Positions 1 through 64,000 of a stretch of DNA of 64,000 nt are shown in pieces (position 1 is the first letter of the stretch; each line of letters opens with the position of its first letter). The position numbers and the translations under genes are program-made. The stretch comes from Agreia bicolorata. Lineage in GTDB: Bacteria; Actinomycetota; Actinomycetes; Actinomycetales; Microbacteriaceae. The notes under the pieces were generated by a model. It saw only the letters and a program-made list of their open reading frames with translations, was not told the DNA's origin and made no database searches. Where the stretch lies: positions 496,001-560,000 of the forward strand of contig NZ_JYFC01000001.1 of NCBI RefSeq assembly GCF_000938265.1. The letters are read 5' to 3'.

Positions 1-445
1 TGAAGAGCCAATCATCAGCGCGAGCTGATTGCCAGGCGGGAAAAGATTGGCGGGACAGCTGCCACCCATCGAGATAGTCACTTTGCCGGATTGTCAAGGT
101 TGGGGTCGCCTGCTCCGAAGTCCAGGCAATGGAAGAATTGGGCTCACCAACGGCCGCGAATAAACCAAATGGAGTAGCACGAGTCTTCGCTCGAGTTGCA
201 TACGCAAGGAGAGTCGCCAGCACAATCGAACGACGTTGAGGGTTCTCGACTGATCCCTTAAAGGCCTCAGCAAGATCCGACGATGCGTGCTTAATTGCCT
301 TGAAGAGCCGATTTCCATCTAGAGAGTAGTCGTCAGATTCTCCCCCAATCAGAAACTGAATAATTTGATCGACGTCATCGTCAACTTGGCTTCTGGTAAA
401 ACTGCTAACTCTGACAAGATATGCGCCGTTGACCAACTCTGACAC
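1..445 (-). CDS. lanB: Lantibiotic dehydratase (LanB), N-terminal part, runs off left edge
   Basis: Reading the minus strand from a GTG at 443-445, 148 codons stay open to the window edge. Residues 82-97 read YATRAKTRATPFGLFA, the hallmark of the N-terminal domain of class I lanthipeptide dehydratases (Lant_dehydr_N), which glutamylate Ser/Thr of a precursor peptide and eliminate to Dha/Dhb. A GAAGGGA Shine-Dalgarno lies just upstream of the GTG. The gene follows precursor gene 1 by 85 nt on the same strand, which fits a substrate/enzyme operon. Base composition is visibly less GC-rich than the core genes. Only about a sixth of the usual ~900-residue protein is here, so the rest, and any LanC, transporter or protease, would lie outside the window. 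The family call is secure; which LanB subtype is not. Confidence 0.9.
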   Translation of the reverse strand, partial: MSELVNGAYLVRVSSFTRSQVDDDVDQIIQFLIGGESDDYSLDGNRLFKAIKHASSDLAEAFKGSVENPQRRSIVLATLLAYATRAKTRATPFGLFAAVGEPNSSIAWTSEQATPTLTIRQSDYLDGWQLSRQSFPAWQSARADDWLF

Positions 446-490
446 TGTTCCCTTCGTAGAACCTCTTCTATCCACCACAGAGGCTCATCC

Positions 491-513
491 CCCGCCAGAG
501 TGGGCGAGGCGGG
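491..513 (-). terminator. Hairpin between precursor gene 1 and lanB
   Basis: CCCGCC (491-496) pairs with GGCGGG (508-513) around an 11-nt loop, 18 nt downstream of the precursor stop. There is no U-tract. The stem is kept in copy 2 although the loop has changed. In lanthipeptide operons such hairpins commonly act as partial terminators or mRNA stabilisers so that far more precursor than enzyme is made; that role is inferred here. Confidence 0.55.
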
Positions 514-530
514 CTCCCTGGCACCAACCC

Positions 531-749
531 TCAGAGGCAGGTCGTGCACATAGCGACACCAAATGCCGTGTTTCCGCAGGCCGATGGCACATCGGTCGAC
601 TTAGGGCAAGCCATGGTGGTGCCAAACGGTTCGCTGCACATCATTGGTGTCGATGTGTCCCATTCGATTTCGCTGAATGCAAGCCCGAGGTCGAAGTCAT
701 CACTGGCTTCAAAGTCGTATGCGCCGCGCGTCAAATCCTGGACTGTCAT
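531..749 (-). CDS. Class I lanthipeptide (RiPP) precursor peptide, copy 1
   Basis: A 72-residue peptide starting MTVQDLTRGAYDF. Residues 1-35 form an acidic leader without cysteine. FDLGL at 19-23 resembles the FNLD/FxLD box that LanB recognises in class I leaders, including the actinobacterial FxLD family. The C-terminal half holds five Cys (38, 48, 58, 68, 71) among many Ser/Thr and ends GVAMCTTCL, a typical core for thioether rings. ATG at 747-749 is preceded by GAAGGG with 6-nt spacing. A dehydratase gene follows on the same strand. The leader/core boundary, the number of rings and the bioactivity cannot be read from sequence. No close match to a characterised lantibiotic core is apparent to me. 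Confidence 0.85.
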   Translation of the reverse strand: MTVQDLTRGAYDFEASDDFDLGLAFSEIEWDTSTPMMCSEPFGTTMACPKSTDVPSACGNTAFGVAMCTTCL

Positions 750-771
750 GAGTCACCCTTCTGATCAATCG

Positions 772-790
772 ATACCCCCGTTTGGGGTAT
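772..790 (-). promoter_or_regulatory. 7-bp inverted repeat at precursor 1 transcription start
   Basis: ATACCCC (772-778) and GGGGTAT (784-790) flank a 5-nt loop. The element lies just downstream of the predicted -10, around the expected +1, and is preserved exactly in copy 2 (1655-1673). It could be an operator for a cluster regulator or a 5' mRNA hairpin; the sequence does not decide between them. Confidence 0.5.
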
Positions 791-796
791 GTCAAG

Positions 797-826
797 ATAC
801 TAAATCCGGCGTGGACCGCGAGTCAA
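797..826 (-). promoter_or_regulatory. Promoter of precursor gene 1
   Basis: On the minus strand a TTGACT -35 (821-826) is followed after 18 nt by TAGTAT (797-802, four of six consensus bases). The same elements occur upstream of precursor gene 2. The predicted start is near position 790, giving a leader of about 40 nt. Confidence 0.55.
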
Positions 827-852
827 CAGCCGACATTCAGCGCTCGGACGCT

Positions 853-1207
853 TGTGAGCATGACCCCAAGAATCGCTGGGCAGTCGAGAATGCGATGCCA
901 CTCCACCCTACGGCCAACCCGATACCGACAGCGTGAACGCCCAGTTCATCCGGATCCACGACTAGGTCGAAGCCAATCTCCTGGCTGCTCATGATTGCCT
1001 TGATGCCGCCCGTGTTGACATCCTCGCATTCAACATCTTCCCGGAGAGACTTTGGCAAGAGATCTCAGGGGTGCCATCAGCAGTCGACCGCGGCGCCGAC
1101 CAGCCGAGCTATCTCCCACTGCGACTTCTCACCCGTCGAAAACGACAGGCGACTGCTAGGCCGATCATCCAGTTTGGTCACCTTTTAGAATGGTCGGCGA
1201 CCCTGTT
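853..1207. other. No clear gene; degenerate, partly repeated sequence
   Basis: This gap between the two cassettes has no convincing gene. A minus-strand frame at 837-1058 (TTG start, 73 codons) contains DELGVH...GIGLAVGW. Its stretch at about 860-950 is roughly two-thirds identical to 1230-1320, in the same reading frame as the short ORF at 1208-1333. That suggests decayed copies of one former gene. The 1059-1207 part shows nothing I recognise. Confidence 0.4.
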
Positions 1208-1333
1208 TCAGTGACTGCCAGTGGCCGCGACACCGAAGAGTCTCCAGCCTGCAGTCAAGCGATGCTCCACTCTGTCTTCGACCAACCCGGCACCACCATC
1301 GTGAAAGCCCAGTTCAACCGACTCTTTGTACAT
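1208..1333 (-). CDS. Short ORF (41 aa) at the place of lanB in cassette 2; possible gene remnant
   Basis: ATG at 1331-1333 has a strong GGAGG five bases upstream. That start region is homologous to the lanB start region in copy 1, but downstream of the ATG the sequence is unrelated to lanB. The 41 codons begin MYKESVELGFHDGG and then hit TGA. Residues VELGFH...GAGL align with DELGVH...GIGL in the degenerate frame at 837-1058. It may be a small translated product of the cassette, but a truncated remnant riding on a duplicated ribosome binding site is equally possible. I do not recognise a function. Confidence 0.35.
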   Translation of the reverse strand: MYKESVELGFHDGGAGLVEDRVEHRLTAGWRLFGVAATGSH

Positions 1334-1376
1334 TGTTGCCTCCATAGAACTCTTCTATTCATCACAGAGGCCCCTC

Positions 1377-1399
1377 CCCGCCAGAGCGGGCGAGGCGGG
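1377..1399 (-). terminator. Hairpin downstream of precursor gene 2
   Basis: CCCGCC (1377-1382) pairs with GGCGGG (1394-1399). It is the counterpart of the hairpin at 491-513, lies 18 nt past the precursor stop, and has no U-tract. Confidence 0.5.
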
Positions 1400-1416
1400 C
1401 TCCCTGGCACCAACCC

Positions 1417-1632
1417 TCAGAGGCAGGTCGTGCACATAGCGACACCAAATGCAGTGTTTCCGCAGGACGATGGCACCCTCGATCTACAGCAACCAGAGGT
1501 GGTACCAAACGGTTCGCTGCACATCATTGGTGTCGATGTGTCCCATTCGATTTCGCTGAATGCAAGCCCGAGGTCGAAGTCATCGCTGGCTTCAAAGTCG
1601 TATGCGCCGCGCGTCAATTCTTGGACTGTCAT
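1417..1632 (-). CDS. Class I lanthipeptide (RiPP) precursor peptide, copy 2
   Basis: A 71-residue paralogue of the precursor at 531-749. Residues 1-45 are identical except E for D at position 5, so the leader with FDLGL and the core start PMMCSEPFGTT are shared. Residues 46-56 differ strongly: SGCCRSRVPSS against MACPKSTDVPSA. The C-terminus CGNTAFGVAMCTTCL is again identical. This copy has six Cys (38, 48, 49, 57, 67, 70) and so may form a different ring pattern. ATG at 1630-1632 has GAAGGG upstream. A single LanB could modify both peptides because the leaders match. Whether they act as a two-peptide pair or as variants is unknown. Confidence 0.83.
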   Translation of the reverse strand: MTVQELTRGAYDFEASDDFDLGLAFSEIEWDTSTPMMCSEPFGTTSGCCRSRVPSSCGNTAFGVAMCTTCL

Positions 1633-1654
1633 GAGTCACCCTTCTGATCAATCG

Positions 1655-1673
1655 ATACCCCCGTTTGGGGTAT
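1655..1673 (-). promoter_or_regulatory. 7-bp inverted repeat at precursor 2 transcription start
   Basis: ATACCCC (1655-1661) and GGGGTAT (1667-1673) around CGTTT, identical to the element at 772-790 and in the same position relative to promoter and start codon. Candidate operator or leader hairpin. Confidence 0.5.
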
Positions 1674-1679
1674 GTCAAG

Positions 1680-1709
1680 ATACTAAATCCGGCGTGGACC
1701 GCGAGTCAA
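1680..1709 (-). promoter_or_regulatory. Promoter of precursor gene 2
   Basis: TTGACT (1704-1709), 18-nt spacer, TAGTAT (1680-1685) on the minus strand, the same as for copy 1. Confidence 0.55.
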
Positions 1710-1888
1710 CAGCCGACATTCTGCGCTCGGACGCTCTGACCGAAGCGTCCTACCCTGATGTGCAGCCGCTGCAAACCATGAGCAACGTGCTGCTGTCCCC
1801 CGATCGCCGGCGCCGAGGGGGCAGGCTTGCACCTTGAGCCGAGGCGCATAGTGACGGCTACCGGAACAGCGGCCTCGACCTTGTCGGC

Positions 1889-2050
1889 AACGGTTGAAAA
1901 CTGGGCAGTTGTGACGGTCCAAAATTGAACACTTCAATCCACGATTGGACGGGTGATCACTTTGGAAGATTCGGCGTTGATTCGCCGGCTTCATCACGGC
2001 GAGAACGTCCTGAAGACTGTCATCGCGCTGCAGCTCGGAATCTCGCTGAC
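1889..2050 (+). pseudogene. IS21-family istA transposase relic (5' fragment)
   Basis: From GTG 1953 the frame reads VITLEDSALIRRLHHGENV followed by an IALQLGIS segment. This matches the N-terminal helix-turn-helix of IS21-type IstA transposases, which usually begin MITLEDWALIRRL...IARELGIS. Similarity ends near 2047 and the frame then continues as unrelated sequence. The upstream bases, with CAAAATTGAACA shortly before the start, look like the left end of such an element. No istB, right end or target duplication is visible. The relic abuts the 3' end of the peptide-transporter ATPase and marks the border of the accessory region. The left boundary is approximate. Confidence 0.6.
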
Positions 2051-2074
2051 ACCCGCCGCCGATCGCGCATCCAG

Positions 2075-3841
2075 TTATTTTGCGTCAGAATCCGGACGCT
2101 TACTCTGCCTGAGTTCTCTTCGAAGTTTTTGCTCAGCGGGGTCGGGCACCGGGATGGCCGCTATAAGTCGTTGCGTGTAAGGATTCTGTGGGGTGCGCAA
2201 AATATTATCTCGGGTGCCGGTTTCAACTATGTGGCCGTGGTTCATGACGGCGATTCGATCGGCCATCTGATCAACGACCGCTAGGTCATGGCTGATGAAG
2301 AGACACGCGAATCGCAACTCTCGCTGCAGGCCCGCAAGTAAGTCGAGCACTGTGGCTTGCACGGAAACATCGAGCGCAGACGTGGGTTCGTCAGCAACCA
2401 GGAGCTGCGGACTGAGTGCGAGCGCGCGAGCGATTCCTACTCTTTGCTTTTGGCCGCCCGAGAGTTCGTGGGGGAATCGGTTGCGGTAGCTGCGTGGAAG
2501 GCGCACGCTGTCGAGCAATTCTTCGACCCTGCGGGCGAGATCCGCGCCCTCGGCAACCTTTGCAAGCAGAAGTGGCTCGCCGATGCTCTCACCGATGGGC
2601 AGACGTGGATTCAGCGACGATGACGGGTCTTGGAAGACGATGCCCACCTTGTTGCGGAGCTGTCGCACGACCGATCGCGAATGATGAGAGATGTCGACAC
2701 CCGCGACCTCCAGGCGACCGCCGGCGATCGGCTGCAGACCGATCGCGGCGCGGCCGATGGTCGATTTGCCCGAGCCCGACTCGCCGACCAGGCCGAGAAC
2801 CTCGCCCGCGGCGATCGAGAGGCTCACTTCGTCTACAGCCCGGAAAGCGCCAACCTTGCCGCGTGCGCCGTATTCGACGATCACGTTCGAGAGTTCGAGG
2901 ATGGGAGCCGAGGCGGCGACGGCGACGGCGTGCTCGGATGCGTCGCGCGGCGTGGTCTCGATAGCGTCGCTGACCTCGGTCAGCGTCTCGAGAACGTCAA
3001 CCGCCTCGTCGCCTTCGCTGCCGCGGCCGAGGTGGGGAACGGCGTCGAGGAGCGCCTGGGTGTAGGGATCTTGCGGCGAGGCGAAGATCTCGGCGACGGG
3101 TCCCTGCTCCACCACAACACCGGCCTGCATCACAACGACCCAATCCGCGAGATCGGCGACGACACCCATATCGTGGGTGATGAGCAGCACCGCACTTTTC
3201 AGCCGATCCTTCAGGTCTCGCAGCAGCTCGAGTATCTCGGCCTGCACGGTCACGTCGAGTGCCGTGGTCGGCTCATCGGCGACGAGCAGAACCGGGTCCA
3301 GCACCAGAGCCTGCGCGATCATCGCGCGCTGCCTCTGGCCGCCCGAGAGCTGGTGAGGGTACGAATCGAAGGCCTTCTCGGGGTCGGGCATCTCGACGAG
3401 CTGCAGCATCTCGAGAGCCCGCAGCCGAGCATCCGACGGCGTCATCGAACGGTGGATGCGGATCGCCTCGACGATCTGGAAGCCGACCGTGTAGACGGGG
3501 TTGAGTGCCGTCATCGGCTCCTGGAAGATCGCGGCGACCTCCTGGCCGCGAAGGGCACGCAGTTCCTGGGGGTTGAGTCCTACGACGGAGCGGCCGGCGA
3601 CCTGGATGTCGCCCGTCACGCGGGCGTTCTTGGGCAGGAGGTCGAGAATCGCCATCGACGAGACGCTCTTGCCGCTTCCGGATTCTCCGACTACGGCCAC
3701 GACCTCGCCGGGTCCGATCGTGTACGACACCTTGCGGGCCGCCGGCACCCAGACGCCGTCGACGCCGAAGTCGACAGACAGCTCGTCGATTTTCAGCACC
3801 GGCGTGGTGTCTGCAGGGTAGGTGTGAAGTGTTGCACTCAC
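2075..3841 (-). CDS. Oligopeptide/dipeptide ABC transporter, fused two-domain ATP-binding protein (DppD-DppF type)
   Basis: 588 residues with two complete ABC domains in one chain. The first has Walker A GESGSGKS at 52-59 and the LSGGQ signature at 165-169; the second has Walker A at 353-360 and LSGGQ near 460. Each has a C-terminal oligopeptide-type tail (PYTQALL, PYTQRLI). The fusion replaces separate DppD and DppF subunits and would power the permeases encoded at 4542-7176. A PH-domain gene of opposite strand lies between, so the ATPase probably has its own promoter. GTG start at 3841 with AAAGGA about 10 nt upstream. The family is certain; substrate specificity (peptides versus nickel or glutathione) is inferred from the family only. 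Confidence 0.93.
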   Translation of the reverse strand: MSATLHTYPADTTPVLKIDELSVDFGVDGVWVPAARKVSYTIGPGEVVAVVGESGSGKSVSSMAILDLLPKNARVTGDIQVAGRSVVGLNPQELRALRGQEVAAIFQEPMTALNPVYTVGFQIVEAIRIHRSMTPSDARLRALEMLQLVEMPDPEKAFDSYPHQLSGGQRQRAMIAQALVLDPVLLVADEPTTALDVTVQAEILELLRDLKDRLKSAVLLITHDMGVVADLADWVVVMQAGVVVEQGPVAEIFASPQDPYTQALLDAVPHLGRGSEGDEAVDVLETLTEVSDAIETTPRDASEHAVAVAASAPILELSNVIVEYGARGKVGAFRAVDEVSLSIAAGEVLGLVGESGSGKSTIGRAAIGLQPIAGGRLEVAGVDISHHSRSVVRQLRNKVGIVFQDPSSSLNPRLPIGESIGEPLLLAKVAEGADLARRVEELLDSVRLPRSYRNRFPHELSGGQKQRVGIARALALSPQLLVADEPTSALDVSVQATVLDLLAGLQRELRFACLFISHDLAVVDQMADRIAVMNHGHIVETGTRDNILRTPQNPYTQRLIAAIPVPDPAEQKLRRELRQSKRPDSDAK

Positions 3842-3903
3842 GCGAGATGGTTCCTTTCAGCGCGGATGATCGGGCTCGGGCGTCGGACTGCGAGAATTGA
3901 GCC

Positions 3904-4533
3904 GTGCCCCCCGTAGAAGAAGAGACCGTCGTGTTCCGTTCGCGATTCAACAGAATTCTCGCGGCGGTGTTCTGGGTGGTCTGTGCCGCGGCTCTCGTCG
4001 CGATCGGTCTGACATACGCATACCGGCCCACCGGCTCCGTCGCCGGTCTCGCGGTGGGTTCGGTCCTTATCGGGGTTGCCGTCTTGGTGGTGCTTTGGCG
4101 CCCCCAGCTCACGGTTTCTGACGACGCGATCGTCGTGCGCAATGTGCTGAGCACCATCGTTGTTCCGTGGAATGCGCTGATCCATGTCGACACGAAGTAC
4201 GCGCTCACACTCATCACTCCGCAGCGCAAGGTCGCGGTTTGGTGCGCGCCGGCGCCCGGTGCCACCGCCGCCCTGCGAGCGTCTCGCGCGCAGGGAACGC
4301 AGGCCCGCGCCTGGACGGCCGCCTCCGATCTGCGCCCAGGAGACCTCGCGGGGACCGAATCGGGTCGCGCCGCATTCCTCGTTCGCTCGCGCTGGAACAC
4401 GCTGCGCGAACAGGGGCGCATCGAGCTGGGCACCGCCGGCGACCAACGGGTTCAGGTGCAGCCGCACGTCGCTTCGATTGCAGGCCTCGTTGCCGGTGTC
4501 GTCGCCGTTGCGCTGGTGACGATCCTGCTCTAG
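3904..4533 (+). CDS. PH domain-containing membrane protein
   Basis: 209 residues from a GTG. Two hydrophobic segments at about 15-35 and 45-65 are followed by a soluble PQLTVSDDAIVVRN-type region with the beta-rich pattern of bacterial PH (bPH_6-like) domains. A last hydrophobic stretch sits at the C-terminus. Similar actinobacterial proteins have no settled function. It is divergent from the ATPase gene (2075-3841), and its 3' end meets the 3' end of the dppC-type gene 8 bp away, so it interrupts the transporter cluster. A role with that transporter is not indicated by sequence. Confidence 0.65.
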   Translation: MPPVEEETVVFRSRFNRILAAVFWVVCAAALVAIGLTYAYRPTGSVAGLAVGSVLIGVAVLVVLWRPQLTVSDDAIVVRNVLSTIVVPWNALIHVDTKYALTLITPQRKVAVWCAPAPGATAALRASRAQGTQARAWTAASDLRPGDLAGTESGRAAFLVRSRWNTLREQGRIELGTAGDQRVQVQPHVASIAGLVAGVVAVALVTILL

Positions 4534-4541
4534 CGAGCTGA

Positions 4542-5582
4542 TCACGAGGTGGGCGACTTCGGGGCCTTGAGCGAGACCTGCGGCTGAGCGGCCTCGACGA
4601 ACTCGCGCATCTTGCGCCGCTTGAAGCGCTTCTGCCGGGGGTCGAACGCATCACGCAGGCCGTCACCCACAAAGTTGACCAGCAGAGCCAGCGAGACGAT
4701 GAACAGCGCCGGCCACCAGTACAGCCACGGGCGAGTCGAGAACGCCGACTGGTTGTCGCTGATCAGCAGGCCGAGCGACGACTCGGGGCTCCGGATGCCG
4801 TAGCCCAGGTAGCTGAGGCCCGTCTCGAGCAGAATGGCGCTGGCCGCGAGAAGGGTCGCGCTCACGATCACGACACCGACGGCGTTGGGCAGGATGTGCT
4901 TGAAGATGATTCGGAGATCGCTCGCCCCCGCGACGCGGGCCGCCTCGACGAATTCCCGCTCACGAAGGGACAGGAACTCAGCGCGCACCAGCCTAGCGAT
5001 CGACATCCACGACACGAGCGCGAGCAGTATCGAGAGGAACCAGACCCCGAGGCCACCGCTTCCCGCCGTCTGGCCGACAACCGCGCCGATGACGATGGCG
5101 GGGATCACGATGAATACATCGGTGATGCGCATGAGCACCGCATCGACCCAGCCACGGTAGTAGCCCGCGATCGCGCCCACCACCGTGCCGACGACGGTGC
5201 CGAGCCCGCCGATCACGACCATAACGATGAGCGAGTTCTGGATGCCCCGCATAACGAGCGCGAAATAGTCAACGCCGATTCGGTTCTGGCCGAAGGGGTG
5301 TTCGCCGAGAGCAAAGGGCCACAACGACAGCGTCGGTGCGCCTGCCTGATCGTTGAGAGAGCGATAGTCGTACTTCCACCAGCCCGGAATAGGTCCGATT
5401 CCGGTGGCCGAGAATGCGAACAGCACGATCAGTACCAGCACGAAGAGCGAGACCACTGAAATACGGTTCTGCAAGAAGCGGTCGAAGATGATGCGGCCCT
5501 GGGACTTGCCGGCCACCGCATCGGAACGATCGCCTGTCGGGCCGTGCGGCTCCGGTGTGACTTCGAGCATGCCCTGGCTCAT
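4542..5582 (-). CDS. Oligopeptide/dipeptide ABC transporter permease (DppC type)
   Basis: 346 residues. An N-terminal cytoplasmic tail and a first membrane helix near residue 45-65 precede the BPD_transp_1 core with the EAARVAGASDLRIIFKHILP segment, the EAA loop that contacts the ATPase. The C-terminus GDGLRDAFDPRQ is the usual DppC ending. I chose the ATG at 5580-5582, with AGGA seven bases upstream, over the start at 5606. It lies 52 nt after the dppB-type gene on the same strand and forms the second half of the channel. Confidence 0.93.
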   Translation of the reverse strand: MSQGMLEVTPEPHGPTGDRSDAVAGKSQGRIIFDRFLQNRISVVSLFVLVLIVLFAFSATGIGPIPGWWKYDYRSLNDQAGAPTLSLWPFALGEHPFGQNRIGVDYFALVMRGIQNSLIVMVVIGGLGTVVGTVVGAIAGYYRGWVDAVLMRITDVFIVIPAIVIGAVVGQTAGSGGLGVWFLSILLALVSWMSIARLVRAEFLSLREREFVEAARVAGASDLRIIFKHILPNAVGVVIVSATLLAASAILLETGLSYLGYGIRSPESSLGLLISDNQSAFSTRPWLYWWPALFIVSLALLVNFVGDGLRDAFDPRQKRFKRRKMREFVEAAQPQVSLKAPKSPTS

Positions 5583-5634
5583 GATGATTTCCTGTTCTGC
5601 TTCCACGCCCTGATGTGTCTGGTAGCCAAGCCGC

Positions 5635-7176
5635 TCACCGTACCCTCACCCGGGGATCCAGCGCCGCGTATGCGAGGTCGGCGAGGAAGTTGAATGCGAT
5701 GGCCACGATGGCGATCACGATGAAGTAGCCCATGATCGGGTTGAGGTCTGTGCGCCCCAACGCCGTTGCGAAAAGATTGCCCATTCCACTGATGGCAAAG
5801 ACTTTTTCGGTGATGACCGCGCCTCCCAGCAGAGCGCCGACATCCGTCGCCACGATCGTGGCGATGGGAATCAGCATGTTGCGGAACGCGTGCCGCATGA
5901 TCACGGTGCGCTCCGGAAGGCCTTTGGCGCGAGCGGTGCGGATGTAGTCCTGGTTGAGAACCTCGAGCAGGCCGGCACGAGCGTAACGCGTGTACTGCGC
6001 GAAGGAGATGAGCAGCAGGGCGATCGTGGGCAGCAGCAGGTGAGTGAATGAATCGATGCCCGTCACCCACACGTCGCCCGTGAGTCCGGGAGTGCCGGAG
6101 CCCACGGTCGCGATCGGTCGACCGTTGATGCGCCCGCTCTCGACATAGCTCGGCCAGGCCTGCATAAAGCGGTCGAGAAATACCAAGAGCATGCTCACGA
6201 TGCCGGTGATGGCACCCGCTCGAACAGCCTGGCCGCGATCGCTGCCGCCGACAAGGAAGCCCACGACGATTCCGACGACGAGCGCGGCAACCGCGATGAA
6301 GATCAGGGTGAACGCCGACGAGATGGTGAAGAGCCCCTGCAGCACGAAGAACGCGATGTAGACGAAGGCAGCGGTGATCGCCGAAGCAAGTAGCGCGCGA
6401 CGATTCGCCAGGCCTGATACGAGCGAGGTCGTGATGAACACAACACCCGCCAGAACCACCAGCAGCCCGACCGGTCCGAGTCCCGGGAAGAGGAACCAGC
6501 TGGTGAGCGAGACGTAGACGAGCACAGCCCCGGTGGCCACAGCGGAGACACCGAACACGATGAGCCGACGGCGCCGGCTTCCGCCGATGAGAACCATCCA
6601 GATGAGCCCTGCCACCAGCGCGATCACAACGATCAACCACGCGGGTATGGCGGCACCATCCTGTAGAAAGTCGTTGAATCCGATCGCAATGAACTCCTTG
6701 AGGAGCACCGCGATGAGGAAGGACGGCAGCGAGAAGAGGAAGAAGCTGAGGAATGTGGTGGCGATGTCGAAGCCGCTGTACTGGCGCAGGGCGGTGACGA
6801 TACCGATGACGACCCCGAGGATGATCGCGACGACCGTGGCGACGGTCACGAGCTGCAGCGTCGACACCATTGCCGTCGGCAGGATCGTGGCGACCGGAGC
6901 GTTGTCGAGGGTCAGCCCGAGATCGCAGGAGTTCGCGAAGGGAACGAGACACTTGGCGGCGCCCCCGAGCCACAGAAACCATCGGAGGGGCGCGGGAACG
7001 TCGAGATCGAGCGCGGAGACCCGGGCTGCAATCAGCTGCGCCTCGTTGGCGGCGTTACCACCGCGCAGGTCTCTGAGCGGGTCACCCGATCCAGCCGCGA
7101 GAACGTACATGATGAACGACGCGGCGATCAAGATCAGTATCGAGACGCCGATGCGTCTCGCGATGTATGCGGCCAT
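5635..7176 (-). CDS. Oligopeptide/dipeptide ABC transporter permease (DppB type), long form
   Basis: 513 residues against about 310-340 for ordinary DppB. Residues 1-170 match the family N-terminus (MAAYIARRIGVSILIL, first helix, then PLRWFLWL). The C-terminal 140 hold the EAA-like loop (RTARAKGLPERTVIMRHAFRNM) and end AALDPRVRV. Between them about 180 extra residues carry roughly five or six added membrane helices. The start ATG at 7174-7176 fits the family N-terminus better than the in-frame codon 36 nt upstream, although its Shine-Dalgarno is weak. It lies between the binding protein gene and dppC. The extension is not a frameshift artefact, because the frame is open throughout. Confidence 0.92.
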   Translation of the reverse strand: MAAYIARRIGVSILILIAASFIMYVLAAGSGDPLRDLRGGNAANEAQLIAARVSALDLDVPAPLRWFLWLGGAAKCLVPFANSCDLGLTLDNAPVATILPTAMVSTLQLVTVATVVAIILGVVIGIVTALRQYSGFDIATTFLSFFLFSLPSFLIAVLLKEFIAIGFNDFLQDGAAIPAWLIVVIALVAGLIWMVLIGGSRRRRLIVFGVSAVATGAVLVYVSLTSWFLFPGLGPVGLLVVLAGVVFITTSLVSGLANRRALLASAITAAFVYIAFFVLQGLFTISSAFTLIFIAVAALVVGIVVGFLVGGSDRGQAVRAGAITGIVSMLLVFLDRFMQAWPSYVESGRINGRPIATVGSGTPGLTGDVWVTGIDSFTHLLLPTIALLLISFAQYTRYARAGLLEVLNQDYIRTARAKGLPERTVIMRHAFRNMLIPIATIVATDVGALLGGAVITEKVFAISGMGNLFATALGRTDLNPIMGYFIVIAIVAIAFNFLADLAYAALDPRVRVR

Positions 7177-7280
7177 GAACCGGAATTCTCGTAATGTGCC
7201 TGGGCAGGGCACCTTCTAGCCGCGCCGCACAATCGGCGGAGCGGTGGGGGTCGACGAACATAGTCGCACGCCAGGCCTGT

Positions 7281-7314
7281 GAATGGGGAGCGAACGCAGG
7301 TTCGCTCCCCATTC
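7281..7314. terminator. Perfect 15-bp hairpin between binding protein and permease genes
   Basis: GAATGGGGAGCGAAC (7281-7295) and its exact complement (7300-7314) enclose a GCAG loop. It lies 22 nt after the binding-protein stop and about 105 nt before the dppB-type start. There is no T-run. In peptide transporter operons a hairpin here usually trims or stabilises the message so that binding protein exceeds permease. Confidence 0.75.
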
Positions 7315-7335
7315 AGCCTGCGTGCAGGACCTGGG

Positions 7336-9123
7336 CTAGCCCTTCAGGGTCCAGTCCTGGGCGTTCCAGACGATTCCTGTCTGGTTGCCGAAGAACTTGA
7401 TGCCGTCGACCGTTCCGTTCGACGCGAAGAGACCCGGCGCCTGGAACAGCGGAAGACCGTAGAAGTCCTTCGCCGTCTGGGCGTCGATGTCGATCTTCAG
7501 CTTGCTGAGCGCATCGGCGTCGAGCTCCGTCTGAGCCTGGTTGACCATCTCATCGACAGAAGCGTTCGAGTACTTGCTGTAGTTTCCACCACCGGCAGTC
7601 TTGAAGATCTGGGCAAGAGCGGCGTTTCCGGCTCCGGGCGAGATCCAGCCGAAGACGCTCGCGTCGTAGTCTCCGCCGGGCAGCAGCGACGCCCAGTCGG
7701 GCGAACCGGCGTCAACGATGTTGAATCCGGCCTGCGCGGCCGAAGCCTGAATCGCCTGGAAGGAGTCGACGCGGTTCGGGTTGTCGGTGTTGTACAGGAT
7801 GCGCACGGTCGGGGTTGCTCCGGCAAGAAGCGCCTTCGCACCCTCGATGTCGGGCTTGTCGAACGAGTCGTATCCACTCGCGGCGACCGCGTCGCTGTAC
7901 TCCGGGTTGGCGGGAACGAAGATCTGCGAGTTCAGAACCTTCGCATCGGGGTTGACCGGGGTCACGATGGAATCGAGGATCTGCTGACGCGGAATCGTCT
8001 TGAGGAAGGCCTCACGCACCTTCGGGTCCTGGAACACGGGCGAGCCGAAGTTCAGGTCGAGGTGGTCGTACGAGAGCTGGTTGCCCTCGAAGGTCTCGAG
8101 GTTGGCGTTCTTCAGAGCGGTGAGGGTGTCGGCTGATGCCTGCGGGTAGATCGCGTTGACCTCGCCGTTCTGCAGGGCGGTCACCTGAGCGTTCGAGTCA
8201 CCGATGAAGCGAAGTACGAGTTCGTCGTAAGCAGGCTCGTCGGAACCCTTGTATTCGGGGTTCTTACTGAAGGTGATCGACTGCTGCGGCGTGTAGGCCG
8301 AGACGATGAACGGTCCGCTCGAGACCAGCAGCGACTTGTCGTCGGGGAACGATGTGAAGTCGTAGCCGGTGTTCCAGAAGTCGGCTGCAGCCTTCAGGGT
8401 GGCGTTCGGTGCGACGGGGTTCGCCGGGTCACCCTTCGGCGTGTCCTTGAGCGTCTTGATGAAGTCTTCTTCGCTGACGCCGGCCTTGTCTGCCAGAACG
8501 TGGGCCGGCTTGTCGAGCAGGTTGGCCAGCTCCCAGTCGACGAAAGGCTCCGAGTAGGTCAGCGTGAGGCTGAGGTTGTCGTCGGAGACCTCGGGGAAGG
8601 CGGTCTTGTCGAGACCGTCGGTGCTGCCGGCCAGGCTGAAGTACTGGGTACCGCCCGTAACATCGCCCGTTGCCTCGTCGATGGTCGAGTCGTTGTAGTA
8701 GCCGGAGCCGATGGCCCAGCCGACGAGCAGATCATCGGCGGTGATGGGCTTGCCGTCAGACCACTTGAGGTCGTCCTTCAACGTGTACTTGACTGTCAGC
8801 GGGTCATCGGAGACTTTCTCATAGGTGCCGATGTTGTCGTTGTGCTTGACCTGGAACTTGTCGTCAAGAGTGAAGAACCCGCCGAGGCTGGCACCGGCAG
8901 AGGTTCCTGCGGTGCCCGTCAAGTACACGATCATGCCGTTGGTGTCGAGGTTGCCCTGCGGTGTGCTCGAGTTGAACGAGGTCGCCTCGTTCGTAGTGGC
9001 CACCGTGATGGTGCCCTTATTGCCCTTGCTCTGATCCGGAGCCGACGTTGTGCAACCGGACAGCATAAGAGCGCTGGCCGCGGCAAGGGCGATTGCCCCA
9101 ATGCCAATGCGTCTGATTTTCAA
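7336..9123 (-). CDS. Peptide ABC transporter substrate-binding lipoprotein (SBP_bac_5)
   Basis: 595 residues. A lipoprotein signal MKIRRIGIGA...LSGC has Cys24 as the lipidated residue, so the protein is anchored outside the membrane. The body matches family 5 solute-binding proteins: KYTLKDDLKWSDGKPITADD and the later LDLNFGSPVFQDPKVREAF are typical. The start is TTG at 9121-9123, directed by a strong AGGAGG four bases upstream; no ATG is available. It is first in the minus-strand transporter cluster. Likely ligands are oligopeptides; the fold alone does not prove this. Confidence 0.93.
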   Translation of the reverse strand: MKIRRIGIGAIALAAASALMLSGCTTSAPDQSKGNKGTITVATTNEATSFNSSTPQGNLDTNGMIVYLTGTAGTSAGASLGGFFTLDDKFQVKHNDNIGTYEKVSDDPLTVKYTLKDDLKWSDGKPITADDLLVGWAIGSGYYNDSTIDEATGDVTGGTQYFSLAGSTDGLDKTAFPEVSDDNLSLTLTYSEPFVDWELANLLDKPAHVLADKAGVSEEDFIKTLKDTPKGDPANPVAPNATLKAAADFWNTGYDFTSFPDDKSLLVSSGPFIVSAYTPQQSITFSKNPEYKGSDEPAYDELVLRFIGDSNAQVTALQNGEVNAIYPQASADTLTALKNANLETFEGNQLSYDHLDLNFGSPVFQDPKVREAFLKTIPRQQILDSIVTPVNPDAKVLNSQIFVPANPEYSDAVAASGYDSFDKPDIEGAKALLAGATPTVRILYNTDNPNRVDSFQAIQASAAQAGFNIVDAGSPDWASLLPGGDYDASVFGWISPGAGNAALAQIFKTAGGGNYSKYSNASVDEMVNQAQTELDADALSKLKIDIDAQTAKDFYGLPLFQAPGLFASNGTVDGIKFFGNQTGIVWNAQDWTLKG

Positions 9124-9278
9124 TTTTCCTCCTGAGGACTTTCTTGGGCTACCGGATGCCCACTTGACGTTCTCGGAGGCACCCGAAAGGTGATCAGTCG
9201 CGTGGCTGACTACCCAGTACCCTAAAAGGGGGCTGGGTTCTTGCCAAATCCAGCGGGAAAAAGTTACACACTAGAAAC
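9124..9278. promoter_or_regulatory. Divergent promoter region with hairpin
   Basis: Shared upstream region of the binding-protein gene (minus) and the CPBP gene (plus). ACCCAG (9212-9217) and CTGGGT (9233-9238) form an inverted repeat around a CCCT-AAA-AGGG inner pair. On the minus strand it would sit in the leader or promoter of the transporter operon. No convincing -10/-35 pair was assigned. Confidence 0.35.
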
Positions 9279-10142
9279 GTGAAATCGGCATTCCTTGTGC
9301 CGAACGCACAATATTCCCTCTATGTGCGCCCGCCGACGCAAGAAAGAACACCTGTGCCTGTATCCACCCCACCCCCGTGGCGCATCACGCGGCGACGACG
9401 GCTGACGTGGGAGATCGCAATCGTTCTCGGGCTGTCGCTCGGGGCATCCGCCGTCTACTCAATCGTGAGCCTCGCCGCCAAACTCACGGACGACACCCCT
9501 CTCGCGAGCCAGTCGACAGCGCTGAACTCTGCGCAGAGCCCGCGCGAGTGGCTCGATTTCACGTACCAATCGCTGGCCATCTTCTTTGACCTCATCCCCG
9601 TCGCCCTCGTCTTCTACCTGCTGGCTATCTCCGGGCCGAACCCCTTCCGGCGGATCGGCTTCGACCTGCGCTCCCCCGCTCGGGACTCCGCTCGCGGGCT
9701 TCTGCTGGTACTGGTGATCGGTGTGCCGGGAATCGCGCTCTACTTCATCGGTCGGGCCGCCGGCATCACCGTCAACGTCGTTCCCGCGCCGATCGACGCG
9801 TACTGGTGGACTGTCCCCGTGCTGATCGCATCTGCCCTCAGAGCCGCCCTCACCGAGGAATTGATCGTCGTGGGCTACCTCTTCACCCGGCTCAAACAGC
9901 TCGGGTGGCAGAAATGGCAGATCATCCTGAGCGCCGCCGTGCTCCGTGGCAGCTATCACCTCTACCAGGGCATCGGGCCGTTCTTCGGCAACGTGGTCAT
10001 GGGAATCGTCTTCGGCTGGTGTTACCTCCGCTGGGGCCGCACGATGCCTCTCGTCATCGCCCACTGGATCATCGACATCGCCTCGTTCGTCGGCTATGCG
10101 TGGGCCGTGGTGACGTTCCCCGAACTCTTCAGGCTGAGTTAG
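9279..10142 (+). CDS. CPBP family intramembrane metalloprotease
   Basis: 287 residues with about seven hydrophobic segments after a basic stretch (RITRRRRLT, near residues 36-44). LTEELIVVGYLFTRL carries the paired Glu of the EExxx(R) motif of CAAX/bacteriocin-processing (Abi, CPBP) proteases, where the Arg is shifted to TRL. A later GSYHLYQGIG and the HWIIDIASF segment supply the expected His residues. Such proteins cleave or protect membrane substrates; the target here is unknown. The GTG at 9279 has only a weak Shine-Dalgarno, so a start near 9354 is possible. The 3' end overlaps the convergent pentapeptide-repeat gene by 4 nt. Confidence 0.85.
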   Translation: MKSAFLVPNAQYSLYVRPPTQERTPVPVSTPPPWRITRRRRLTWEIAIVLGLSLGASAVYSIVSLAAKLTDDTPLASQSTALNSAQSPREWLDFTYQSLAIFFDLIPVALVFYLLAISGPNPFRRIGFDLRSPARDSARGLLLVLVIGVPGIALYFIGRAAGITVNVVPAPIDAYWWTVPVLIASALRAALTEELIVVGYLFTRLKQLGWQKWQIILSAAVLRGSYHLYQGIGPFFGNVVMGIVFGWCYLRWGRTMPLVIAHWIIDIASFVGYAWAVVTFPELFRLS

Positions 10143-10981
10143 GCCCCGGGCGCCTTCGGCTCCTCGTCGTCGTCCGGCTCGACGGCACTCTCTTCACCGG
10201 CCCCGTCTTCACCGGCAACGATGGCGGGCCTGCGTCGCGAGATGACCATCGCCGCGACGCCCAATGCGAGTACAACGACCGCTCCGCCGCCGACAGCCGC
10301 GACGAGTCCCCAGTCGGTGGGCTGTCTCGTCGATGCGGTGGTACCCGTCGTGGTCGGCTCGTCGGTGAACAGTGGCGTCGGCGCCTCGGTCGCCTCGGGA
10401 TGCGGAGTCACCTGGATCTTGACGACAGCAATCGCCGTGCCATTAGACGACGAGAACTTGCACACCATGCCGGAATCGCCGATGGGAAACACGGTGCCGG
10501 AGACGACAGGAACGTCGACGATCATGCAATCACCCGCGGTGAGGCCGGCAGGAACCACGGGGGCAAAGTTGATGGGGGCGCCGTTCGCGTCGGTGGCCTC
10601 GGCCGTGATGGTGCCCGGCAGGATGCCCGCATCCGTGAAATCGGCACCATCGACCTGGGCGTCGGTGAAATTAGCGCCCTCGATGTTCGCGCCGGTGAAG
10701 TTCGCCGCCTGCAGCTTCGAACCCGACAGATTCGCACCGGCCAGGTTCGCACCCATGAAGGCGGCCTGGCCCATGCTCGTTCCGCCGAAGTCGACTCCGG
10801 CGCACTGGCTGCCACCCGCGGGCGCGCCGTCTGTGACCTGCTGCACGACGCATCCGCCCTCGTCGTAGAAGACCTCCGCGTTCGCTGCCGTCGCCGGAGC
10901 GGCGGCGAGGGCGAGAGTTCCCAGCGTCACCGCAACGATCATCGGAATTCGGCCGCGCTGTATCGCAAATCGTCTCGCCAT
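10139..10981 (-). CDS. Secreted pentapeptide-repeat protein with C-terminal membrane anchor
   Basis: 280 residues. An N-terminal signal sequence ends near APATAANA. Residues about 70-115 are consecutive A(N/D)LxG-type pentapeptides (GANLAGANLSGSKLQAANF and so on), which fold as a right-handed beta-helix. A second extracellular region rich in Thr/Pro (about 195-220) leads to one membrane helix and a short basic then acidic tail. The topology suggests a cell-surface protein anchored by its C-terminus. Function is unknown. It is not a Qnr-type quinolone protein, because the repeat block is too short. Confidence 0.8.
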   Translation of the reverse strand: MARRFAIQRGRIPMIVAVTLGTLALAAAPATAANAEVFYDEGGCVVQQVTDGAPAGGSQCAGVDFGGTSMGQAAFMGANLAGANLSGSKLQAANFTGANIEGANFTDAQVDGADFTDAGILPGTITAEATDANGAPINFAPVVPAGLTAGDCMIVDVPVVSGTVFPIGDSGMVCKFSSSNGTAIAVVKIQVTPHPEATEAPTPLFTDEPTTTGTTASTRQPTDWGLVAAVGGGAVVVLALGVAAMVISRRRPAIVAGEDGAGEESAVEPDDDEEPKAPGA

Positions 10982-11021
10982 GCTGAGAGGCTACCGCACC
11001 CGCAGAAACGGCGACGTGCTG

Positions 11022-13907
11022 CTACTCGAACGCCTCGGGCGGCGGGCAGGAGCACACGAGGTTACGGTCTCCCCATGCCTGGTCGATGCGCCTCACGGGA
11101 GGCCAGTACTTCGAGCGGATGAGCGATCGCACGGGGTAGACGGCCGTCTCGCGGTCGTAGGGGTGCGTCCACTCGCCCTCGACGACGGACTGCGCGGTGT
11201 GCGGTGCGTTGCGCAGAGGGTTGTCGTCGGCTGGCCAGACGCCTGCAGCGACCTGCATGGCCTCGCCCTTGATCGCGATCATCGCGTCGATGAATCGGTC
11301 GATCTCGGTGAGGTCCTCGCTCTCGGTCGGCTCGACCATCAGGGTGCCCGCCACCGGGAAGCTCATCGTGGGCGCGTGGAAGCCGTAGTCGATCAGGCGC
11401 TTGGCCACATCGTCGACCGAGACCCCCGTCGACGCCGTGAGCGGGCGGATGTCGATGATGCACTCGTGCGCCACCAGTCCGTTGTCTCCGGCGTACAGCA
11501 CCGGGAAGTGCTCCGAGAGCCGGGCCGCGACGTAGTTGGCCGAAAGAACGGCCGCACCCGTCGCATCCGCGAGGCCCTGCGAACCCATCATGCGCACGTA
11601 CGACCAGCTGATGGGCAGGATGCTCGGGCTGCCGTACGGCGCTGCCGAGATCGGCCCACCGGCGTGCACCACGGTGCCGCCTCCGGCAAGCGGATGCGAT
11701 GCATCCTGCGCCTGGGCATGGCCCGGCAGGAAGGGCGCGAGATGCGCCTTCGCTGCGACGGGCCCGACACCGGGGCCTCCGCCGCCGTGAGGGATGCAGA
11801 AGGTCTTGTGCAGGTTGAGGTGCGAGACGTCGCCGCCGAAGTCGCCGAACCGCGCGAAGCCCAGCAGGGCGTTGAGGTTCGCTCCATCGACGTAGACCTG
11901 TCCCCCGGCGGCGTGCACCAGGCGGCAGATCTCCGCGACCTCGTGCTCGTACACCCCGTGCGTCGACGGATAGGTGATCATGAGGGCTGCGAGCGACTCG
12001 GCGTGCAGTTCAATCTTGGCCCGCAGGTCGTCTACGTCGACATTGCCGTTCTCGTCACATGCGACGACGACGACCTTCATGCCCGCGAGCACCGCGGAGG
12101 CGGCATTCGTGCCGTGCGCGCTCGACGGAATGAGGCAGACGGTGCGCTCGAACGATCCATTCGAGTGGTGGTAGCCGCGGATGGCGAGGAGACCTGCGAG
12201 CTCACCCTGGCTTCCCGCATTCGGCTGAAGCGACACGGAGTCGTAGCCCGTGACCTCGGCCAGCCACGTCTCGAGCTGCGAGATGAGAGTGAGATAGCCC
12301 TCGACATCGACTCGCGGCGCGAACGGGTGCAGGGCACCGAACTCGGGCCAGGTGACGGCCTCCATCTCGGTGGCCGCGTTCAGCTTCATCGTGCACGAAC
12401 CGAGCGGGATCATGCCGCGGTCGAGCGCGTAGTCGTAGTCGGCGAGGCGCTTGAGGTAGCGCATCATGCTCGTCTCCGAGCGGTGCGTGTTGAAGACCTC
12501 GTGCGTGAGGTAGTCGCTCGTGCGCAGGATGTGCTCAGGCAGGCTCTCGGCGAGCTGCTCGGCATCGCTCGCGGCCGCCACACCGAAGAGCCCGAGCACC
12601 GTGTCGATGTCGACAGAGGTCGTGGTCTCGTCGACCGACACTCCGATCGTGTCGTCGTCGGCCACGTTCAGCAGGTAGCCACCGGCGTGGGCCTGCGCGG
12701 CGATCTCAGCGGCGCGACCGGGCACCCGCACCTGGATCGTGTCGAAGAATTCCTCGTGAACGAGCTCCGCACCGGCCGCCTCGAGGGCGCTGGCGAGCCG
12801 ACGCGCGGTGTCGTTGACGTCGAGGGCGATGCGCTGCAGCCCCTCCGGCCCGTGATACACCGCGTACATTCCGGCCATCACGGCGAGAAGCACTTGGGCG
12901 GTGCAGATGTTCGACGTGGCCTTCTCTCGGCGGATGTGCTGCTCGCGCGCCTGCAGGCTGAGCCGGTAGGCGGGGTGGCCCGAGGCATCCTGGCTCACGC
13001 CCACGAGGCGGCCCGGAAGCTGACGCTCGAGCCCTGAGCGCACGGCCATGTAGCCGGCGTGCGGGCCACCGAAGCCCATGGGAACGCCGAATCGCTGGCT
13101 CGTGCCGACGGCGACGTCGGCCCCGAGTTCGCCGGGAGAGGTGATGAGCGTGAGGGCGAGTAGATCGGCGGCGACCACGGCGAGACCGCCGGATGCGTGA
13201 ACCGCCTCGATCACGTCGCGCGGGTCCCAGACACGGCCGGATGCACCGGGGTACTGAATGAAGGCGCCGAATCCGGTGGCGAGGGGGTGGTCGTGCGACG
13301 CCGGGTGATCGACGCGGTCGAGGGTGAGCTCGACGATCTCGATGCCCACGGCGTCGGCGCGCGAACGCAGAAGCGCCTTGGTCTGGGGCAGAGCGTCGGC
13401 GTCGACGAGAAAGACGTTGGAGGTCGACTTCGATGCGCGACGAGCGAGCAGCATGCCCTCGACGACGGCCGTGGCCTCGTCGAGCATGGACGCGTTGGCC
13501 GTCGACAGACCGGTGAGATCGGCCACCATGGTCTGGAAGTTGATGAGCGCCTCGAGGCGACCCTGCGAGATCTCCGGCTGATAGGGCGTGTACGCCGTAT
13601 ACCAGCTGGGGTTCTCGAGCACGTTTCGGCGGATCACCGCGGGCGTGATGGTGTCGTAGTAGCCGAGCCCGATCATCGAGCGGTTCACCGTGTTGTGCGA
13701 CGCCAACGCGCGAAGCTCGGCGATGGTCTCGCGCTCGGTCGCGGCGGCCGGGATGGCCTCAGCACGGTGGGTTTCGCTCAGCTGGATTGATCCGGGGATC
13801 GCCGCGCGCACGAGCGCGTCGACCGATTCGTAGCCGAGGCGGGCGAGCATAACGGCCTGCGCGCTGTCATCGATGCCGATATGACGCGCGGTGAAAGGAA
13901 GCGACAT
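11022..13907 (-). CDS. gcvP: Glycine dehydrogenase (aminomethyl-transferring), P-protein
   Basis: 961 residues, the size of a single-chain P-protein. It decarboxylates glycine with PLP and passes the aminomethyl group to lipoyl-GcvH. The N-terminus [17 protein letters not shown] is typical, and [18 protein letters not shown] contains the PLP lysine with the glycine-rich loop. I placed the start at the ATG 13905-13907, 7 nt after the gcvH stop, although the frame stays open further upstream. It is the third gene of gcvT-gcvH-gcvP. A 685-codon frame on the opposite strand is only a high-GC shadow. Confidence 0.97.
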
Positions 13908-13914
13908 CGGTGTG

Positions 13915-14286
13915 CTACTCCCCCAGCAGTGCGGTGTACTCGTCGAACGACAGCAGCGGCGGCAGCTCGGTGAACTCGATCTTGATGAGCCAGCCCTCGC
14001 CCAGCGGGTCGCTGTTGACCAGCTCGGGGGTGTCCTCGACGGCGGAGTTCTTCTCAAGAACCGTTCCGTCGACGGGGGCGAAGAGTTCACCCACCGACTT
14101 GGTCGACTCGATCTCGCCGACGATCGCGCCGGAGGCGAGGGTCGTTCCTACGTCGGGCAGGTCGACGAAGACGACGTCGCCCAGCTTCTCAGCCGCGTAG
14201 GCGGTGATGCCGACGGTGGCGGTGGTGCCCTCGACGAGCACCCACTCGTGCTCGCTGGTGTACTGCAGTTCGCTTTCGGTAGCCAT
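13915..14286 (-). CDS. gcvH: Glycine cleavage system H protein
   Basis: 123 residues. The lipoylation site is Lys63 in [13 protein letters not shown], the conserved ESxKS motif. The lipoyl arm carries the aminomethyl intermediate from GcvP to GcvT and then to the dihydrolipoyl dehydrogenase. It lies 4 nt after gcvT and 7 nt before gcvP, so the three genes are one operon under the glycine riboswitch. Confidence 0.97.
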
Positions 14287-14290
14287 GGGT

Positions 14291-15439
14291 TCAGTCTTTC
14301 TTCGCGCGGTAGAACGGGAGGGGGGTGACGCGGTAGCTCAGGCGCTTGCCGCGGATGTCGATGCTGACGACCGTGTCGGGCGCCGCGAACGACGCATCGA
14401 CGTAGGCCATGGCGATAGGGATGCCGAGGGTCGGCGACAGGGCACCGCTCGTCACGACGCCGATGGCTTCCGTGGAGTCATCGGAGGCGAAGACCTCGTA
14501 GTCTGCCCGCGCGGCCCGCTTGCCGTCGGCGACCAGGCCAACCAGCGTGCGCGCATCCGGGGCAGGGCCGGACTCGACGGCCTCGCGACCCACGAAGTCG
14601 CCCTTCGTCGCCGTGGCGACGACGCGGCCGAGGCCCGCCTGCACGGGGAAGGTTTCGGTGCCGAGCTCGTGGCCGTAGAGAGGCATGCCCGCCTCGAGAC
14701 GCAGGGTGTCGCGGCTTGCAAGCCCGGCGGGAACGAGTCCGAGCGGGGCCCCGGCTTCGGTGAGCGCGTTCCAGAGCTCTTCGGCGTGGCCGGGGCTGAC
14801 GTAGAGCTCGAAGCCGTCTTCGCCGGTGTAGCCGGTGCGGGCGATCAGTACGGGCTGCGTGCGGAACGACCCCGGCAGCGCGCGGTAATACTTGAGCTCG
14901 CCGAGCTTCTCCGCCACGTCGCGCCCATCGGGATGGCCGCCTTCGATGGCGAACCCGTCGGTCGCGACGAGAATCTCGCGTGAGCGCGGACCCTGAACGG
15001 CGATGAGTGCGAGCTCGTCGCTCTCGTCGAAGACCTCGCACTCGAACGGCGCGGTGCGGTCGGTCAACTCGGCGGCGACGACCTCTCTGTTCGAGGCGTT
15101 GGCCACGACCATGAACCGGTCGTCGCCCGTGCGGTACACGACGACATCGTCGATGATTCCGCCCGTTCGGTCGAGCAGCAGGCTGTACTTCGCCTGACCC
15201 ACGGTCGTCGCCGACAGCTTGCCGGCCAGCGCGTAGTCAAGGGCGTCTGCCGCCTCAGGCCCGACGATGAAGATCTCGCCCATGTGCGAGAGGTCGAAGA
15301 TGCCAGCGGCGGTGCGCACGGCGTGGTGCTCGGCAAGGTCGCTCGAGTAGCGCACCGGCATCTGCCAGCCGGCGAAGTCGGTGAAGCTCGCACCAGCATC
15401 CACATGGATGCGGTTGAGCGGGGAATATCTATCGGTCAC
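14291..15439 (-). CDS. gcvT: Glycine cleavage system T protein (aminomethyltransferase)
   Basis: 382 residues from a GTG at 15437-15439 with GGAG five bases upstream. [20 protein letters not shown] is the family N-terminus, and LFDLSHMGE-type ([11 protein letters not shown]) and [11 protein letters not shown] blocks follow. It transfers the methylene group to tetrahydrofolate and releases ammonia. It is first of the operon, immediately downstream of the riboswitch and its hairpin. A longer open frame to 15559 runs through the riboswitch and is rejected as the start. Confidence 0.97.
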
Positions 15440-15471
15440 GAGTTCTCCAGGGCGCAGTGGGTATTGCGGAT

Positions 15472-15489
15472 CCCGGGTGTGAACCCGGG
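15472..15489 (-). terminator. Expression-platform hairpin of glycine riboswitch
   Basis: CCCGGGT and ACCCGGG (15472-15478 and 15483-15489) form a perfect 7-bp stem with a 4-nt loop directly after aptamer 2 and 33 nt before the gcvT start. There is no U-run. It can act as a terminator or anti-structure for the riboswitch. Confidence 0.6.
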
Positions 15490-15697
15490 CAGTCAAGAAC
15501 TCCCCCTCTGTCATCTGTGCCTGAGAGCTTCGACACTGCGCATCGGCAGCGGCTTTCACCGTGGGCGGATCGTCGGACTTGTCGTTCGAGATCTCTTTTC
15601 AGAGTGGCCTGTTCGATGCGGTACACGTACCTGAGAGATTGGTGGGGAGAATTGCTCCTTCGGTGCCTGCCGAGGTGATCGGCGGGCTCTCCCGCAT
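15489..15697 (-). ncRNA. Tandem glycine riboswitch
   Basis: The minus-strand RNA begins GCGGGAGAG and shows the two signature halves of glycine aptamers. Aptamer 1 has GGCACCGAAGGAGCAA followed by CCAATCTCTCAGG. Aptamer 2 has GGTGAAAGCC followed by AGCTCTCAGGCA and GACAGAGGGGG. The arrangement directly upstream of gcvT is the classic context, in which bound glycine turns the cleavage operon on. Ends are approximate. Confidence 0.92.
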
Positions 15698-15752
15698 CGC
15701 GTGATGTCGGCCCGATATTCGTTTGTGCGGCCAGCCTAGCAACATACGGCTC

Positions 15753-15776
15753 ACGCGTTGCGCGGCGCGAACGCGT
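15753..15776. promoter_or_regulatory. Palindrome between gcv operon and HTH gene
   Basis: ACGCGTT (15753-15759) and AACGCGT (15770-15776) separated by 10 bp. It lies upstream of both divergent transcription units and is a candidate operator for the LysR-like HTH protein or another factor. Confidence 0.35.
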
Positions 15777-15820
15777 AATCTGAAGGCGACCGGGCGATGT
15801 GCGCAGTCAGGACGGATTTT

Positions 15821-16168
15821 GTGGATCATCGTTTGAACAGGCTCTTCATCACGGCGGCGAAAGAGCTTCACTTTGCCAAGGCCGCCAAGATCGAGGGCAT
15901 TCCGCGCTCGAGCATGATCGCCGCCGTCAAGCAGCTCGAGCAGAATCTGGGCTACCCGCTCTTCGACTACGACGCCGAGTCGACGGTTCTGACGCCCGAG
16001 GGAGTTGCCTTCGCCGAAAAGGCTGCGGCAGATCTCGCGAAATCGACAGGAAACTCCACGATCACGGTTCCCCAGGCCGGGGGCAAGGCGAAGGCGTCGA
16101 AGGGCAAGGGGCGAGCCCCGGCCGTCAAGGGCGCACCGCGAGTGGGAAAGCGCCGCCAGAGTCGCTGA
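15821..16168 (+). CDS. Minimal LysR-type helix-turn-helix protein
   Basis: 115 residues. Residues about 1-60 (LFITAAKELHFAKAAKIEGIP...LEQNLGYPLFDYD) follow the winged-helix DNA-binding domain of LysR regulators. There is no effector-binding domain; instead a Lys/Ala-rich basic tail (GKAKASKGKGRAPAVKG) ends the protein. GTG at 15821 has AGGACGG five bases upstream; an in-frame ATG at 15797 is less well placed. It is divergent from the glycine riboswitch. It may act as a short DNA-binding or nucoid-like protein; no target is known. I see no frameshift that would restore an effector domain downstream. Confidence 0.72.
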   Translation: MDHRLNRLFITAAKELHFAKAAKIEGIPRSSMIAAVKQLEQNLGYPLFDYDAESTVLTPEGVAFAEKAAADLAKSTGNSTITVPQAGGKAKASKGKGRAPAVKGAPRVGKRRQSR

Positions 16169-16212
16169 GCCCCGTTCGCTGAGCTTGTCGAAGCGCTGAG
16201 CCTATTGAAGCG
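16169..16212. repeat. Dispersed intergenic repeat (CGCTGAGC/TTGTCGAAGCG type)
   Basis: The gap between two convergent genes holds GCTGAGCTTGTCGAAGCGC with partial copies on both sides (TCGCTGAGC, GCTGAGCCTATTGAAGCGC). This matches a short palindromic repeat known to be scattered in many actinobacterial genomes. It may serve as a bidirectional terminator. Copy number in this genome cannot be seen here. Confidence 0.55.
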
Positions 16213-16947
16213 CTACTCCTCCTTCGACGGTCCCTCGGGCTTCTCGAACGGATCACGACGGATGCGCCGCACGGTGAGCGCGATCACCGTCGCGATCAAT
16301 GCCAGACCGCCGATCGACACCGCGATGGCAACGCCGATCCGGCCACCATCGGCACCGCCGTCGCCCGTGGACGCCGGATCGGCGGTCGCTGTGAGGGTCG
16401 GCGCCGGCTCCTCGGCCATCGTGGTCATCGAGGGCTCGGGCGTCACGGCGGGAGCGGAGTCCTCCCGTGGCGAGCCCGCCCACTGCGCGCCGCAAGCGGG
16501 GGCAGCCGCCATGCCGGGCAGCGAATTCCCGGTGTCGACGGGCTGATAGTCGAAGGTGTAACTGCCTGACGTCGGATGTCCGTCGCTCGAGACCACCTGC
16601 CAGGTCACGGTGTAGGTTCCGGGGTCTCCCAGGGCGACACCAGTGGAGACGACGACGCCGTCGACGACGACGACGCATCCGTTCTCGTGGAACGCACCCG
16701 ACGCATCCGTCACCTGAATCGCGAACGCGCTCGTGTCGCCGCCCAGGGTGATGAGCTCGTCGCTGTACGTCAGCGAGACCACGGTCGGATCGGTCGTGAT
16801 GACCTCGCCGACAGCGGGGGTCGACGACTCGAGCGCGTCATGCGCCGAGGCACTGGATGCGCCGGCAAACAGGAGTGCCGCACCGAGCAAGGCGGTCGCG
16901 GCGAGCGCAGAGGGCAGGGCGAAGAGGTGTCGAGTCACGCGCCTCAC
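16213..16947 (-). CDS. CopC-domain copper-binding protein, secreted and membrane-anchored
   Basis: 244 residues. The signal peptide is cut after ASSASA, leaving an N-terminal His (HDALESSTPAVGE), the usual first copper ligand of CopC. The Ig-like CopC domain spans about 36-140, ending SSDGHPTSGSYTFDY, which holds a second His. A Thr/Pro-rich linker and one C-terminal helix anchor it. No CopD lies next to it. Copper binding is inferred from the domain; the family includes proteins of unproven function. Confidence 0.85.
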   Translation of the reverse strand: MRRVTRHLFALPSALAATALLGAALLFAGASSASAHDALESSTPAVGEVITTDPTVVSLTYSDELITLGGDTSAFAIQVTDASGAFHENGCVVVVDGVVVSTGVALGDPGTYTVTWQVVSSDGHPTSGSYTFDYQPVDTGNSLPGMAAAPACGAQWAGSPREDSAPAVTPEPSMTTMAEEPAPTLTATADPASTGDGGADGGRIGVAIAVSIGGLALIATVIALTVRRIRRDPFEKPEGPSKEE

Positions 16948-17024
16948 GATAGCCGACGCTCTGCGAACGTGCGGTGTCGGAGGCTCCGTCTACGGTCTCA
17001 GCACATCGATTGAAAGGATGCCGA

Positions 17025-17444
17025 ATGAAAATTCTCCAGGCGACGAGTCTCGACAACGGGGCTCGTGGCGACGACTACAACTGGTGTATCGAGGGCGAGA
17101 TCGTCACCTTCGGATTCATCTGCGATCGAGATCGGCGCGACCCTGAGAACGGGTGTGGGTGCAGTCGAGGTTTCTCCGGTCTTGCGTCGCATCACGCGAC
17201 GACCACGGCGCTCGTACGTGCCACCACACTGAGCGAAGACGATGTGCGACTGGCTGTCGAGTCGAGCCTCTCCGACGGCGGCTGGCTGCGGTCGCTGTCG
17301 CTGTCGCCGCAGGAAGCCGACCGGATGGTCGACGAAACCCTCGACTTCATGCTCGACGTCGCCGAGTACTACGACGACGGAACGGTGATCGGCACGAGCT
17401 TCGATTGCACGTACGTGAGACGCCATTCAACGACCTCGGTCTAG
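17025..17444 (+). CDS. Hypothetical protein, cysteine-containing, actinobacterial
   Basis: 139 residues from the ATG at 17025 (AAAGGA upstream), beginning MKILQATSLDNGARGDDYNW. A central CDRDRRDPENGCGCSRGF segment has three of its four Cys close together, which could bind metal. The rest is acidic and helical. I do not recognise a characterised family, though similar small proteins occur in Microbacteriaceae. No signal or membrane segment. It is followed by a strong bidirectional hairpin. Confidence 0.65.
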   Translation: MKILQATSLDNGARGDDYNWCIEGEIVTFGFICDRDRRDPENGCGCSRGFSGLASHHATTTALVRATTLSEDDVRLAVESSLSDGGWLRSLSLSPQEADRMVDETLDFMLDVAEYYDDGTVIGTSFDCTYVRRHSTTSV

Positions 17445-17458
17445 ACCGGTGGCTCTCC

Positions 17459-17484
17459 TGAGCGGCCACGTGCCTGGCCGCTCA
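17459..17484. terminator. Bidirectional terminator hairpin
   Basis: TGAGCGGCCA (17459-17468) pairs perfectly with TGGCCGCTCA (17475-17484), 6-nt loop, between two convergent genes that end at 17444 and 17508. Confidence 0.75.
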
Positions 17485-17507
17485 GCGCCCTGAATTCGCG
17501 CAGCGCA

Positions 17508-18257
17508 TCAGGTTGCCGCGATACTTCCGGCGGCGGCAACGTCGTAGGGCCGACGCCGGTCGCGAATCGTCACGACACCGATCGCTGTCACCCAGACCAA
17601 CCATGGGAAGGTCGCGAAGAGCGCGGTGCCCGCTCCCCCGGCGGCGAAGAACGATGCGGGGTCGGTTCCCCCGAACATCGTCGGAACGGCGATGAGATTC
17701 AACGCCGCCACCGAGTAGGCGAGCCAGCCCGTCCACCGAGGCAGGGCCTCGGAGCCGAGCGTCACGTATGCGCTGGCGGCCGCGACCAGAGCCGTCAACA
17801 CGCATCCGATCGAACCGAAGAGAACGGTGTGACCCACGGTGAGGGCGCGCAGAACCGAGTAGTCGCCCGCCATGCCCGTCACGTCGAGAGCCGTGCCCGC
17901 CTCCATCGCGTCGCCGACGAGCGTCACCGCCACGAAGACGAGCCCTGCACCATATGCCAGGTCTGCGACCCACTGAAGGGCAACCTCGGCATGCGTGATG
18001 AGCTGGCGAAAACCCGCGAGAAACACGATGAGTGCGGCCATGAGCATCGTGTCGATGAGAATCGTGAGCAAGGTGCCGTTGCTCGTTCTCGTCATGAAGT
18101 CGACGAGGGCCAACTTGTCATCGAGGCTGGGCCGCGCGCCGACCACGAAGACCTGCACCGAGAACTCGGTCACGGTGAGAAGCGCCACGGCTATTGCGGC
18201 GATCCCTGTCCACAGCCTCACGTCCGGCATAACCTTCGTGTGCGGATGATGCGTCAT
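17508..18257 (-). CDS. Multi-pass membrane protein, function unknown
   Basis: 249 residues with about six hydrophobic segments (near 15-35, 60-80, 92-112, 135-165, 180-200, 212-232). The pattern is similar to DUF4386-type actinobacterial membrane proteins. There are no catalytic motifs. The ATG at 18257 follows a short upstream gap from the cupin gene on the same strand, so the two may be co-transcribed. Confidence 0.65.
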   Translation of the reverse strand: MTHHPHTKVMPDVRLWTGIAAIAVALLTVTEFSVQVFVVGARPSLDDKLALVDFMTRTSNGTLLTILIDTMLMAALIVFLAGFRQLITHAEVALQWVADLAYGAGLVFVAVTLVGDAMEAGTALDVTGMAGDYSVLRALTVGHTVLFGSIGCVLTALVAAASAYVTLGSEALPRWTGWLAYSVAALNLIAVPTMFGGTDPASFFAAGGAGTALFATFPWLVWVTAIGVVTIRDRRRPYDVAAAGSIAAT

Positions 18258-18284
18258 GGTCCGTACTCCCCCTGGTGCGCTGCT

Positions 18285-18316
18285 TCTTTTGTGCGCTATC
18301 TCTTTTGTGCGCTATC
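18285..18316. repeat. 16-bp tandem duplication
   Basis: TCTTTTGTGCGCTATC occurs twice in a row (18285-18300, 18301-18316), immediately past the stop of the cupin gene. It looks like replication slippage. Confidence 0.85.
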
Positions 18317-18317
18317 G

Positions 18318-18827
18318 CTAGGCATCGCAGTGCGAGAGGTCGGTCTCGGCGAGCGGCTTACCCTCGGGAATGATGTACGTGACCCACAGCACCACGTTCT
18401 CGTTGCCCTCGTTTCGCCCCTCGTGACGATAGCCCGCTCCTTCGATGATGCTGTCTCCGGTCTCGTAGACGTGCACGCCACTCGGATAGATGTCGGCATA
18501 GTGCGTCAGCGATCCCTGCGAGACGACCGCGACCAGCTGTCCGTAGTGACAGTGCACTCCGGTCGATGCCCCCGGCGCCAACGTGATTTCGCGAAAAGTG
18601 ACCCCGACGCCGTCGTCACCCGACACGGACACCTCGACCGGGGCATCCTGCTCACCGGCCGCGAGATCGACGGCCTCGACAGGGGCGTGGGACTCAGTAG
18701 GTGATTCGATGGCGGTGCTGGAGGTGGCGCCGGCCGTGCTCGAGCACGCGGACACTGCGAATGTCATCGCAAAGAGAAGTGCGGTCACGCGCACATAGTC
18801 GAGCGGGCGAGGTTGTGACGTTTTCAT
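18318..18827 (-). CDS. Cupin-domain lipoprotein
   Basis: 169 residues. The signal ends VSAC (Cys28), so it should be an exported lipoprotein. The body is a small cupin: GVHCHYGQL supplies the first metal-binding His pair, followed by VYETGDSIIEGAGYRHEGRNEG. I place the start at the ATG 18825-18827, seven bases after AAAGG; the frame extends upstream without support. Substrate and metal are unknown. The upstream region contains a LexA-like box shared with the divergent HNH gene. Confidence 0.75.
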   Translation of the reverse strand: MKTSQPRPLDYVRVTALLFAMTFAVSACSSTAGATSSTAIESPTESHAPVEAVDLAAGEQDAPVEVSVSGDDGVGVTFREITLAPGASTGVHCHYGQLVAVVSQGSLTHYADIYPSGVHVYETGDSIIEGAGYRHEGRNEGNENVVLWVTYIIPEGKPLAETDLSHCDA

Positions 18828-18924
18828 GGTCAACCTTTCGGACAGCATTGTCGAGTTGCGCTTATTGCTACACAGCGTAGTGACCTTAGTGTCACCGGGG
18901 TCGGAGAATATCTCCAGCACATAT

Positions 18925-18938
18925 CGAACATACGTTCT
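18925..18938. promoter_or_regulatory. LexA (SOS) box upstream of HNH gene
   Basis: CGAAC-ATAC-GTTCT matches the actinobacterial SOS box CGAAC-N4-GTTCG at 9 of 10 fixed positions. It sits in an AT-rich promoter region 66 bp before the HNH start codon. DUF222/13E12-type genes are known LexA targets in Mycobacterium tuberculosis, which supports the call. Confidence 0.65.
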
Positions 18939-19003
18939 ATTATCTGGATGAAACTGCTATCCTTAATTGGTATATAGATTGCACACACTGCGAAAGGTAC
19001 GCC

Positions 19004-20362
19004 GTGATAACCGAGCCCGACTATCGTCTTGTCAGCTCGTTTCGTGCGGCACTCGAAGAAGTACACGAGGTGTCGCGGCAGATCGCGTCGTTGCAGGCAG
19101 AGCGGGCGCGGTTGGTCACCGTCGCACAGGCCGCAGGCCGGGCACTGAACCCAGTAGACCGGTCGGGCGGAGGCCCGCAATGGTCGACTGAGGCAGTCGC
19201 GAGGCGCGAGTTAACGACAGAACTCGCCTCGGCAGAGAACCTGAGCGAGCGCGCGGCCTACGCACTCATCGAAACCAGTCACGAGCTCGCCGAGACATTC
19301 GTGCACACTCACCGCGCCCTGTATTCCGGTGAGATCTCTCTCCGCCATGCCGAGATCATCGTGCAATTCGGCAGTTGCCTCCCCGACGAGAAGCAGCTCG
19401 ACTTCGAACTGCGCATGCTCGAGCTCGCCAAGAAGCAGCCCGTGCATGTGCTGCGCACGAAGGCAAGTCGAGAAGCCAAGGCCGCCACCATGGAGGATGC
19501 CGTCGAGCGTCATCTGCACGCCGCCGAGACCCGAAACACGTTCGTCGACAGCACAGATGATGACGCGGGCATGTCGGTCTTCGGAATCCGGCAGCCCGCT
19601 GTCGAGAACGAGGCCATCCGCGACCGCCTCCACCGCTTCGCACTTGCGCTCAAGGCCGCGGGTGATCCCCGCACCATAACGCAGCTTCACGCGGATGTTG
19701 CGTCAGATCTGCTCCTGAACGGTCACCTCAGCATGCCGGGCGCTCCGGCACACGCGGTCCGCGCGCACGTCTATGTCACTGTGCCGGCCCTCTCGCTGCT
19801 CGGGTTCAGCGATGAGAGCGCATCTCTCGAGGGATACGGGCCCATAGACGCGCTGACTGCGACCCGGTTGACCGTCAACGCACCCTATTTCTCTCGGGTG
19901 TTGACCGACCCCGCCACCGGGGCGGTCATCACGGCCGGCGTCACCCGCTACAAACCAGACCCGAGAATGCGCGAACTGGTCGACCTCATCCACGTCACCT
20001 GCAGATTCCCGGGTTGCACACGAGCCGCCCGCGACTGCGACGCCGATCACAATGTGCCTTTTCCTCAGGGCGAGACGTCGATCGTGAACCTCGTTCCGCA
20101 ATGCGCACCCCACCACAAGGTGAAACACAAGACGGCGTGGCAGTTCATCACTCGAGCCGACGGCACCATGATCTCCATCTCACCGTCGGGTCATACGAGG
20201 CAGCACGACCCTCCAGCCCTGGCGAAGCCCGCCCCCAGACGCATCAGCTTTCCCGACGCACCAGACAACGTCGACCCACCGGCTCGCAATTGGTACCGCG
20301 GCACGGTCGACGAGGGAGTTCCCAGCTCACCTGTCACCGGTGCCGACGACCCGCCTTTCTGA
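19004..20362 (+). CDS. DUF222 HNH endonuclease-signature protein (13E12 type)
   Basis: 452 residues. A helical DUF222 domain occupies about 10-310. A C-terminal HNH nuclease motif follows (CRFPGCTRAARDCDADHNV...CAPHHKVKHKTAW), with the two Cys and the DH and HH pairs intact. GTG at 19004 has GAAAGG six bases upstream. The family is expanded in actinobacteria, often in many copies per genome, and its role in DNA metabolism or mobility is unsettled. A LexA box in front suggests DNA-damage induction. The 3' end carries a small stem (20355-20369) and faces the ABC-F gene. Confidence 0.88.
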   Translation: MITEPDYRLVSSFRAALEEVHEVSRQIASLQAERARLVTVAQAAGRALNPVDRSGGGPQWSTEAVARRELTTELASAENLSERAAYALIETSHELAETFVHTHRALYSGEISLRHAEIIVQFGSCLPDEKQLDFELRMLELAKKQPVHVLRTKASREAKAATMEDAVERHLHAAETRNTFVDSTDDDAGMSVFGIRQPAVENEAIRDRLHRFALALKAAGDPRTITQLHADVASDLLLNGHLSMPGAPAHAVRAHVYVTVPALSLLGFSDESASLEGYGPIDALTATRLTVNAPYFSRVLTDPATGAVITAGVTRYKPDPRMRELVDLIHVTCRFPGCTRAARDCDADHNVPFPQGETSIVNLVPQCAPHHKVKHKTAWQFITRADGTMISISPSGHTRQHDPPALAKPAPRRISFPDAPDNVDPPARNWYRGTVDEGVPSSPVTGADDPPF

Positions 20363-20395
20363 AAGAAAGCAATGATGGGCGGCACCGCCGAGTGC

Positions 20396-21991
20396 CTATG
20401 CCGCGCGCACGTCGATCTCGCCCGGCTCTGCGCCGGCCGCGCCGAACATGAGCATCCGGTTGGCGATCTTGTCGGTGAAGAACCGGTCGTGGCTGACCAC
20501 GACGACAGCGCCGGGAAAGTGCACGAGGGCGCGCTCCATGACCTGGGTGCTGGCGAGGTCAAGGTGGTTGGTCGGCTCGTCGAGTAGAAGAACGGATGCG
20601 CCGGACAGTAGGCACTGGGCCATCGCGACGCGGGCGCGCTGCCCTCCCGAGAGCTCGCGGATGCGCTTCTTGAGGTCGGCCTCCGAGAACTGGAACATGG
20701 CGAGGAATCGGCCCACCGATTTGCGCGTCGCGGTGAGGGCGAGGCTGTCGGGCAGCGCGTTGACCGCATGCGTGACCGTATCGTCGAGGTCGAGCTCGTC
20801 GAGCATCCGGTTGTATGACACGACCTTCGCACCCGACGCCCAGTCCACGTGGCCGTGATCCTGCTTCTCGTCACCGGTGAGCACGCGAAGCAGGGTGCTC
20901 TTGCCACTTCCGTTGGCACCGAGCACCACGATGCGATTGCCGCGACGGATCTCGAAGCCGAGACCAGTGAACAGCATCTTGTCGCCGTATGACTTCTCGA
21001 GCCCGTCGACGCGGCACAGCACGTCTTTGACGTGCAGGCCACCGTAGATCTCAGTGATGATCTGGTCGACGGGTCGAGGTGCGCGCGACTTCTTGATTCC
21101 CGACAGCTGCTTGTCGAGCTTCTTGCTCGAGGCCTTCGCCGCCTCGCGCCGGTCGGCGATGCCCTCGGCCTCGAAGGCCAGCAGCTCGTTCTCGTGCACG
21201 AACTGTGCCTCGAGCGTCTTGAGTCGGAACTGCTTCTGCACGATGTACTCGCCGAAGTTTCCGGGGTACTCGTGCAGGTGGTAGTTCTCGAGCTCGATGA
21301 TGCGGGTCACGACGACATCGAGGAACGCGCGATCGTGCGACACGATGATGGCCGCGCCCTTGAAGTCGCGGAACCAGGACTCGAGCCACTCCACGCCGGC
21401 CACATCGAGGAAGTTGGTCGGCTCATCGAGCAGCAGCACGTCGGGGTCTTCGAGCAGGATCTTCGCGAGCGCGGCACGGTTGCGCCATCCGCCCGACAGC
21501 GCGTCGATCGGGCACGTGCGGTGCGGCTCATCGAAGCCGAGCGTCGTGAGCGCCTGGTCGATCTTGCGCGTGTAGTCCCAGCCGTCGAGGCGTTCCATCT
21601 CGCCGAACAGCTCCGCCTGGCGCTCGATGAGCGCGTCGAGCGCGGACCCTCCCGACGGATCGGCCGCGATCGCCGCGTCGATCGACGCGAGCTCGTCTTC
21701 GACGGCGTGCACCTCGACGAACAACGCATCCAACACCTCGCTGATCGTCTGTTCGCCGTTCAGCTCGGAGAACTGCGAGAAGTAGCCGATCTTTACGCCC
21801 GATTCGACGGTGACCGTTCCCTGGTCGGGCTGCACCTGGTCGAGCACGAGCTTGAGCAGCGTCGTCTTGCCCGACCCGTTGCGGCCGATAAGTCCAACCC
21901 GGTCTTTGGGTTCGAGGCGAAAGAAGGCCTCGCGCAGAATCTGCGTGTTCTCGAACTTCACGCTCACGTCGTTCAGGCGAATCAGGCTCAT
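20396..21991 (-). CDS. ABC-F family ATPase (ribosome-associated type)
   Basis: 531 residues with two ABC domains (Walker A GRNGSGKT and GANGSGKS; signatures LSGGWRNR and LSGGQRAR), a charged linker between them and no membrane segment, the ABC-F arrangement. Such proteins act on the ribosome E-site as translation factors or antibiotic-resistance proteins; which applies here is not visible. It has an ATG start with a GAGAGGA site that abuts a leader hairpin at 22002-22024. The divergent K+ channel gene begins 94 nt away. Confidence 0.92.
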   Translation of the reverse strand: MSLIRLNDVSVKFENTQILREAFFRLEPKDRVGLIGRNGSGKTTLLKLVLDQVQPDQGTVTVESGVKIGYFSQFSELNGEQTISEVLDALFVEVHAVEDELASIDAAIAADPSGGSALDALIERQAELFGEMERLDGWDYTRKIDQALTTLGFDEPHRTCPIDALSGGWRNRAALAKILLEDPDVLLLDEPTNFLDVAGVEWLESWFRDFKGAAIIVSHDRAFLDVVVTRIIELENYHLHEYPGNFGEYIVQKQFRLKTLEAQFVHENELLAFEAEGIADRREAAKASSKKLDKQLSGIKKSRAPRPVDQIITEIYGGLHVKDVLCRVDGLEKSYGDKMLFTGLGFEIRRGNRIVVLGANGSGKSTLLRVLTGDEKQDHGHVDWASGAKVVSYNRMLDELDLDDTVTHAVNALPDSLALTATRKSVGRFLAMFQFSEADLKKRIRELSGGQRARVAMAQCLLSGASVLLLDEPTNHLDLASTQVMERALVHFPGAVVVVSHDRFFTDKIANRMLMFGAAGAEPGEIDVRAA

Positions 21992-22001
21992 GTGTGTTCC
22001 T

Positions 22002-22024
22002 CTCGAAGGCGATGCGCCTCGAGC
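22002..22024 (-). promoter_or_regulatory. Leader hairpin touching the ABC-F ribosome binding site
   Basis: On the minus strand CTCGAGGCG pairs with CGCCTTCGAG (one bulged base) just before the AGGA of the ABC-F gene. Such structures can modulate translation, and leader control is known for some ABC-F resistance genes. Confidence 0.4.
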
Positions 22025-22084
22025 GGCCCAGCGACTACAAGGCTACCCGCCTTGGCATACGTGGAGCGTCTGTAGAGTTTCGCC

Positions 22085-22819
22085 ATGAAGCTCGCACGAT
22101 GGCGGAAGATCACCGAATGGCCCTTGACGGTCTCTGCAGTCCTGTTCCTTGCCGCCTATGCGTGGGAGATCATCGCTCAGCTCTCCGGTCCCGCTGAGAC
22201 ACTCGCGGAAACAGTCATCCAGGCGACGTGGCTGCTCTTCGTCATCGACTACGTCGTGAGCCTGATTCTGTCCGAGAACCGTGCCCGATGGTTCGTGCAG
22301 CACCTGTTCGACCTGCTGGTGGTCGTGCTCCCGATGCTCCGACCGCTTCGACTGCTTCGCTTGCTCACGTTCCTTTCGGTTCTCAATCGGAGCCTGGGGA
22401 CCGCCGTTCGGGGGCGGGTCGTCGTCTACGTGGTGGGTGCCGCATCGTTGGCAGTCTTCGTGGCCGCGCTCGCTGCACTTGACGCGGAGAGGAACGCACC
22501 GGGCGCGACGATCACCACGTTCGGCGATGCCCTCTGGTGGGCCGTCGTCACCATCACCACGGTCGGTTACGGCGACCTCGCCCCCATCACGGTCGAAGGC
22601 CGGATGATCGCGGTAGCGCTCATGATCGGCGGCATCGGACTACTCGGGGTCGTCACCGCGACGCTCGCATCGTGGATCGTCGAGCGCGTCGCTCGAAAGG
22701 ACGAGGACCAGCAGGCGGCGACGCGCGTGGAACTGCGCGCCCTTACCGAAGAGATCGCTCAGCTACGCCGAGACTTGCGCTCGAACGAAGGTCTCGGAGC
22801 TCAGTCCCAGTCGAGGTAG
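22085..22819 (+). CDS. Voltage-gated-like potassium channel
   Basis: 244 residues. The selectivity filter TTVGYGD is at 158-164 between the last two helices. Upstream are about four hydrophobic segments, including RPLRLLRLL, an S4-like stretch with spaced Arg (about 86-94). The C-terminus is a short coiled coil. It should form a K+-selective tetramer in the membrane. The last 19 nt overlap the 3' end of the convergent hydrolase-like gene. Confidence 0.9.
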   Translation: MKLARWRKITEWPLTVSAVLFLAAYAWEIIAQLSGPAETLAETVIQATWLLFVIDYVVSLILSENRARWFVQHLFDLLVVVLPMLRPLRLLRLLTFLSVLNRSLGTAVRGRVVVYVVGAASLAVFVAALAALDAERNAPGATITTFGDALWWAVVTITTVGYGDLAPITVEGRMIAVALMIGGIGLLGVVTATLASWIVERVARKDEDQQAATRVELRALTEEIAQLRRDLRSNEGLGAQSQSR

Positions 22820-23352
22820 TCCTCGATCGCCCACGAGGTCGCGCCGACGTTTTCAGACGGGAACATGTGACCGCCGCCGTCGATGGACACAACACTCACG
22901 CGATCGGGAGCCGCGGCCTGCAGCGCCTCGCCGTTAGCGGGCGGAGTGACGTCGTCGTCAGACCCCTGGATGACCAGCACGGGCAGACCCTCGGCGAGCG
23001 TCAGGTCTCCCGCCTCGACACCGAGCAGAAGCACGCCGTTGACGCGGTCGTGGAAATCCAAGGCCACGGCGCGAGCGACGGATCCGCCGAACCCGTGGCC
23101 ACCCAGCCATGCATCCCTGATGCCCACGGCATCCATGATGTCGACCACGCTGCGGGCGAGGTCGTGCGCCGAGGCGCTGCCTGCGGCGATCCGCAGAACT
23201 CGGAAGTCTTCTTCGACGAGAATGTGGGCGAGCGTGCCGAGGTAGTCGATGGGAAGATCCGTGTCGGCGATCAGAACGACCGTCGGGCCGTTCCCCTCCA
23301 CCGCGTACGAGATCGCGCGTGCATCGGGTTCGAAGATCTGGTTTTCGGTCAT
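22801..23352 (-). CDS. Alpha/beta-hydrolase fold protein lacking the catalytic Ser
   Basis: 183 residues from the ATG at 23350-23352 with AAAGGGAG upstream. The strand order, the acid region (DDDVTPP near 132-138) and the catalytic-position His162 (GGGHMF) fit a small alpha/beta hydrolase. The nucleophile elbow reads GGHGFGG (84-90), so the GxSxG serine is replaced by Gly87. The protein may be non-enzymatic, or use another residue. It overlaps the K+ channel gene at the 3' ends. Confidence 0.75.
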   Translation of the reverse strand: MTENQIFEPDARAISYAVEGNGPTVVLIADTDLPIDYLGTLAHILVEEDFRVLRIAAGSASAHDLARSVVDIMDAVGIRDAWLGGHGFGGSVARAVALDFHDRVNGVLLLGVEAGDLTLAEGLPVLVIQGSDDDVTPPANGEALQAAAPDRVSVVSIDGGGHMFPSENVGATSWAIEDYLDWD

Positions 23353-23625
23353 GGTCTGGGCTCCCTTTCGTGCGACGGCGAAGCTCCCGCTCGCCTCCGA
23401 CACCCTACTGGAGTGAGAAATGGAAAGTGTGGATCAGGTCTGAGCGTCACAGCTACTGTGGACGCGTTCAGACTCGTCGACGTCCAATCTCCACGTTGCG
23501 GGGCAGGCGCGCGCGCCGCATCCGTCCTCGACGACGGCGCACAACAGCATCCGATAGACGTCAAGGCTATCGATCAGTCATCCTCCGCGTTCCCAGGGGT
23601 CGCCCGTGAGGTCCGGCCGAGTAAA
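23353..23625. other. Intergenic region without recognisable feature
   Basis: 273 bp between two minus-strand genes. Short frames exist on both strands but none has a credible start, ribosome binding site or family pattern. It forms the right flank of the lower-GC block around 23626-24800. Confidence 0.5.
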
Positions 23626-24612
23626 TCAGGCTGTGGCGAGCCTAGCCAGTGCACGCACTCCCGCACTGAACTGGTCTAGCTTCAACCGGACGTGGCCGTT
23701 TTGAAGGGCCTGACCGCTCACACCGATCTCACTCAGTTTCAATTCCATGAGCGAATCGGGTACCAGCCGCGGTGTCGTCTTGTTCGTCCACGGCCACCGC
23801 GCAAGGGCAGCTGTATCGTTCGAAGCAGCCCATTTGACGTAGAAGTCCGGTTGATACTCGGGGTCATCGACAACTTCTACGATCGCATAACAGTCTCCCG
23901 TCGCCTTGGCACAGATGAATACGAGGTCCCCGGCTCGAAATCCGGGCTTGCCCTTCTTGGGACTTGCGAACCAGGATTGTTCTCGCCATCCATCTAGTGC
24001 AGGTTCGCCGTATTCCAGCTTCAGCCACAACGACCTCTGAGGATCCCGCGCGTCAAGAAGGAGGCGCTCTGCGAGCTGAAGTGCAGAGCTGGCGTCCAGC
24101 GTCTTGTCCTGAGTCCGCCCGATGCGTCCGACGTTCTTCGCCTCGTTCAGTAACTCCTCAAGGTCCGTACGCATGACCGTTTTTGCGGGCCACGAAACGG
24201 TAATCCGGTGCGCTTCGTCAGCTTGCTCATTTGTCAAATGAACTCCCAGTTCTCGGTTCGCGCTGGTGGAAAAACCAAGTCCGGAACCCGTGAGATTTGC
24301 AGACCCCACCATTGCTTTCGAACCCACGATGAAGCACTTGGCGTGCAACCGTTCGGTGTGACGAATCTCAACCCCTGCATCGAGCAAAAGGTGAAGTCCC
24401 TGCACGGAGAGATATCCGTTGGCTACTGCGCTCGGATTCAAAGTAGTGGAGAGCACGAACGAGTGCGTCGATCTATCGGCAGCATCGGAAAGTTGACGGC
24501 ACACTTCATACGAGAGAAAAGGGCTCGTGACAAGAACTGGCCCGTCCGGCGCCGAAAGCGCCTCACTTATCCATGCGTGAGCGTGCTCGATCAGTTGTGA
24601 GGCGTTGGTCAT
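23626..24612 (-). CDS. Phospholipase D-like nuclease fused to EVE/PUA-like domain (putative restriction or defence protein)
   Basis: 328 residues. The N-terminal half is a PLD-superfamily domain with HAK (90-92) and GSANLTGSG (103-111), the HxK...GSAN pattern of PLD-type DNA nucleases. The classical Asp of HKD is absent. After a helical linker (about 150-195), residues about 205-290 (SPKKGKPGFRAGDLVFICAK...YVKWAASN) resemble EVE/PUA-like modules that bind modified bases. PLD plus a modified-base reader fits a modification-dependent restriction factor. This is an inference; no partner gene is present. G+C is lower than in the neighbours, and a gene remnant follows at 24699-24797, suggesting horizontal acquisition. 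Confidence 0.72.
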   Translation of the reverse strand: MTNASQLIEHAHAWISEALSAPDGPVLVTSPFLSYEVCRQLSDAADRSTHSFVLSTTLNPSAVANGYLSVQGLHLLLDAGVEIRHTERLHAKCFIVGSKAMVGSANLTGSGLGFSTSANRELGVHLTNEQADEAHRITVSWPAKTVMRTDLEELLNEAKNVGRIGRTQDKTLDASSALQLAERLLLDARDPQRSLWLKLEYGEPALDGWREQSWFASPKKGKPGFRAGDLVFICAKATGDCYAIVEVVDDPEYQPDFYVKWAASNDTAALARWPWTNKTTPRLVPDSLMELKLSEIGVSGQALQNGHVRLKLDQFSAGVRALARLATA

Positions 24613-24698
24613 ATAGGCAGCATAGACACAGCGCAGCTTTAGAAGTCAGACTGATTTTTATTTATTCGAAAGTTTCCAATGGCGTCGATGGGGTTGCC

Positions 24699-24797
24699 TC
24701 AGCGCCCAGTCAGGATCTTTCCTTCATGCGGCTCACCGAGATAAGCGTCAATCACCGTATCGCCAGAAATGAAGACCTTCGTGACGCGCAAGTACTC
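24699..24797 (-). pseudogene. 3' remnant of an unidentified gene
   Basis: A minus-strand frame of 32 codons, EYLRVTKVFISGDTVIDAYL and onward to KILTGR then TGA, looks like real protein sequence but is cut off by an in-frame TAG directly upstream. There is no start or Shine-Dalgarno. It lies between ychF and the PLD gene and is probably the tail of a deleted gene. Origin unknown. Confidence 0.35.
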
Positions 24798-24813
24798 CTA
24801 GCGCCACTGCCAG

Positions 24814-25887
24814 CTACACGTTGAAGCGGAACTCCACGACGTCGCCGTCCTGCATCGTGTAGTCCTTGCCCTCGATACGCGCCTTGCCCTTGGCACGCGC
24901 CTCAGCGATCGACCCGGTCTCCACCAGGTCCTCGAAGCCGATGACCTCGGCCTTGATGAAACCCTTCTCGAAGTCGGTGTGAATGACGCCGGCCGCCTGA
25001 GGCGCCTTGGCGCCCTTCGGGATGGTCCAGGCGCGGGTCTCCTTCGGGCCAGCCGTGAGGTAGGTCTGCAGTCCGAGGGTGTCGAAGCCGATGCGGGCGA
25101 GCTGGTCGAGGCCGCTCTCCTCCTGGCCCGTCGACTCGAGCAGCTCGGCCGCGTCGGCAGGGTCGAGGTCGATGAGCTCGGATTCGAGCTTCGCGTCGAG
25201 GAAGATCGCGTGAGCGGGGGCGACGAGAGCGGCCAGCTCATCGAGCTTCGCCTTGTCACCCAAAACGCCCTCGTCGATGTTGAAGACGTAGATGAAGGGC
25301 TTGGCGGTCAGCAGACCGAGCTCGCGGATCGGCTCCAGGTCGATCGTCGACGCTGACAACGGCTTGCCCGTGTCCAGCCACTCGCGCGCCGCCTTGACGG
25401 CAACGAGAGTCGACGGGTCGGCCTTCTTGCCCTTGACCTCTTTCTCGAAACGGGCTTCCGCCTTCTCGAGAGTCTGCAGATCGGCGAGGATCAGCTCGGT
25501 GTTGATCGTCTCGAGGTCGCTCGCCGCGTCGACCTTGCCGTCGACGTGCACGACGTCTTCGTCGGTGAATCCGCGCACGACCTGCGCGATCGCATCCGCT
25601 TCACGAATATTTGCGAGGAACTTGTTGCCGAGGCCCTCGCCCTCGCTCGCACCCTTGACGATGCCGGCGATATCGACGAACGACACGGGGGCGGGCAGGA
25701 TGCGCTCGCTTCCGAAGATGTCGGCGAGAGCGGCGAGCCGCGCGTCGGGAAGATTGACCACACCCACGTTCGGCTCGATGGTCGCGAACGGGTAGTTCGC
25801 CGCGAGCACCTGATTCTTGGTCAGGGCGTTGAACAGGGTGGACTTGCCGACATTGGGCAGACCGACGATTGCAATAGTGAGAGCCAC
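24814..25887 (-). CDS. ychF: Redox-regulated/ribosome-binding GTPase YchF (Obg-like)
   Basis: 357 residues with G1 GLPNVGKS near the N-terminus, the YchF-specific SERILPAPVSFVDIAGIVKGASEGEGLGN region, and a C-terminal TGS domain ending GDVVEFRFNV. It hydrolyses ATP/GTP and binds ribosomes. GTG at 25885-25887 gives the conserved ALTIAIVGLPNVG start; an ATG two codons upstream is possible. It diverges from the exonuclease gene 75 nt away. Confidence 0.95.
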   Translation of the reverse strand: MALTIAIVGLPNVGKSTLFNALTKNQVLAANYPFATIEPNVGVVNLPDARLAALADIFGSERILPAPVSFVDIAGIVKGASEGEGLGNKFLANIREADAIAQVVRGFTDEDVVHVDGKVDAASDLETINTELILADLQTLEKAEARFEKEVKGKKADPSTLVAVKAAREWLDTGKPLSASTIDLEPIRELGLLTAKPFIYVFNIDEGVLGDKAKLDELAALVAPAHAIFLDAKLESELIDLDPADAAELLESTGQEESGLDQLARIGFDTLGLQTYLTAGPKETRAWTIPKGAKAPQAAGVIHTDFEKGFIKAEVIGFEDLVETGSIAEARAKGKARIEGKDYTMQDGDVVEFRFNV

Positions 25888-25961
25888 GAGCATCCATCGT
25901 ACTTGCCCGGCGCGCGGCTCCCTTCGAAACGACGGTCGGCGCAGCATGAGAACATCGATGC

Positions 25962-26552
25962 GTGCCCCTGAATTTCACTGCCATCGACTTCGAGACCGCC
26001 AACTCCTACCGAGAGTCCGCGTGTTCGGTGGGTCTCGTGAAGGTGCGCGACGGCGTGGTCGTCGACGAGACTTCGTGGTTCATCAAGCCTGAGATCGGCT
26101 TCGACGAGTTCTTGCCCTGGAACACGAAGATCCACGGCATCTACAGCGAAGACGTGCAAGATGCTCGCGGCTGGGAGGAACAGCTCGACGAGCTCGTCGA
26201 CTTCGTGGGAGACGATCACTTCGTGGCGCACAACGCGGCCTTCGACATGGCCGTCATCCGCGCTGCCAGCGCGGCCGCCCGCGTGGAATGCCCGCCGAAC
26301 GCCTACGCGTGCAGCCTGCAGATCGCCCGCAAGACCTACTCGCTCGACTCGTATCGCCTGCCGGTGGCGGCGATGGCGGCGGGCTTCGAAGACTTCAGAC
26401 ACCACGACGCGTTGGCGGATGCCGAGGCGTGCGCGGCGATCATCATTCATGCGGCCGAACGTCACGAGGTGAACTCGATCGAGACCCTCGCCGGGGCCGC
26501 CGGCGTGAAGATCTCGCAGCTTCGACCGGTGGCCGTCGCTCCCGTTATCTGA
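25962..26552 (+). CDS. DnaQ-like DEDDh 3'-5' exonuclease
   Basis: 196 residues. ExoI FTAIDFETANS (Asp and Glu), ExoII HNAAFDMAV, and ExoIII HHDALADAEA (His and Asp) complete the DEDDh catalytic set. It resembles free-standing epsilon-like exonucleases rather than PolC. GTG start. The next gene, rmuC, is on the same strand 51 nt downstream, a plausible DNA-repair pair. Confidence 0.9.
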   Translation: MPLNFTAIDFETANSYRESACSVGLVKVRDGVVVDETSWFIKPEIGFDEFLPWNTKIHGIYSEDVQDARGWEEQLDELVDFVGDDHFVAHNAAFDMAVIRAASAAARVECPPNAYACSLQIARKTYSLDSYRLPVAAMAAGFEDFRHHDALADAEACAAIIIHAAERHEVNSIETLAGAAGVKISQLRPVAVAPVI

Positions 26553-26603
26553 CGCGCGGCCGATTCTTCCGGCGATGTCGGAGGTCGGTGCGAGACTTCC
26601 CGC

Positions 26604-27848
26604 ATGGATCCCATACTCGCTCTGGTGCTCGGTCTGCTCATCGGCGTGGCGCTCGGCGGCGCCATCGGTTGGATGCTTCGCGCAAGCCGCATTCCGCAGG
26701 TCGACCCCCGGCCCATGGCTGAGCTTCAGGCCCGCTCCGCAGCGGCCGAGGCGACCATCGCTGGTCTGCACGAACAGCTCGACCTGCAGGTCGGGCGCAT
26801 CAGCGAGTTCCAACAGAGAATTCGCGAGATGAGCGAGGCCGAGGCCGAACGGGTGAGTTCCGACGGCCGAGTGCTCCTGGCTCTCAGCCCCGTGGCCGAG
26901 AGCCTGCGTCTGGTGCAACGCAAAGTCTCCGAGCTCGAAGAGCAGCGCCAGAAGCAGCACGGCGAACTCAGCGAGCAGCTGCGCAGCGCGACCGAGTCGG
27001 AAGAACGGCTGCGAAGCACTGCGGAGTCGCTCGCGTCGGCGCTGCGGTCGAACAGCACCCGCGGTGTATGGGGAGAGACCCAACTGCGCCGGGTTGTCGA
27101 GGCCGCCGGCCTGATCGAGCGCGTCGACTTCGATGTTCAGACAAGCATCGTGGGGTCGTCAGGAGCAGGCCGCCCCGACATGGTCGTGCATCTTCCCGGC
27201 GGCAAGAACATCGCCGTCGACGCAAAGGTTCCCTTCGACGCCTACCTCGAGGCCAGCCTGATTCCCGCCACCGCAACGGGGGCTGACGGCGCTGAGAGAG
27301 ACCGACTCATGAAGCGCCATGTGAAGGCTGTGCGAGACCACATCACGACGCTGAGCAACAAGGGCTACTGGACTGGCCTCGAGGCCTCCCCCGAGCTCGT
27401 GATCGCCTTCATCCCGAGCGAGTCCCTCGTGTCGAGCGCTCTCGAGGCTGATCCGAGCATCATGGAGTTCGCCTTCTCGCGCAAGGTGGCGCTGGCGTCG
27501 CCCGTCACCCTGTGGTCGGTTCTGAAAACCGTGGCCTACAGCTGGCAGCAAGACGTGCTGACTCACGACGCAAAGGTTCTCTTCGATCTGAGCCGTGAGC
27601 TGTACACGCGCCTGGCGACCACCGCCACCCACGCAGAAAAGCTCGGCCGCTCAATCGAACGCAGCGTGCGCGATTACAACTCATTCGTGGGTTCGCTCGA
27701 ACGACAGGTGTTCCCGACGGCGCGAAAGCTCAACGCGCTCGACGAGTCGACTGTTCTCGGCATGCTCCCCACGATCGAGGAGCAACGCCGAGAGCTGTCG
27801 AGCTACGAGCTGGTGGCCGAACTCGAGAAGAGTGACCCGGCCGCCTAG
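26604..27848 (+). CDS. rmuC: DNA recombination protein RmuC
   Basis: 414 residues. An N-terminal membrane helix (MDPILALVLGLLIGVALGGAIG) precedes a coiled coil to about 150, then the RmuC nuclease-fold domain (RGVWGETQLRRVVEAAGL, RPDMVVHLPGGKNIAVDAKVPFDAYLEA). RmuC limits inversions at short repeats in E. coli. The length matches the family. It ends next to the convergent glpX gene, where a 17-bp tandem repeat covers both 3' ends. Confidence 0.94.
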   Translation: MDPILALVLGLLIGVALGGAIGWMLRASRIPQVDPRPMAELQARSAAAEATIAGLHEQLDLQVGRISEFQQRIREMSEAEAERVSSDGRVLLALSPVAESLRLVQRKVSELEEQRQKQHGELSEQLRSATESEERLRSTAESLASALRSNSTRGVWGETQLRRVVEAAGLIERVDFDVQTSIVGSSGAGRPDMVVHLPGGKNIAVDAKVPFDAYLEASLIPATATGADGAERDRLMKRHVKAVRDHITTLSNKGYWTGLEASPELVIAFIPSESLVSSALEADPSIMEFAFSRKVALASPVTLWSVLKTVAYSWQQDVLTHDAKVLFDLSRELYTRLATTATHAEKLGRSIERSVRDYNSFVGSLERQVFPTARKLNALDESTVLGMLPTIEEQRRELSSYELVAELEKSDPAA

Positions 27849-27850
27849 CA

Positions 27851-27884
27851 CCGTCGAGGGCCTAGAACCGTCGAGGGCCTAGAA
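27851..27884. repeat. 17-bp tandem duplication at glpX 3' end
   Basis: CCGTCGAGGGCCTAGAA occurs twice (27851-27867, 27868-27884). Each unit contains the antisense stop codon CTA, and the copy nearer to glpX provides the gene's stop. Confidence 0.85.
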
Positions 27885-28865
27885 CCACTTGTCGGCGATG
27901 TGGTCGGCCACGATGCGGCGGATGGTTCCCGAGCGGCTGCGCAGAACCAGGCTCTCGGTGCGAATGATGGGGCCCTTCTTACGCACACCGGCCACCAGGC
28001 CGCCATCCGTCACACCCGTCGCCACGAACATGGTGTTGTTGCCCCTCACCAAATCGTCGGCCTCGTAGACGCGGTCGACATCGAGTCCAGCATCGATCGC
28101 GCGCTGGCGCTCCTCGTCGGTTTTCGGCAACAGACGACCCTGTATGAGCCCGCCGAGCGCCTTGATGGCGCAGGCGGTGACGATGCCCTCCGGGCTGCCG
28201 CCAATGCCCACGCACATATCTGTTCTCGTCTCGTAACGAGCGGCGTTGATGCCGCCGGCCACGTCGCCGTCGAGAAGCAGGCGGGTTCCGGCGCCGGCGG
28301 CACGGATCTCTTCGATCAGGCCGACGTGTCGAGGGCGGTCGAGCACGGCGACCTTGATGTCTGAGACGTCTTTGCCCTTCGCCTTTGCCAGCGCGCGAAT
28401 GTTGTCGCCGATCGGGCGGTCGATGTCGATCACGCCGACGCCCTCCGGACCGGTGACGATCTTGTCCATGTAGAAGACGCTCGAGGCGTCGAGCATAGTT
28501 CCGCGGTCGGAGACGGCGATGACCGAGAGGGCATTCTGGCGCCCGGCGGCCGTGAGGCTCGTTCCATCGATCGGATCGACAGCGATGTCGCAGGCTGGTC
28601 CGCGCCCGTTGCCTACGTGCTCACCGTTGAACAGCATCGGCGCTTCGTCTTTCTCGCCCTCGCCGATCACCACGACGCCGTCGAAGTTGACCGTGGTGAG
28701 GAAGGCGCGCATCGCGTCGACCGCGGCGCCGTCAGCGGCGAGCTTGTCGCCCCGACCGATGAACGGGTAGGCCCGAATCGAGGCGGCCTCCGTGGCGCGC
28801 ACGAGTTCCATGGCGAGGTTGCGGTCGGGGTGAAGATAGAGAGCGTCGTTTTCGGTATTCGTCAT
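27879..28865 (-). CDS. glpX: Class II fructose-1,6-bisphosphatase
   Basis: 328 residues. GEGEKDEAPMLF and DPIDGTSLTA are the metal and phosphate-binding motifs of GlpX, the gluconeogenic FBPase of actinobacteria. ATG at 28863-28865 has GAGG six bases upstream; the longer frame to 28982 is unsupported. It diverges from fbaA, whose product acts on the same metabolite, so the 163-bp gap likely holds both promoters. Confidence 0.96.
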   Translation of the reverse strand: MTNTENDALYLHPDRNLAMELVRATEAASIRAYPFIGRGDKLAADGAAVDAMRAFLTTVNFDGVVVIGEGEKDEAPMLFNGEHVGNGRGPACDIAVDPIDGTSLTAAGRQNALSVIAVSDRGTMLDASSVFYMDKIVTGPEGVGVIDIDRPIGDNIRALAKAKGKDVSDIKVAVLDRPRHVGLIEEIRAAGAGTRLLLDGDVAGGINAARYETRTDMCVGIGGSPEGIVTACAIKALGGLIQGRLLPKTDEERQRAIDAGLDVDRVYEADDLVRGNNTMFVATGVTDGGLVAGVRKKGPIIRTESLVLRSRSGTIRRIVADHIADKWF

Positions 28866-29028
28866 TGCAGACCTCACAGAATTCGGTGCCACGTGACGGC
28901 TCCTGTCGCGCGTCATCGCCTGGCTACTCCAGAGTAGCGGTGGGCCTCTCCCGCCCGCTGTGCACGTTCTCCCACTCCACAAGATGAGCCTCCCCTAGGA
29001 TGAAGTCGCGTAGACACAAGGAGAAATC

Positions 29029-30057
29029 ATGCCCATCGCAACGCCCGACCAGTACGCCCAGATGCTCGACACCGCGAAGGCGAAGGGATTCGCCTATCCC
29101 GCGTTCAACGTGTCGTCGTCGCAGACCCTCAATGCTGTCCTCCAGGGGCTCACCGAGGCCGAGTCCGACGGAATCATCCAGGTGACCACGGGCGGCGCGG
29201 ACTACTTCGCCGGCCACACCCGCAGCGGAGCACGCGCCACGGGCGCCCTGGCATTCGCGGCGTTCGCGCACGAAGTCGCCAAGAACTACCCGGTGACTGT
29301 CGCGCTGCACACCGACCACTGCCCGAAGAATGCTCTCGAGAGCTTCGTCCTTCCGCTCATCGCGGCATCCGAGGCCGAGGTCAAGGCCGGTCGTAACCCG
29401 ATCTTCCAGTCGCATATGTGGGACGGCTCGGCCGTTCCTCTTGCCGAGAACCTCGAGATCGCCCAGGACATGATCGCTCGCACCCGCGCCATCAACGCCA
29501 TCCTCGAGGTCGAGATCGGCGTCGTCGGCGGCGAAGAAGACGGTGTCAGCCACGACATCAACGAACACCTCTACACCACCGTCGACGACGCGATCGCGAC
29601 CGTCGAGGCTCTGGGGCTCGGAGAGAAGGGCCGCTACATGGCCGCTCTCACGTTCGGAAACGTGCACGGCGTCTACAAGCCGGGCAACGTCAAGCTGCGC
29701 CCTGAACTCCTCAAAGAGATCCAGGACGGCGTGCAGGCGAAGTACGGAACCGGCCCCCTGCCCTTCGACCTCGTCTTCCACGGCGGCTCCGGCTCGACCG
29801 ACGCCGAGATCTCCGAAGCCGTCGCGAACGGTGTGATCAAGATGAACATCGACACCGACACGCAGTACGCCTTCAGCCGCTCGGTGGCAGACACCGTGCT
29901 TAAGAACTACGACGGCTTCCTGAAGGTCGACGGCGAGGTCGGAAACAAGAAGGTCTACGACCCGCGCTCGTGGGGCAAGCTGGCCGAGACGGCCATGGCC
30001 GCCCGCGTCATCGAGGCGACCCACCAGCTCGGCTCCGCCGGCAACTCGGGCAAGTAG
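29029..30057 (+). CDS. fbaA: Class II fructose-bisphosphate aldolase
   Basis: 342 residues. VALHTDHCPKN contains zinc ligands, and VFHGGSGSTDAEI and VIKMNIDTDTQYAFSR are the other active-site blocks of class IIA aldolases. A strong AGGAGA lies 5 nt before the ATG. It cleaves fructose-1,6-bisphosphate in glycolysis and runs in reverse with GlpX in gluconeogenesis. The next membrane-protein gene starts 13 nt after the stop. Confidence 0.97.
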   Translation: MPIATPDQYAQMLDTAKAKGFAYPAFNVSSSQTLNAVLQGLTEAESDGIIQVTTGGADYFAGHTRSGARATGALAFAAFAHEVAKNYPVTVALHTDHCPKNALESFVLPLIAASEAEVKAGRNPIFQSHMWDGSAVPLAENLEIAQDMIARTRAINAILEVEIGVVGGEEDGVSHDINEHLYTTVDDAIATVEALGLGEKGRYMAALTFGNVHGVYKPGNVKLRPELLKEIQDGVQAKYGTGPLPFDLVFHGGSGSTDAEISEAVANGVIKMNIDTDTQYAFSRSVADTVLKNYDGFLKVDGEVGNKKVYDPRSWGKLAETAMAARVIEATHQLGSAGNSGK

Positions 30058-30070
30058 ACCGCGGCTTTCG

Positions 30071-30598
30071 ATGACAGACAACAGGCCCACCCCTCGCTAC
30101 GGCGAACTCGCGCCCGAGGGGTGGGTCTGGTCTCCTCCGGTCGATCCGCGCAAGACCGAGGCCGAAAGCGCAGGCACGGCTCCGGATGAGGCTGCCGCCG
30201 ACAACGTGGCCTCGGCAGCCTCCTCGACCGCTCCGTACCGCGTACTCGACGCCTCGATCTCCGTGTTCCTGCTCGTGACCGCGGTGATGATCAGCTCATC
30301 GAGCGTGCCCTCGCTGTTCGATCTGCGCAGCACGCTCGAGATGTTCTACGCCGATCGTGGCCTGGGCGACTACGGCGGCGGCTCCGCTGTCGATATCGCG
30401 GGCGCCATAGCCGCGATCGCTCAGCTCGTTCTGCTCGCCGCCACGATCTGGCTCACGGTTCGACTCATCGGTCAAAGGCGCCGATCGTGGCCCGTTCCTC
30501 TGCTCATGGGCGCCCTCGCCCTGATCGTGACGTTCGGATGCGTGGCCCTGGCTCTCGTGGCAGATCCGGGATTGCTCTCGAGCCTCAGCGCAAGCTGA
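30071..30598 (+). CDS. Small membrane protein (DUF6264-like), function unknown
   Basis: 175 residues. A Pro/Ala-rich soluble N-terminus starting with RYGELAPEGWVW is followed by three or four hydrophobic helices (about 58-80, 105-135, 145-170). The RYGELAPEGW start resembles small proteins common in Microbacteriaceae. It is likely co-transcribed with fbaA. It ends 6 bp before the convergent ispH stop. Confidence 0.65.
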   Translation: MTDNRPTPRYGELAPEGWVWSPPVDPRKTEAESAGTAPDEAAADNVASAASSTAPYRVLDASISVFLLVTAVMISSSSVPSLFDLRSTLEMFYADRGLGDYGGGSAVDIAGAIAAIAQLVLLAATIWLTVRLIGQRRRSWPVPLLMGALALIVTFGCVALALVADPGLLSSLSAS

Positions 30599-30604
30599 CC
30601 AGTT

Positions 30605-31645
30605 CTACTCCGCGCCAGACCGGCGTCCGCCGAGTGCTCGAGCGTCATTCTTGCCGGTCATGTCTTTGCGCAGCTCTTTCGGCAGCGAGAAGATCAGATC
30701 TTCTTCGGCGGTGATAACGGTCTCGACGTCACCGTAGCCGGCGCCGGCGAGCTCGTCGAGCAGATCCTGTACGAGTACCTCAGGCACTGAAGCGCCACTC
30801 GTGACACCAACGGTGTTGACGCCGTCGAGCCACTCCTGCTTCACCTCGTGCGCATAGTCGACCCGGTAAGCCGCCTTTGCGCCGTATTCGAGCGCGACCT
30901 CGACGAGACGCACGGAGTTGGACGAATTGGCAGAGCCGACAACGATGACCAGATCGGCGTTCTTGGCGACCTTCTTGATGGCCACCTGCCGATTCTGCGT
31001 GGCGTAGCAGATGTCGTCGCTGGGCGGGTCTTGAAGGTTGGGAAACCGTGCGCGGAGCCGGTTGACCGTCTCCATCGTCTCGTCGACCGACAACGTGGTT
31101 TGCGACAGCCAGACGACCTTGTCTGGATCGCGAACGACGACGGTGTCTGCCTCGTCGGGGCTGCCGACGAGGGTTGTGTGCTCGGGAGCTTCGCCGGCCG
31201 TGCCCTCGACCTCTTCATGCCCTTCGTGCCCGATCAGCAGAATCTCGAAGTCGTCTCGGGCGAAACGCACGGCCTCGCGGTGCACCTTGGTGACGAGCGG
31301 GCACGTCGCGTCGATGGCCTGAAGTCCGCGATCGGCGGCTCCCTGAACGACGGCGGGCGACACTCCGTGGGCGCTGAAGACCACGTGGGCGCCCGGCGGA
31401 ACCTCGTCGACCTCCTCGACGAAGATCGCTCCGCGCTTCTCGAGCGTCTGCACGACGTGGATGTTGTGCACGATCTGCTTGCGCACGTAGACGGGAGCAC
31501 CATAGTGCTCAAGAGCCTTCTCGACAGCGACAACGGCGCGGTCTACTCCTGCACAGTAGCCTCGAGGTGCTGCGAGCAGCACCTTCTTCTCCCCGGTGAC
31601 GGGGGTATCCTTTAGCCTGTTTCTTACGCCGGGAATCCTCGGCAT
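30605..31645 (-). CDS. ispH: 4-hydroxy-3-methylbut-2-enyl diphosphate reductase
   Basis: 346 residues. Three [4Fe-4S]-ligand Cys are visible in [19 protein letters not shown] and [10 protein letters not shown]. It is the last enzyme of the MEP pathway, giving IPP and DMAPP, and so feeds UppS encoded at 38322-39107. ATG at 31643-31645 is chosen; an upstream GTG at 31672 is in frame but its GGAGGG touches the codon, so the true start is uncertain. A far longer upstream frame is antisense to xseA and rejected. Confidence 0.95.
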
Positions 31646-31738
31646 CGGCAGACTTATAGTGGCTTGGCTCACCCCTCCATGGTAACCGTGAAAACTCGGT
31701 GGTCGGCCGTCGCAGAACCACGCGCAGGGAGCACCCGC

Positions 31739-33001
31739 ATGACAGACGCCCCACAGGCCGACGCCCCGGCGACTCTCGAGAACCCGTGGCCCGTCGCACT
31801 GCTCTCGAGCAAGATCAAGGGCTACATCGAAAGACTCGGCACCGCGTGGGTCGAAGGTCAGATCACGCAATGGGGCGTCTCCGGCTCGAATGTCTACGGA
31901 AAGCTGCGTGATGTCACCGACGACGTCACCATCGGATTCACCATCTGGTCGAGTGTTCGCGGCAGAATTCCCGACGACCTCAAACAGGGCGACCGAGTCG
32001 TCGCCCTTGTGAAGCCGAACTACTGGCTCAAGGGCGGCACCCTCACGATGCAGGTGTTCGAGATGCGCCACGTGGGGCTGGGCGACCTGCTGGAGCGACT
32101 CGAGCGACTGAGGCGACAACTCGCATCCGAAGGCCTTTTCGACGCGTCGAGAAAAAAGCGTCTCCCGTTCCTGCCGCACTGCGTTGGGCTGATCACGGGC
32201 AAAGACAGCGATGCCGAGAAAGACGTGCTCCGCAACGCACAGCTGCGTTGGCCGTCGGTGGAGTTCCGGGTCGTGCACGCGGCCGTGCAGGGCGAGCGCA
32301 CGCCACGCGAGGTCATCGCGGCCATCCAGCAGCTCGATGCCGACCACGAGGTCGACGTCATCATCATCGCTCGAGGCGGCGGAGACTTCCAGAATCTGCT
32401 CGGCTTCAGCGACGAGGGCGTGGTGCGTGCCGCGGCCGCTGCGTCGACGCCGATCGTCAGCGCGATCGGTCATGAGGCCGATCGCCCTCTGCTCGACGAT
32501 GTGGCAGATCTGCGCGCGTCGACCCCGACGGATGCCGCGAAACGTGTCGTTCCAGACGTTGCTGAGGAGCTGTCCCGAGTGCTCCAGGCCAGGGCGCGGT
32601 TGGGCGTGCGCGTCAACCACGTCATCAAGAACGAAATCGACAGGCTTGCGCAGCTGCGAAGCCGACCCGTGCTTGCCAGTTCGAGCTGGCTTGTCGATGT
32701 GCGCAGTGAAGAACTCACCCGATACGTCGCGCGCGGCAGCGAGCTGGCGTCGCGGGTAGTCGAACGCGCAGACGACAGCACCCGTCAACTGGTCGCGCAT
32801 CTGCGAGCTCTGTCGCCGCAACGAACCCTCGACCGTGGGTACGCCATCGTGCAGCGCGACGACGCCTCGATCGTTCGCGGTCGAGACGAGGCGCCGAGTG
32901 GCGCGACCCTCACGATCACCGTCTCCGATGGAACGATCGGCGCAACGTCGACCGGTGCTCGCAGCCTCTCCGCAGCCGCCGCCCCCTCTCCCGCAGAATA
33001 A
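31739..33001 (+). CDS. xseA: Exodeoxyribonuclease VII large subunit
   Basis: 420 residues. An N-terminal OB-fold ([20 protein letters not shown]) is followed by the catalytic domain with [35 protein letters not shown] and [29 protein letters not shown] at 31739 has AGGGAG upstream. With xseB it forms the exonuclease that degrades single-stranded DNA from both ends. It diverges from ispH. Confidence 0.96.
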
Positions 33002-33011
33002 GATTGGAACC

Positions 33012-33242
33012 ATGCCCTCCACAGCGACAACACCGTCGACAGAAGACATCGACGCTCTCAGCTATGAGCAGGCTCGTGACGAACTCGTGCGCGTCGTCAC
33101 CGAACTCGAACAGGGATCGTCGACACTCGAGCAGTCGCTTGCGCTGTGGGAGCGCGGCGAGGCGCTCGCCCGCCGATGCGAGCAGTGGCTGATCGGGGCC
33201 AAGGCTCGCCTTGACGCCGCCCGCCAGTCGGTCGCCGAGTAG
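33012..33242 (+). CDS. xseB: Exodeoxyribonuclease VII small subunit
   Basis: 76 residues starting [20 protein letters not shown]. The body [20 protein letters not shown]...[16 protein letters not shown] is the conserved XseB helix pair that wraps XseA. It starts 10 nt after xseA and ends 2 nt before the DUF4245 gene. Confidence 0.95.
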
Positions 33243-33244
33243 AG

Positions 33245-33910
33245 GTGGCACGCCGCGAACCGAAACCCCGCCCCATTGTGGCGGAGCTCGGAAGACCCGA
33301 GACTCCCGAAGAAGAGGCGGCTCGCAAGGCCCAGAACTCCAAGAACTACCGCGACAGCAAGACGATCCGCAACCTCTGGGTCGCCGTCGGCGTCACGGTC
33401 GCCATCGTCGCCCTGATGGTGTTGATCGTTCCGCGAGACGACTCCTCGCGGCTTCAGGCGGTCGATTACCACTCTGTCGCGGTCAGCGCGCAACGCACGC
33501 TTCCCGTTCCGCTGGCCGTTCCCGAACTGCCCGACACCTGGTCGTCGAATGTCGCCGAGATCCGCACCGGGAGTCTCGACAAGGTGAGCTCGTGGTTCAT
33601 CGGCCTCATCACACCGTCGAAACAGTTCCTCTCGATCACTCAGGCTGTCGACGCAAATCCGAGCTGGCTCGTCAACGAGATGCAGCAGACGATCCCCACA
33701 GGCTCCGTTAACATCGATGGCATCGACTGGATCGTCTACGACAACCGCGACGCCGATCGCGACGTCGGAAATGTGAAATACGCTCTGACCACAGAGTCCG
33801 GTCGCAGCACGTTCATCGTGGCAGGAACCGCCACACCAGAAGAAGCACAGGCACTGGCGTCCACCATCACGAACGCCATCCAGAAGCAGACGACAGAGGC
33901 GACATCATGA
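33245..33910 (+). CDS. DUF4245 domain membrane-anchored protein
   Basis: 221 residues from a GTG. A basic N-terminal segment and one membrane helix (LWVAVGVTVAIVALMVLIV) lead to an extracytoplasmic domain of the DUF4245 type, found next to xseB or fumC in many actinobacteria. Function unknown. The 3' end overlaps the carbonic anhydrase ATG by 4 nt, so translation is coupled. Confidence 0.85.
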   Translation: MARREPKPRPIVAELGRPETPEEEAARKAQNSKNYRDSKTIRNLWVAVGVTVAIVALMVLIVPRDDSSRLQAVDYHSVAVSAQRTLPVPLAVPELPDTWSSNVAEIRTGSLDKVSSWFIGLITPSKQFLSITQAVDANPSWLVNEMQQTIPTGSVNIDGIDWIVYDNRDADRDVGNVKYALTTESGRSTFIVAGTATPEEAQALASTITNAIQKQTTEATS

Positions 33911-34542
33911 ACGATTCACTCCTTACACCGGCCAAGATCTGGGGCGAGATGGTGCGCGGCAACGAGCGCTTCATCAACGGTACGCCTCGCCACCCGCGCC
34001 AAGACGTCGAGCGTCGGCATCAAATCGCTGCGGGCCAGGCGCCCCGTGCCGCGCTGTTCGGCTGCAGCGACTCGCGACTCGCCGCCGAGATCATCTTCGA
34101 CAAGGGCCTCGGCGACCTCTTCGTTGTGCGCAACGCCGGCCAGGTCATCTCCGACTCGGTACTCGGCAGTCTCGAGTACGCCGTCGGAGTTCTCGGGGTG
34201 CCCCTGATCGTCGTGCTAGGCCACGACGAGTGCGGCGCCGTCGCCGCGGCCATCGAGTCGGTCGGTCCGGATGCACCGCCGCTGCCGGTCCACATCCGCG
34301 GCATCATCGAGAAGATCACGCCCGCGGTGCATGCCGCCGAGCATCAGGGAGCCGACAAGACCGAGGTCGTTGACCCCTACGAGGTCGGTCGGCTGCATCT
34401 GCGAGACACCGTGCGAGAGCTTCTCGAGAGTTCCGAGTTGATCAGCGAGGCCGTCGCAGAGGGTCGACTCGCGATCGTGGGCGCCAACTACCGATTGGCC
34501 GAAGGCCGAGCAGTTGCCGACCTCGTGATCGGCGCGGTCTAG
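33907..34542 (+). CDS. Beta-class carbonic anhydrase
   Basis: 211 residues. The zinc site is complete: Cys53 and Asp55 in [10 protein letters not shown], His106 and Cys109 in GHDECGAV. It interconverts CO2 and bicarbonate. It overlaps the DUF4245 gene upstream and precedes fumC by 67 nt on the same strand. Confidence 0.95.
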
Positions 34543-34609
34543 CACTCCACTACTTTTCAGACCGACATTCAGCGCCCACAAGGCGAAACACAGGAAGGCA
34601 GGCCACATA

Positions 34610-36025
34610 GTGGTGGACACAGCAACCGGAGCCGAGCAGTTCCGAATCGAGCACGACACGATGGGCGAAGTGCGCGTGCCCGTCGACGCCAAATACGGCG
34701 CGCAGACGCAGCGAGCCGTCGAGAACTTTCCCGTCTCCGGCGCGGGCCTCGAATCGGCGCAGATCTCAGCGCTGGCGCGAATCAAGAAGGCCGCGGCCCT
34801 CGCGAACGCACAGCTCGGGGTTCTCGACCAATCCATCGCCGATGCCATCGCATCAGCAGCCGACGAGGTGATCTCGGGCGCCCTCGACAACGAGTTCCCC
34901 ATCGATGTCTACCAGACCGGCAGCGGCACATCGTCGAACATGAACATGAACGAGGTGCTCAGCACGCTCGCCACCGCGCGCCTCGGCAGCCCAGTTCACC
35001 CGAACGACCACGTCAATGCATCGCAGTCGTCGAACGACGTCTTCCCCACCTCTGTGCATGTTGCCGTGACGGGCGCCCTCATCGCCCAGTTGCTACCTGC
35101 TCTCGATCACCTGGCGGTCGCGCTCGAGGCCAAGGCCGAACTGTGGAAATCCGCGGTGAAGGCCGGGCGCACTCACCTGATGGACGCCACTCCGGTGACT
35201 CTCGGCCAGGAGTTCGGCGGTTACGCCATGCAGATCAGACTCGGTATCGAGCGCGTGCAGTCGGCACTCCCCCGCGTCGCCGAAGTGCCGTTGGGCGGCA
35301 CGGCAGTCGGCACCGGAATCAACACGCCCGCCGGGTTCCCCCAGCTCGTCATCCGGTTGCTCGCCGAAGAGACCGGGCTGCCCATCACGGAGGCCCGCGA
35401 CCACTTCGAGGCCCAGGGGGCGCGCGATTCGCTGGTCGAGGCATCCGGCGCCCTCCGGGTGCTCGCCGTCAGCCTCACGAAGATCTGCAACGACCTTCGC
35501 TGGATGGGCTCGGGGCCCAACGCTGGTCTGGGTGAGCTTCACATCCCCGACCTGCAGCCCGGATCGTCGATCATGCCCGGCAAGGTCAACCCGGTCATCC
35601 CCGAGGCCGTTCTCATGGTCTGCTCCCGAGTCATCGGCAACGACGCGAGCATCGCCTGGTCGGGCGCCTCGGGCGCCTTCGAGCTCAACGTCGCCATTCC
35701 GGTGATGGGAACCGCTTTGCTGGAGTCGATTCGACTTCTGGCGAACTCGTCGGTGCTGCTCGCAGACAAGACGGTCTCAGGTCTCGAAGCCAACCTCGAT
35801 CGGGCACGCGCACTCGCCGAGTCGTCTCCCTCGATCGTCACCCCCCTCAACCGCATCATCGGTTACGAGGCGGCCGCCAAGATCGCCAAGCACTCTGTGG
35901 CCAACAAGGTGACGGTTCGTGAGGCCGTCATCGAACTCGGGTTCGTCGAGAGAGGCGAGGTCACGCTCGAGCAGCTCGATACGGCGCTCGACGTCCTCTC
36001 GATGACAGCGCCGCCCGCGGCCTGA
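34610..36025 (+). CDS. fumC: Class II fumarate hydratase
   Basis: 471 residues. [15 protein letters not shown] is the flexible active-site loop with the catalytic Ser. [13 protein letters not shown] and [17 protein letters not shown] are the other family blocks. The iron-free enzyme of the TCA cycle. GTGGTG start region with AGGAAGG upstream. It is followed by a strong hairpin at 36044. Confidence 0.96.
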
Positions 36026-36043
36026 TCCGACACGACGCCGCCG

Positions 36044-36077
36044 GGCGTTGTGTCTGTCACGACACAGACACAACGCC
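36044..36077. terminator. Strong bidirectional terminator hairpin
   Basis: GGCGTTGTGTCTGT (36044-36057) and its exact complement (36064-36077) with a 6-nt loop, between fumC and the convergent prepilin peptidase gene. It overlaps the last codons of the latter. Confidence 0.8.
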
Positions 36078-36632
36078 GATGCTGCTGAGCGCGCGCAGAG
36101 CGACCACCGCCCAGAAAGCGACCAGCAGCAGGGGGCCGAACGCCATGCGCCTGCCGCGCGGTTCGCGGCGGCGCAGCAACAGCGCGGCCGAGTACCCGCC
36201 GCCGACAAAGAACGCGAGCATCAGCGCCAAGACGGCGAGAAGCGGCGAGACGAGCGACAGGCATCCTGCCATCACCACGCTCAGCTTGACGTCGCCCATG
36301 CCCAGCCCTCCCACGAGGTTGAGCACCAGCATCACCACCGCGACGGTCGATGTCGTCAACAACGCAGCCACGGGAAACTCCCCCGATGAAACGGTCGCCC
36401 AGCAGCCGTCGACAAACGCGGCTGCGAGACCGGGAACAACCAGTACGTTCGGCAGTCGCCGTAGACGAAGGTCGATGATGACCAGACTCGGGGTCACCAT
36501 GGCCAGCCAGACGAGCGTGACGACGCCCGGAGCGATGCCGACCGCGGCGAACGACAGGCAGAGCAGCAAGCCAACGATCAGAGCCTGAGCGGGATGTGCG
36601 CACCGCACGAGAGGGAGGGGCTCCGAGGTCAT
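36057..36632 (-). CDS. Type IV prepilin peptidase (A24 family, TadV/CpaA-like)
   Basis: 191 residues, mostly hydrophobic. The two aspartates of the A24 active site are present: Asp54 in IIDLRLRRLPN and Asp114 in GMGDVKL. There is no N-methylation domain, so it is a short peptidase-only form that could process Tad/Flp-type prepilins encoded elsewhere. Start at the ATG 36630-36632; a GTG 9 nt upstream is an alternative. Confidence 0.85.
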   Translation of the reverse strand: MTSEPLPLVRCAHPAQALIVGLLLCLSFAAVGIAPGVVTLVWLAMVTPSLVIIDLRLRRLPNVLVVPGLAAAFVDGCWATVSSGEFPVAALLTTSTVAVVMLVLNLVGGLGMGDVKLSVVMAGCLSLVSPLLAVLALMLAFFVGGGYSAALLLRRREPRGRRMAFGPLLLVAFWAVVALRALSSIGVVSVS

Positions 36633-36649
36633 GCGCCCCACGGTAACGG

Positions 36650-36713
36650 GGTGCGGGGCATGCCGTCAGAAGTTATCCACAAGTGACTCCGTCAGACGAG
36701 CATGCCCCGCACC
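36650..36713. repeat. Long inverted repeat with DnaA-box in the loop
   Basis: GGTGCGGGGCATGC (36650-36663) and its exact complement (36700-36713) enclose 36 bp. The loop contains TTATCCACA (36673-36681), a perfect DnaA box, and two copies of CCGTCAGA. On the minus strand the stem lies just past the phoH stop and would work as its terminator. Confidence 0.7.
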
Positions 36714-36720
36714 GAGACCA

Positions 36721-38094
36721 TCAGGCCAGTTCGTTCGACTCCAGCATCTCTGTGACGAGCGCCGCGATGGCCGAGCGCTCCGATCGGGTCAGCGTCATGT
36801 GCCCGAACAGCGGATGCCCTTTCAGCGTCTCGATGACCGATGCGACGCCGTCGTGCCGACCTACCCGAAGGTTGTCACGCTGAGCCACATCGTGCGTCAA
36901 CACGACCCGCGAGTTCTGCCCGATGCGGCTGAGCACGGTGAGCAGCACATTGCGCTCGAGTGACTGGGCTTCGTCGACGATCACGAACGCGTCATGCAGC
37001 GAACGACCGCGGATATGCGTCAACGGCAGAACTTCGAGGATGTTGCGCTCGATCACCTCGTCGATGACGTTCTGCGACACGATCGAGCCGAGTGTGTCGA
37101 AGACGGCCTGCGCCCACGGATTCATCTTCTCGGACGCGTCGCCCGGCAGGAAGCCGAGCTCCTGCCCGCCGACGGCATACAGAGGCCGGAAGACCATGAT
37201 CTTGCGGTGCTGCTGCTTCTCGAGAACGGCCTCGAGTCCCGCGCAGAGGGCCAGAGCCGACTTTCCCGTTCCGGCTCGACCTCCCAGCGAGATGATTCCG
37301 ACCTCAGGGTCGAGCAACATGTCGATGGCAACCCGCTGCTCGGCTGAACGGCCGTGCAGCCCGAAGACATCGCGGTCGCCCCGAACAAGCTGGAAGCTGC
37401 GCTTGCCCGTGACTCGGCCGAGCGCAGATCCACGGTCGGAGTGGATGACCAGCCCGGTGTTCACCGGAATACCCTCGACGAGGTCGGTGTCCATCGACTC
37501 CGACTCGTAGAGCGACGACATCTGGTCGGAACCGAGGGTGATGTCCGCAAGGCCAGTCCATCCCGAGTCGACGGCCAGTTCTGCCCGGTACTCCTCTGCC
37601 GCAAGACCGATGGATGCCGCCTTGACCCGCAACGGCAGGTCTTTCGAGACAACGGTCACGTCGAGTCCGTCGTTGGCCAGGTTGAGGGCGACGGCGAGAA
37701 TGCGTGAGTCGTTGTCGTTCAGCTGCAGTCCCGAGGGAAGCACCGACATGTTGGAGTGGTTGAGCTCGACCCGCAGACTGCCGCCCTCACCCACCGCGAT
37801 CGGAAAATCGAGTCGTTCGTGGAGTACGCGGAGTTCGTCGAGGTTGCGCAGGGCTTGGCGGGCGAAGTACCCGATCTCCGGGTCGTTCCGCTTGGATTCG
37901 AGTTCGGTAATGACGATGACGGGAAGAACGACCGGGTGCTCCGCGAAACGGAAGATCGCTTTCGGATCGGACAGCAGAACCGAGGTATCCAGAACGTAGG
38001 TGCGTTCCTTCTGGCTCACGGCTGCCGGCGCCGAATCGGATGCCCGCACGCGGGTTCCGGTGTCGGCTGACTGGTGGGAATTGCGATCGGCCAC
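36721..38094 (-). CDS. PhoH-family protein with N-terminal PIN domain
   Basis: 457 residues from GTG 38092-38094, with GGAG five bases upstream. N-terminal PIN nuclease domain ([17 protein letters not shown]...[12 protein letters not shown]) joined to a PhoH ATPase/helicase domain ([13 protein letters not shown] Walker [11 protein letters not shown] Walker B). PhoH2-type proteins of actinobacteria have RNA helicase and RNase activity; that role is inferred by architecture. Ends at a stem-loop. Confidence 0.92.
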
Positions 38095-38321
38095 GACTAC
38101 TCCAACCCCGAGCGCGCAATGCACTCGGATCACTGTGGCGAGCCGGCCCCTAAGCCTTTCTCAAGTCTCAGGTTTTCCTCGAGTCGTACTTATGTGGCCG
38201 ACTCGACCAGGTGCCATACCTGATGTGCTTGACGCTACGTGCCACTGTGTTTCAAGTGGTGACGACACGCCCCGTGTTCGGTTACGTTCATGTAAACGAG
38301 CGGGGTCGGGATGCGTCGGGC

Positions 38322-39107
38322 TCAGCCGCCGAAACGACGGTGCCGACGCGAGTAGTCGCGGAGGGCGCGCAGAAAGTCGACCTCGCGGATGTCCGGGCCC
38401 AGCGCCTCCATAAAGTAGAACTCGCTGTGCGCGCTCTGCCACAGCATGAAGTCGCTGAGTCGCTGCTCGCCCGAGGTGCGGATGACCAGATCGGGATCGC
38501 GCTGGCCACCCGTGTAGAGGTGCTCGGCAATCAGCTCCTGATCGATGCTCTCGGCCAAGTCTTCGAGCGTGTGGCCCTGCTCCTGGTGCGCGCGGATGAT
38601 GCTGCGCACGGCATCCGCAATCTCTGTGCGACCGCCGTAGCCTACGGCCAGGTTGACGTGCAGACCCGTGTGGCCTGCCGTTCGCTCTTCAGCCTCATCG
38701 AGGGCGGTGACCAGCGTCGGGGGCAGGCCGACGTCGCTGCCAACGTGCTTGATGCGCCAGTCGCGGAAGTGAGAGAGGGCGCCGGCCAGCTCGGCGATGA
38801 TCTCGACGAGCTCGTCGAGCTCGTCTTTGTTGCGGCTCGTGAGATTGTCGGTCGACAGCAGGTAGAGCGTGACGACCTGGATGCCGAGATCGTCGCACCA
38901 GACAAGAAACTCGCGCATCTTCGCCGCGCCCGCCCTGTGCCCGTGCGCGGCCGTGCCGAGAAGACGCTGCTTGGCCCAACGCCGGTTGCCGTCGATGATC
39001 ATCGCGACATGGTGAGGAAGCGCGTCGACCTCGAGCTCTCGACGCAGGCGCTTCTGGTAGAGGCCGTAGAGGAAGCCGCTTCCCCGTGGGGTCTCTTCGA
39101 TGGACAC
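38322..39107 (-). CDS. uppS: Isoprenyl transferase (undecaprenyl diphosphate synthase family)
   Basis: 261 residues from a GTG. HVAMIIDGNRRWAKQ contains the catalytic Asp39; DLVIRTSGEQRLSDFMLWQSAHSEFYF is the second signature. It elongates an allylic diphosphate with IPP to make the lipid carrier for wall polymers. It is divergent from trhA, 70 bp away. Confidence 0.95.
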   Translation of the reverse strand: MSIEETPRGSGFLYGLYQKRLRRELEVDALPHHVAMIIDGNRRWAKQRLLGTAAHGHRAGAAKMREFLVWCDDLGIQVVTLYLLSTDNLTSRNKDELDELVEIIAELAGALSHFRDWRIKHVGSDVGLPPTLVTALDEAEERTAGHTGLHVNLAVGYGGRTEIADAVRSIIRAHQEQGHTLEDLAESIDQELIAEHLYTGGQRDPDLVIRTSGEQRLSDFMLWQSAHSEFYFMEALGPDIREVDFLRALRDYSRRHRRFGG

Positions 39108-39177
39108 ACGGATACGCTACCCGTCTTCTACGAAAAACTCCCAGCGACGCGAAACACCTGACGCGTACGCTGGGGCA

Positions 39178-39879
39178 ATGCCCGCGGCCGACATCCCCAA
39201 CATTCCTCTGCTCGACGACGAGCTCGAGCACAACACCGAGGTCAAACCCACCTGGCGCGGCTGGATCCATGCGGGCACGTTCCCTCTGGCCATCGTCCTG
39301 GGCATAGTGCTTATCTGCCTCGCCGACGGCGCGGCGGCGAAAGCAGCCAGCGCGGTCTTTATGGCGACCTCGCTGCTGCTGTTCGGCAACTCGGCGCTGT
39401 ATCACCGCTTCAACTGGAAGCCCCGCATGAAGCGGTTGCTCAAGCGCATCGACCACGCCAACATCTTCCTGCTGATCGCAGGCACGTACACGCCGATCGC
39501 GGTTATCGCCCTGCCTCCTGAGAAGGGCATTCTCCTGCTCTGCCTGGTGTGGGCTGGCGCGCTGTTCGGAATCGGATTCCGTGTCTTCTGGATCGACGCG
39601 CCGCGCTGGCTCTACGTGCTGCTCTACCTCGTCTTGAGCTGGGCCGCCGTGATGTACCTGGGCGACCTTCTCGCGACGAGCGCTGCGACCATGATTCTCG
39701 TCTTGGTGGGCGGCCTCTGCTACACGGTCGGCGCCGTCGTCTACGCGCTCAAGCGACCTAACCCGTTCCCTGGCCGCTTCGGCTTCCACGAGATTTTCCA
39801 CGCGCTCACACTGGTGGCGTTCCTCTGCCACTGGACGGCGATCCTCCTCATCGTTCTGAAGCCCGCCTACGGGGGCTGA
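39178..39879 (+). CDS. trhA: Hemolysin III / TrhA (PAQR) family membrane protein
   Basis: 233 residues with seven helices. The conserved His/Asp residues of the family are seen in FGNSALYHRFNW, KRIDHANIFLLIAGTYTPI and FGFHEIFHALTLVAFLCHW. The ATG at 39178 is used rather than an upstream in-frame start. Family members affect membrane fluidity; actual haemolysis is not implied. Confidence 0.93.
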   Translation: MPAADIPNIPLLDDELEHNTEVKPTWRGWIHAGTFPLAIVLGIVLICLADGAAAKAASAVFMATSLLLFGNSALYHRFNWKPRMKRLLKRIDHANIFLLIAGTYTPIAVIALPPEKGILLLCLVWAGALFGIGFRVFWIDAPRWLYVLLYLVLSWAAVMYLGDLLATSAATMILVLVGGLCYTVGAVVYALKRPNPFPGRFGFHEIFHALTLVAFLCHWTAILLIVLKPAYGG

Positions 39880-39896
39880 CCGCGACTCAACCAGCC

Positions 39897-41027
39897 CTAC
39901 AAGGTGCGGGCGAAGGGGTCGAAGTCGACTGGTACCGGCGGAACCGGCGCAGCGAGTGAGCTGCCGATCGCGACGAACTCTCCACTCGCCACCGACTCCT
40001 GAGCGGAGAGCATAACGTCGAGCACGTGGTAGCCGAGCTCCCCGGTGGCGACGTGCGGGCGGCCCTCGGAGATCGCACGCACCATGTCGAGCAGGCCGAG
40101 ACCCCGCCCGACGACGGTGCCTTTCTGCTCCAGCTCGGTCCATTCCTGCTCGCCCCAGTCACCATCGGCGAGAGATGTCCGGGCCGTGAGGTAGGCGATG
40201 CGGCCTTCGAACTGATTGGGGTCGGGGACGATGAGCGAACCTTCCGACCCGTGCACCTCGAAGACGCCGTGTCGTTCGAGTGCCGAATCGAAGCTCAGGA
40301 GGCTCGCGGCCTGCTGGCCCGCTGCGAACGACGTGAGCAGCTGCAGGGATGTCGGCACTTCGACCGGGAAAGTCTTTCCCGCGTCGGGGCCCGCGTGGAT
40401 GACGCGCCGTTCGGCCTTCTTGCGACCGAGCGCTGCGACGCGGTCGACCGGGCCGAAGAGGCTCACGAGACCGCTGATGTAGTACGGCCCCATGTCGAGC
40501 AGCGGGCCGGCGCCCTCGGCGAAGAGGAACTCCGGGCTCGGGTGCCAGAGATCTGGACCGATGGTCTGGAACGTGGTCGTCGCGAACATCGGCTCCCCGA
40601 TGAGGCCCTCCTGGATGGCGCGCTTCGCCGTCTGGAATCCCGGTCCCAGGATGGTGTCCGGCGCCGAACCCACACGAAGGCCCCGCGCCGCCGCGTCTGT
40701 CAGCAGCTGCGCGGCACCGACCCGGTCGAGGCCGAGGGGCTTCTCGCTCCACACATGCTTGCCGGCAGCGATCGCGGCGGAGGAGACCTCAATGTGCGCA
40801 GCGGGGATCGTCAGGTTTACAACCACCTGCACATCCGCGTGGCCGAGCACGTCCGCGGCGGACCCCCATGCGGGTACACCGTGTTTCTCTGCCTGACTCT
40901 TCGCCCGCTCCTCGATGAGGTCGCCGACGATGACGACGGTCACGTCGGGAAAAGAGCGGAGGTTCTCGAGATACGTGTCGCTGATGACACCCGCACCGAT
41001 GACACCGACTCCGACGGGCCCGCTCAT
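39897..41027 (-). CDS. Gfo/Idh/MocA family oxidoreductase
   Basis: 376 residues. The Rossmann start VGVGVIGAGVISDTYLENL binds NAD(P), and WSEKPLGLDRVGAAQLL holds the EKP catalytic-region motif. It oxidises or reduces a sugar or inositol derivative. The ATG overlaps the preceding isomerase gene by 4 nt. With the MFS transporter and TetR regulator it forms a carbohydrate catabolic unit; the substrate cannot be named. Confidence 0.92.
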   Translation of the reverse strand: MSGPVGVGVIGAGVISDTYLENLRSFPDVTVVIVGDLIEERAKSQAEKHGVPAWGSAADVLGHADVQVVVNLTIPAAHIEVSSAAIAAGKHVWSEKPLGLDRVGAAQLLTDAAARGLRVGSAPDTILGPGFQTAKRAIQEGLIGEPMFATTTFQTIGPDLWHPSPEFLFAEGAGPLLDMGPYYISGLVSLFGPVDRVAALGRKKAERRVIHAGPDAGKTFPVEVPTSLQLLTSFAAGQQAASLLSFDSALERHGVFEVHGSEGSLIVPDPNQFEGRIAYLTARTSLADGDWGEQEWTELEQKGTVVGRGLGLLDMVRAISEGRPHVATGELGYHVLDVMLSAQESVASGEFVAIGSSLAAPVPPVPVDFDPFARTL

Positions 41028-41851
41028 GCGGCGTACCCGCCCTTGATGAGGAAGTCGTAGCTCGCCTGGATGTCGGCGAAGACGTCTCCCGGGGCGTTGT
41101 CGTATTCGATGACGGCGTACTTGATGGCGCCCTCACCGGCCGCGAGCGACTCGACGAGGGGAACCTGGCCGTCGCCCGGACGACGCTGGTCCAGCGTCTC
41201 CGAACCGAACGGGGCGGCACCCGGCGCGAAGGGGTTCTCGGCCGGCGCGATGCCGTCCTTCACGTGAACCGCTACGAGGCGGGAGCCGAGCCTCGAGACG
41301 AGCGTCGGCCCGTCCTGGCCGCCCGTCAGTGCCCAGAAGAGGTCCAGTTCGATCAGTACGCGCTCGTCTGTCGCCGCGACGAACCGCTCGAACGCGGTCT
41401 GACCATCGAAGGACGCGAAGAACTCCTGCGCGTGGTTGTGATATCCGACCGAGAGGCCGAAGGATGCCGCGACTTCGGCGGACGCGTTCAGCCGGTCGGC
41501 GATGTCCGCGACGCCATCCTCGGTGAGCCAACGGTCCGCGGCGACGAACGGGTCGATGACCGTCGTCATTCCGAGTGTGGCAGCGGCCTCGAACACAACC
41601 TCCGGCGCGGGAGTGGGGATGGATCCATCGGGAGTCCACAGCGTGTCGGAGAGCAGAGGAGCGTGTCCGGTTGGAGCGGACAGGCCGCTCGCGTCGAGGG
41701 CGGACCGGATCTCGGCGGGGCGACGAACGAAATCGAACGCCTCCACGTGCGTGAGACCGATGGCGGCGAGCTTATCCAGCGATCCGCTCGGGTCCTCCGT
41801 GAATTCCTTGGCCAGCGTGTAGAGCTGGATGGATGCGGCGGGGAGGGTCAT
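41024..41851 (-). CDS. Sugar phosphate isomerase/epimerase (TIM-barrel, xylose isomerase-like)
   Basis: 275 residues. IQLYTLAKEF start, HNHAQEF, VLIELDLFWALTGGQ and VHVKDG are the metal-site strands of AP_endonuc_2-type epimerases such as IolE/IolI. It overlaps the Gfo/Idh/MocA gene downstream by 4 nt. The pair resembles inositol or rare-sugar pathways. Confidence 0.9.
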   Translation of the reverse strand: MTLPAASIQLYTLAKEFTEDPSGSLDKLAAIGLTHVEAFDFVRRPAEIRSALDASGLSAPTGHAPLLSDTLWTPDGSIPTPAPEVVFEAAATLGMTTVIDPFVAADRWLTEDGVADIADRLNASAEVAASFGLSVGYHNHAQEFFASFDGQTAFERFVAATDERVLIELDLFWALTGGQDGPTLVSRLGSRLVAVHVKDGIAPAENPFAPGAAPFGSETLDQRRPGDGQVPLVESLAAGEGAIKYAVIEYDNAPGDVFADIQASYDFLIKGGYAA

Positions 41852-41892
41852 GCGTAATTCACCTTTCGATCGTTGTATTGCAAGGCCACGGT

Positions 41893-43227
41893 CTATCTGA
41901 CCTTCTTGATGGGGAAAATGACGAGTGCTCCAACGATCGCAGCTATCGCGCAGACCGAGAACCAGAGCGCGTAGTTATTACCGGTCGGATCACTGACGTA
42001 GACAAGGATTCCGCCGACGAGGGGCGCGAGCGTCTGAGGGAGGGCGTTGGCGATGTTGAACACCCCGAGGTCTTTGCCCGAGTTCTCGGGGTTGGGCAGC
42101 ACATCCACGACGAGGGCGAGGTCGACACCCACGTAGATGCCGAAGGCGAGGCCCAGCAGCGCCTCGAGCACATAGAAGCCACTCACGTCTTGCACGAAGA
42201 TCAGCGCGAACGTGCCGATCGCGAACAGGGCGGTCGAGCTCCACACGAACACCTTTCGGCACCCCAGACGGTCGGAGAGCCATCCGGCGAAGTAGCTCGC
42301 GGCCACGAGCGCGATCGTATATATAAGCACGCTCGTCGAGATGACGCCGAGGACGTCGCCCTCCGGCACCCCGATGTGGTTGAGGAGGTAGAAGAAGCGG
42401 AAGGTCGTGAATCCGAAGGCCGCGAAGGTGATCAGGAACCGTGACCACCAGGCGAGCGCGAAGTCGGGATTCTTGCGCGGACTCACCCAGAACGTCTCGG
42501 CCCAGTTGCGGAGGGTGGCCCGCGGCGGGGCGACGGGCAGGCGACGGTCCGGCAGCACAACCACAAAGATGACCATAACGATGATCGCCACGACGGCTGG
42601 CGCCACGAACATGATGACCAACTGGCCGACGAAGGCTTGCGCGACGTAGGTTCCGCCCAGGACGCCGACGTTCTGAGCGATGCCGAGCGCTGCCGTGATT
42701 TTGCCCCGCTGGAACTTCGGCACCTGATCCGCGATCGTCGCGATGAACGGCGCGAGGGCCATGTTCGCGCCGAGCTGCGCGAGCGACCATCCGATGGTGG
42801 CGTAGAGCAGGTTCGGCGCGACAGCCATGATCAGGAAGGCAACGGTCATGATCACGGTGCCCGTGACAATCCAGATCCGACGGCGGCCCAAGCGACTCGT
42901 TGTGCGGTCGGAGAGGCGCCCGAAGACGACGTTCGCGATGGTCGCGAAGAGCGCACCGAAGCCGCCAAGCACGGCGACCGCGCCGTTGGCCCCGTTCTCG
43001 GCGATCACCCCGGCATCCACGAGCGACTGGATCTTGAGGCCGATTCCCACGATCGCGGGCCCGAGAAGCGCGATGAAGAAGACCAGCTGCGCCACGAGCA
43101 GCCACGCGATATAGCCCGGTTTCGCGGGTTCGGTCGGTGCGGGGAAGGCCTGATCGCCTCGGATGGCGGCTGTCGCCGTCGTCATTCCGGACGGCATTCC
43201 TGCCGCGGATCCACTTGATGTCGTCAC
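41893..43227 (-). CDS. MFS transporter (sugar type), paralogue A
   Basis: 444 residues, twelve predicted helices. FGRLSDRTTSRLGRRRIW is the loop 2-3 MFS motif, and NSGKDLGVFNIANALPQTLAP lies in a late loop. Both segments recur in the transporter at 59982-61247. GTG start 43225-43227 with AGAGGA upstream. It is the first gene of the catabolic operon that continues into the isomerase and oxidoreductase. Probably a sugar or glycoside importer. Confidence 0.92.
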   Translation of the reverse strand: MTTSSGSAAGMPSGMTTATAAIRGDQAFPAPTEPAKPGYIAWLLVAQLVFFIALLGPAIVGIGLKIQSLVDAGVIAENGANGAVAVLGGFGALFATIANVVFGRLSDRTTSRLGRRRIWIVTGTVIMTVAFLIMAVAPNLLYATIGWSLAQLGANMALAPFIATIADQVPKFQRGKITAALGIAQNVGVLGGTYVAQAFVGQLVIMFVAPAVVAIIVMVIFVVVLPDRRLPVAPPRATLRNWAETFWVSPRKNPDFALAWWSRFLITFAAFGFTTFRFFYLLNHIGVPEGDVLGVISTSVLIYTIALVAASYFAGWLSDRLGCRKVFVWSSTALFAIGTFALIFVQDVSGFYVLEALLGLAFGIYVGVDLALVVDVLPNPENSGKDLGVFNIANALPQTLAPLVGGILVYVSDPTGNNYALWFSVCAIAAIVGALVIFPIKKVR

Positions 43228-43377
43228 GTGCCGGTTCCTCTCGTCGTTGAGTGCGGACGTACAAGACTCGCGGTCCGAAATTGAAAACCGTTCACTGTAC
43301 GGCATCCAGTATGCGGCTCGCCCCGTCGGCCCGCAAGAGTCAACTTCGTGCGTGACGTTGTGGCCTAGCATCGACAT
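43228..43377. promoter_or_regulatory. Divergent promoter/operator region MFS A - TetR A
   Basis: Contains the half-site pair TGAA (43282-43285) and TTCA (43291-43294) with a 5-bp spacer, a short palindrome of the size TetR proteins bind. No stronger symmetry was found. Confidence 0.35.
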
Positions 43378-43947
43378 ATGGCTGAGCGGGGGGCATACGC
43401 GAAGGGCGTCGTTCGGCGAGAGGAGATCCTCGCGGCGGCACTCGATGTGTTCTCACGGGAGGGCTATCGCGGTACCTCTCTGCGAGACATCGCGAAGCAA
43501 GTGGGGGTGAGTCTTCCCGGGCTGATGCACTACTTCGATTCGAAGGAGCACTTGCTCACCGCAATCCTGCAGAAGCGCGACCAGGTGGACGCGGAGGCGC
43601 ACCCAGCCGACGGCGACTTCCTCGACGGGCTCCTCGTGATCATGCGCCACAACCGTGACGTGCCTGGGCTCGTGCAGCTCTACATCACACTCGCGGCGGC
43701 CGCCGAAGACCCCTCACACCCCGCGCACGCATTTTTCATCGAACGCTTCGCGTTCCTCCGCCTGACGCTCGCCGAAGTCATCCGAGACCGGCAGTCAGCC
43801 GGGATGGCTCGGGCGGACCTCGACCCGGAACACGTCGCCCGCATCCTCATCGCCGTCGCCGACGGCATCCAGATTCAGTGGGCGCTCGACCGCTCGGTAG
43901 ACATGGCCGGCGACATAGAACGCCTGTGGGACGCCATCTCCTCCTAG
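43378..43947 (+). CDS. TetR/AcrR family transcriptional regulator
   Basis: 189 residues. The N-terminal HTH (RREEILAAALDVFSREGYRGTSLRDIAKQVGVSLPGLMHYF) is followed by a helical ligand domain. It is divergent from the MFS/isomerase/oxidoreductase operon, which it probably represses until a sugar-derived inducer binds. The 3' end overlaps the next, convergent, gene by 4 nt. Confidence 0.93.
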   Translation: MAERGAYAKGVVRREEILAAALDVFSREGYRGTSLRDIAKQVGVSLPGLMHYFDSKEHLLTAILQKRDQVDAEAHPADGDFLDGLLVIMRHNRDVPGLVQLYITLAAAAEDPSHPAHAFFIERFAFLRLTLAEVIRDRQSAGMARADLDPEHVARILIAVADGIQIQWALDRSVDMAGDIERLWDAISS

Positions 43948-44198
43948 ATGCCGCCCGCCGGGCCGTCGGCGTCCCTGGCCTCTTGCTCGAGCTGCTGCCG
44001 AACCTGCTCTCGGTAGTTGACGCGGCGCACCCGGCGCACCATGTCGATCACAAGCAGGATCACGACCGCGGCTACTCCGAACGTGGCGATGAAACCGACG
44101 AATCCGGGAGTCACCGTGTCTGGATCGAACTGCGGCTGATCGTCTGCACGCAACAGACCGGTGGTCAGCACCGTGGCGATCAGGTCAAAGCTGTACAT
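43944..44198 (-). CDS. Small single-helix membrane protein
   Basis: 84 residues. One membrane helix (FVGFIATFGVAAVVILLVIDMV) is followed by a basic, then Gln/Glu-rich cytoplasmic tail. The start lies inside the 3' end of mca (14-nt overlap), so it is translated with it. Function unknown; a possible mca partner on position alone. Confidence 0.7.
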   Translation of the reverse strand: MYSFDLIATVLTTGLLRADDQPQFDPDTVTPGFVGFIATFGVAAVVILLVIDMVRRVRRVNYREQVRQQLEQEARDADGPAGGI

Positions 44199-45060
44199 CG
44201 TCGTCCTCGATTCCGGCGAACAGGTCGGCCTCGGGCATGGTCGTCTCGACCTTCGACGAGATCAGCTGATAGTCCTCGAAAGGCCATGCCTTGCGTTGAA
44301 GTTCATTGGGCCAGAAGAAGAACTGGCTGTCGGGCGACACCTGACTGGCGTGCGCCCGAAGAGCGTTGTCACGCACGTCGAAGAAGGCACCGGCCGGCAC
44401 CTGCGTCGTCGCGAGGAACGGGCTCTCCTTCATCCACGAGCGCATCTCTGTCATGGATGTGATGAGCGGACTCTCGGGGTCGGTCGCCACGATCTCGTCA
44501 TAGACCGCCTTCATGCGCTGATAGCTGAAGATACGGTCGTAGTAGAGCTTGGAGACGCTCCACGGCTCACCCGCGTCGGGGTATGCCGTGGCATCGGATG
44601 CCGCCTCGAGAGCACGCACCGAGATCTCGTGGGTGCGAATGTGGTCGGGGTGGGGGTAGCCGCCGTTCTCGTCGTAGGTCAGAAGTACCTGCGGCTTGAA
44701 CTCGCGGATGAGGCGCACAAGCGGTTCGGCCGAGATCTCGACCGGAATCGCCGCGAAGGCGTTCGTGGGAAGCGGTTCGCCCTCGTCGGGCAGGCCGGAG
44801 TCGGCGTAACCCAGCCAGCGGTGCTCGAAGCCCACGACCTTCTGGGCCGCTGCCATCTCGTAGCGCCGAAGACCCGCCATGTCACGCTCTGCGTGACGGT
44901 GTTCCGCCAGCGACTCATTGAGGATGCTGCCACGCTCTCCCCCGGTGCAACTCACCACCATGACCTCGACTCCGCGGTCGAGGTAGTAGGCGTAGGTTGC
45001 GGCGCCTTTGCTCGATTCGTCGTCGGGGTGCGCGTGCACGGCCATCAGGCGCAGCGTCAT
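44185..45060 (-). CDS. mca: Mycothiol S-conjugate amidase
   Basis: 291 residues. AHPDDESSKG (10-19) and the later GYPHPDHIRTHE are the zinc-binding motifs of the MshB/Mca family. Length and C-terminus fit Mca, which cleaves mycothiol conjugates during detoxification. The start is the ATG giving MTLRLMAVHAHPDDE. It implies the organism makes mycothiol. Divergent from the DUF4307 gene. Confidence 0.94.
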   Translation of the reverse strand: MTLRLMAVHAHPDDESSKGAATYAYYLDRGVEVMVVSCTGGERGSILNESLAEHRHAERDMAGLRRYEMAAAQKVVGFEHRWLGYADSGLPDEGEPLPTNAFAAIPVEISAEPLVRLIREFKPQVLLTYDENGGYPHPDHIRTHEISVRALEAASDATAYPDAGEPWSVSKLYYDRIFSYQRMKAVYDEIVATDPESPLITSMTEMRSWMKESPFLATTQVPAGAFFDVRDNALRAHASQVSPDSQFFFWPNELQRKAWPFEDYQLISSKVETTMPEADLFAGIEDDDVQL

Positions 45061-45083
45061 CGGTCTCTTCTCCTCAGCATTGC

Positions 45084-45124
45084 CGATTAGCCTAGACATC
45101 TAAGCCAACACCTAAGACTAATCG
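45084..45124. promoter_or_regulatory. Inverted repeat in mca-DUF4307 divergent region
   Basis: CGATTAG (45084-45090) and CTAATCG (45118-45124) separated by 27 bp of AT-rich DNA between two divergent starts. Candidate operator or promoter structure; nothing more specific is visible. Confidence 0.3.
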
Positions 45125-45147
45125 CTGCTTCGAGAGGCACCCATTCC

Positions 45148-45546
45148 GTGACGCGTGAAGACCTTGCCATCCGCTACGGGCGAACGCGCGCCAACAGTCG
45201 ACGTACGCGCGTGATCGCGCTCATCACCGCGGCCGTCTTCGCCGTCGTCCTCGTGGGCTGGGTCGTCTGGGCCGGCCTCGACAACTCCGGCGCCGAGCTC
45301 GAGGCGAAGGACACGGGCCACACGGTCATCGACGAGCACACGGTCTCGATCGATTTTCTGCTCACCGTTCCCAAGGGATCCACCTCGAGCTGCGCACTGC
45401 AGGCGCAGAACGCGAAGTTCGCCATCGTGGGCTGGAAGGTCATCGACATCCCCGCCTCAGACGAGGCGACGCGGGGCATCACAGAGACCGTTCGCACCAC
45501 AGAGCAGTCGGTAACAGGTTTGATTTACCGCTGCTGGCTCACCTAG
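45148..45546 (+). CDS. DUF4307 domain membrane protein
   Basis: 132 residues from a GTG. A basic N-terminus, one helix (RVIALITAAVFAVVLVGWVVWA) and an extracytoplasmic domain with two Cys. It lies between mca and greA, a conserved actinobacterial arrangement. Function unknown. Confidence 0.85.
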   Translation: MTREDLAIRYGRTRANSRRTRVIALITAAVFAVVLVGWVVWAGLDNSGAELEAKDTGHTVIDEHTVSIDFLLTVPKGSTSSCALQAQNAKFAIVGWKVIDIPASDEATRGITETVRTTEQSVTGLIYRCWLT

Positions 45547-45559
45547 GCTCTTCTTCGAT

Positions 45560-45579
45560 GCCCGGGAGCTTTCCCGGGC
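45560..45579 (+). terminator. Hairpin between DUF4307 gene and greA
   Basis: GCCCGGGA (45560-45567) and TCCCGGGC (45572-45579), 4-nt loop, followed by CATATTTGT. It lies 13 nt past the DUF4307 stop and 23 nt before greA: terminator or attenuator. Confidence 0.7.
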
Positions 45580-45602
45580 CATATTTGTACGAGGGAGTTC
45601 CC

Positions 45603-46094
45603 ATGGCAGACGAAGCAGCCCAGGTCACGTGGCTGACCCAGGAGGCCTACGACCGCCTCACGAATGAGCTCGAGGAGCTCAGTGGGTTCGGCCGCACCGA
45701 CATCGCGAAGAAGATCGAGATGGCTCGCGAAGAGGGCGATCTCAAGGAGAACGGCGGGTACCACGCCGCGAAAGAAGAGCAGGGCAAGATGGAGGCTCGC
45801 ATTCGCCAGCTGACCCTGCTGCTGCGCACCGCCGAGGTCGGCGAGATCCCCGAGAGCCACGGCGTCGTCGAGGGCGGCACCGTGATCACGGCACTCGTCG
45901 CAGGAGACGAGACGGTCTTCCTTCTCGGCAACCGTGAGATCGCGGGCGACAACGACCTCGACGTGTGGAGCGAATCGAGCCCGCTGGGTCAGGCCATCAT
46001 CGGGCTCAAGGTCGGAGACAAGACCTCGTTCGTCGGCCCGACCGGTCGCAACATCGACGTCGAGATCGTCAAGGTCGAGACCTACCGCGCCTGA
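45603..46094 (+). CDS. greA: Transcription elongation factor GreA
   Basis: 163 residues. N-terminal coiled coil with DIAKKIEMAREEGDLKENGGYHAAKEEQ, the conserved acidic tip that enters the RNA polymerase channel and stimulates cleavage of backtracked RNA; C-terminal FKBP-like domain ending VEIVKVETYRA. GGGAG upstream of the ATG. The stop directly abuts the convergent ilvA stop. Confidence 0.96.
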   Translation: MADEAAQVTWLTQEAYDRLTNELEELSGFGRTDIAKKIEMAREEGDLKENGGYHAAKEEQGKMEARIRQLTLLLRTAEVGEIPESHGVVEGGTVITALVAGDETVFLLGNREIAGDNDLDVWSESSPLGQAIIGLKVGDKTSFVGPTGRNIDVEIVKVETYRA

Positions 46095-47351
46095 TCAGTC
46101 GTCGCTGATGCGCGGGTCGAAGCCCGCATCGTGCAGCATGTCCAGCACCTGCTGGCGATGCTCCGGCCCGCGCGTCTCCACGCTCAGTTCGAGTTCGACC
46201 TCGCTGATCTGCAGCCCTTTGCCGTGGCGGGTGTGCAGAACCTCGAGCACGTTGGCATTCGCCTCCGCGAGCAGTTCGGAGATGCGCGCCAGCTGACCAG
46301 GGCGGTCGGGAAGCATGATGCGCATCTTGAGGTATCGGTCGGATGCGGCGAGACCGTAGTTGATGAGCTTCAGCATCAGAAGCGGGTCGATATTACCGCC
46401 CGAGAGGATGACAACCGTCGGACCCGTCGCGACGATCTGTCCAGACAGGATCGCAGCAACACCGACGGCGCCGGCGGGCTCGACGACCTGTTTGGCACGC
46501 TCGAGAAGCACCAGGAGCCCCTTGGCCATATCGGCCTCGGAGACGGTGACCACCTCATCGACGAGTTCCTTGACGATCGCAAAATTGAGGATGCCGGGCT
46601 TGGCCACGGTGATGCCGTCGGCCATCGTGGGCGACGTGACGATCTGAGTGGGTTCACCCGCAGCCAGTGACGGCGGGTACGCGGCCGCGTTCGCCGCCTG
46701 CACGCCGATAACCCGGATGGTGCGTCCCTCCAGCTCAGCTCGGCGCTTGAGAGCCGAGGCCACGCCCGAGATCAGTCCGCCGCCGCCGATCGGCACGATC
46801 ACGGTCTCGAGGTCGGGAACTTGATCGAGGATCTCGAGACCCAGAGTCGACTGGCCGAGAACGACGTCGGGGTGATCGAAGGGCGGAATGAAGACCGCGC
46901 CCGTCTTCTCGGAGAACTCGGCCGCAGCCCGCAGCGCCTCCTCGACGCTGTGTCCGCGGAGCACGACGTCGGCCCCGTACTGCTTGGTGGCCTGCAGCTT
47001 CGGCAGCGGAACGCCGAGGGGCATAAAGATAGTGGCCGCGATGCCGAGTTCACGCGCCGCGAAGGCGACGCCTTGGGCGTGATTGCCTGCGGACGCTGCA
47101 ACGACTCCGCGGGCTTGCTCCTCGTCCGTCAGCCGCGAGAGCCTGTTGTAGGCGCCACGAATCTTGTAAGAGCCGGTGCGTTGGAGGTTTTCGCACTTCA
47201 GAAAGACGGGAGCGCCCAGCTCGGTACTGAGAAAGCGCGACGTCTCCATGGGAGTGGGGTCGACGATGCGCGAGACCCGCTCGCGGGCATCCATCATGTC
47301 TTCGAGCGATGGGACCGCGGTGAGCACGGGCTGCGTCAGAGAATCAGTCAT
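46095..47351 (-). CDS. ilvA: Threonine ammonia-lyase
   Basis: 418 residues. PLP Lys63 in GSYKIRGAYNR, PIGGGGLISG phosphate loop and a C-terminal ACT domain (MRIMLPDRPGQLARISELLAE). It deaminates threonine to 2-oxobutanoate for isoleucine synthesis. The ATG overlaps the AI-2E transporter stop by 4 nt. The longer upstream frame is antisense-like and rejected. Confidence 0.95.
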   Translation of the reverse strand: MTDSLTQPVLTAVPSLEDMMDARERVSRIVDPTPMETSRFLSTELGAPVFLKCENLQRTGSYKIRGAYNRLSRLTDEEQARGVVAASAGNHAQGVAFAARELGIAATIFMPLGVPLPKLQATKQYGADVVLRGHSVEEALRAAAEFSEKTGAVFIPPFDHPDVVLGQSTLGLEILDQVPDLETVIVPIGGGGLISGVASALKRRAELEGRTIRVIGVQAANAAAYPPSLAAGEPTQIVTSPTMADGITVAKPGILNFAIVKELVDEVVTVSEADMAKGLLVLLERAKQVVEPAGAVGVAAILSGQIVATGPTVVILSGGNIDPLLMLKLINYGLAASDRYLKMRIMLPDRPGQLARISELLAEANANVLEVLHTRHGKGLQISEVELELSVETRGPEHRQQVLDMLHDAGFDPRISDD

Positions 47352-48451
47352 TCGAGAACGGTGTCTTTCGATGTCGGGAGAGGGAGTTGTCGCCAGTCGC
47401 CCCGGGCGATGTAGCCGATCATGACGTTGAGCACGGCGACGATGGGAACAGCGAACAGGGCGCCGGGAATACCGGCTACAACCGATCCGCCCGCCACGGC
47501 GAGCACAACGGCCAGCGGATGCACCTTCACGGCCGTTCCCATGACGAGAGGCTGTAGAACGTGGCCTTCGACCTGCTGAACAAGTAGAACGATGCCGAGC
47601 ATGATGAGGGCTACGACCCAGCCGTTGTAGACGAGGGCGATGAACACGGCGAGCGCTCCGGTCGCGACGGCACCGATCACCGGAATGAACGATCCGAGGA
47701 AGACCAGCACGGCGATAGGGATGGCGAGTGGCAGTTGAAGGATCGCCGCCCCGGCCCCGATGCCGATGGCGTCGATCGTCGCGACGAGGATCTGCACCTT
47801 GATGAAGTTCTGCAGCGTCAGCCATCCGGCCTTGCCTGCCCCATCGAGAGCCGTGCGGGCTCGGCGCGGGAAGATCCGCACGATCCACGCCCAGATGCCC
47901 TTGCCGTCGATCAGGATGAAGAGGGTCGAGAACAGGGTCAGCAGCACGCCGGCGAACAGCTCTGTGACCGTCGAACCGACCGATACCGCTCCGGAGAGAA
48001 GGGCCGACGAGTCGGCCTGCAAGAACGACAGCGCCTGGTTGAGGTAGGCGGAGAGATCGCTGTCAGACACGTTGAACGGCGGCTGGGTGAGCCAGTCGCG
48101 CAGGTCGTGCGCGCTGGCTATCGTCTGGTCGCGCAGATCGCCGAATCCAGCCCGTACCTGAGCCACGACCAGATAGATGAGCGCCGCGACGATGATCAGG
48201 GTGCCGAGCTCGGCCACCGCGATGGCGAGCCACTTCGGCCACTTGTGCCTGACGAGCCAGTTCTTCAGCGGAACCAGGAGGGCCGATAACAGCGTCGCGA
48301 CCAGAAGGGGAATGACGAGAAGCCTGAGGTACGACACGAGGAAGAAGAACACCCCGAGAGCACCGGCGATGGCCAGCAAGCGCCACGACCACGCCCCCGC
48401 TATGCGAAGTCCCGGAGGCACCGCTGCGGCATTCACGTCAGGCTCAGACAT
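47348..48451 (-). CDS. AI-2E (PerM) family transporter
   Basis: 367 residues, about eight helices. A central IPIAVLVFLGSFIPVIGAVATGALAVFIAL and QQVEGHVLQPLVMGTAVKVHPLAVVLAV are the family signatures. Family members export autoinducer-2 or act as ion antiporters; the substrate here is unknown. It overlaps ilvA downstream. Confidence 0.9.
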   Translation of the reverse strand: MSEPDVNAAAVPPGLRIAGAWSWRLLAIAGALGVFFFLVSYLRLLVIPLLVATLLSALLVPLKNWLVRHKWPKWLAIAVAELGTLIIVAALIYLVVAQVRAGFGDLRDQTIASAHDLRDWLTQPPFNVSDSDLSAYLNQALSFLQADSSALLSGAVSVGSTVTELFAGVLLTLFSTLFILIDGKGIWAWIVRIFPRRARTALDGAGKAGWLTLQNFIKVQILVATIDAIGIGAGAAILQLPLAIPIAVLVFLGSFIPVIGAVATGALAVFIALVYNGWVVALIMLGIVLLVQQVEGHVLQPLVMGTAVKVHPLAVVLAVAGGSVVAGIPGALFAVPIVAVLNVMIGYIARGDWRQLPLPTSKDTVLE

Positions 48452-48488
48452 GTCCTCATTCTAGGCGCGCAGACCTGAGGAGAATTCG

Positions 48489-49547
48489 TTATGACGCGTC
48501 GACAGCCTTCACCGCCACAGGCGCCCCCGTGAGCGAGAGGAAGAGCCGGTCGCCGACGGCCGCTGGGGCCGTCGCTCCATGCTGAATGCGCACGAGCGCA
48601 CCAGATGCCAGGCGAACCGTTGTGCGACGGAAGCTGCCGAGGAAACTGCTCGAAACCACCTCGGCGGAGATGCCTTCCGACGAGAAGACCACGTCTTCCG
48701 GCCGCACATACGCGGAGACGTTCCCGAGAGGCGCTGCCTCGTCGATGAGTGGCAGAGAGACGCCCTCCACCGTGACGAATCCGGGCGTCTCGATCACTCC
48801 GTCGAGCCGGTTGCTGAGTCCGACGAACTCGGCCACGAACGACGTTCTCGCCCGCGTATACAGCTCCTCGGGAGCACCGATCTGCTCGATGGTTCCCGCC
48901 CGCATAACGGCGACGCGGTCGGCCACCGCGAGGGCCTCCTCCTGGTCGTGCGTCACGAACAGCGTGGTGATTCCGAGATCGATCTGGATGCGCCGGATCT
49001 CGTCGCGAAGCTGCACCCGAACGCGGGCGTCGAGCGCCGATAGCGGCTCGTCGAGCAGCAGAACGCGGGGCTCGGTGACGAGCGCCCTGGCGAGAGCCAC
49101 CCGCTGCTGTTGCCCACCGGAGAGCTGATGCGCGTAGCGCTCGGCGTGCACGCCGAGGCCGACCATGTCGAGGGCGGCCAGCGCACGCGTGCGCCGCTCG
49201 TCTTTCGGAACTTTGCGCATCCGGAGCCCGAATTCGACGTTCGAGCGCACCGTGAGATGCGGGAACAACGAGTACGACTGGAACACCATGCCGATGTCAC
49301 GCTTGTTGGCAGGCAGGCCCGAGACGTCGGCGCCGTCGATGGTGATGCTGCCGCTCGTCGCGTCCTCAAGACCGGCGAGTACGCGCAGGGCGGTGGTCTT
49401 GCCGCAGCCGCTCGGGCCGAGGAGCGCCACGAACTCGCCGGGCCGAAGTGTGAGATCGACGCCGTCGAGGGCACGGTGTCCTGGAAATTCCTTGACGACG
49501 GAACGGAACTCGACCGTTGCTGAGGCGGATCGGGTGGCGATACTCAT
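48489..49547 (-). CDS. ABC importer ATP-binding protein (PotA/FbpC-like)
   Basis: 352 residues. Walker A GPSGCGKT, signature LSGGQQQRVALARAL, Walker B LLLDEPLSALD, then a C-terminal TOBE domain after about residue 240. The ATPase overlaps the second permease gene by 4 nt and completes a four-gene importer with the lipoprotein at 51222-52361. The class covers polyamines, iron, thiamine and phosphonates; I cannot choose. Confidence 0.92.
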   Translation of the reverse strand: MSIATRSASATVEFRSVVKEFPGHRALDGVDLTLRPGEFVALLGPSGCGKTTALRVLAGLEDATSGSITIDGADVSGLPANKRDIGMVFQSYSLFPHLTVRSNVEFGLRMRKVPKDERRTRALAALDMVGLGVHAERYAHQLSGGQQQRVALARALVTEPRVLLLDEPLSALDARVRVQLRDEIRRIQIDLGITTLFVTHDQEEALAVADRVAVMRAGTIEQIGAPEELYTRARTSFVAEFVGLSNRLDGVIETPGFVTVEGVSLPLIDEAAPLGNVSAYVRPEDVVFSSEGISAEVVSSSFLGSFRRTTVRLASGALVRIQHGATAPAAVGDRLFLSLTGAPVAVKAVDAS

Positions 49548-50350
49548 GAGGATGCTCCGGTCAGGGATCGTTTAATACGGGGCGCGCCGATCCGGCCGAT
49601 CGCGAGCAGCAGGAGGAACGCGAAGATCAGGGCCAGGAGTGCGAAGATCACCGCGACGAAGGGGTCGGACTTCGACACGATGACGAGCGCGGTCTGCAGG
49701 TTCACCCGGTTGAGAAGCGCCGCGATGGTGTACTCACCGAGCACGACGGCCACCGAGATGAATGACGCCGAGAGGATGCCGTGGCGCAGGTTGGGCAGCA
49801 GCACCCGCACGAGCACGGTCAGCCATCCGGCCCCGAGGGAACGCGCGGCCTCGCTGAGGGTGATCACGTCGATCGCAGCGAGGTTGGCCTGGATGGCGCG
49901 GTACGCGTAGGGAAGAACGATGACTCCGTAGGCGAATGATAGGGTCCACACCCCGCTGCCGAACATCTTCGCCACGACCGAGTACACGGGGGCGAGCCCC
50001 ACGACGAGCACGATGGCCGGGATGGTGATCGGCAGGAGGCAGAGGAACTCCATGGCCCGGCGCAGATACGGGAAGCGAAGCTGCACGAGGATCATCGTCG
50101 GCACGAGAATGACGAGCATCACCGCGACAGTGACGGTAGCCAGCACCACGGAGTTGCCCAGCGCGGTCAGCACGCCCTTGTACTCCCCCGTCAGCCCCCC
50201 GGAGAAAACGGCGATCCACCGGCTGAAGTCGTAGCCGCCCTCGAGGCCGCGGCGCAGAGTGAACTCCCCCATGGCCACGATGGGCACGAGAAATACCAGC
50301 CCCACTGTGCCGAGGATCAGCCAGCGTGTGAGCGGCCTGGGTTCGATCAT
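49544..50350 (-). CDS. ABC importer permease 2
   Basis: 268 residues, six helices, starting MIEPRPLTRWLILGTVG at the ATG 50348-50350. The EAARSLGAGWLTVLVRVLLP loop binds the ATPase. PotC/FbpB-like. It overlaps both neighbours (4 nt each), so permease 1, permease 2 and ATPase are translated as a chain. Confidence 0.92.
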   Translation of the reverse strand: MIEPRPLTRWLILGTVGLVFLVPIVAMGEFTLRRGLEGGYDFSRWIAVFSGGLTGEYKGVLTALGNSVVLATVTVAVMLVILVPTMILVQLRFPYLRRAMEFLCLLPITIPAIVLVVGLAPVYSVVAKMFGSGVWTLSFAYGVIVLPYAYRAIQANLAAIDVITLSEAARSLGAGWLTVLVRVLLPNLRHGILSASFISVAVVLGEYTIAALLNRVNLQTALVIVSKSDPFVAVIFALLALIFAFLLLLAIGRIGAPRIKRSLTGASS

Positions 50351-51222
50351 CGCTGCCACTTCGCTGAACGCTTCATGAGCAGCGAGTAGAGCGTCATCAC
50401 GACGACCATCACCACGATCATTCCGAGGGCGAGTGCGCCTGCAAGGTTCTCGCGGCCCAGCACGGTCTCGCTCGTGAGTGCAGAGCGGATCTGCAGGGGA
50501 ACGATCTGCGAGCCCTGGCTGGTGAGCGCGGCCGCCGTCGCGAACGACGAGAACGCGTTGGCGAACAGCAGCAGCAGGCAGCCGAGAAACGAGGGGGTGA
50601 GCACGGGGATGCCGATGCGCCACCAATACGTCGCCCGAGACCCGCCGAGGCTGGCGTTGGCCTCGGCCCATTGCGGCTTGAGGCCCTCGAGGGCAGGCAG
50701 GAATGTGATGATCATCAGCGGAACCTGAAAGTAGATGTAGGGAAGGACGAGCCCCGGCAGCTCATAGAGCCACACACCGTTGGCGAAGATGTTGATACCG
50801 AGCGAATCGCGCAGATAGACGGTGACCATACCCTGGATGCCGATGGTCGCGACGAACGCGAACGCCAGCATCACGCCGCCGAATTGGGCTAGCACGCCGC
50901 TCGCGGAGTCGACGACGGAGCGCAGAAGACCGGTGGGGTTCGTGCCGATCAACGCGTAGCAGCAGGCCGCCCCGACGACCGATCCGATGACCGCGGTGAG
51001 GGCCGAGAGCCCGATCGAGTTGCCGAAGGTGCTGAGAATCACGGGGTCGGCAAGCGCCTCGATGTTGGTCAGTGAGAACGATCCCGTGCCGTCGAGGAAT
51101 CCGGTGAAGAGCGCAATCGCGGTCGGCAGGCCGAGGAAGAGAAGAATGTACGCCGCGAAGGGAACGAGGCCGAAAAAACTCGGCACGGTGAAGGCCGCCC
51201 GTCGCGACGTACTCCCATTCAT
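50347..51222 (-). CDS. ABC importer permease 1
   Basis: 291 residues. PSFFGLVPFAAYILLFLGLPTAIAL forms the first helix and ANASLGGSRATYWWRIGIPVLTP the ATPase-contacting loop. PotB-like. Its ATG shares a base with the TAA of the binding-protein gene. Confidence 0.92.
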   Translation of the reverse strand: MNGSTSRRAAFTVPSFFGLVPFAAYILLFLGLPTAIALFTGFLDGTGSFSLTNIEALADPVILSTFGNSIGLSALTAVIGSVVGAACCYALIGTNPTGLLRSVVDSASGVLAQFGGVMLAFAFVATIGIQGMVTVYLRDSLGINIFANGVWLYELPGLVLPYIYFQVPLMIITFLPALEGLKPQWAEANASLGGSRATYWWRIGIPVLTPSFLGCLLLLFANAFSSFATAAALTSQGSQIVPLQIRSALTSETVLGRENLAGALALGMIVVMVVVMTLYSLLMKRSAKWQR

Positions 51223-52361
51223 TACTGGACGGCCGCGGCCCAGTTGCTGCCGAGCAGCGCAGCGGCAGCCTCGGACTCCTTGGCGGAGGGCACGACGGTC
51301 TTGTCCGGAGCCTCCGGCAGGGCGTCGAACAGCTTCTTGTCGATCGTTCCGGCCGATTCCATCGCGTCGGCGCGAACCGGGCGTGCGCCGCCGGCGAGCC
51401 AGAGGTTCTGGGCTTCATCGCTGTAGAGGAACTCCTGCCACAGGCGGGCGGCGGCAGGGTGCGGAGCGTCGGCGCTGATCGCCTGGTTGTAGTAGCCGGC
51501 GTAGCCGTCACCCGGAAGAACGACGACCTCCCACTTGCGCTGTCCATCGAGCTTCTTGCCGTAGCCGACGTTCAGGTAGTCCCAGTCGAAGACGACGGGC
51601 GTCTCACCCGAGGCGATCGTGGCGGGGGTCGGATCGATCTTCACGAAGTTGCCGGCCTTGTTCAGCTTGGAGAAGAAGTCGATCCCCGGCTGAAAGTCGG
51701 CGGTGGAGCCGCCGCTCTGAACGGATGCCATGCCAACGGCGGCGAAGGCTGCCCCGGCCTGCGTCGGGTCGCCGTTGATCGCGACCTTGCCCTTGTAGGC
51801 GTCGCCGAGCAGATCGTCGAGGCTCTTCGGTGCCGGAACGGCGTCGGGGTCGTAGCCGATCGCCATGTATCCGCCGTAGTCGCCGACCCAGAGGCCCGAC
51901 TGCTCCTTGAGCGCATCCGGAATGTCGGCCCAGGTGGCAACCTGGTACGGGGCGAACTTCTTCGTGTTGGCCAGCGCGACAGCGGCGCCCACGTCGAAGA
52001 CATCGGGGGCGGTGTCTTGTCCCTTGAGGTTGTCGGCCGCCTGAATCTCCTCGGCGCTCGACGCGTCGGGCGACGCCTCGGTGATCGTGATCTCGGGGTA
52101 CTTCGCGGTGAACGCGTCGAGCACTGCGCCATAGTTTGCCCAGTCGCGCGGAAGCGCGATCACGTTGAGGGCGCCCTCCGCCTTCGCGGCCTTCTCCAGT
52201 CCCGCGAGGTCGCCGAATGCCGAGACGCTGGTAGCGGTGGCCGCGTCGACTCCGCCGTCTGCTGAAGCGTCGGTCGACGACGTGCTCGCGCAGGAGCTGA
52301 GCGTGAGGGTGAGCGCGATCGCTGCGGCGATGCCGGCGATGGCTGTGCGGGTGGAAAGCAA
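51222..52361 (-). CDS. ABC importer substrate-binding lipoprotein (PotD/FbpA-like)
   Basis: 379 residues. Lipobox LSSC with Cys24 after a hydrophobic signal, then a type II periplasmic-binding fold (GALNVIALPRDWANYGAVLDAF, DVFDVGAAVALAN, LWVGDYGGYMAIGYDPDAVP). The start is TTG 52359-52361 with GGAGG four bases upstream. First gene of the importer operon and divergent from the YcaQ-like gene. Ligand unresolved: an anion, metal chelate, thiamine or polyamine is possible. Confidence 0.9.
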   Translation of the reverse strand: MLSTRTAIAGIAAAIALTLTLSSCASTSSTDASADGGVDAATATSVSAFGDLAGLEKAAKAEGALNVIALPRDWANYGAVLDAFTAKYPEITITEASPDASSAEEIQAADNLKGQDTAPDVFDVGAAVALANTKKFAPYQVATWADIPDALKEQSGLWVGDYGGYMAIGYDPDAVPAPKSLDDLLGDAYKGKVAINGDPTQAGAAFAAVGMASVQSGGSTADFQPGIDFFSKLNKAGNFVKIDPTPATIASGETPVVFDWDYLNVGYGKKLDGQRKWEVVVLPGDGYAGYYNQAISADAPHPAAARLWQEFLYSDEAQNLWLAGGARPVRADAMESAGTIDKKLFDALPEAPDKTVVPSAKESEAAAALLGSNWAAAVQ

Positions 52362-52516
52362 GAGTCCTCCAGGTGAATCGGGCGGGCGCCGGACGGGGCT
52401 GTGGTTCCGACGTGCCGACGCTACGGGGGCCGTACGACCTGGACGCGACAGCCCGGTATCGCCCAGGTGAACGGCGCGTGTCTCGATGTCGGAGGTGCGT
52501 GGGTACGCTCGAGAAC

Positions 52517-53707
52517 ATGGCTCAATCCCTGTCTCCCGCTCTCGCCCGTCGCGTAGCACTGGCCGCGCAGGGCTTCGGGCGCCCTCCGACAGACGTCGTT
52601 CCCGGCGTGAGGCAATTCGGTGCGCTGATAGACAGACTCGGTCTACTGCAGATCGATTCGGTCAACGTCTTCGAGCGCAGCCACTACCTTCCCGTCTTCG
52701 CCCGGCTCGGCAGCTACGACAAGGCGCAGCTCGACCGCGTCACCTACTCACCCCGCATCACCGAGTACTGGGCGCATGAGGCGTCGTTCATTCCCGTCGA
52801 CACTCTGCCGCTTCTGCGCTGGCGGCAGCAGCAGTATCGCGAGCGCGCCGAGGCCGACTCCGACTCGTGGTTCACCGCGAACAGGCCTATGACCGAATGG
52901 CTGCTCGCCGAGCTGGCCGCCAAGGGCCCGATGCGTGCGAGCGAGATCGAGCACGAATCGAATACCCGCAGCGGATCGTGGTGGGGGTGGTCAGACGTCA
53001 AGCGCGGGCTCGAGACTCTGTTCCGCTGGGGCGACGTGGTGAGCGCGGGGCGCACCCGCTTCGAGCGTGTGTATGCCCTGCCCGAGCAGGTGCTTCCCTC
53101 CTCCGTTCGCGAGCTGCACGTTCCTCGCGACGAGGCCATGCGTCGTCTCGTGTCCATCTCTGCTCGTGCACACGGGGTGGGCACGGCCGACGACATCGCC
53201 GACTACTTCCGTCTGAAAGCTGTCGACGCCGTTCCCGCCATCCGTCAGCTCGAAGAGGCGGGCGAACTTCTGCCCGTCACCATCGACGGATGGGCGAAGT
53301 CGGCCTGGCTGCACCGCGACGCGCGACTCCCCCGGCGCATGAACGCCACCGCCATTCTCTCGCCCTTCGACCCCGTCGTCTGGGCGCGATCCCGAGCACT
53401 TCGTCTCTTCGACTTTCACTACCGAATCGAGATCTACACGCCCAAGCCGAAGCGGGTGTTCGGCTACTACGTGCTTCCGGTGCTCGTCGACGACCAAGTC
53501 GTGGGCAGGGTCGACCTCAAGAACGATCGCCAGGCCGGTGTGCTTAGAGTGCGGGCCGCCTGGGCAGAGGAGAGTGCGCCCGACGAGACGGCCGCCCGAC
53601 TGGCGCCCGTGCTTCGGCAGACAATGCAGTGGCAGGGCCTCGACTCCATCGAGGTATCGGCGAATGGCAATCTGGCCGCGGCACTCGCCTCAGAGGTCGC
53701 GAGTTAG
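52517..53707 (+). CDS. YcaQ-like winged-helix DNA glycosylase (crosslink-repair family)
   Basis: 396 residues. LLQIDSVNV gives the catalytic QxD (Gln45, Asp47) of the AlkX/YcaQ superfamily that unhooks interstrand crosslinks. Tandem winged-helix domains and a C-terminal beta barrel (FHYRIEIYTPKPKRVFGYYVLPVL) complete it. ATG at 52517. In Streptomyces a relative gives self-resistance to a DNA-crosslinking product, but here no such cluster is adjacent. It overlaps the convergent htpX 3' end by 4 nt. Confidence 0.9.
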   Translation: MAQSLSPALARRVALAAQGFGRPPTDVVPGVRQFGALIDRLGLLQIDSVNVFERSHYLPVFARLGSYDKAQLDRVTYSPRITEYWAHEASFIPVDTLPLLRWRQQQYRERAEADSDSWFTANRPMTEWLLAELAAKGPMRASEIEHESNTRSGSWWGWSDVKRGLETLFRWGDVVSAGRTRFERVYALPEQVLPSSVRELHVPRDEAMRRLVSISARAHGVGTADDIADYFRLKAVDAVPAIRQLEEAGELLPVTIDGWAKSAWLHRDARLPRRMNATAILSPFDPVVWARSRALRLFDFHYRIEIYTPKPKRVFGYYVLPVLVDDQVVGRVDLKNDRQAGVLRVRAAWAEESAPDETAARLAPVLRQTMQWQGLDSIEVSANGNLAAALASEVAS

Positions 53708-54600
53708 AACTCGCCGCCGATCTTCTCCAGTCGCGCGACGCGGTCGACGATAGGCGGGTGCGTGCTGAAGAGGCGGGTGAGCATACCCGGCTTCAGGGGG
53801 TCGGCGATCCACATGTGCGACATCGACGATGACTGCCTCTGCATGGGTCGCCCATAGGCCGCGAGCTTCTCGAGGGCGCTGGCCAGCGCGTCCGGATGCC
53901 GCGTCGTCAAGGCGCCCGTGGCGTCGGCGAGGTACTCGCGCTGGCGCGACACCGCCGCCTGCACGAGCCCGGCCACGAGCGGTGCGATGAGCATGGCGAC
54001 GAGGCCAAGAATAAGCACGACCGGATTTCCGCCGCCTCCGCCATTGCTGTTGTTGTTGCTGCGGCCTCCGCCGAAGAAGGCGAAGCGCAGGAACATGTCG
54101 GCGATGAAACCCACGGCCACGACGAGTCCGAAGACGATCATCGAGACCCTGATGTCGTAGTTGCGCACGTGCCCGAGCTCGTGGGCCATGACGCCCTCGA
54201 GCTCGGCATCGGTCATGATGTCGAGCAGGCCTGTGGTGGCGGCGACGCTGGCATGCTGCGGATCACGTCCGGTGGCGAAGGCGTTCGGCGCAGGATCGTT
54301 CACGATGTAGACGGCCGGCATGGGTGTGCCCGTGGTGATCGACAGGTTCTCGACGATGCGCCACAGCCTCGGATTGTCGGCCTTCTCGATCTGCACCGCG
54401 CCGCTCGACATGATCGCCTGCCCGCTGGCGAAGAAGTACTGGAAGACCGCGTAGGCGATGGCGACGACCACGGTGACGATCACGATCGTCGTGTTGGTGT
54501 AGATCACGCTGGCCAGATATCCCAGACCGCCGATGATCCCCAAAAAGATGATGATGATGAAGACGGTATTGCGTTTGTTCTTGGCTATCGCCCGATACAT
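53704..54600 (-). CDS. htpX: Membrane zinc metalloprotease HtpX (M48)
   Basis: 298 residues. HELGH at 140-144 binds zinc with a downstream Glu (REYLADATGA). There are two N-terminal helices and two after the active site. A Gly/Asn-rich loop (about 182-195) follows the third helix. It removes damaged membrane proteins. It is preceded by lemA on the same strand, 18 nt apart, a common pairing. Confidence 0.93.
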   Translation of the reverse strand: MYRAIAKNKRNTVFIIIIFLGIIGGLGYLASVIYTNTTIVIVTVVVAIAYAVFQYFFASGQAIMSSGAVQIEKADNPRLWRIVENLSITTGTPMPAVYIVNDPAPNAFATGRDPQHASVAATTGLLDIMTDAELEGVMAHELGHVRNYDIRVSMIVFGLVVAVGFIADMFLRFAFFGGGRSNNNSNGGGGGNPVVLILGLVAMLIAPLVAGLVQAAVSRQREYLADATGALTTRHPDALASALEKLAAYGRPMQRQSSSMSHMWIADPLKPGMLTRLFSTHPPIVDRVARLEKIGGEF

Positions 54601-54618
54601 TCAGCCCTCGCCCCGGGG

Positions 54619-55185
54619 CTAGAACTGCACGCGCGGCGGCTCTGCGATGGCCGCGAGGTCGGCCACCTCGAAGAAGTCGCGCTCAGTGAAACCGAGTCTC
54701 TTGGCAAAGATGTTGTTGGGGAACACGCGGATCTTCGTGTTGAGCTCGCGTACCCCGCCGTTGTAGAAGCGGCGCGACGCCTGCACCTTGTCTTCGGTGT
54801 CGACGAGCTCGGCCTGCAATTGCAAGAAGTTCTGGCTGGCCTGCAGCTGGGGGTAGGCCTCGGCCACGGCGAAAATGCTTTTCAGAGCGGTCTGCATGTG
54901 GTTCTCGGCAACCGACGCGTCGACCGGCCCCTGCGCCTGCAGGGTTTCTGCACGCGCGGCGGTGACCGCCTCGAAGACGCCCTTCTCGTGCGCCGCGTAT
55001 CCCTTCACACTCTCGATGAGGTTGGGGATCAGGTCGGCGCGGCGCTTCAGCTGCACCGTGATGTCACTCCATGCCTCGTCGACGCGCACCTTCAGCGTCA
55101 CGAGAGAGTTGTACGTGGCCCACAGGTAGATGCCGATGATGGCTGCGAGGACAACGACGACGATTACCGGGATAAGCCATTCCAT
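54619..55185 (-). CDS. LemA family protein
   Basis: 188 residues. One N-terminal helix (LIPVIVVVVLAAIIGIYLWATYNSLV) and a helical extracytoplasmic body with VDEAWSDITVQLKRRADLIPNLIESVKGYA, the LemA signature. Function unsettled; often co-transcribed with htpX or TPM-domain genes. Confidence 0.93.
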   Translation of the reverse strand: MEWLIPVIVVVVLAAIIGIYLWATYNSLVTLKVRVDEAWSDITVQLKRRADLIPNLIESVKGYAAHEKGVFEAVTAARAETLQAQGPVDASVAENHMQTALKSIFAVAEAYPQLQASQNFLQLQAELVDTEDKVQASRRFYNGGVRELNTKIRVFPNNIFAKRLGFTERDFFEVADLAAIAEPPRVQF

Positions 55186-55246
55186 AGCGTTTACTATAAG
55201 CCAGCGCTCAGCAGACCTCGTTCTCTGTGGAGCAAGCTCCCAGAGA

Positions 55247-55957
55247 TCACGGCTGCACGGGCGGGAAGGCCGACACCGCGCGCAGCGCCTCAGCGATCAC
55301 CAGAGGCTCGGCGAGCACCCGGAAGTGGCCGCTCAGCGGCAGCGCGATGTTGGTCGCGCCGGCGAGTTCGCTGCCGCTCGGGATGTGGGTGTCGTAGTAG
55401 GGGTAGATCGAGACGATGCGCTCGTTGATCACTTTCTCGGCCGCGAGCACGGCGATGCTGCCCTGCCCGGGAGCGAACTCCCGCAGAGGTTTCGTGAGCG
55501 GCAGCCTCGAGAGGGTCGAGCCCTGGAAGGGCGATGCGATCGCCACGACGCCGGCGACCCGCCCATCCGGATCGTCGAACGCGAGCACATGCTTGCCGAT
55601 CAATCCACCCTTGCTGTGGGCCACGATCACCACGTCGGCGAGGTTGCGCTCACGCAGCACGGCGCCGGCCAGCCGCGCGGCCTCGGGAATCGGGATGCTG
55701 TTGCGCTGCAACTGGGGAACGATGAAGCACGGGTGCCCGTGCTCGTTCAGCGCCTGCGCCACAGGAAGCAGATACTCCCATTTCTCGTAGACTCCGGGGA
55801 TCAGAAGAACCGGACGCTCCGTGCCTTCTTCAAGGGGAACGGGATCGGGCCGCGACCGCGCGCTCCTGCGTTCCGCCTGCAGCGCATAGGCGTAGTCGCC
55901 AATCCACACTCCGGCGCGATCGCGAAGCGACCGGGGTGTTCGAATGCGGGGCGCCAT
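55247..55957 (-). CDS. Alpha/beta-hydrolase (esterase/lipase-like)
   Basis: 236 residues. PVLLIPGVYEKWEYLLPVAQAL carries the oxyanion region and VIVAHSKGGLIG the nucleophile elbow (HSKGG). LSGHFRVLAE provides a likely catalytic His. No signal peptide, so cytoplasmic. It is the last gene of the minus-strand operon with beta-glucosidase, 18 nt after it; perhaps removes acyl groups from the glycoside substrate. Confidence 0.82.
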   Translation of the reverse strand: MAPRIRTPRSLRDRAGVWIGDYAYALQAERRSARSRPDPVPLEEGTERPVLLIPGVYEKWEYLLPVAQALNEHGHPCFIVPQLQRNSIPIPEAARLAGAVLRERNLADVVIVAHSKGGLIGKHVLAFDDPDGRVAGVVAIASPFQGSTLSRLPLTKPLREFAPGQGSIAVLAAEKVINERIVSIYPYYDTHIPSGSELAGATNIALPLSGHFRVLAEPLVIAEALRAVSAFPPVQP

Positions 55958-55975
55958 GCCCGCCATCCTAGGCGT

Positions 55976-57418
55976 CTAGCGTCTGCGGTCCCCCGCGAGC
56001 GCCTGCATCCAGCGGAACGAATCCTTCGGCGTACGCTCCTGTGTGGCGAAGTCGACATGCACGAGCCCGAACCGTTGACTGTACCCCGCGGCCCACTCGA
56101 AGTTGTCGAGCAGAGTCCAGACGAAGTAGCCCCGCAGATCGACCGATTCCGCGACACCTCCAGGCGCGGTCGCTGTGAGGGCCGCCTCCAGATGGCGGGC
56201 CAGGTAGTCGATGCGCCTCGGGTCTGCGACGACCCGCTCGCCGCTGCGCTCATCGAGCACGAGCGACTCAGGAAAGCTCGCTCCCCCTTCGGTGATGAAG
56301 ACGGGAGGGAGCGCAGCGCCGTATCTCTGGGCCAGCTCGGCGAGAGTCGTCTCGAGAAACTCCGGCGCCACGGGCCATCCGAAGCCCGTGGTCGCGAACT
56401 CGGGCCAGGGTGCGAGATGGAAGGGCAGCGACGCCATCGCCTCCGAATCTCCGTCGGGAGACACGGCTCGGCCTGCTCCCGCGGCAATGCGTGTGGGGAA
56501 GTAGTAGTTGAGTCCATAGAAGTCGATGGGCTGAGAGATGAGGGCCAGATCGCGCGAATCGACCTCGATCAGGGGCTTCAGCACCGAGGCGAAGTCGTCG
56601 AGCGGCTCGGGGTAATGCCCCAGCAGCACTGGGTCGGCGAAGATGCGATTGTGCAGCACGTCGAACAGCCAGGCGAAGGCGGTGTCCTCGTCAGACGAGG
56701 TGGCCGGTGTTGTGGGTGTGTGAACGTTCGTGATGCCGACGCCGCCTCTGACGTCCGCTCCTCGAAGCCCCTCCAGCGCGTAGGCATGACCGAGCAGAAG
56801 GTTATGGGCGACAGGGAGCGCGTCGAACAGCAGCGTCTCCCCCGGCGCGTGGATTCCCAGGGCGTATCCGTTGAGCATCACCGTGGCCGGCTCGTTGACC
56901 GTGACCCAGCGATCGACGCGGTCTCCGAAGCGCTCGCCCAGCAGAAAGGCGAGCTCGCCCAGCCGTCGCGCCGTGTCGCGCGAGCGCCAGCCGCCGGGCA
57001 GTTCGAGTGGTGTGTCCCAGTGGAACAGGGTCGCCATCGGGCTGATCCCATCGGCGAGCAGCCTGTCGAGGAGCTGGTCGTAGAAGGCGATGCCTCGTTC
57101 GTTCAGGCGACCCGAGCCGCCCGGCTGCACCCGGGGCCACGAGATCGAGAAGCGGTAGGCATCCGCCCCCAGGTCGCGCACCAGGTCGAGGTCGTCGCCC
57201 AGCCGATGGATGTGATCGGCCGCGACATCCGCGGTCGCCCCGCCGCGTATGCGGCCGGGCTGGTGCGTAAAGACGTCCCAGGTCGACGCTCCGCGCCCAC
57301 CCTCCCGAGTGGCGCCCTCGATCTGGAATGCACTCGTCGCGACGCCCAGCGCGAAGTCTGTGGGCAGTTGGGCGGCGAGTGTCTCGGCGCTGGGGAAGCG
57401 GGTTGCCCTGCTCGTCAT
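55976..57418 (-). CDS. Glycoside hydrolase family 1 beta-glucosidase
   Basis: 480 residues. N-terminus FALGVATSAFQIEGA, acid/base Glu in WVTVNEPATVM, nucleophile Glu in PVFITEGGASF (most GH1 have ITENG), and GYFVWTLLDNFEWAAGYSQRFGLVHVDF. It hydrolyses beta-glucosides or related glycosides in the cytoplasm. The ATG overlaps the ALO gene by 4 nt, so it is translationally coupled in the operon from 61840. Confidence 0.95.
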   Translation of the reverse strand: MTSRATRFPSAETLAAQLPTDFALGVATSAFQIEGATREGGRGASTWDVFTHQPGRIRGGATADVAADHIHRLGDDLDLVRDLGADAYRFSISWPRVQPGGSGRLNERGIAFYDQLLDRLLADGISPMATLFHWDTPLELPGGWRSRDTARRLGELAFLLGERFGDRVDRWVTVNEPATVMLNGYALGIHAPGETLLFDALPVAHNLLLGHAYALEGLRGADVRGGVGITNVHTPTTPATSSDEDTAFAWLFDVLHNRIFADPVLLGHYPEPLDDFASVLKPLIEVDSRDLALISQPIDFYGLNYYFPTRIAAGAGRAVSPDGDSEAMASLPFHLAPWPEFATTGFGWPVAPEFLETTLAELAQRYGAALPPVFITEGGASFPESLVLDERSGERVVADPRRIDYLARHLEAALTATAPGGVAESVDLRGYFVWTLLDNFEWAAGYSQRFGLVHVDFATQERTPKDSFRWMQALAGDRRR

Positions 57419-58749
57419 TCTCCGAGTACTCGATTCAGATAGGGGTTCGCGAAGACACGCTGGGGATCGAGTCGATCACGCACAGCGAGGAAGTCATCGA
57501 AGCGCGGGTACATCGCGCGCAGATCGTCTGACTGCCTCGTATGCATCTTGCCCCAGTGCGGGCGCCCTTCGTAGCCGAGCATGATCCGCTCGACCGCCTC
57601 GAAGTACTCGGTAGGGTCTTCGCGGTAGTAGCGATGCACGGCGATATAGCCGCTGTCTCTGCCGTGCGCCGTCGACATCCACAGATCGTCGCCTCGGGCG
57701 AAGCGAACCTCGATCGGAAACGAGATGCGCCAGCCACGGTCGTCGATGAGCTTCATGACATCGCGAAGCGCATCGGGTACCGCCTCTGCGGGGATCGCAT
57801 ATTCCATCTCACGGAAGCGCACGGTGCGCCTCGTGGCGAAGACCCGATGCGAGCGGTCGGTGAACTCGCGGTTGCCCATCAGACGTTCTGCCATTCCGTT
57901 GACACGCGGAATGATGGTGGGCACGGCCACGGCTGCCGCGCAGGTCGCCCGGTAGACGCCGTTGGTCAGAGCCACATCTTCGAGCCAGTGCGCCATGGGC
58001 TTCAGAGGTTGCAATCGTGACGACGCCGGCAGCCGAGTATTCGCCTTGGAGACCGCCGTGCGTGTGTGTGGAAACCAGTAGAACTCGAAGTGGTCGCTCG
58101 ATCGCACCCTGTCGGCGAGCGAGCCCTCAGAACCCGGATCGGCGTCGAGCAGACCGTCCAGCGGAATCGGACGCTCGCGGGCGTGCAGAGCAAAGCAGTC
58201 GACGCATTGCAGGGTGACCTCGACGAGGATGCCGAGGGCGCCGAGCCCCAGGGCGACTGCGGGCAGCAACTCGGCGTTCTCGGTGTCGGAGATACGCAGC
58301 AGGCTGCCGTCACCCGTGACGATGACGGCTCCCCGCACCTGCCCCGCGATGCCGGTGAATTCGGCGCCCGTTCCGTGCGTGCCAGTCGAAATCGCGCCGC
58401 TGATGCTCTGCCGGTCGATGTCGCCGAGATTCGGCATGGCGAGGCCGAGCGGTTCGATGAGAGCCGGAATGTCGAACAGGCGGGTGCCGGCCGCGAGCGT
58501 CACCCGCTTGCGGTCGGCGTCGACCCCGATCAGGCCGGTCAGCGCCGTGAGATCGAGCTGCACACCGGGAGCCACCGCGATGCCGGTGAAGCTGTGGCCC
58601 GCTCCCACCGCTTTGATGCTCAGGCCCGAGCGCGCCGCAGCGATGACCGCGCGCTGCACAGCGCCCGCGCTCGTCGGACGTTCGACGCGCTGCGGGCGAA
58701 CCGCCTCGGTTCGCCCCCAGTTTCGCCAGACGGCACCGCTCGCGGTCAC
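57415..58749 (-). CDS. D-arabinono-1,4-lactone oxidase-type FAD enzyme
   Basis: 444 residues. The FAD domain has VGAGHSFTGIA, with the His that usually bears covalent flavin, and SISGAISTGTHGTG. The C-terminal ALO domain ends with HWGKMHTRQ...VFANPYL. It oxidises an aldonolactone or alditol. GTG start overlaps the upstream gene stop by 4 nt. The substrate is not clear: it may act on the sugar released by the neighbouring beta-glucosidase. Confidence 0.9.
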   Translation of the reverse strand: MTASGAVWRNWGRTEAVRPQRVERPTSAGAVQRAVIAAARSGLSIKAVGAGHSFTGIAVAPGVQLDLTALTGLIGVDADRKRVTLAAGTRLFDIPALIEPLGLAMPNLGDIDRQSISGAISTGTHGTGAEFTGIAGQVRGAVIVTGDGSLLRISDTENAELLPAVALGLGALGILVEVTLQCVDCFALHARERPIPLDGLLDADPGSEGSLADRVRSSDHFEFYWFPHTRTAVSKANTRLPASSRLQPLKPMAHWLEDVALTNGVYRATCAAAVAVPTIIPRVNGMAERLMGNREFTDRSHRVFATRRTVRFREMEYAIPAEAVPDALRDVMKLIDDRGWRISFPIEVRFARGDDLWMSTAHGRDSGYIAVHRYYREDPTEYFEAVERIMLGYEGRPHWGKMHTRQSDDLRAMYPRFDDFLAVRDRLDPQRVFANPYLNRVLGE

Positions 58750-59978
58750 AGGAAGGACTTCCCTTCGCCCCGGTAGCTCGGAACCATGGCGACCACCTCG
58801 TCGCCCGAGACGATCGCCACCTCGGCGACGTGTTCGGCGAGTTCCCCCGACTTCGTATGCCGCAGCCACGCCCGGTCGCCGATGCGCAGATCGGCCGCGA
58901 GCGCACCCGAGACAGGAGACTGCACCTCTCCGGCCATCTCCCGGGCCTGCAACTCGAGACCCTCGGGCCAGACGATCTCCGGCGTGCGGTCTTTCTGCGG
59001 GGGGCCGGATGCGATCCAGCCGCCGCCGAGAAACGTCGCCATACCAGGCGTCGGCTTGCGCACGACAGACAGGGCGAAGGCCGCCGCCGGCGCCGGTCGG
59101 AACCGCGAGTATGTGTCGAAGAGGTGACCGCCCAGGAGACCTGAGCCCGCGGCGATCTCTGTTACCGATGCATCCGCCGATGTGCTCTCGAGAGAGCCGG
59201 TGCCGCCGCCGTTCACGAACTCGAGCGAAGCTATGCGTTCAACAGCGTCGACGATGGCGCCCCGCCTGTCGGTGAGCTCGGCCACCGATTGCTTCTGCAT
59301 CCAGTCGAGCACGACCGCTCGCGCGGGATTGCCTTTCGGCCGGTTTCCGACGCCGGCGATCTGGGCCTCGTAGCCCATGATGCCCACGAGCGTGAAGCCG
59401 CGACGCCTGGCCACTGCCTCGGCGATGCGCCGTGCCTGTGCGACCTCCCGCACAGGCGATCGCCAGACACCGACATGGCCGAGAGCCTTCGTGACGTACG
59501 ACATGTCGATCTCGAGGCAGAGCCGCAGGTTCTCGCGTGTGCCGGGAGGAGCGACCTCGTCGATGAAGTCGAGGTGGTCGAGGCTGTCGATCATCAGCGT
59601 GACTCGAGCGGCCAGTTCCGGGCTCGAGGCCAGTTCACGAATCGCCGTGACATCGACGCTCGGGTAGCCCACCACGACGTCATCGACAGTCTCGGCCAGC
59701 CAGAGCGCCTCGGGCAGCGTATAGGCGAGGATGCCCGCGTAGCCGTCGAGGGCGAGAACGGCGTCGACGAGAGACCGGATGCGCACCGACTTGGATGCGA
59801 CGCGGATCGTCTTGCCGGCGGCTCGGTCGGTCATGTCGAAGGCGTTGTGGGCGAACGCCTCGAGGCTGACCGCGGCGAGCGGCGTTTCGAGGTGCGCCGT
59901 GGCCGCGTCGATGCGGGGCCACCACGACGAGGGCGTGCGCCACGGTTCGGCGCTGGATCGCTGAAGAGGGGGAATCAT
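58746..59978 (-). CDS. PLP-dependent fold-III enzyme (D-threonine aldolase / amino acid deaminase-like)
   Basis: 410 residues. ALR-type N-terminal barrel with the PLP Lys63 in IRVASKSVRIRSL and a C-terminal D-Ser dehydratase-like domain (RIGDRAWLRHTKSGELAEH, with a metal-site His). It is distinct from alanine racemase, which has another C-terminal domain. Its place in a sugar operon is unusual. Gap to the MFS gene is 3 nt. Confidence 0.85.
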   Translation of the reverse strand: MIPPLQRSSAEPWRTPSSWWPRIDAATAHLETPLAAVSLEAFAHNAFDMTDRAAGKTIRVASKSVRIRSLVDAVLALDGYAGILAYTLPEALWLAETVDDVVVGYPSVDVTAIRELASSPELAARVTLMIDSLDHLDFIDEVAPPGTRENLRLCLEIDMSYVTKALGHVGVWRSPVREVAQARRIAEAVARRRGFTLVGIMGYEAQIAGVGNRPKGNPARAVVLDWMQKQSVAELTDRRGAIVDAVERIASLEFVNGGGTGSLESTSADASVTEIAAGSGLLGGHLFDTYSRFRPAPAAAFALSVVRKPTPGMATFLGGGWIASGPPQKDRTPEIVWPEGLELQAREMAGEVQSPVSGALAADLRIGDRAWLRHTKSGELAEHVAEVAIVSGDEVVAMVPSYRGEGKSFL

Positions 59979-59981
59979 TGT

Positions 59982-61247
59982 TTACCTCACGGATCTGATT
60001 CGAGCGACGGCCAGTGCACCGCCGAAGGCGAAGAGGGCAGAGAGAATGAACAGGCCTTGGAAGCCGCCGAGCCAGGCGACCACCGCCGCACCGAGCAGAG
60101 GCGCCATCGCCTGGGGCACGGCGGTGGCGATGTTCATGATGCCGAGGTCTTTGCCGCGGGTGGCAGGGTCAGGAAGAACCTGAGTGGCGAGCGCCTGATC
60201 GACGCTGAGGAAGCATCCGTAGCCCGCGCCCAGCAGGCCGGCCGCCACCATGGCGACCGAGAGCTCGGGCACGAACGCGAGAAGGAGCGCCGCGACGGCC
60301 TGGAGTGACGATGACACGAACACGAAGATGCGGCGCCTGCCGAGCCTGTCGCTGAGCGCCCCAGCCCCGAGCGACGAGAGCACGACGAAGACCATGTAGA
60401 TCAGGGTCAAGACGATGAGATCGTCTTCGGCGTTGTCGTCGCCGAGCCCGTACATCAGGAAGTAGAGCAGGAGGGTCGTGCCGAGCGCGTTGCCCGTGTT
60501 CACGAGCACGCGCCCGAGCAGCGTCCACCCGAAGTCGGGATAGCGGCGTGGGCTGATCCACAGTTCGTCGAGCAGCCGACCGCGAGGGATGCGCCGGGCC
60601 GCCTCACGGGTCAACACCTCGTCGCGCCCGAAGATGAGGAACGGCGCGACCAGCACGACGAGCAGCACTGCCATCGCCGCGTATCCCCCGAACTGCCCGG
60701 TGAAGAGGGTGAGCACGAGGACCAGGCCGAGAATGGTGCCGATTGCCTGCGGGGCCGAGATCCACCCGGAAACGAACCCTCGCTGGCCGACCGGCACACT
60801 GTCGGAGATCGTCGCCGTGAGCGCCGCGGTGAGAATGCAGAACCCGATGATCGACAGGGTCCAGAAAACTCCGATTCCCACAAAGCCCTCCTGCAGACCA
60901 AGAAGCAGCAGCGAGACGGCGAACAGCAGCGCGCCGCCGGCGATCCAGGGACGCCGTCGACCAAAGCGCGAGGTCGTGCGGTCGGAGAGGAGTCCGGTGA
61001 CCGGAAAGGTGATCAACGCCGCAACGCCCGCGATTCCGGAGATGACACCGAACGCCACGACGTTATCGACCCACGATGCGGCGCCGAGGCGTTGTTCGAT
61101 CTGCACGGGCAGGAGAAGCTGAACCGGGGTGAGCTGCGCCATCCAGACGCCGAGCCAGGCTGCGGCGAACAAGGCGATCCAGCCACCCCCGACTCGGCGC
61201 ACCGGCTCCGAGAACACGCCCGCGGCAGCGGCATCCGTCGTACTCAT
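59982..61247 (-). CDS. MFS transporter (sugar type), paralogue B
   Basis: 421 residues, twelve helices. TGLLSDRTTSRFGRRRPW and TRGKDLGIMNIATAVPQAMAP are nearly the same as in the transporter at 41893-43227. The ATG at 61245-61247 overlaps the tetR stop by 4 nt. Likely imports the glycoside handled by the GH1 enzyme. Confidence 0.92.
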   Translation of the reverse strand: MSTTDAAAAGVFSEPVRRVGGGWIALFAAAWLGVWMAQLTPVQLLLPVQIEQRLGAASWVDNVVAFGVISGIAGVAALITFPVTGLLSDRTTSRFGRRRPWIAGGALLFAVSLLLLGLQEGFVGIGVFWTLSIIGFCILTAALTATISDSVPVGQRGFVSGWISAPQAIGTILGLVLVLTLFTGQFGGYAAMAVLLVVLVAPFLIFGRDEVLTREAARRIPRGRLLDELWISPRRYPDFGWTLLGRVLVNTGNALGTTLLLYFLMYGLGDDNAEDDLIVLTLIYMVFVVLSSLGAGALSDRLGRRRIFVFVSSSLQAVAALLLAFVPELSVAMVAAGLLGAGYGCFLSVDQALATQVLPDPATRGKDLGIMNIATAVPQAMAPLLGAAVVAWLGGFQGLFILSALFAFGGALAVARIRSVR

Positions 61248-61840
61248 GCGGCCACCGCCAGGCCGACGACCGAGTCGGCCGCGAAATCGAGCGCGCGAGC
61301 GGCTGCCTCGTCGTCGCGCGTCACGAGCCACGACATCGTGACCCCGTCTGTGACCACCACGAGGATGCGGGCGATCTCGTCGACAGGCATCGTCCAGGTC
61401 ATGTTCCAGCGCTCCGCCGCGGTGGCAAGGGCCTCTTGGGCGAGCTCGTGGTAACGCTCGTACTGTTTCGAGGCGACGACCTCGAGCGAAGGGGTGCGCA
61501 AGGCGTACTGGGTAAGCTCGAGCATGGCTTTCTCCCTTTGTGGGTCGGAGCGCAGGTGCTGTAGATACCGTTCGAGGCCGAGTCGCACGGTGTCGCGGAA
61601 CGTCTCCCCCGGAGTGAGGGGCGGAAGCATGGCATGCCGCTCGGCCTCGATGACGACACTCACCAGTTCGGCCATCAGCTCGTCGCGCGTACTGAATGCG
61701 TAATGGAAGCTCGCGAGGGCCATGCCCGCCTCCTGGCAGATCGCTCGAACGCTCGCCGCCCCGACCCCACGGGCGGCGACCACACGAAAGGCCGCGGCGA
61801 CAAGCTCGACACGACGTTCCTGTGCCGACATCCTGGCCAT
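61244..61840 (-). CDS. TetR family regulator of glycoside operon
   Basis: 198 residues from the ATG at 61838-61840. HTH region RRVELVAAAFRVVAARGVGAASVRAICQEAGMALASFHYAF, then a BetI-like C-terminal domain. It is the first gene of the six-gene operon and therefore probably autoregulated through the palindrome 17 bp upstream of its start. Confidence 0.92.
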   Translation of the reverse strand: MARMSAQERRVELVAAAFRVVAARGVGAASVRAICQEAGMALASFHYAFSTRDELMAELVSVVIEAERHAMLPPLTPGETFRDTVRLGLERYLQHLRSDPQREKAMLELTQYALRTPSLEVVASKQYERYHELAQEALATAAERWNMTWTMPVDEIARILVVVTDGVTMSWLVTRDDEAAARALDFAADSVVGLAVAA

Positions 61841-61857
61841 GTTCCGCCCCCTCGCCA

Positions 61858-61877
61858 AGTGGGTCGATCGTCCCACT
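61858..61877. promoter_or_regulatory. TetR operator (20-bp near-perfect palindrome)
   Basis: AGTGGGTCGA/TCGTCCCACT: the two 10-bp halves match at 9 of 10 positions. It lies 17 bp before the tetR start, in the gap to the divergent Ig-like gene. The half-site GACCCACTTG recurs at 61962-61971 across the start of the divergent gene. Confidence 0.65.
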
Positions 61878-61959
61878 CGTGCCCAGTATGGCGCGGAGAG
61901 CGTTTCAGGCGTGTGAATTTTTTGGCTTCTGGCGCAGAACACCCCTAAATGGGAGGTAC

Positions 61960-64000
61960 GTGACCCACTTGCCCGGAACGCCTTCGTCAGCAGCACAGCG
62001 CCGTCGTGCTGCCGCTTTGTCGACGGCATCGGCGCTCTTCGGCGTGTGCCTTCTCGCCATGATCTTCGTCGCGCCGGGCACCGCCGCGGTCGCCGCCGAG
62101 ACCGATCCGCCACCCACGTCACCCCCGGACTCAACGGTGGTCGCCACGCCCGTGATCGAGAAACCTGCGGCATCCGCCCTGGTCGGCGACGAGATTCCGT
62201 TCAGCGGAACGGCCGAGCCTGACAGCGGCATAGACCTCTACTCCGACTCCGGCGGACAGCCCCTCTGCAGCGTCATCACCGACAAGTCGGGAGCATGGTC
62301 GTGTGAGGTGACACTCCCGTCTACGCCATCGGTCACAGTGCGTGCGGTTCAAAGCGTCGCCGGGCAGTCGACGGAGACGAGCGTCGGGATCTCCGTGCTC
62401 AACGCACCCACCGCGGGAGCGGCAGGCAGTGGCACCGTCTCGAACGGAACGATCATGGGCGAGGGACTGGCAGGCGCTACCGTGACGGCCGTCGTCGGAG
62501 AGGTGTCGTGCACGGCGACGGTGGATTCGACAGGAACCTGGTTCTGCGCCCTGCCCATAGGACTCACGAGCGGCTCCTATCAGCTCACCGCCAGTCAGGT
62601 TGCGCCGTGGAGTGGAGGACGCTCATCGTCATCGAGTCGACCAAGCACCCTCACGATCGATGTCGATGCGCCCGCTCCCCCGGGCGTGACCATTCCTGCC
62701 GATTCGATTCAGGCATCCGGCGCCACCTTCTCGGGCGACGGTGAAGACGGCGCCACCGTGACACTCTTCGCGGGTCCGCACTCCCTGTGTCAGGCCGTCG
62801 TCGCGGGCGGCCGGTGGTCGTGCACCTCCGCCGCGATCGACGCGGGCACCTACGACGTCTCGGCCATCCAGCAAGACGTGGCGGGCAATATCAGCGACGA
62901 AAGTGCGCGAGTGTCGGTGACGTTCGCGGGCGTGCCGACGCCACCCGCACCGACCGAACAGCCAACCCCGAGTGCAACTCAGCCTCCGTCGAACTCCACC
63001 GCGATACCGTCTATTCCCGACGGCGACCCCACGGCGGCGGCCCCTCAACAGCCGCAGGCGCAGCAGGGTACGACAACGGATGCGCCGCCGGCGACCGCAT
63101 CGGGGGGATGGCCGGCGTCTACTCGCTTCAGCGCCGGGATGCAGCCGGCCTTCGGAACCGCAGGCTCGATCGACTGGACTCTGGCACTCGGAATCGGTCT
63201 GGCGATGGTCGCTCTGCTCGCCGTTCCGGCCCGTCTTCTCGCGGGAACGCTCCGCGGGCTGCGAGCGGCGCCCGAACCGCGCTCGGAAGGCGCCGGAAGA
63301 CTTACCGGTCGCAACAGATCGCGCTACCAGGAATACGAGACCGCCCCGGAGCTCGCGTGGAACACTCGCGTGACCGGCGGATTCGCCCTTATCGCCAGTG
63401 CCACCATCACCGTGCTCAGCGCCCCCGTGACCGATGAGCCTGCCTACCTTCGGCTGCTCGTAGCCGCCGTTCTCGGCATTTTCGTGGTGAACGCCGTCGC
63501 CGTGCTCGTGCCACGTCTGCTCGCGCGGAGCGTCTTCGACGTAACCGTCGGCATCCGCCTTCGCCCGCTCTTTCTTCTCGTCTCCGTCGGAGCGACGATA
63601 CTGTCGCGCGTTCTCGATCTCGATCCAGCCCTCGTGTTCGGCATCGTGTTCGGTCTGGGGCTCTCACTTACAGCCTCTCGGCGCGCGCTGGGGCGTCTGG
63701 CGGCACTCCAGATCGGTGCGCTCTTGGCCGTGGGCACGACCGCCTTTCTTATCTCAGGGTCGATCGCCTCTGCCGCAGGCCCGGGAACTGCCGGCGCGTT
63801 CCTGTCCGAGTTCGTCAATACCGTTGCGCTGGCCTCACTCGGCGGGGCCGCGATCCTGCTCCTCCCGATAGCCGATCTGCCCGGCCGGCACATCCTGCGG
63901 TGGAAGCCGATCGTCTGGCTACTCCTCGCCCTCGCGGGCTTCACGCTGCTCGCCGGTGTTCTATCGTCAGCGCTCGAGGGCCTGGGCGGCGGAGCCGGCC
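61960..64000 (+). CDS. Large Ig-like domain, multi-pass membrane protein, runs off right edge
   Basis: GTG at 61960-61962 follows GGGAGG and the frame is open for 680 codons to the window end. Residues 1-45 form a signal sequence. About 50-335 hold three bacterial Ig-like units, each with the recurring pattern GxG..GATVTL...C...GxWSC. A Pro/Gln-rich linker (about 336-395) leads to a membrane helix, a basic cytoplasmic stretch, then at least six further hydrophobic segments from about 470 on. A Cys pair in each Ig unit may form disulfides. The mix of surface Ig repeats with a polytopic C-terminus is odd; perhaps an adhesin-like or envelope-sensing protein. Function unknown. Confidence 0.8.
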   Translation, partial: MTHLPGTPSSAAQRRRAAALSTASALFGVCLLAMIFVAPGTAAVAAETDPPPTSPPDSTVVATPVIEKPAASALVGDEIPFSGTAEPDSGIDLYSDSGGQPLCSVITDKSGAWSCEVTLPSTPSVTVRAVQSVAGQSTETSVGISVLNAPTAGAAGSGTVSNGTIMGEGLAGATVTAVVGEVSCTATVDSTGTWFCALPIGLTSGSYQLTASQVAPWSGGRSSSSSRPSTLTIDVDAPAPPGVTIPADSIQASGATFSGDGEDGATVTLFAGPHSLCQAVVAGGRWSCTSAAIDAGTYDVSAIQQDVAGNISDESARVSVTFAGVPTPPAPTEQPTPSATQPPSNSTAIPSIPDGDPTAAAPQQPQAQQGTTTDAPPATASGGWPASTRFSAGMQPAFGTAGSIDWTLALGIGLAMVALLAVPARLLAGTLRGLRAAPEPRSEGAGRLTGRNRSRYQEYETAPELAWNTRVTGGFALIASATITVLSAPVTDEPAYLRLLVAAVLGIFVVNAVAVLVPRLLARSVFDVTVGIRLRPLFLLVSVGATILSRVLDLDPALVFGIVFGLGLSLTASRRALGRLAALQIGALLAVGTTAFLISGSIASAAGPGTAGAFLSEFVNTVALASLGGAAILLLPIADLPGRHILRWKPIVWLLLALAGFTLLAGVLSSALEGLGGGAG

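Follow-up and report, generated by a model that had tools for sequence, protein, structure and literature searches.

We analysed a window of 64,000 nucleotides of Agreia bicolorata (C1:496001-560000), whose genome measures 3.92 Mb and is split into 20 contigs. Further sequence to the left of the window, from the same contig of the host genome (L003), supplied LanC and the remainder of LanB. Read directly from the sequence, the gene order on the minus strand is precursor B, precursor A, lanB and lanC, followed by the housekeeping gene typA:

1632-1417, minus strand: precursor B, an open reading frame of 71 aa with leader motif FDLGL and 6 Cys in a core whose middle differs from that of A
749-531, minus strand: precursor A, an open reading frame of 72 aa with leader motif FDLGL and 5 Cys in the core
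1-478, minus strand: N-terminal part of lanB, a gene that continues leftward beyond the window (967 aa as a whole, L003:15575-18478)
L003:14197-15642, left of the window: lanC, 481 aa from the first ATG, overlapping the end of lanB

The original prediction, made from the window, described two peptides with FDLGL leaders directly upstream of a LanB dehydratase on the same strand, and expected the remaining maturation genes to the left. The LanB N-terminus, with YATRAKTRATPFGLFA, is present and starts at position 478 of the minus strand, and both peptides lie upstream of it in the same orientation. Precursor A is indeed its direct neighbour, ending 52 nt before the LanB start, whereas precursor B, which starts 883 nt further upstream than A, is set apart by transposase debris. 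A broken dehydratase frame, or the lack of a cyclase or transporter within about 15 kb, was to count against the prediction; leftward, the lanB frame continues unbroken to its full 967 aa and the cyclase gene lanC adjoins it, but no exporter was recognised in the 10 frames scanned on the left or the 20 on the right, so that the last of these conditions applies by half.

LanB reaches 255 bits against PF04738 and 93 bits against PF14028, both above the curated cut-offs, and thus carries glutamylation and elimination domains in one frame; it is the only LanB gene of the genome (two PF04738 pieces in a single frame), just as lanC is the only LanC gene. In an alignment of 8 proteins, the others being 22-24% identical to this LanB, the invariant columns include R96, R100, T102, P103 and G105 near the N-terminus and R758, R811, H933 and H935 in the C-terminal half, which, following work on NisB, would be residues of glutamylation and elimination. 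LanC scores 95 bits for PF05147, again above the curated cut-off, and its H262, C338, C386 and H387 do not vary in any of the 26 rows of an alignment that sets this protein beside the 25 best of the 38 LanC matches from 80 loci. Both the zinc ligands and the catalytic His are therefore present; in NisC, zinc is bound by Cys284, Cys330 and His331, and His212 and Asp141 act in catalysis (PMC9889658). The C-terminus of LanB also matches TIGR03891, a thiopeptide-type bacteriocin domain (87.5 bits, over the cut-off), which could point to a thiopeptide-like or other LanB-dependent pathway instead of a lanthipeptide. Glutamylation and elimination domains in one protein, an adjoining LanC with zinc-site residues and a cassette in which only LanB and LanC were recognised, with no azoline or pyridine synthase gene, make such a pathway highly improbable.

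Relatives of this LanB are remote throughout. Among 398 genomes of the family there were three matches, namely the protein itself and two weak ones (23-27% identity), and among 396 genomes of the phylum there were 13 including its own, the best other being 25% identical over most of its length with short stretches up to 35%. Plasmids gave 57 records (21-28% identity among the 40 listed), and the genome_contigs collection gave 486 motif matches and 371 relatives, of which 80 (23-29% identity) were kept; the best full-length matches are ~25% identical. No LanB was found in phages, and three LanC pattern matches in viral contigs included no relatives. In a tree of 81 LanB proteins, sampled by one motif and with unsure placement of this one, its branch of 4.42 is by far the longest of those compared (median 0.15, next longest 1.74). 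No report of a class I lanthipeptide in Microbacteriaceae was found in the open-access literature searched.

The two precursors each combine an FxLx leader box with a core of Cys plus Ser/Thr, are 90% identical in alignment and lie within a DNA repeat:

1326-1733, minus strand: duplicated unit, copy with precursor B
440-846, minus strand: duplicated unit, copy with precursor A (promoter, precursor, first codons of lanB)

The units extend from the promoter through the precursor gene to about the first 13 codons of lanB and are 95% identical across 257 nt and 97% identical across 101 nt. The two near-identical precursors arose by duplication, which, like the insertion of the cassette described below, the original prediction could not see. 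Outside codons 46-57, A and B differ at 5 of 183 bases, all of them third codon positions (four silent changes and one Asp to Glu), which is the pattern expected of coding sequence. Inside this 12-codon core block, substitutions affect 11 of 33 aligned bases and one copy is 3 bases shorter through an in-frame gap (Fisher p = 5e-7 for block versus rest, a value flattered by choosing the block after seeing the alignment). Relative to A, precursor B has gained a Cys beside C48 and a Ser at 46 and at 57 within the block and has lost Thr52 and Asp53, while the two ends of the core, CSEPFGTT and CGNTAFGVAMCTTCL, do not differ between them. Taken with the LanB and LanC scores above curated cut-offs, the confinement of changes outside the block to third positions indicates that the observation is more than chance. 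It is not rare for a cluster to have a second precursor: among those of class I, 62% stand alone in their cluster (PMC7268733). As a natural pair with the same core ends and a different 12-codon middle, A and B point to core positions that the enzyme pair may tolerate.

Searches of both precursors against NCBIfam, Pfam and PHROGs models returned no family (for NCBIfam at E up to 1), in agreement with the prediction of undescribed precursors; the NCBIfam library presumably includes an FxLD precursor model. Relatives were likewise absent from the 7 other genomes of the genus and from plasmids at E up to 1. One scan of genome_contigs gave 52 pattern matches and 0 relatives, and one of viral_contigs 11 and 0, each with two 7-residue patterns that distant relatives can escape; the family and phylum genomes were queried with LanB, not the precursor. 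A PDB search with a precursor profile gave one match (E 0.48), which we rejected as chance. Many of the 80 LanB loci kept have an FDLD-type precursor upstream of LanB (40 retained by a stricter filter, 35 of them distinct), and a profile of these 35 aligned its FDL motif with that of precursor A. The score was 5.5 bits, not among the top rows listed, and shuffled controls reached 6.2 bits, so there is no evidence of common descent with FDLD precursors beyond the motif. The locus thereby adds a precursor family with no relative in the searches made. With an intact LanB frame, an adjoining cyclase and no family match, the locus is borne out as a class I locus with two precursors of no described family.

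NisB/NisC-type pairs are the closest known systems by architecture, having a LanB with PF04738 and PF14028, the LanC zinc residues, an F-x-L leader motif and precursors upstream. The nearest solved structure to LanB is 5EHK, itself a LanB (E 4e-25), followed by 9G04 (E 8.8e-8), and LanC, with an E value of 2.9e-14, matches the class I LanC proteins 8BYK (MadC) and 2G02 (NisC). The present sequences are nonetheless distant from such pairs, the cassette lacks an exporter, protease and immunity gene, and the core resembles none of the described families searched. Class I loci of Streptomyces and other actinobacteria with FDLD (FxLD) leaders likewise have a precursor bearing an F-D-L motif immediately upstream of LanB, but their cores are completely different and the LanB described here is only about 25% identical and sits on a very long branch. 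The actinobacterial class I families I 1-4 carry PF01135, an O-methyltransferase, and a conserved core Asp (PMC7268733); they resemble this locus in class and phylum, whereas the cassette has no PF01135 gene and the sole core Asp of A has no counterpart in B. As a class I lanthipeptide locus, the system belongs to a kind already known; its new features are the family of its precursors, a LanB distant from the relatives found, twin cores that diverge in one block, and an unexplained promoter repeat.

The cassette of ~6.2 kb, flanked by an opp operon on one side and typA on the other, is richer in AT than its neighbourhood, with a GC content of 0.565 in lanC, 0.545 in lanB and 0.54-0.58 in the precursors and spacer, versus 0.644 for the 90 kb around it. 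Homology with six congeners ends roughly 0.2 kb upstream of typA, at C1:491871-491878; G007, the eighth genome of the genus, has its typA split over two contigs and was left out of this comparison. The cassette occurs in one of the 8 genomes of the genus, and LanB closely in one of 398 in the family. In the six congeners a different opp operon, with an ATPase 43-44% identical, comes after typA, and that operon is adjoined by the flank found here to the right of opp. A replacement of the whole block from typA to the right flank was considered and rejected, because the opp type of this genome was found in the same stretch as typA at all six loci of other genera, taken from the top half of OppB matches in 299 family genomes. 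It is directly beside typA in three of these (L213, L216 and L217; gaps of about 0.24, 0.29 and 0.70 kb between aligned ends) and separated from it by a further oppA-like gene in the other three, the distance from oppDF to typA in this genome being 6.4 kb. Only the ~6.2 kb cassette need therefore be foreign, and the simplest reading is that it was inserted between the opp operon and typA as what appears to be an acquired island. A comparison of the opp operon at 2075-9123 with L176-L181 shows one type here and in other genera and another in the six congeners, apparently an operon exchange at one place, and further right a PLD-like protein gene (23626-24612) has a third-position GC of 0.62 versus about 0.8 for most neighbours and is perhaps another acquired gene. 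Mobile element debris lies within the cassette and at its edge, and a protease gene lies further right:

855-1323, no strand assigned: spacer between A and B, with IS256-like (855-1065 and 1230-1323) and IS21-like (1094-1208) transposase gene fragments
1880-2028, no strand assigned: IS21 istA-like fragment where the cassette ends on the right (matches in 4 plasmid records, istA being the annotation in 3)
9279-10142: CAAX-type protease gene next to the opp operon (PF02517, 65 bits)

The spacer matched transposase genes of IS256 in 7 records and of IS21 in one, and we therefore rejected the idea that its internal repeat (908-952 and 1276-1320) is a remnant of another small gene. The frame of the istA-like fragment had no Pfam match.

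Linked exporters and leader proteases are common in class I loci, although not universal. Neither was recognised in the cassette or in the 30 flanking frames scanned, 10 on the left over about 13 kb and 20 on the right up to position 24612, not every gene there being included; of the maturation genes expected to the left, LanC was the one that materialised. The left frames encode a hexapeptide transferase, DeoC aldolase, citrate synthase, aminotransferase, DUF6113, an open frame with acyltransferase and imelysin (M75) domains, FTR1 iron permease, DyP peroxidase, TypA and one frame without a match. Those on the right encode the Opp ATPase, two permeases and binding protein, a bacterial PH domain, the CAAX-type protease, pentapeptide repeats, glycine cleavage P and T proteins, a LysR-type HTH, CopC, DUF7715, cupin, DUF222, a two-domain ABC ATPase, an ion channel, the PLD-like protein and three frames without a match. 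The ABC transporter on the right is of the oligopeptide importer type and native to this place in the family, and the only peptidase-type genes nearby are also native; that of the CAAX-type protease is conserved at 81-91% in the six congeners, which lack the cassette. Class III clusters of S. pneumoniae are described with a CAAX protease (PMC7268733), so this native enzyme stays a possible candidate for leader removal by analogy, and lanthipeptide proteases encoded outside the cluster are a known situation (PMC8960859).

A cassette of this composition could be a relic, that is, an acquired island from which the genes for export, proteolysis and immunity have been lost, which yields no secreted product and whose enzymes have not yet decayed. 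The insertion sequence fragments in the A/B spacer and at the cassette edge, the lack of a recognised exporter nearby and the restriction to a single genome of the genus and, for a close LanB, of the family would fit such a history, which we nevertheless think rather unlikely since lanB and lanC remain unbroken over 4.3 kb with their conserved residues, both promoters and both precursor frames are kept, and the A/B changes outside the core block are at third positions only. The class I lanthipeptide locus is real and probably functional, and its best explanation as a whole, a small horizontally acquired locus of this class that works as proposed below, is very likely correct. The lack of a recognised exporter nearby and of a dedicated leader protease counts against this explanation, as do the decaying spacer, given that the locus could be a recent relic, and the precursors' lack of cross-species conservation, no relative having been found in the searches made. 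By analogy with known families, LanB would recognise the FDLGL leader and dehydrate core Ser/Thr using glutamyl-tRNA, after which LanC would add core Cys to the dehydrated residues and so close thioether rings. Secretion would follow, with export and leader removal carried out by enzymes encoded outside the cassette, or these two steps would not take place. Since the recent duplication both core ends have stayed the same in the two products, and the middle has diverged. The locus represents a minimal precursor-LanB-LanC set without recognised linked export, and its products should be two ring-containing, antibiotic-like peptides of unfamiliar sequence.

Each precursor is predicted to be transcribed from its own promoter, and the two promoter-like sites listed here are the only ones found in positions 1-2100 of the window, versus 0.9 expected in shuffles:

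1680-1709, minus strand: promoter-like site of B, TTGACT-N18-TAGTAT (consensus match)
797-826, minus strand: promoter-like site of A, TTGACT-N18-TAGTAT (consensus match)
1655-1673, no strand assigned: inverted repeat ATACCCC-N5-GGGGTAT downstream of the B promoter (pattern match)
772-790, no strand assigned: inverted repeat ATACCCC-N5-GGGGTAT downstream of the A promoter (pattern match)

The inverted repeat is perfect (ATACCCC-AAACG-GGGGTAT) and begins 6 nt past the predicted -10 hexamer, close to where the transcript probably starts. It could therefore form a stem-loop at the 5' end of the mRNA that stabilises the transcripts or tunes their translation, and its 7-bp stem and minimum free energy of -12.7 kcal/mol for 47 nt are consistent with this. 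Against these stand a z-score of only -1.22, with 25 of 200 shuffles folding as well, and the lack of an Rfam family at the repeat, the one sub-threshold match lying elsewhere; we regard a stem-loop as a tentative possibility, somewhat short of an even chance.

The pattern ATACCC-N4-9-GGGTAT occurs at three sites in the genome, the two precursor promoters and one on contig C12, and at none in a reversed control. The third site is found some 27 nt ahead of the likely start of a gene for a His-rich P-type (copper-type) ATPase and contains TACCCCCTAGGGGTA, a 15-nt core. One CsoR-family gene is present in the genome (L110:4715-4993, also on contig C12), and its protein has, by eye, Cys, His and His at the sensor positions, where copper CsoR proteins presumably have Cys, His and Cys. 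The gene is preceded by its own TAC-X9-GTA site, as it is in five of six close congeners (L141-L147), and such a site was also found before the orthologue of the ATPase in 7 of the 7 genomes of the genus where that was found (L111-L117). The ATPase gene itself is at L108:5542-7683, with a predicted CsoR-type operator conserved in six congeners. In S. lividans, the copZA operators to which CsoR binds contain the same TACCCCCTAGGGGTA core (PMC3902906 Table 1). These findings raise the possibility that the precursor repeat is a CsoR-type operator, in which case copper, or some other signal to which that repressor family responds, would derepress the precursors.

The half sites and G/C tracts of the precursor repeats match the S. 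lividans CsoR operators, but as TAC-X11-GTA they depart from the TAC-X9-GTA form by a spacing 2 bp wider, and they are at most putative operators. In a survey of 43 CopB- and CsoR-type loci, 12 of which showed no site, 34 sites were found, of which 33 had X9, one X8 and none X11. X9 is described as the common CsoR operator spacing, with M. tuberculosis an exception (PMC3902906), and in another member of the family one added base lowered affinity about tenfold (PMC10318464). The location of the repeat downstream of the predicted -10 also argues against an operator, which on balance is improbable. Copper control of the precursors is thus only a lead, its odds lowered by the spacing survey, and the 5' stem-loop is at least as likely. 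We consider it correspondingly doubtful that a CsoR-family repressor switches the lanthipeptide via a widened copper-type operator, with Cys-rich peptides that answer copper or another signal. Under such a switch, thioether peptides with a fast-changing core loop might perhaps bind metal, or perhaps be copper-triggered weapons. No case of lanthipeptide production under copper or CsoR control was found in the open-access literature searched, and binding of the repeat by a CsoR-family repressor would tie such production to metal sensing. A CopC-domain gene (PF04234), at which the precursor-type promoter repeat is absent, lies at 16213-16947, 15 kb from the precursors.
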